Source: Chitinophaga pinensis (GTDB taxonomy: Bacteria > Bacteroidota > Bacteroidia > Chitinophagales > Chitinophagaceae). From it: DNA of 13,308 nt. Shown here piece after piece: positions 1 through 13,308 of this stretch. The first letter of the stretch is position 1; every line of letters begins with the position of its first letter. The stretch covers positions 1 to 13,308 of the forward strand of contig CALPKD020000008.1 in the NCBI GenBank assembly GCA_943324055.2, given 5' to 3'. The notes below the pieces were generated by a model. That model did not search any database, was not told the DNA's origin, and was given only the letters and a program-made list of their open reading frames with translations. Made by a program: the position numbers and the translations under genes.

Positions 1-1
1 A

Positions 2-2536
2 ACACAACCTGTGATTGCCTCAAAAAATATCACCCGAAAAAACTTAGAGATGTTCGGTTTAAGTATACCGACCAGTAAAACTTATAATGCTACTAGAGTA
101 GCTGTTGTATCAGATTTAAAGAGCCTCTACTCTTCAGAAGCACCAGGATCAGGCACAGTTGTTGATGGCAACCCGTATACAGGGGATGATGTTAGTTTGA
201 CAGGAACGCCAGTTGGCACTTACAATACAAAAGATGTCGCCACTGCGAATTTAGTTACGTTTACAAATATTACATTAGTAGGTGCTCAATCTGGCAATTA
301 TTCATTGACGATTCAAGCGCCAACTGCAGCAACAATTAATCAAAAGGAACTTACAATTAGTGGTCTTTCCGTGCCTTTGTCAAAAGTGTACGATGGAAAT
401 AGGGTTGCAGCTATTATTGGCAGCGCCACTCTACAAGGAGCCGAGGTGGTTAGCACTGGAAATGCAAATGATGGAAAGCCATATAGTATAGATGCAGTAA
501 GCATTACAGGAACGCCAATTGGAACATATAATACTAAAGATGTATTAACTGCAAATAGAGTTATTTTTAGCAACTTAAGTTTATCAGGGGCCCAGTCAAC
601 TAATTATTCTTTAAAATCTCATGCAGATGCAGCTGCAATAATTACTCAAAAAACAATTACAACTTCAGGCGTAACAACTTCAAATAAAATTTATGATGCA
701 ACAAATGTTGCTACTTTAACAGGAGGGGCATTGGTTGGAGTGGTTAGTCCAGACGATGTTGTTTTAGATAGAATTGGCACTTTTTCAGGTATAGATGTTG
801 CTAATAATATTTCTATTAATTCAGCTTGTACTTTAGTAGGAATTGATGCACCTAATTATTCTTTAACACAACCAGTAATGACAGCGAATATTACTGTTAA
901 GAATTTAACAATGTTAGGGTTGAATATCCCGGCAAGTAAAATTTATGACGCAACAACAGTTGCTTTTATAACCGATGTAAGGTCCTTGAATACCCCGCAA
1001 GCGCCAGGTATAGGGACTTCAACAGATGGTAATCCCTATACAGGAGATGGGTTAAGTTTAATCGGAACACCAATAGGCACTTATAATTCAAAAGATGTTG
1101 CTACAGCGACTAAAGTCACGTTCACTGGCATTACATTATCTGGGGTGAAATCGGGCAACTATTCATTGACAATTCAGCCATCAACACCCGCTACAATTAC
1201 CCCCAAGGAATTAACCATGGTTGGTTTAAGTGTTGCCGGCTCAAAGGTATATGATGGGAATAAAAATGCACTTGTGTTAGGCACTGCGGCATTACAACCA
1301 AAAGAGGCCCCAGGTACTGGGTTAAGTGCTGATGGTAAACCTTATGATGGGGATAATATAATTATTACTGGAACTCCAATTGCTACGTACAACAATAAAA
1401 ATGTAGTAGGTGCGACAATTGTTAAATTTACTGGTTTACAAATTGATGGTACAGATGTTTTAAATTATAGTTTTAAAGTGCAAGGTGATTATCAAGCTAC
1501 AATCATCCCATTAGTGATAAAACTTACGGCCGACCGCCAAACAAAAGAATATGGAGAGTTAGACCCTAGTTTATATACTTATGTAAATGAGCCAATAATT
1601 CCAGGCGATTCGTTTTCAGGTTCATTAGCTAGGGACAAAGGAGAGAATGTTGGGAGTTATGCAATTGTAAAATCCACTATCGATCTTGGAACAAATTATA
1701 CAATAAATTATGTTTTTGATAGCTTGATAATTACAGAAGCTCCGATGTTTATTAAACCAGATGTTACGGAGAGAGTTTATGGAGACCAGCCTTTAGTAGA
1801 TGGGTTAAAAACAACTAATTTTGTTGCCACAGGTTTAAAATTCGGTGAAACTATTGGTGCCGTTAAACTATTCTTCACCAAAGGCCCAGGATCAGGAAAT
1901 AATTTGAAAGATACAGTAGGTTTATATGTGATAAAGGTATCTGCTAAAGAACCAAGTGGTGGTACAGCATTAGTAAGCAATTACAAAATTGTTTCATTCC
2001 CTGGAGATCTCAATGTAAGTAAATGCCCTATTAGTATTAAAGCGGATCCAAAAACTAAAAGGCAAGACCAAATCGATCCATCATTAACATATACAATATC
2101 ACATGATTTAGTGATTGGAGATACTTTGTCTGGAGCACTTGATCGTGTCAAAGGGGAGACGCCAGGGACCTATCAAATTAATCAGGGATCATTAGCCATT
2201 AATGCTAATTATGATATTAAATACATTTCGGATGCATTAACTATTTTAACCGTAGAAAACATATTTGTTGTACCGAATGCTTTTACTCCTAACGGCGATG
2301 GATTAAATGATAAAATAAAAATATTATACAATTCAAGTATAATTGGAATTACGTATTTTAATATTTATAACCGTGCTGGAAAATTAGTATTTCAAACGCA
2401 TGACATTGAGGAAGGGTGGGACGGAACTTTTGGAAGTATTATTCAGGAATCAGATGCTTATTTTTGGACGGCAGAATTTGAGACCTGGAATCATCTAAAG
2501 ATTAAACAAAAAGGCACTTTTGTGTTATTAAAATAG
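2..2536 (+). CDS. Large YDG/MBG-repeat surface adhesin with T9SS type B sorting domain (5' partial)
   Basis: This is the C-terminal part (844 visible residues) of a secreted, probably surface-anchored, repeat protein. The reading frame is open to the left edge. The GTG at position 11 is not the start: the residues before it (TQPV) recur inside the gene at 866-877, followed by the same kind of repeat, so the frame continues upstream. The order is five YDG-type repeats (38-1510, marked by S-K-x-Y-D-G/A), three MBG-like modules (1511-2250, first with K-E-Y-G and final YxINY-type ends), then a CHU_C domain (about 2252-2533) with PNAFTPNGDGLND and GWDGTFG. In Bacteroidota this domain directs T9SS export and surface attachment (established for the family). 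A PorP/SprF-like gene follows 12 bases downstream, as is usual for type B substrates. Adhesion is inferred from the architecture; the ligand is unknown. Confidence 0.9.
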   Translation, partial: TQPVIASKNITRKNLEMFGLSIPTSKTYNATRVAVVSDLKSLYSSEAPGSGTVVDGNPYTGDDVSLTGTPVGTYNTKDVATANLVTFTNITLVGAQSGNYSLTIQAPTAATINQKELTISGLSVPLSKVYDGNRVAAIIGSATLQGAEVVSTGNANDGKPYSIDAVSITGTPIGTYNTKDVLTANRVIFSNLSLSGAQSTNYSLKSHADAAAIITQKTITTSGVTTSNKIYDATNVATLTGGALVGVVSPDDVVLDRIGTFSGIDVANNISINSACTLVGIDAPNYSLTQPVMTANITVKNLTMLGLNIPASKIYDATTVAFITDVRSLNTPQAPGIGTSTDGNPYTGDGLSLIGTPIGTYNSKDVATATKVTFTGITLSGVKSGNYSLTIQPSTPATITPKELTMVGLSVAGSKVYDGNKNALVLGTAALQPKEAPGTGLSADGKPYDGDNIIITGTPIATYNNKNVVGATIVKFTGLQIDGTDVLNYSFKVQGDYQATIIPLVIKLTADRQTKEYGELDPSLYTYVNEPIIPGDSFSGSLARDKGENVGSYAIVKSTIDLGTNYTINYVFDSLIITEAPMFIKPDVTERVYGDQPLVDGLKTTNFVATGLKFGETIGAVKLFFTKGPGSGNNLKDTVGLYVIKVSAKEPSGGTALVSNYKIVSFPGDLNVSKCPISIKADPKTKRQDQIDPSLTYTISHDLVIGDTLSGALDRVKGETPGTYQINQGSLAINANYDIKYISDALTILTVENIFVVPNAFTPNGDGLNDKIKILYNSSIIGITYFNIYNRAGKLVFQTHDIEEGWDGTFGSIIQESDAYFWTAEFETWNHLKIKQKGTFVLLK
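38..1510 (+). repeat. Five tandem YDG-type coding repeats, A-B-C-A-B order
   Basis: The units are 38-343, 344-649, 650-898, 899-1204 and 1205-1510. Four are exactly 306 bases (102 codons); the third is 249 bases (83 codons). Units 1 and 4 begin with KNLxM and share NPYTGD and SGNYSLTIQ. Units 2 and 5 begin with KELT and share SKVYDGN and DGKPY. This gives a higher-order period of 861 bases. The DNA has diverged while lengths are kept, so the units are old protein domains and not recent slippage products. The first bases of the window match the end of a C-type unit, so the array extends upstream. Confidence 0.85.
1511..2250 (+). repeat. Three MBG-like coding modules between the YDG array and the sorting domain
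   Basis: Approximate modules are 1511-1738, 1745-2018 and 2024-2250. The first and third are clearly related: each has a DPSL(x)YT segment, a GDxxSGxLxRxKGE segment and an ending of NYxIxY followed by I/L-T-I. The middle one is more diverged but keeps V-Y-G-D-Q and NYKI. This pattern is that of the MBG family of small beta domains, often found with YDG repeats in large bacterial surface proteins. In the third module the usual Y-G after the first strand is replaced by R-Q-D-Q. Boundaries are approximate. Confidence 0.7.
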
Positions 2537-2548
2537 AAGTAATTTATT

Positions 2549-3550
2549 TTGAATAAAAAAGTACATATATTATTGTTGGCATTAATTTTTCTCATCAAAG
2601 TTAATGCACAAGTAATTAAATTTTCTCAGCCTTTCGTTGGGTCTCAAAATATGAGTCCTGCAACGACTGGGGATGGGTTGTATAAACAAAGAATACAAAG
2701 TAATTTAAAGACTCAGTTTATTGACGGGAATAATTTGTATAACAGTATTATTGTAGGTTGGGATAAGAAAATAATTAAAGAGGAAGAGGAAAACAAAAGC
2801 TATATAGGAATAGGAGGTCAGATTATATCTGATAGATTAATGGGAGGGATTGTTCAAAATAATTATATATCCTTGGCTTTGGCATACCACGTTACTTTTG
2901 ATAAAAATTTGTATAATTCTTTATCGTTAGGGATGAGTGGCGTTTTTTCTCAAACGACATTAGATAAGAGTAATTTGCTATTTGGAGACCAATATTATAC
3001 AACAGGTGTTCCTACTGGAGTAGGATCGCAAGAAAATTTAAAATCCTTTCCGTCAGGATTCGCTGTTAATACTGGACTCATGTTTTCAAGACACTCAGAA
3101 GAACTGTTTCTTCGATTAGGGGCTAATTTTTCTTTTTCTGCAAACCCGCAAGTAACCTACTCTTCATATAATAAAAGTGACGGGAGTATAAAAGCACTTT
3201 TTTTTAATGCTGAAACAAGAGTACTATATGATTATACACTAATGATATATGGGTCAGCTTCTGACCAAAATTCAAATCAAAATGTTATTTATGGTGGAGC
3301 GCTAAGCTTTCCAATAACGAGTAATTGGGAAAGGATTAAAAGATTATATATTGGCTGCTCAACTAGGCCTGGTGAAACTATTATCCCTACCTTCTCGTTG
3401 TTACTTGAAAACTATTCTTTTGGGATTAGTTATGATATCAATAATACCTCTATTACGGGTGCTCAAATGAAACAAAATGCCTTCGAAATCAGTTTTTCTA
3501 GATCTTTTGGGGCAAAAAAACCTGATCGTTTTAGAACTTTATTCGACTAG
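2549..3550 (+). CDS. PorP/SprF-family type IX secretion outer-membrane protein
   Basis: This 333-residue protein is predicted to be an outer-membrane beta-barrel of the PorP/SprF family, which works with the T9SS in secreting or anchoring proteins that carry type B C-terminal domains. A signal peptide (hydrophobic residues 7-18, cleavage after VNA at 20) is followed by SQNMSPATTG at about 32-41, which matches the family's NPAxxG-like segment after the signal peptide. The rest shows alternating beta-strand character (for example SLGMSGVFSQTTL and LFLRLGANFSF) and ends near an aromatic-rich strand. The start must be TTG at 2549: the same frame has stops at 2534 and 2540 and no ATG gives the signal peptide. 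The gene lies 12 bases after the CHU_C-tailed adhesin, so it is probably cotranscribed and dedicated to it. It is a family paralogue and not necessarily PorP or SprF itself. Confidence 0.85.
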   Translation: MNKKVHILLLALIFLIKVNAQVIKFSQPFVGSQNMSPATTGDGLYKQRIQSNLKTQFIDGNNLYNSIIVGWDKKIIKEEEENKSYIGIGGQIISDRLMGGIVQNNYISLALAYHVTFDKNLYNSLSLGMSGVFSQTTLDKSNLLFGDQYYTTGVPTGVGSQENLKSFPSGFAVNTGLMFSRHSEELFLRLGANFSFSANPQVTYSSYNKSDGSIKALFFNAETRVLYDYTLMIYGSASDQNSNQNVIYGGALSFPITSNWERIKRLYIGCSTRPGETIIPTFSLLLENYSFGISYDINNTSITGAQMKQNAFEISFSRSFGAKKPDRFRTLFD

Positions 3551-3639
3551 GTGGATAAAGTACTGATAATCATTGAATTGTAACAATTTTATGGACTCCT
3601 TAAAATAGTATTATTTATACTAATATTTTCATTTGGATA

Positions 3640-3670
3640 TTCAATAAATCAATCATATAAGCTACCTTTG
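3640..3670 (+). promoter_or_regulatory. Possible Bacteroidota-type promoter for the five-gene caspase cluster
   Basis: TACCTTTG at 3663-3670 fits the Bacteroidota -7 consensus TAnnTTTG exactly. The -33 element expected 19 bases upstream is only TTCA (3640-3643) instead of TTTG, so the match is partial. Transcription would begin near 3677, leaving about 50 bases of leader before the ATG at 3727. The 176-base gap (3551-3726) is the only sizeable one ahead of the cluster, which supports a promoter here, but it has not been shown. Confidence 0.4.
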
Positions 3671-3726
3671 AACTGAGTCAATATTACACTATTGCAATAA
3701 AATGTTTCATAATTAAAATAAATCAA

Positions 3727-4293
3727 ATGAAATCAATCGTTATTTTTTCAGCTTTTATATTATCTACTTTGGTAATGTCAAGTTGTGGTTCACCGAAAAA
3801 TATTCAAAGTGCGACTGGAGCCGAAGAGGTTTCAATACCTTTTAGTGAAAGTAAGTACAAAACTGACAAATCCAATTTTAGGGCGAGACAATCTGGAACT
3901 AGTCCCGATTTAGCAATGTCTAAGAAAATTGCACTTCAGAATGCTAAGACAGAACTTGCTAGAAATATAAAGGAGATTTTTAAGGTGGTTACTAGTCAAT
4001 ATTCTAATCAAAGAAGTGTAGGAACTAATCAGGAATATGAAAATAAAGTTGAGGAGCAAATCATTTCTTCTTTAAATGAAGCATTGACTGAAGTTGCAAT
4101 TATTGAAGAAAAAGTATTCAGAGAAAAAAATGGTTCATTTACATATTGGATAGTTGTTGAGAAGTCGAAGAGTTCAATTTTGGATGGTGCTAGTAATAAA
4201 ATATCTGCTGAATCCAAATTGAAATTAGATTATGATAAAAAGAAGTTCGAAGAAATTTTCAACAATGAAATGGAAAAGCTCGCAAATCAATAG
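3727..4293 (+). CDS. LPP20-like lipoprotein
   Basis: This 188-residue protein is predicted to be a membrane-anchored lipoprotein. It has a short signal peptide and the lipobox VMSSC, making Cys20 the lipidated residue (Met at -3 is tolerated but not typical). Residues about 58-150 resemble the LPP20 lipoprotein fold: a helix rich in Ala and Lys (IALQNAKTELARNI, 68-81) and later strands (VAIIEEKVF, then TYWIVVE). The C-terminal 35 residues are charged and probably helical. It is the first gene of the cluster, and its 3' end overlaps the next gene by 29 bases, so the two are probably translationally linked. The LPP20 family has no general biochemical function; its name comes from a Helicobacter envelope lipoprotein. 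The family assignment is moderate and rests on pattern only. Confidence 0.7.
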   Translation: MKSIVIFSAFILSTLVMSSCGSPKNIQSATGAEEVSIPFSESKYKTDKSNFRARQSGTSPDLAMSKKIALQNAKTELARNIKEIFKVVTSQYSNQRSVGTNQEYENKVEEQIISSLNEALTEVAIIEEKVFREKNGSFTYWIVVEKSKSSILDGASNKISAESKLKLDYDKKKFEEIFNNEMEKLANQ

Positions 4294-5098
4294 TCTTAAA
4301 TTATTTTTCATTATAATTGGAAGCCTTTTATTCCAAACCTTGACTGCTCAAAAAACGGTAAAGGTTTATGGAATAAAAGGTGTTTCATTTGTAACAGATA
4401 ACATAACATTAAAACAAGCAAGGCAAGAAGCATTGAATGATGCTAAGATGAATGCCTTGAAGGCCGCAGGAGTGATTGAAAATATCAACTCTTATGAGGC
4501 CTTTGTTTCAAGCGCAAATAATAGTGATTATAGTCAATATTATAGTTCAGGTATTTTATCTGAATTACAGGGTGCAATTCTTGATTTTAATTCATGTAAA
4601 CCTAACAAGGATACTTTATTCAAGAGCGAGCAATTTGAACATTTAATTGTAAATACCTTCATTGACGCTAGCATTATAGTATACGACACTAGGCCTGACG
4701 AGAGCTTCAATGTAAAGCTTGATGGGCTTAAGAGCGTCTATAATAATAAAGACAAATTGACATTTTCTATTTTGTCTACTCAAGACTGTTATTTAACAAT
4801 TTTCACTTCAATGGAAGAGAATGCATCTGTTCTATTTCCGAACAAATATGAAAATTCGTTCTTGATTCAAAAAAACAAACAAATCAATTTTCCAATAGGG
4901 CAGTCTGAATATGAGTTAACTACTGAAAAAAAGAATGGGGAAAAAAACAAAATCATTTTTGTATTTACTAAAAAGCCTAATTCATATATTAAAGTTGACA
5001 ATAATCAGGAAACTAAAATAGATGATGTTTTTAGTTGGATAAGTGCGATTACGCCAGATCAAAAAAGGGTGGAATACAAAACATTTATAATTCAATAG
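4265..5098 (+). CDS. Exported LPP20-like / DUF4384 protein
   Basis: The start is placed at the ATG at 4265 (277 residues), because it gives a normal signal peptide: basic MKWK, hydrophobic LKLFFIIIGSLLF, and cleavage after LTA at about 28. The in-frame ATG at 4232 would add eleven charged residues and lengthen the overlap with the upstream gene. Residues about 30-140 resemble an LPP20/FlgT-type N-terminal fold (QARQEALNDAKMNALKAAGV at 51-70). Residues about 148-240 fit DUF4384: a strand pair with DKLTFSILSTQDCYLTIF (163-180) and then VLFPN (189-193). DUF4384 is often found fused to, or beside, bacterial caspase-like domains, which fits the C14 gene at the end of this cluster. It probably acts in the periplasm. 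No catalytic motif is seen. Confidence 0.7.
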   Translation: MKWKSSQINSLKLFFIIIGSLLFQTLTAQKTVKVYGIKGVSFVTDNITLKQARQEALNDAKMNALKAAGVIENINSYEAFVSSANNSDYSQYYSSGILSELQGAILDFNSCKPNKDTLFKSEQFEHLIVNTFIDASIIVYDTRPDESFNVKLDGLKSVYNNKDKLTFSILSTQDCYLTIFTSMEENASVLFPNKYENSFLIQKNKQINFPIGQSEYELTTEKKNGEKNKIIFVFTKKPNSYIKVDNNQETKIDDVFSWISAITPDQKRVEYKTFIIQ

Positions 5099-5108
5099 AC
5101 GCAGCTCA

Positions 5109-5948
5109 ATGAGATTAGTTACTTTATTTTTATTTTTTATATTATGTTCATCTAAATTGATAGGTCAAGATATTCAAAATGTTGACTACTTTGTTTATGA
5201 TGACCATGTGAAAGTGATTTATGATTTGGTTAATTGCCCTGAAAATAGATCTTATGACGTCTCAGTTATTTTTACAAAACCGGATGGGTCATCTATTTAT
5301 CCTTCAAGTCTTAAAGGGGACATAGTAGGAGTTAAGCCTGGAACGGGTAAAGAAATTCTATGGTATTTCAAGACCGATGTGGATGAATATAATGGAGAAA
5401 TTAAAGCGGTTGTAACAATTTCTAAAGTAAATGATTTAACTCAACCAATTAATAAATCTACTGACGCTGTAGTCAATCCAACAATTTATCCAAATGAAAG
5501 TCCAAATAGGTATCGAAGTAATGTAACTGCTAAAGGTGGAGCTGATAATTTTTTATTATCTATGATTTTACCTGGTTTGGGAGGCCATTTTGTAAACAAT
5601 AGAGATAAAGTATCCCCCTATTTAATTACTGCCGCATTTTTAGGTGTTGGATATATGGCCTATTCAACTATGAATTCAGCGAATGATTATTTTGATAAGT
5701 ATTTAGACACAAAAAGTCAAGTAGTCATGGATGAAATGTATTCTAAGGCAATAGAGAATCGGAATCAACATCAAGTATATATGGGTATCGCCGGTGCAAT
5801 TTGGCTATATGATGTGGTACATGTCATTATTAAAGGTTCTAAAAATGATAAGCAAAGAAATTTTGGAGGCGGTGTTAAATTAATACCAAAGTATTATAGA
5901 AGTCAAAAGTCAAATCCTTTTGAACTCTTATTGGTAAAATCGTTTTAA
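5109..5948 (+). CDS. Exported protein with beta-rich N-terminus and hydrophobic C-terminal half
   Basis: This 279-residue protein is not recognised as a named family. A signal peptide (residues 1-19, cleavage after LIG at about 19) leads into a beta-rich domain at about 22-105. It has the pattern HVKVIYDLVNC, SYDVSVIFTKPDGS, GDIVGVKPG and KEILWYF. I recall this pattern from the N-termini of Bacteroidota envelope proteins, but cannot name a family. After a polar linker (106-145) comes a hydrophobic region with LLSMILPGLGGHFVNN (149-164), a probable membrane segment at 171-186 and another at 223-241. The PGLG(x)F part resembles small membrane proteins of the DUF5683/TM2 kind. The tail is basic. 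It starts 10 bases after the DUF4384 gene and ends 2 bases before the lipoprotein gene, so it belongs to the same transcript. Inner-membrane topology with an exported N-domain is inferred. Confidence 0.65.
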   Translation: MRLVTLFLFFILCSSKLIGQDIQNVDYFVYDDHVKVIYDLVNCPENRSYDVSVIFTKPDGSSIYPSSLKGDIVGVKPGTGKEILWYFKTDVDEYNGEIKAVVTISKVNDLTQPINKSTDAVVNPTIYPNESPNRYRSNVTAKGGADNFLLSMILPGLGGHFVNNRDKVSPYLITAAFLGVGYMAYSTMNSANDYFDKYLDTKSQVVMDEMYSKAIENRNQHQVYMGIAGAIWLYDVVHVIIKGSKNDKQRNFGGGVKLIPKYYRSQKSNPFELLLVKSF

Positions 5949-5950
5949 AC

Positions 5951-8164
5951 ATGAAGTACGTATTAAGTTTAATATTATTTATTTCACTTGTTTCTTGTGT
6001 AAAAGAAATGAAGCGAACGAATCCACTTGATGGGAAAACTCTGCCATTGGTTGTGACAAATACTGCTACTAATTTATTGAGCACATCTGCAACTGCAGGA
6101 GGCTATGTGAAAAATGATGGCGGGTTATCTATTATTAAGTATGGGATGGTTTGGAGCAAAGCGCCTAATGCTTCACCTGACATATCTTCTAAAGTTGAAG
6201 TTAATAGTAGTGCTAATTATTTTTCTTTCAAAATTTCACCTTTGACTCCTTATACTACTTATTATGTTAGAGCTTTTGCTACAAATTTAGTAGGAACCGC
6301 ATATGGTTCAGAGTACACCTTTCGCACTAACGCAGATAGTGCCTCGTTAACAACCTTGGCCCCCGGATCAGTAACTTCGAATAGTTTTGTTACTGGAGGT
6401 AATATCTCATCAGAAAATGGATCTCCCGTTACGCTCAGAGGGCTTGTTTATTCAACACTATCTTTTCCAACTATCACTTCAGGAGTAGGAGTCAATGTAT
6501 ATAAAGATTCATTAAAAGGGCCTGGTATTTTTACTCGTACCCTATCAAGTTTAAGCCCAGGGATTACTTATTTTGTTCGGGCTTATGCACAAAATTCGTT
6601 TGGTACAAGTTATGGAAACCAAGTGACAGTCACTACGAATGCTACATTTCCAATTTTAAGTACCTATTCAGTGTCTGCAATTACCTCTTATACTGGTAGT
6701 TCAGGAGCGACTGTTGTATCAGATGGTGGTGCTGCGATTAATGCTAAAGGAGTTGTATGGAGTAAAACGCCGCTTCCTACAGTTGAACTTTCCGCCAAGA
6801 CAATGGATGGAATAGGTATTGCGTCCTTTAAATCTACATTGACGCCGCTCGTACCTGGAACTTTATACTATGTAAGGGCTTATGCAACGAATATCGTAGG
6901 AACAGCTTACGGAGCACAAGAGAGTTTTACAACATCTCCTTTAGGCCCAACAGTAGTTACAGGATCTACTAAGACAGTTAAATCAACCGAAGTTGATATT
7001 GATGCCAATATTGTAAACGATGGTGGCTCGGCTGTTACAGACTATGGGTTTGTGTATAGTTTATATTCTTTTTCTACGATTTCAACTGGCACCAAAGTGA
7101 ATGTTGGGAATAGTACTGGGGGGTTTAGTAATAACATTGGGTATAGTACTGTAGTAAAAAATTTAACTCCAGGTACTAAATATTACATTAGAGCTTATGC
7201 AACAAATAAGGTTAATACTGCCTATGGAGATGATGTGGTATTTAATACTTTTATTTCAGTGCCTATGTTAACTACTTCTAGTCCAGCATTAAGTATCGGA
7301 GAGAACTCTGCTATTGTTAATGCAATTATTTCAAATACTGGTGGATCTGCAATTATTTCAAAAGGAATAGTATGGAGTAAAAGTTCAGGTCCAACCATTT
7401 CCGACTTTAAAGCGTATGATTATTCAACAAGTACTTCAATAACAGCTTCACTTAATAATTTAGAGCCAGGTACTAAATATTATGCTAAAGCATTTGCACA
7501 AAATTTAGCAGGAATTAATTATAGTGATAATGAAATATTATTTACTACAACGGATAATAGTCCTAAGTTGGCTTCAATGACAGTTGGTTCTGTAACAGTT
7601 AATGCTGCAACATTTTCGGCAAAAACTACGTCACAAGGTATTAGTGCGATTACCTCCAAAGGATTTATTTTATCTAAAACTTTACCTTTGACTTATTTTA
7701 GTGGTTCTACATCTTATTATTTTGGAGCAGGATTAGGAGATTTGGCAAAGGTAGTAACAGGTTTATCACCTGGCACTAATTATTACGCATGCGCATATGC
7801 AACAAATAATAATATAACCTATGGGTATAGTAATATAATTCAATTTAAAACATTAGTGGACTCTCCTAGAGTAATGACTGATTATCCACTCAGTAGCAGT
7901 GCAATTGAGATATTGCTTTATGCAAATGCAACGTCTGATGGTGGAGGAACAATTTCTAAAAAAGGGTTTGTTTGGTCTACAACAGCTGGTGCAAAGGTGG
8001 GAGTAACGAATACTTCAGACAATGGGGTTGGAGTTGGCGCTTTCTCATTTACATTAAACTTTGCTACTTTATTAAAAAATACCACCTATTACTATCGTGC
8101 TTATGCAACAAACGAAATAGGTACGACATATGGGACTGATAAAACCTTCACAACACTGAAATAG
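5951..8164 (+). CDS. Lipoprotein made of seven fibronectin-III-like repeats
   Basis: This 737-residue protein is predicted to be anchored by lipid at Cys16 (signal peptide with lipobox SLVSC). It then has seven beta-sandwich repeats of about 100 residues, roughly at 34-127, 131-229, 233-330, 334-434, 437-534, 537-634 and 638-737. Each ends with a version of T-x-Y-Y-V-R-A-Y-A-T-N-x-x-G-T-x-Y-G and then a TFTT-like strand. Most also have GGxxIxxKGxVWS. This FN3-like type is common in Bacteroidota surface lipoproteins. No enzyme domain is present, so a binding or scaffolding role is likely but inferred. The stop codon follows directly after the last repeat, so the whole mature protein is repeat. 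It starts 2 bases after the previous gene and ends 6 bases before the caspase gene, which argues for a joint role with the caspase. Confidence 0.85.
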   Translation: MKYVLSLILFISLVSCVKEMKRTNPLDGKTLPLVVTNTATNLLSTSATAGGYVKNDGGLSIIKYGMVWSKAPNASPDISSKVEVNSSANYFSFKISPLTPYTTYYVRAFATNLVGTAYGSEYTFRTNADSASLTTLAPGSVTSNSFVTGGNISSENGSPVTLRGLVYSTLSFPTITSGVGVNVYKDSLKGPGIFTRTLSSLSPGITYFVRAYAQNSFGTSYGNQVTVTTNATFPILSTYSVSAITSYTGSSGATVVSDGGAAINAKGVVWSKTPLPTVELSAKTMDGIGIASFKSTLTPLVPGTLYYVRAYATNIVGTAYGAQESFTTSPLGPTVVTGSTKTVKSTEVDIDANIVNDGGSAVTDYGFVYSLYSFSTISTGTKVNVGNSTGGFSNNIGYSTVVKNLTPGTKYYIRAYATNKVNTAYGDDVVFNTFISVPMLTTSSPALSIGENSAIVNAIISNTGGSAIISKGIVWSKSSGPTISDFKAYDYSTSTSITASLNNLEPGTKYYAKAFAQNLAGINYSDNEILFTTTDNSPKLASMTVGSVTVNAATFSAKTTSQGISAITSKGFILSKTLPLTYFSGSTSYYFGAGLGDLAKVVTGLSPGTNYYACAYATNNNITYGYSNIIQFKTLVDSPRVMTDYPLSSSAIEILLYANATSDGGGTISKKGFVWSTTAGAKVGVTNTSDNGVGVGAFSFTLNFATLLKNTTYYYRAYATNEIGTTYGTDKTFTTLK
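6050..8161 (+). repeat. Seven ~300-base coding repeats (FN3-like domains)
   Basis: Unit starts are near 6050, 6341, 6648, 6948, 7259, 7559 and 7862, a spacing of about 290-310 bases. The most conserved DNA segment encodes RAYATN (for example near 6874, 7192 and 8097, with gcttatgcaac shared). Elsewhere the units are well diverged at both DNA and protein level. This points to old domain duplication, with the aromatic and Gly-Thr turn residues kept by folding needs. Confidence 0.8.
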
Positions 8165-8170
8165 TTTATT

Positions 8171-9868
8171 ATGAAATTGATAAAATATGCGTTTTTCTTT
8201 TATACACTATTTATTGGCAATAATATTAATGCTCAATCTGGGCAAAGTAGTTTTAAATCAGTCAAACTAGTAGGTGTGCCCAAGCCAATGGCGCCTGCAA
8301 ATCTAATTTTAAGCGATTTGATATTTTCGGACGTGAAAGGAAATGAGAATAATGCCTTAGATGCGAATGAAACGGCTGTGTTAAGTTTTGATATTGAAAA
8401 TAATGGAAAAGGCGATGCATATCGTATTAAAATATTTATCCAGGACAGCTCAAATGTAAAAGGAGTAAGCTTTAATAGCGAGGTACTCATTGGAAATCTG
8501 GCTCCGGGTAATAAGACGAATGTGGTAATACCTATAAAAGGGACAACCGATTTAGTAACGTCTAACACTAATTTTTTAATTAGGGTTACGGAGGGAAATA
8601 ATTTTGATCCAGATCCGGTTGCCATTTCTTTTGCTACGAAAGAGTACAAAAAATCAATTATAACCATTGCAGATGCAGCGTTTTCAAGTGAAGATGAAGC
8701 CAAGATTACAACAGGAAAAATAGTAAGATTAACTTTGCTTATTCAAAACCAAGGTGAAGGAGATGCGAAAAATTTGACGGTAGAATTTGTTAACCCGACT
8801 GATGTATTTGCATCTAATGACAATAAGTTTCAGTTTTCCGAATTAAAATCGAATGAATCAAAATTAATTAAGTATGATTTTTTCGCTAATACAAAATACA
8901 AAGCGATTGATATACCAATTCAGGTTAAAGTATCTGAAAATTTTAATAAAGTTGTTTTATCGGAAACCAAGTCAATAGGAATTGAACAAAATTTGGCGAT
9001 AGTAAAAAAAGTTAATGTACTAGATGTTAAAGATGAAAAACGTGTAATTGTACCAGTTTCATTAATTTCTGATGTGGATAAAGACATTCCTATTGCTAAA
9101 TCTAAATTCAAAAATAGGTATGCTTTAATTATTGGAAACGAGGATTATTCAACTTTTCAAACAGGACTTGCAAAAGAAGTCAATGTTGATTTTGCAAAAA
9201 ATGATGCAAAGATATTTAAAGAGTATAGCCAAAGAACGCTTGGTATTCCAGCAGAAAATATTAATTTATTAATCAATGCAACGTATGGTGCTATGATGCA
9301 GGCTATTGACAGGATTAACAAATTGGTAAAAAATTCGGAAGGGGATTTGGAAATATTTTTCTACTATGCTGGTCATGGATTGCCAGATGAGGAGACCAAA
9401 GAATCTTATTTAATTCCAGTTGATATTAGTGGTGCTAACGTTAAAAGTGCAGTGAAGCTACAGGATGTTTATAAATCATTTTCCGAATACGAGTCATTGG
9501 GTGTTACCGTGTTTATCGATGCCTGCTTTAGTGGAGGCGCAAGGAATCAGCAAATGGTTAATGCAAGGGGAGTTAAAGTGGTTCCTAGAGCTGATTATTT
9601 ACAAGGTAATATTGTAAGTTTCACAGCAAGTAGTAGCAATCAATCTTCCAATGCTTATGTTGACAAGAAGCATGGGTTATTTACTTATTTTGTACTTAAA
9701 GCTTTGCAGGATTCTAAGGGAGATTTGAGCTATAAGGATCTTTGGGAATCTATTAAGAAAAAAGTCAGTTTCGAGTCAATAAGAGTAAATAATAAAGAAC
9801 AAGACCCTCAAATAAATATTGGAGAGAAAGCAAAGAATAGTTGGGAGAAGTCTAAATTTGTTTATTAA
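8171..9868 (+). CDS. Exported caspase-like (peptidase C14) protein with two N-terminal beta domains
   Basis: This 565-residue protein is predicted to be a Sec-exported cysteine peptidase of the bacterial caspase-like/orthocaspase group. The signal peptide covers residues 1-21 (cleavage after NINA). Two related beta-sandwich domains follow at about 42-155 and 163-262. Both carry the CARDB/NEW3-like pattern LxFDIENNGKGDAY (71-84) and LTLLIQNQGEGDAKN (187-201). The caspase domain runs from about 314 to 550: YALIIGNEDY (317-326), catalytic His402 in YYAGHG and catalytic Cys452 in DACFSGG, with the downstream TASSSNQ strand and HGLFTYFVLKAL helix of the p10-like half. The dyad is intact, so it is probably active. 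Caspase-fold enzymes cut after Arg/Lys (metacaspase-like) or Asp; the preference cannot be told here. No T9SS C-terminal domain is seen, so it probably stays in the periplasm. It is the last gene of the cluster and converges with the GNAT gene 4 bases away. Confidence 0.9.
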   Translation: MKLIKYAFFFYTLFIGNNINAQSGQSSFKSVKLVGVPKPMAPANLILSDLIFSDVKGNENNALDANETAVLSFDIENNGKGDAYRIKIFIQDSSNVKGVSFNSEVLIGNLAPGNKTNVVIPIKGTTDLVTSNTNFLIRVTEGNNFDPDPVAISFATKEYKKSIITIADAAFSSEDEAKITTGKIVRLTLLIQNQGEGDAKNLTVEFVNPTDVFASNDNKFQFSELKSNESKLIKYDFFANTKYKAIDIPIQVKVSENFNKVVLSETKSIGIEQNLAIVKKVNVLDVKDEKRVIVPVSLISDVDKDIPIAKSKFKNRYALIIGNEDYSTFQTGLAKEVNVDFAKNDAKIFKEYSQRTLGIPAENINLLINATYGAMMQAIDRINKLVKNSEGDLEIFFYYAGHGLPDEETKESYLIPVDISGANVKSAVKLQDVYKSFSEYESLGVTVFIDACFSGGARNQQMVNARGVKVVPRADYLQGNIVSFTASSSNQSSNAYVDKKHGLFTYFVLKALQDSKGDLSYKDLWESIKKKVSFESIRVNNKEQDPQINIGEKAKNSWEKSKFVY

Positions 9869-9872
9869 GTAG

Positions 9873-10322
9873 CTAAAAACTAATTGAGCAGTTCACCCAT
9901 TCAGGGTCAAATGTTGCATTGTATTTTTTGTAAAAATTAATTGCTGGCTCATTCCAATCTAGCACCTGCCAGTTCATTCCTTTGTAATTTTTTTCTTTGG
10001 CCTCTTGTATTAATGCATCAAACAATAAGCTGCCTATTTTTTTTCCACGCATTTCCTCAGTTACGAGTAAATCCTCCAAATACATTCTTTGTCCTTTCCA
10101 AGTTGAATATCTTATATAGTACAAAGCAATCCCAATTACCACTCCTTGTACTTCGGCTACAAATGCCCACCATATTGGGTTTGGACCAAATCCACTTTCT
10201 TTAAAATGGGCTAAGGTCACGGTTACTTCGTCTGGTGCTTTTTCGTAATTGGCTAACTCCTGGATGAGTTCTAACATTCTAGCACAATCGGCTTTTTTTG
10301 CGCGGCGTATAATAATGTCCAT
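9873..10322 (-). CDS. GNAT N-acetyltransferase, SAT1 (diamine acetyltransferase)-like
   Basis: This 149-residue cytoplasmic protein should transfer an acetyl group from acetyl-CoA to an amine. It matches the spermidine/spermine acetyltransferase (SAT1) type along its length: IRRAKKADCARMLELIQELA (5-24), YEKAPDEV (26-33), a GFG loop (44-46), and YLEDLLV (81-87). It then has the acetyl-CoA pyrophosphate loop RGKKIG (92-97) and WNEPAINFYKKYNA (123-136), where Tyr131 is in the place of the general acid. Eukaryotic and bacterial relatives act on polyamines, thialysine or similar amines; the true substrate is not settled by sequence. The C-terminus is short (ending EWVNCSISF, with no final helix), about 15-20 residues less than animal SAT1. 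It lies 28 bases after the PLP enzyme gene and is probably the last gene of that transcript. Confidence 0.88.
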   Translation of the reverse strand: MDIIIRRAKKADCARMLELIQELANYEKAPDEVTVTLAHFKESGFGPNPIWWAFVAEVQGVVIGIALYYIRYSTWKGQRMYLEDLLVTEEMRGKKIGSLLFDALIQEAKEKNYKGMNWQVLDWNEPAINFYKKYNATFDPEWVNCSISF

Positions 10323-10350
10323 AGCAGTTACTTATTAAATTAGTAGGAAA

Positions 10351-11577
10351 TTATATTTTAGCGAGTGCCTGTGTCAAATCCCATTCTAAATCTTCCATAT
10401 TCTCAATACCCACACTCATTCTAATTAAACCATCGGTGATGCCGTATTTTATTCTTTCATCTCTTGGTATTCCATAATGTGTCATGCTAGCTGGGTGGGA
10501 CACTAGTGTATCTACTGTGCCTAATGACACAGCACGTGTACATACTTGTAATGCATCAATAAATTTCTTTCCAGCATCTAGCCCGCCTTTTAATTCAAAG
10601 CTCAATAATGGGGCATGTTGTTTCATTTGCTTACTCGCTATTGCATGATCCGGATGGGAAGCGAATCCCGTATAGTTCACGTGTGCTATAGCTGGATGAT
10701 TTTCTAAAAATGCAGCCACTTTTGCAGCATTGCTACAATGTCTTTCCATTCTTATTTCCAATGTCTTCATTCCTTGTATTAATAAGTAGGAATCAAATGC
10801 ATTGCTATTGCCTCCTAATAAAACATGCCATTTCCAAACCTTGGTATTCATTAATTCCAAATCCTTTCCTAGTAAAACGCCATTTAATGCGGATCCGTGT
10901 CCATTTAAAAATTTAGTTGCAGAATGGAAAACGAAATCAGCGCCTAACGCAAATGGTTGTTGTAAATAAGGAGTCGCTACAGTATTGTCTACCGAAACCT
11001 TTACATTATGTGTATGTGCTATTTTGCAAATTGCTTCAATATCAACACACTGTAAGGTAGGGTTGGCAGGTGTTTCAAGGTGAATGAGTTTTGTAGTTGG
11101 ATTATTTTTTAATGTGGTTTCAAGTAAATCTAAATCTTTGATATTTATGAGTACCACATTAACGCCTGCTTCAGCTAACACTTTTTGCATTAATTCCTGA
11201 GAACCTCCATATAATGAATAGTGAGAAATCAACGTATCTCCTGCACTTAAATTACTAAAAAATAAAGTAGTCATGGCGGCTTGCCCACTCGCATGTAACA
11301 ACGCTTTTAATTGTAACGGTTCCCCTTTTTCATTTTTTAAACCATGTGCTTCTAATGCTGCAATAGTTACTTCGGCCGCCGTAAAAGTAGGGTTACCCCA
11401 TCTTGTGTATATTCTTGTTTTATCTGTACTTTTAAAACGTTCCATTCCTTCGTCTGTTGAATCAAACGTAAAAGTGGACGTTGCATAGATAGGAGTAGTG
11501 TGTGAAAAATTATCGTTTTCATGACTAGCAGTATGAAGTGTTAATGTACTTATGCCCTTAAATTGTTGCTTACTCAT
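10351..11577 (-). CDS. Trans-sulfuration-family PLP enzyme (cystathionine gamma-synthase/lyase-like)
   Basis: This 408-residue cytoplasmic enzyme belongs to the Cys/Met metabolism PLP-dependent family (fold type I). It shows Tyr57 and Arg59 in YTRWGNPT (phosphate binding from the partner subunit), the SGQAAM loop (97-102), Tyr123 in LYGG, Asp197 in DNTVATPY (pyridine nitrogen), and the Schiff-base Lys222 in HSATKFLNGHG. It ends with SHPASMTH and LIRMSVGIE, which bind the substrate carboxylate. The reaction is probably C-S bond formation or cleavage on homoserine- or cysteine-derived substrates. The residue after Tyr-Gly at 123-124 is Gly, as in cystathionine synthases and lyases, and not the Cys typical of methionine gamma-lyase, so that name is disfavoured. 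Synthase, lyase and O-acetylhomoserine sulfhydrylase cannot be separated by eye. It follows fabH by 46 bases. The upstream AGGA, 3 bases before the ATG, is a plausible ribosome site. Confidence 0.88.
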   Translation of the reverse strand: MSKQQFKGISTLTLHTASHENDNFSHTTPIYATSTFTFDSTDEGMERFKSTDKTRIYTRWGNPTFTAAEVTIAALEAHGLKNEKGEPLQLKALLHASGQAAMTTLFFSNLSAGDTLISHYSLYGGSQELMQKVLAEAGVNVVLINIKDLDLLETTLKNNPTTKLIHLETPANPTLQCVDIEAICKIAHTHNVKVSVDNTVATPYLQQPFALGADFVFHSATKFLNGHGSALNGVLLGKDLELMNTKVWKWHVLLGGNSNAFDSYLLIQGMKTLEIRMERHCSNAAKVAAFLENHPAIAHVNYTGFASHPDHAIASKQMKQHAPLLSFELKGGLDAGKKFIDALQVCTRAVSLGTVDTLVSHPASMTHYGIPRDERIKYGITDGLIRMSVGIENMEDLEWDLTQALAKI

Positions 11578-11623
11578 ATTCCTAATTTTTAGATAATTGA
11601 AAACCGTTTATTAAATATACCAA

Positions 11624-12616
11624 TTAATATGCCCACTTTAGCCAAGCTGCGCCCCAAGTAAATCCACCTCCAAAAGCAGCAAGTACAATGTTGTCGCCCT
11701 TGTTTAACCTTGACTCCCATTCCCATAAACACAATGGAATAGTCGCTGCAGTTGTGTTTCCGTATTTTTGAATATTGATCATTACCTTTTCGATTGGTAA
11801 GCCCATTCTGTTTGCGGTTGCATCGATGATTCTTAAATTGGCTTGGTGTGGAACCAGCCAAGCAATGTCGTCCCCAGTTAAATTGTGTTTTTCCAATAGT
11901 TCAGCGCTTACATCGGCCATCCCTTTTACTGCAAATTTAAATACGGGTTGCCCATCCTGAAACGCATAATGTTCTTTTGCCATTACGGTTTCAATAGAGG
12001 CAGGTTTTAAACTTCCACCGGCTTTGATATGCAAAAATTCGCATCCGCTTCCATCGCTCTTTAATATTGAATCTTGGTAACCTAAGCCTTCCATATTTGG
12101 TTCAAGTAAAACTGCACCAGCACCATCTCCAAAAATGATACAAGTAGCACGGTCAGTATAATCAATAATTGAACTCATTTTATCTACGCCTACTACAATG
12201 ATTTTTTTGTAACGTCCTGATTCAATAAAGTTGGAACCAGTAGTAAGTGCGAATAAAAATCCGCTACAAGCAGCACCTAAGTCAAAACCAAATGCGTTTT
12301 TTGCACCAATTTTATTTCCAATAATATTAGCTGTCGCAGGAAATACCATGTCCGGGGTTACCGTTGCACAAATAATGCAATCGATTTCCAATGGGTCTAA
12401 ATTCTTTTTTCGTAGAATTTCCTCAATGGCTTTTACGGCCATATCGGAACTCGCTTTTCCCGGCTCTCTTAAAATGCGTCTTTCAGAGATCCCTGTTCTG
12501 CTTCTGATCCATTCGTCATTGGTATCTACCATCTTTTCAAGGTCAAAATTGGTTAATTTGGTCTCTGGAACATATCCGCCTACAGCGGTGATTGCGGCTC
12601 TCAAGGGGGTCGACAT
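11624..12616 (-). CDS. fabH: 3-oxoacyl-[acyl-carrier-protein] synthase III
   Basis: This 330-residue cytoplasmic enzyme starts fatty-acid synthesis by condensing an acyl-CoA with malonyl-ACP. The complete catalytic triad is present: Cys117 in GAACSGF, His257 in PHQAN and Asn287 in YGNTTAA. Other family marks are [16 protein letters not shown] (32-47), [10 protein letters not shown] (163-172) and the C-terminal [10 protein letters not shown]. Length and start (ATG at 12616, MSTPLRAAI) are normal for FabH. No strong Shine-Dalgarno sequence precedes it, as is common in Bacteroidota. It is divergent from ruvA and is probably first in a transcript with the PLP enzyme and the GNAT protein; the functional link between these three is not evident. 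Bacteroidota often carry several FabH-like paralogues, so primer choice (straight or branched) is not fixed by this sequence. Confidence 0.95.
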
Positions 12617-12638
12617 AGATATAATTTTATTTGGGCTA

Positions 12639-12667
12639 CAAATATATCTTAAAATTTGTCTAAGAAA
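12639..12667 (-). promoter_or_regulatory. Possible Bacteroidota-type promoter for fabH
   Basis: On the minus strand TATATTTG (plus-strand 12646 down to 12639) fits the -7 consensus TAnnTTTG exactly. The best -33 match is TTTC (12667-12664), 17 bases upstream instead of the usual 19 and one base off TTTG. The start of transcription would fall near 12632, about 16 bases before the fabH ATG. On the plus strand the same 101-base gap holds TTTG (12630-12633) and AAAATTTG (12651-12658), a weaker candidate for ruvA. Confidence 0.4.
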
Positions 12668-12708
12668 GGCTCCAAATCATCGTTTTTCGTTCCTGATGCA
12701 TTAATTTC

Positions 12709-12713
12709 GGAGG
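12709..12713 (+). promoter_or_regulatory. Strong Shine-Dalgarno site of ruvA
   Basis: GGAGG lies 4 bases before the ATG at 12718. It is the clearest ribosome binding site in the window, where most genes have none, and it fixes the ruvA start. Confidence 0.6.
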
Positions 12714-12717
12714 TTAT

Positions 12718-13308
12718 ATGATCGCATTTTTACAAGGCAATTTTGTGCAAGTTACTCCTGCTAAACTTATTATAGATGTAGGGGGTGTTGGTTATGAAGT
12801 GAATATCAGTCTTCATACCTATGAATCCATCTCCAAAAAAGATAAAGGGCTCTTGCACACTTACTTGCACATCACTGAAAATTCTCAAGTGCTTTTTGGT
12901 TTTTATGAGCTTCAAGAGAAAGAATTATTCCTACAATTAATTAGTGTTTCGGGTGTTGGGGCAGGTACTGCACGCATGATGTTGTCTGGCATGTTACCGG
13001 AAGAAATTATTAGAGCCATTGTGCAAGGAGATGCAAGACAGCTTGAACAGATTAAAGGCATTGGGAAAAAATCGGCAGAGCGATTGGTGCTGGAATTAAA
13101 AGACAAGCTTTCGAAAATTGCAATGAATAATAATCCATTAGGTGGGTTTGCAGCTGTTAATAAAAGCACGCCACATCAGGATGCAGTTCAAGCATTAATG
13201 TCTTTAGGCATACAAAAAGCAATTGCCGAAAAAGCAGTCGAGAAAACTGTAAAATCGGAGGGTGCTGAATTAAGCGTTGAAGCATTAATTAAGATGGCAC
13301 TTAAAAAC
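12718..13308 (+). CDS. ruvA: Holliday junction branch migration protein RuvA (3' end at window edge)
   Basis: RuvA binds Holliday junctions as a tetramer and loads the RuvB helicase for branch migration in recombination and DNA repair. The frame gives 197 residues with no stop before the edge; RuvA is usually about 190-205 residues, so only the last few are likely missing. Domain I (1-62) has MIAFLQGNF, the VGGVGYEV loop (21-28) and GFYELQEKELF (61-71). Domain II has both helix-hairpin-helix motifs: SVSGVGAGTARMML (76-89) and IKGIGKKSAERLVLELK (112-128). Domain III (about 152-197) has the RuvB-binding helices DAVQALMSLG and AEKAVEKTV. In several Bacteroidota ruvA lies just before the T9SS translocon gene sprA/sov, so that gene may follow outside the window; this is inference. 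Confidence 0.95.
   Translation, partial: MIAFLQGNFVQVTPAKLIIDVGGVGYEVNISLHTYESISKKDKGLLHTYLHITENSQVLFGFYELQEKELFLQLISVSGVGAGTARMMLSGMLPEEIIRAIVQGDARQLEQIKGIGKKSAERLVLELKDKLSKIAMNNNPLGGFAAVNKSTPHQDAVQALMSLGIQKAIAEKAVEKTVKSEGAELSVEALIKMALKN

Follow-up and report, generated by a model that had tools for sequence, protein, structure and literature searches.

Discussions of bacterial caspases mostly concern enzymes of cell death or defense in the cytoplasm. In Chitinophaga pinensis, a caspase-like peptidase appears to be exported, and it lies at the end of a run of four genes whose products also look exported or lipid-anchored. Do these five genes belong together, and if so, what might an exported caspase do? 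We analyzed a stretch of 13,308 nucleotides (the window), in which the five genes span 3727..9868. All features below are on the + strand unless noted.

Five genes with export signals

The layout matches a preliminary description of this locus: the ORF listing gives five co-directional open reading frames with gaps of -29, 10, 2, and 6 bases. Gene 1 (3727..4293, 188 amino acids) and gene 2 (4265..5098, 277 amino acids) overlap by 29 bases. For gene 2, the ORF lister gives a start at 4232; we used the in-frame ATG at 4265, which places the signal peptide at the N-terminus. Gene 3 is at 5109..5948 (279 amino acids), gene 4 at 5951..8164 (737 amino acids), and gene 5, which encodes the peptidase, at 8171..9868 (565 amino acids).

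Every product was said to have a signal peptide or a lipobox, and visual inspection agrees. Gene 1 has a lipobox-like SSC, gene 4 has LVSC, and genes 2, 3, and 5 have putative Sec-type signals with Q at +1. By a crude ad hoc hydropathy rule, genes 1-4 pass and gene 5 is marginally below (1.89 vs. a threshold of 1.9); this rule is lax, as 144 of the 224 neighboring ORFs of at least 150 amino acids pass too. Q22 of gene 5 is retained in 107 of the 120 homologues listed.

Gene 5 matches Peptidase_C14 (PF00656; E = 7.1e-20, 72.1 bits vs. a curated cutoff of 21.4) and, at residues 175-247 (8693..8911), CARDB (E = 8.1e-8). Its only other Pfam match is DUF11, so the C25 (gingipain) peptidase domain is absent from its Pfam matches, and no model for a C-terminal type IX sorting domain matched. 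A search of the PDB by sequence found no caspase structure. The catalytic residues were described as intact, and indeed His402 (9374..9376) and Cys452 (9524..9526) are invariant in all 33 aligned sequences and in all 120 homologues listed. We expect that gene 5 would cut after Arg or Lys, because it has two invariant Asp residues and because, to our knowledge, all characterized non-animal C14 enzymes cut there. These residues, Asp345 (9203..9205) and Asp450 (9518..9520, two before the Cys), are conserved in 120/120 of the homologues listed and are the proposed counterparts of Asp95 and Asp211, which are described as forming the S1 pocket of TbMC2 (PMC6426788); the equivalence was set by motif position, with no structure alignment.

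Gene 2 contains DUF4384 (PF14326; E = 7.2e-12, 45.7 bits vs. a cutoff of 27), as had been proposed. This C-terminal domain (4739..4978) is part of an Ig-like β-sandwich in the AlphaFold2 model of gene 2 (pLDDT of 83.6). We found 115 homologues of gene 2. Its N-terminus resembles FlgT_N: 20 of the 31 family members match at E ≤ 1 (best 3.5e-4), and the window's own protein scores below the curated cutoff (E = 0.11, 13.5 bits vs. 28.8).

The label “LPP20-like” for gene 1 is upheld by its family and by profile comparison with solved structures, but not by the single sequence, which is below the cutoff for LPP20 (PF02169; E = 0.75, 10.7 bits vs. 25.9). LPP20 matches at E ≤ 1 were found for 9 of the 11 family members (best 3e-6), and the family profile retrieves two solved LPP20 structures (4kzs at 5.8e-4 and 5ok8 at 4.5e-3). 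By sequence, gene 1 is a distant relative of LPP20 that falls outside the family under its curated cutoff.

No Pfam family matched gene 3 above its cutoff, and the protein search found two homologues. By eye, gene 3 has predicted membrane helices at its C-terminus. A profile of its N-terminal β-domain (residues 1-110, 5109..5438) matches the N-termini of caspases at other loci (L009, L018, and two at L007), so this domain is fused to caspases elsewhere. In gene 4, we counted seven FN3-like repeats by eye; the fn3 match scores 57 bits, and related models of FN3 match as well.

A recurrent pair in a patchy insert

The link between the caspase and its neighbors had been proposed from layout only, and comparative genomics supports it. 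A search with gene 2 alone gave 25 loci, and at 18 of them a related caspase lies no more than 5 kb away, when 0.2 would be expected. A second co-location count gave 29 of 50 (0.28 expected), and in a set of 296 genomes of Bacteroidota, such a caspase is near 15 of the 17 DUF4384 genes that stand alone. At the other 7 of the 25 gene-2 loci, we saw no caspase inside the 5-kb limit; five of these loci are within 8 kb of a contig end, and two (L022 and L030) are not. Conversely, of the 9 close caspase relatives in that genome set, 6 are near a DUF4384 gene, and 3 are not. The caspases at gene-2 loci look exported, as judged from their sequences: 16 of the 18 nearest caspases have a strongly hydrophobic N-terminal stretch, and the two exceptions are L028, where the sequence just upstream is masked, and L031, which is cut off by the end of its contig.

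Homologues of gene 1 are present at 10 of the 25 gene-2 loci. Thus, genes 2 and 5 form a recurrent pair in these genome sequences (a FlgT_N-like/DUF4384 protein and an exported CARDB-caspase), sometimes with the LPP20-like lipoprotein. The idea that homologues of the upstream genes would be found near caspases elsewhere holds for genes 1 and 2 and for gene 3 in its N-terminal domain, but not for gene 4 as a regular neighbor. Gene 4 has a homologue (41% identity) in such an arrangement in just one other genome (L016), or two genomes including the window.

Other modules vary around the pair, either fused to the caspase or encoded by a neighboring gene: FN3, WD40, WG, MORN, LRR, PEGA, and the gene-3 domain. 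WD40-type intracellular repeats are unusual in surface processing enzymes, which counts against processing as the role of these caspases. Some genomes encode DUF4384 and C14 within a single open frame (G210:C1 and G346:C42 are examples).

The pair has a further neighbor in four Bacteroidales from the gut: a protein whose predicted fold is like that of the pilus anchor Mfa2. This model is modest (pLDDT of 63.9 from 4 sequences; Foldseek TM-score of about 0.5, rmsd of 8.4), and the only Pfam match for these fimbrillin-like proteins is Mfa2, below the cutoff (19.7 vs. 21.2 bits), in 1 of 4 relatives. None of the window's five proteins has a Pfam match to an Mfa or FimA family, and the fimbrillin-like fold was seen in the gut loci only. 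The gut counterpart of gene 1 is only weakly like LPP20 (hhalign probability of 42%), with no LPP20 structure found.

Within the genus, the genes appear to be an insert. From the junctions in relatives, the insert extends over 3551..9872, from porP/sprF (which ends at 3550) to a GNAT gene (which ends at 9873, on the - strand). sprF adjoins the GNAT gene in 10 of 20 same-genus regions, and the right-hand junction is common to the window and L016. Of 147 genomes from the genus, just 2 have a full-length relative. The cassette's proteins are 32-62% identical, vs. 73-88% for four flanking genes. Since sprF itself also diverges fast (39-49%), as do other exported genes nearby, divergence alone says little.

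Proposed surface processing and its alternatives

We tentatively propose that the cassette is an accessory set that would cut proteins outside the cytoplasm in a regulated way, in the processing of surface lipoproteins. We give this a probability of roughly 45%. Both LPP20 and FlgT have an SHS2-like fold, as found in ring proteins of the outer membrane, so the products of genes 1 and 2 are probably a scaffold on which the caspase is held at the outer membrane and gated. The caspase would then make regulated cuts after Arg or Lys in envelope proteins. Recognition may come from the exchangeable modules, whether fused or adjacent. The most likely substrates would be co-encoded surface lipoproteins, here gene 4, in which case the maturation or release of a structure on the cell surface would be the system's role, comparable to the processing of type V pilins by arginine gingipain in Porphyromonas. 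A fully specified machine, in which an SHS2-fold outer-membrane scaffold gates an Arg/Lys-specific orthocaspase that matures surface lipoproteins or type V-like pilins, is doubtful.

Instead, the repeats might sense an invader or damage to the envelope, and the scaffold would activate the caspase to destroy essential periplasmic or outer-membrane proteins. Such envelope conflict or self-killing would fit with a discrete insert of patchy presence, with the cassette's fast divergence, and with exchangeable repeat modules; also, bacterial caspases with WD40, NACHT, or other repeats are widely proposed to act in cell death (PMC3501461). However, sprF and other nearby exported genes diverge fast too, the partner proteins are of envelope-assembly types, and by Pfam, none of the five genes encodes a pore, a nuclease, or another killer. 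Searched model by model, PADLOC gave only its generic caspase model for gene 5 (7.1e-11) and a weak match of gene 1 to PD-T4-6 (0.0056). Because the pair lies beside a putative Mfa2-like, pilus-like lipoprotein in gut Bacteroidales, we favor surface-lipoprotein processing over self-killing, which we consider rather unlikely.

Stress sensing or surface signaling is less plausible still: the caspase would cut a single regulatory target, such as the membrane protein of gene 3, when gene 4 binds a ligand. FN3 repeats do bind ligands or partners, and gene 3 has probable membrane helices and an N-terminal domain that elsewhere belongs to the caspase itself, but neither the five genes nor the listed neighbors of the window include a gene for an anti-sigma factor, a sigma factor, or a two-component system. 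Gene 5 is very unlikely to be a nutritional or defensive exoprotease that breaks down foreign proteins on the cell surface, as C14 enzymes are highly site-selective and, by Pfam, the cassette has no transporter or SusCD-like genes. Still, an exported peptidase adjoins a repeat lipoprotein here, and polymer degradation by metacaspases of Bacteroidetes has been speculated (PMC4933709). Finally, the genes might be chance neighbors without a joint function, given that gene 4 is kept in one other genome only and that co-transcription is predicted from spacing. The two co-location counts and the fusions of the gene 3 domain to caspases make this highly improbable. Overall, the comparative data lean towards surface-protein processing over stress sensing and self-killing.

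Relation to known systems

Gene 5 resembles prokaryotic orthocaspases (MEROPS C14B) in its C14 match, His/Cys dyad, proposed acidic-pocket Asp residues, and accessory domains and repeats. Unlike typical orthocaspases, it has an export signal, CARDB, and a recurrent exported DUF4384 partner. It has been suggested that N-terminal helices of orthocaspases may be signal peptides and that roles in death at the surface are possible (PMC3501461); the word CARDB is absent from the main text of that article. As in fused DUF4384 proteins, which have caspase or kinase domains, DUF4384 and C14 go together, but the window's DUF4384 is on an exported protein that is separate from the caspase and has an N-terminal domain of its own. 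The caspase processing domains of polymorphic toxins are also exported, and they are described as releasing the protein part that they are joined to (PMC3482391), but our cassette has no toxin domain or immunity gene. Genes 1 and 2 are, like LPP20, FlgP, and FlgT, small and exported or lipid-anchored, with similarity to LPP20 and FlgT_N. They differ in being paired with a caspase and in the DUF4384 of gene 2, and the window has no flagellar gene. An analogy to the proposed function is Rgp, the arginine gingipain (C25, clan CD), together with type V pili: both involve an exported clan-CD cysteine peptidase with a basic P1 (proposed for gene 5) and, in the gut loci, pilus-like lipoproteins. Unlike Rgp, gene 5 belongs to C14, not C25, and showed no match to a type IX sorting domain, and the window has no fimbrillin.

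An exported caspase with an envelope partner in distant bacteria points, from sequence comparison, to a little-known use of caspases beyond the cell interior. If the fully specified machine is correct, a caspase-family enzyme would do the job of arginine gingipain, with exchangeable repeat modules picking what is cut, and caspases would be activated on a ring-like platform outside the cytoplasm, too. As the dedicated partner of a conserved exported caspase, DUF4384 gains a testable role, and the co-encoded surface lipoproteins offer a class of substrates. For the gut Bacteroidales that carry the operon, this suggests a candidate enzyme for the processing of pilus-like proteins.

Gene 2 and its caspase partners

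The preliminary description had linked gene 2 to the caspase, and this association is not random. Searching the GTDB species genomes with only the gene 2 family as the query yielded 25 loci. Of these, 18 have a gene 5-family caspase on the same strand no more than 5 kb away, often at a distance of just 0–50 bases (0.2 loci expected, computed with 0–10 C14 genes per genome). The nearest caspase has a strongly hydrophobic start in 16 of the 18 loci; of the exceptions, the sequence immediately upstream is masked in L028, and L031 extends beyond the end of its contig. Matches extend to Cloacimonadota and Neomarinimicrobiota (L028, L029, L031). In the other 7 loci, no gene 5-family caspase was seen within 5 kb. 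For five of these (L010, L013, L017, L019, L021), the contig ends less than 8 kb away, which is not so for L022 and L030; L030 is a partial match. A profile search found no C14 matches in the genome of L013.

We also examined a separate set of 296 Bacteroidota genomes. Of its 50 DUF4384 places, 29 have a caspase place no further than 5 kb away (0.28 expected in all), and these 29 include 15 of the 17 stand-alone DUF4384 open frames of 220–310 amino acids. Places matched by the gene 2 profile itself are near a caspase in 6 of 8 cases. In the reverse test on these genomes, a DUF4384 gene lies no more than 5 kb from 6 of the 9 close relatives of gene 5 (E up to 1.3e-40).

Several C14 genes are clustered on each of three contigs (G186:C1, G186:C23, G206:C6). 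By eye, L018 has a probable nuclease-like ORF (10777–11778) between gene 2 and the caspases. A second C14 gene in the window's genome (L001, G000:C13:3534–4298; about 265 amino acids) shows no obvious signal peptide; the ORF after it looks exported.

The cassette and its peptidase

The window comprises bases 1–13308 of contig 8 in a Bacteroidota genome that is incomplete (1.59 Mb, completeness 56%). The ORF listing agrees with the five-gene run described before (3727–9868, all on the + strand, overlaps or gaps of -29, 10, 2 and 6 bases), and each product has the N-terminal export signal attributed to it. Genes 1 and 4 have lipobox-like cysteines, while genes 2, 3 and 5 have a Sec-type signal and then Q. 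The gene 5 signal is marginally below our own crude hydropathy threshold; the Q that follows the cleavage site there is conserved in 107 of 120 homologues (the best 120 of 3023).

In a Pfam search of single proteins, gene 2 matched DUF4384, gene 4 matched FN3-like repeats and gene 5 matched CARDB and Peptidase_C14; genes 1 and 3 had no family above the cut-off. Gene 1, which had been called LPP20-like, is nevertheless a distant LPP20 relative at the family level, and the gene 2 N-terminus is likewise a distant relative of FlgT_N.

The dyad H402/C452 is intact, as claimed: the best 120 of 3023 homologues all keep both residues, and D345 and D450 as well. According to excerpts from PMC6426788, the metacaspase TbMC2 holds a basic P1 residue with Asp95 and Asp211. 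We propose D450 (Cys minus 2) and D345 as their counterparts, placed by motif position only; a sequence-based search from gene 5 reached no solved caspase structure. According to PMC5756287, characterised C14 enzymes outside animal caspases cleave after Arg or Lys, and gene 5 is predicted to do the same.

As for the partners, a gene 1 homologue adjoins gene 2 in 10 of the 25 loci. Full-length gene 3 was found beside the cassette in just one further locus, L016, but its N-terminal domain does recur with caspases. Profile search found this domain fused to the N-terminus of caspases in L009, L007 (two caspases) and L018; the first L007 caspase (E 4.8e-14) and the L018 caspase (E 3.9e-10) were absent from the model that detected them. 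In L015, the domain heads two adjacent proteins. In L034 and L035 (two genomes from another family), a stand-alone gene for it lies between a gene 2-like gene and a caspase; the gene 2-like gene is in turn preceded by another caspase, seen in L034. Gene 4 was seen with the set in L016 and in no other locus.

An insert at one site

The cassette is inserted at one site, between a porP/sprF-like gene (2549–3550) and a GNAT gene. The GNAT gene had a match in 54 of 61 genomes, and we chose 20 same-genus regions from these places. In 10 of the 20, a porP/sprF-like gene adjoins GNAT, separated from it by less than about 40 bases, and most of these also have the large T9SS protein behind sprF (in L074 and L076 the sprF match is limited to a short piece); in the other 10, sprF was not seen beside GNAT. 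The cassette was seen in none of the 20. Five of six sprF homologues matched the PorP/SprF model, one of them above the cut-off; the window's own copy did not match. Positions 2–2536 of the window encode part of a large protein whose type B T9SS sorting domain (CHU_C, TIGR04131) accompanies YDG and MBG_2 repeats; its gene adjoins the porP/sprF-like gene, and the same pair precedes the insert site in relatives.

Across 147 genomes of the genus, the caspase profile had some match in 17 and a full-length match in two, the window's genome and G442, which looks like the genome of L016, judging by contig number and place. L016 has genes 1–5 in the same order and right-hand neighbours identical in kind; its left side is a contig end. 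Identities to the window for genes 1–5 are 32, 42, 50, 41 and 62%, versus 73% for GNAT, 82% for the methionine-gamma-lyase-like gene, 88% for FabH and 83% for RuvA. A third member, G048 (L004), has a caspase piece and then a gene 2-like ORF. Because few members of the genus carry the cassette, and because the L016 identities are below those of the flanks, we consider it a patchy, fast-changing accessory block.

Possible functions

In the window and the 18 loci, the caspases within 5 kb of gene 2 vary in the modules that they contain or have beside them: WD40 (L012, L018, L028, L029, L031), WG repeats (L023, L024, L025, L027), MORN (L015), LRR (L020), PEGA (L008), the gene-3 domain (L007, L009, also L018) or a separate FN3 lipoprotein (window, L016). 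(WG in L023, L024 and L025 was assigned by similarity to L027, and WD40 in L028 and L031 by similarity to L029.) No module was recognised in L011, L014 or L026. The repeats may have a role in recognition.

Gene 2 might have a scaffold role. Its AlphaFold2 model (pLDDT 83.6) has a strand-helix-strands N-terminal domain and an Ig-like sandwich over DUF4384, with helices at 74–94 placed, at lower confidence, after the long helix and before the second strand. Excerpts from PMC12222027 give FlgP, LPP20 and FlgT a common SHS2-like fold; in this family, ring formation accompanies an insertion that separates the SHS2 helix from the second strand. Since the predicted gene 2 helices are at the same place, it is possible that the caspase sits on a ring-like platform in the outer membrane.

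The WD40-type repeats and the patchy presence would fit a conflict or self-killing system, which we consider the less likely reading. Processing of surface proteins is the reading we favor, at a probability of roughly 0.45. It has against it that the window lacks a pilus-like gene, that the model behind the pilus comparison is modest, that the caspase is missing in two well-covered loci (L022, L030), and that the repeats and patchiness suit a conflict system. In gut Bacteroidales (L023, L024, L025, L027; about 2200–13450), a seven-gene operon encodes, in this order, a BACON protein, an LRR protein, two lipoproteins, an exported protein, DUF4384 and a WG/caspase, and a modest predicted model of one lipoprotein resembles the pilus anchor Mfa2. 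The exported caspase may thus process surface lipoproteins.
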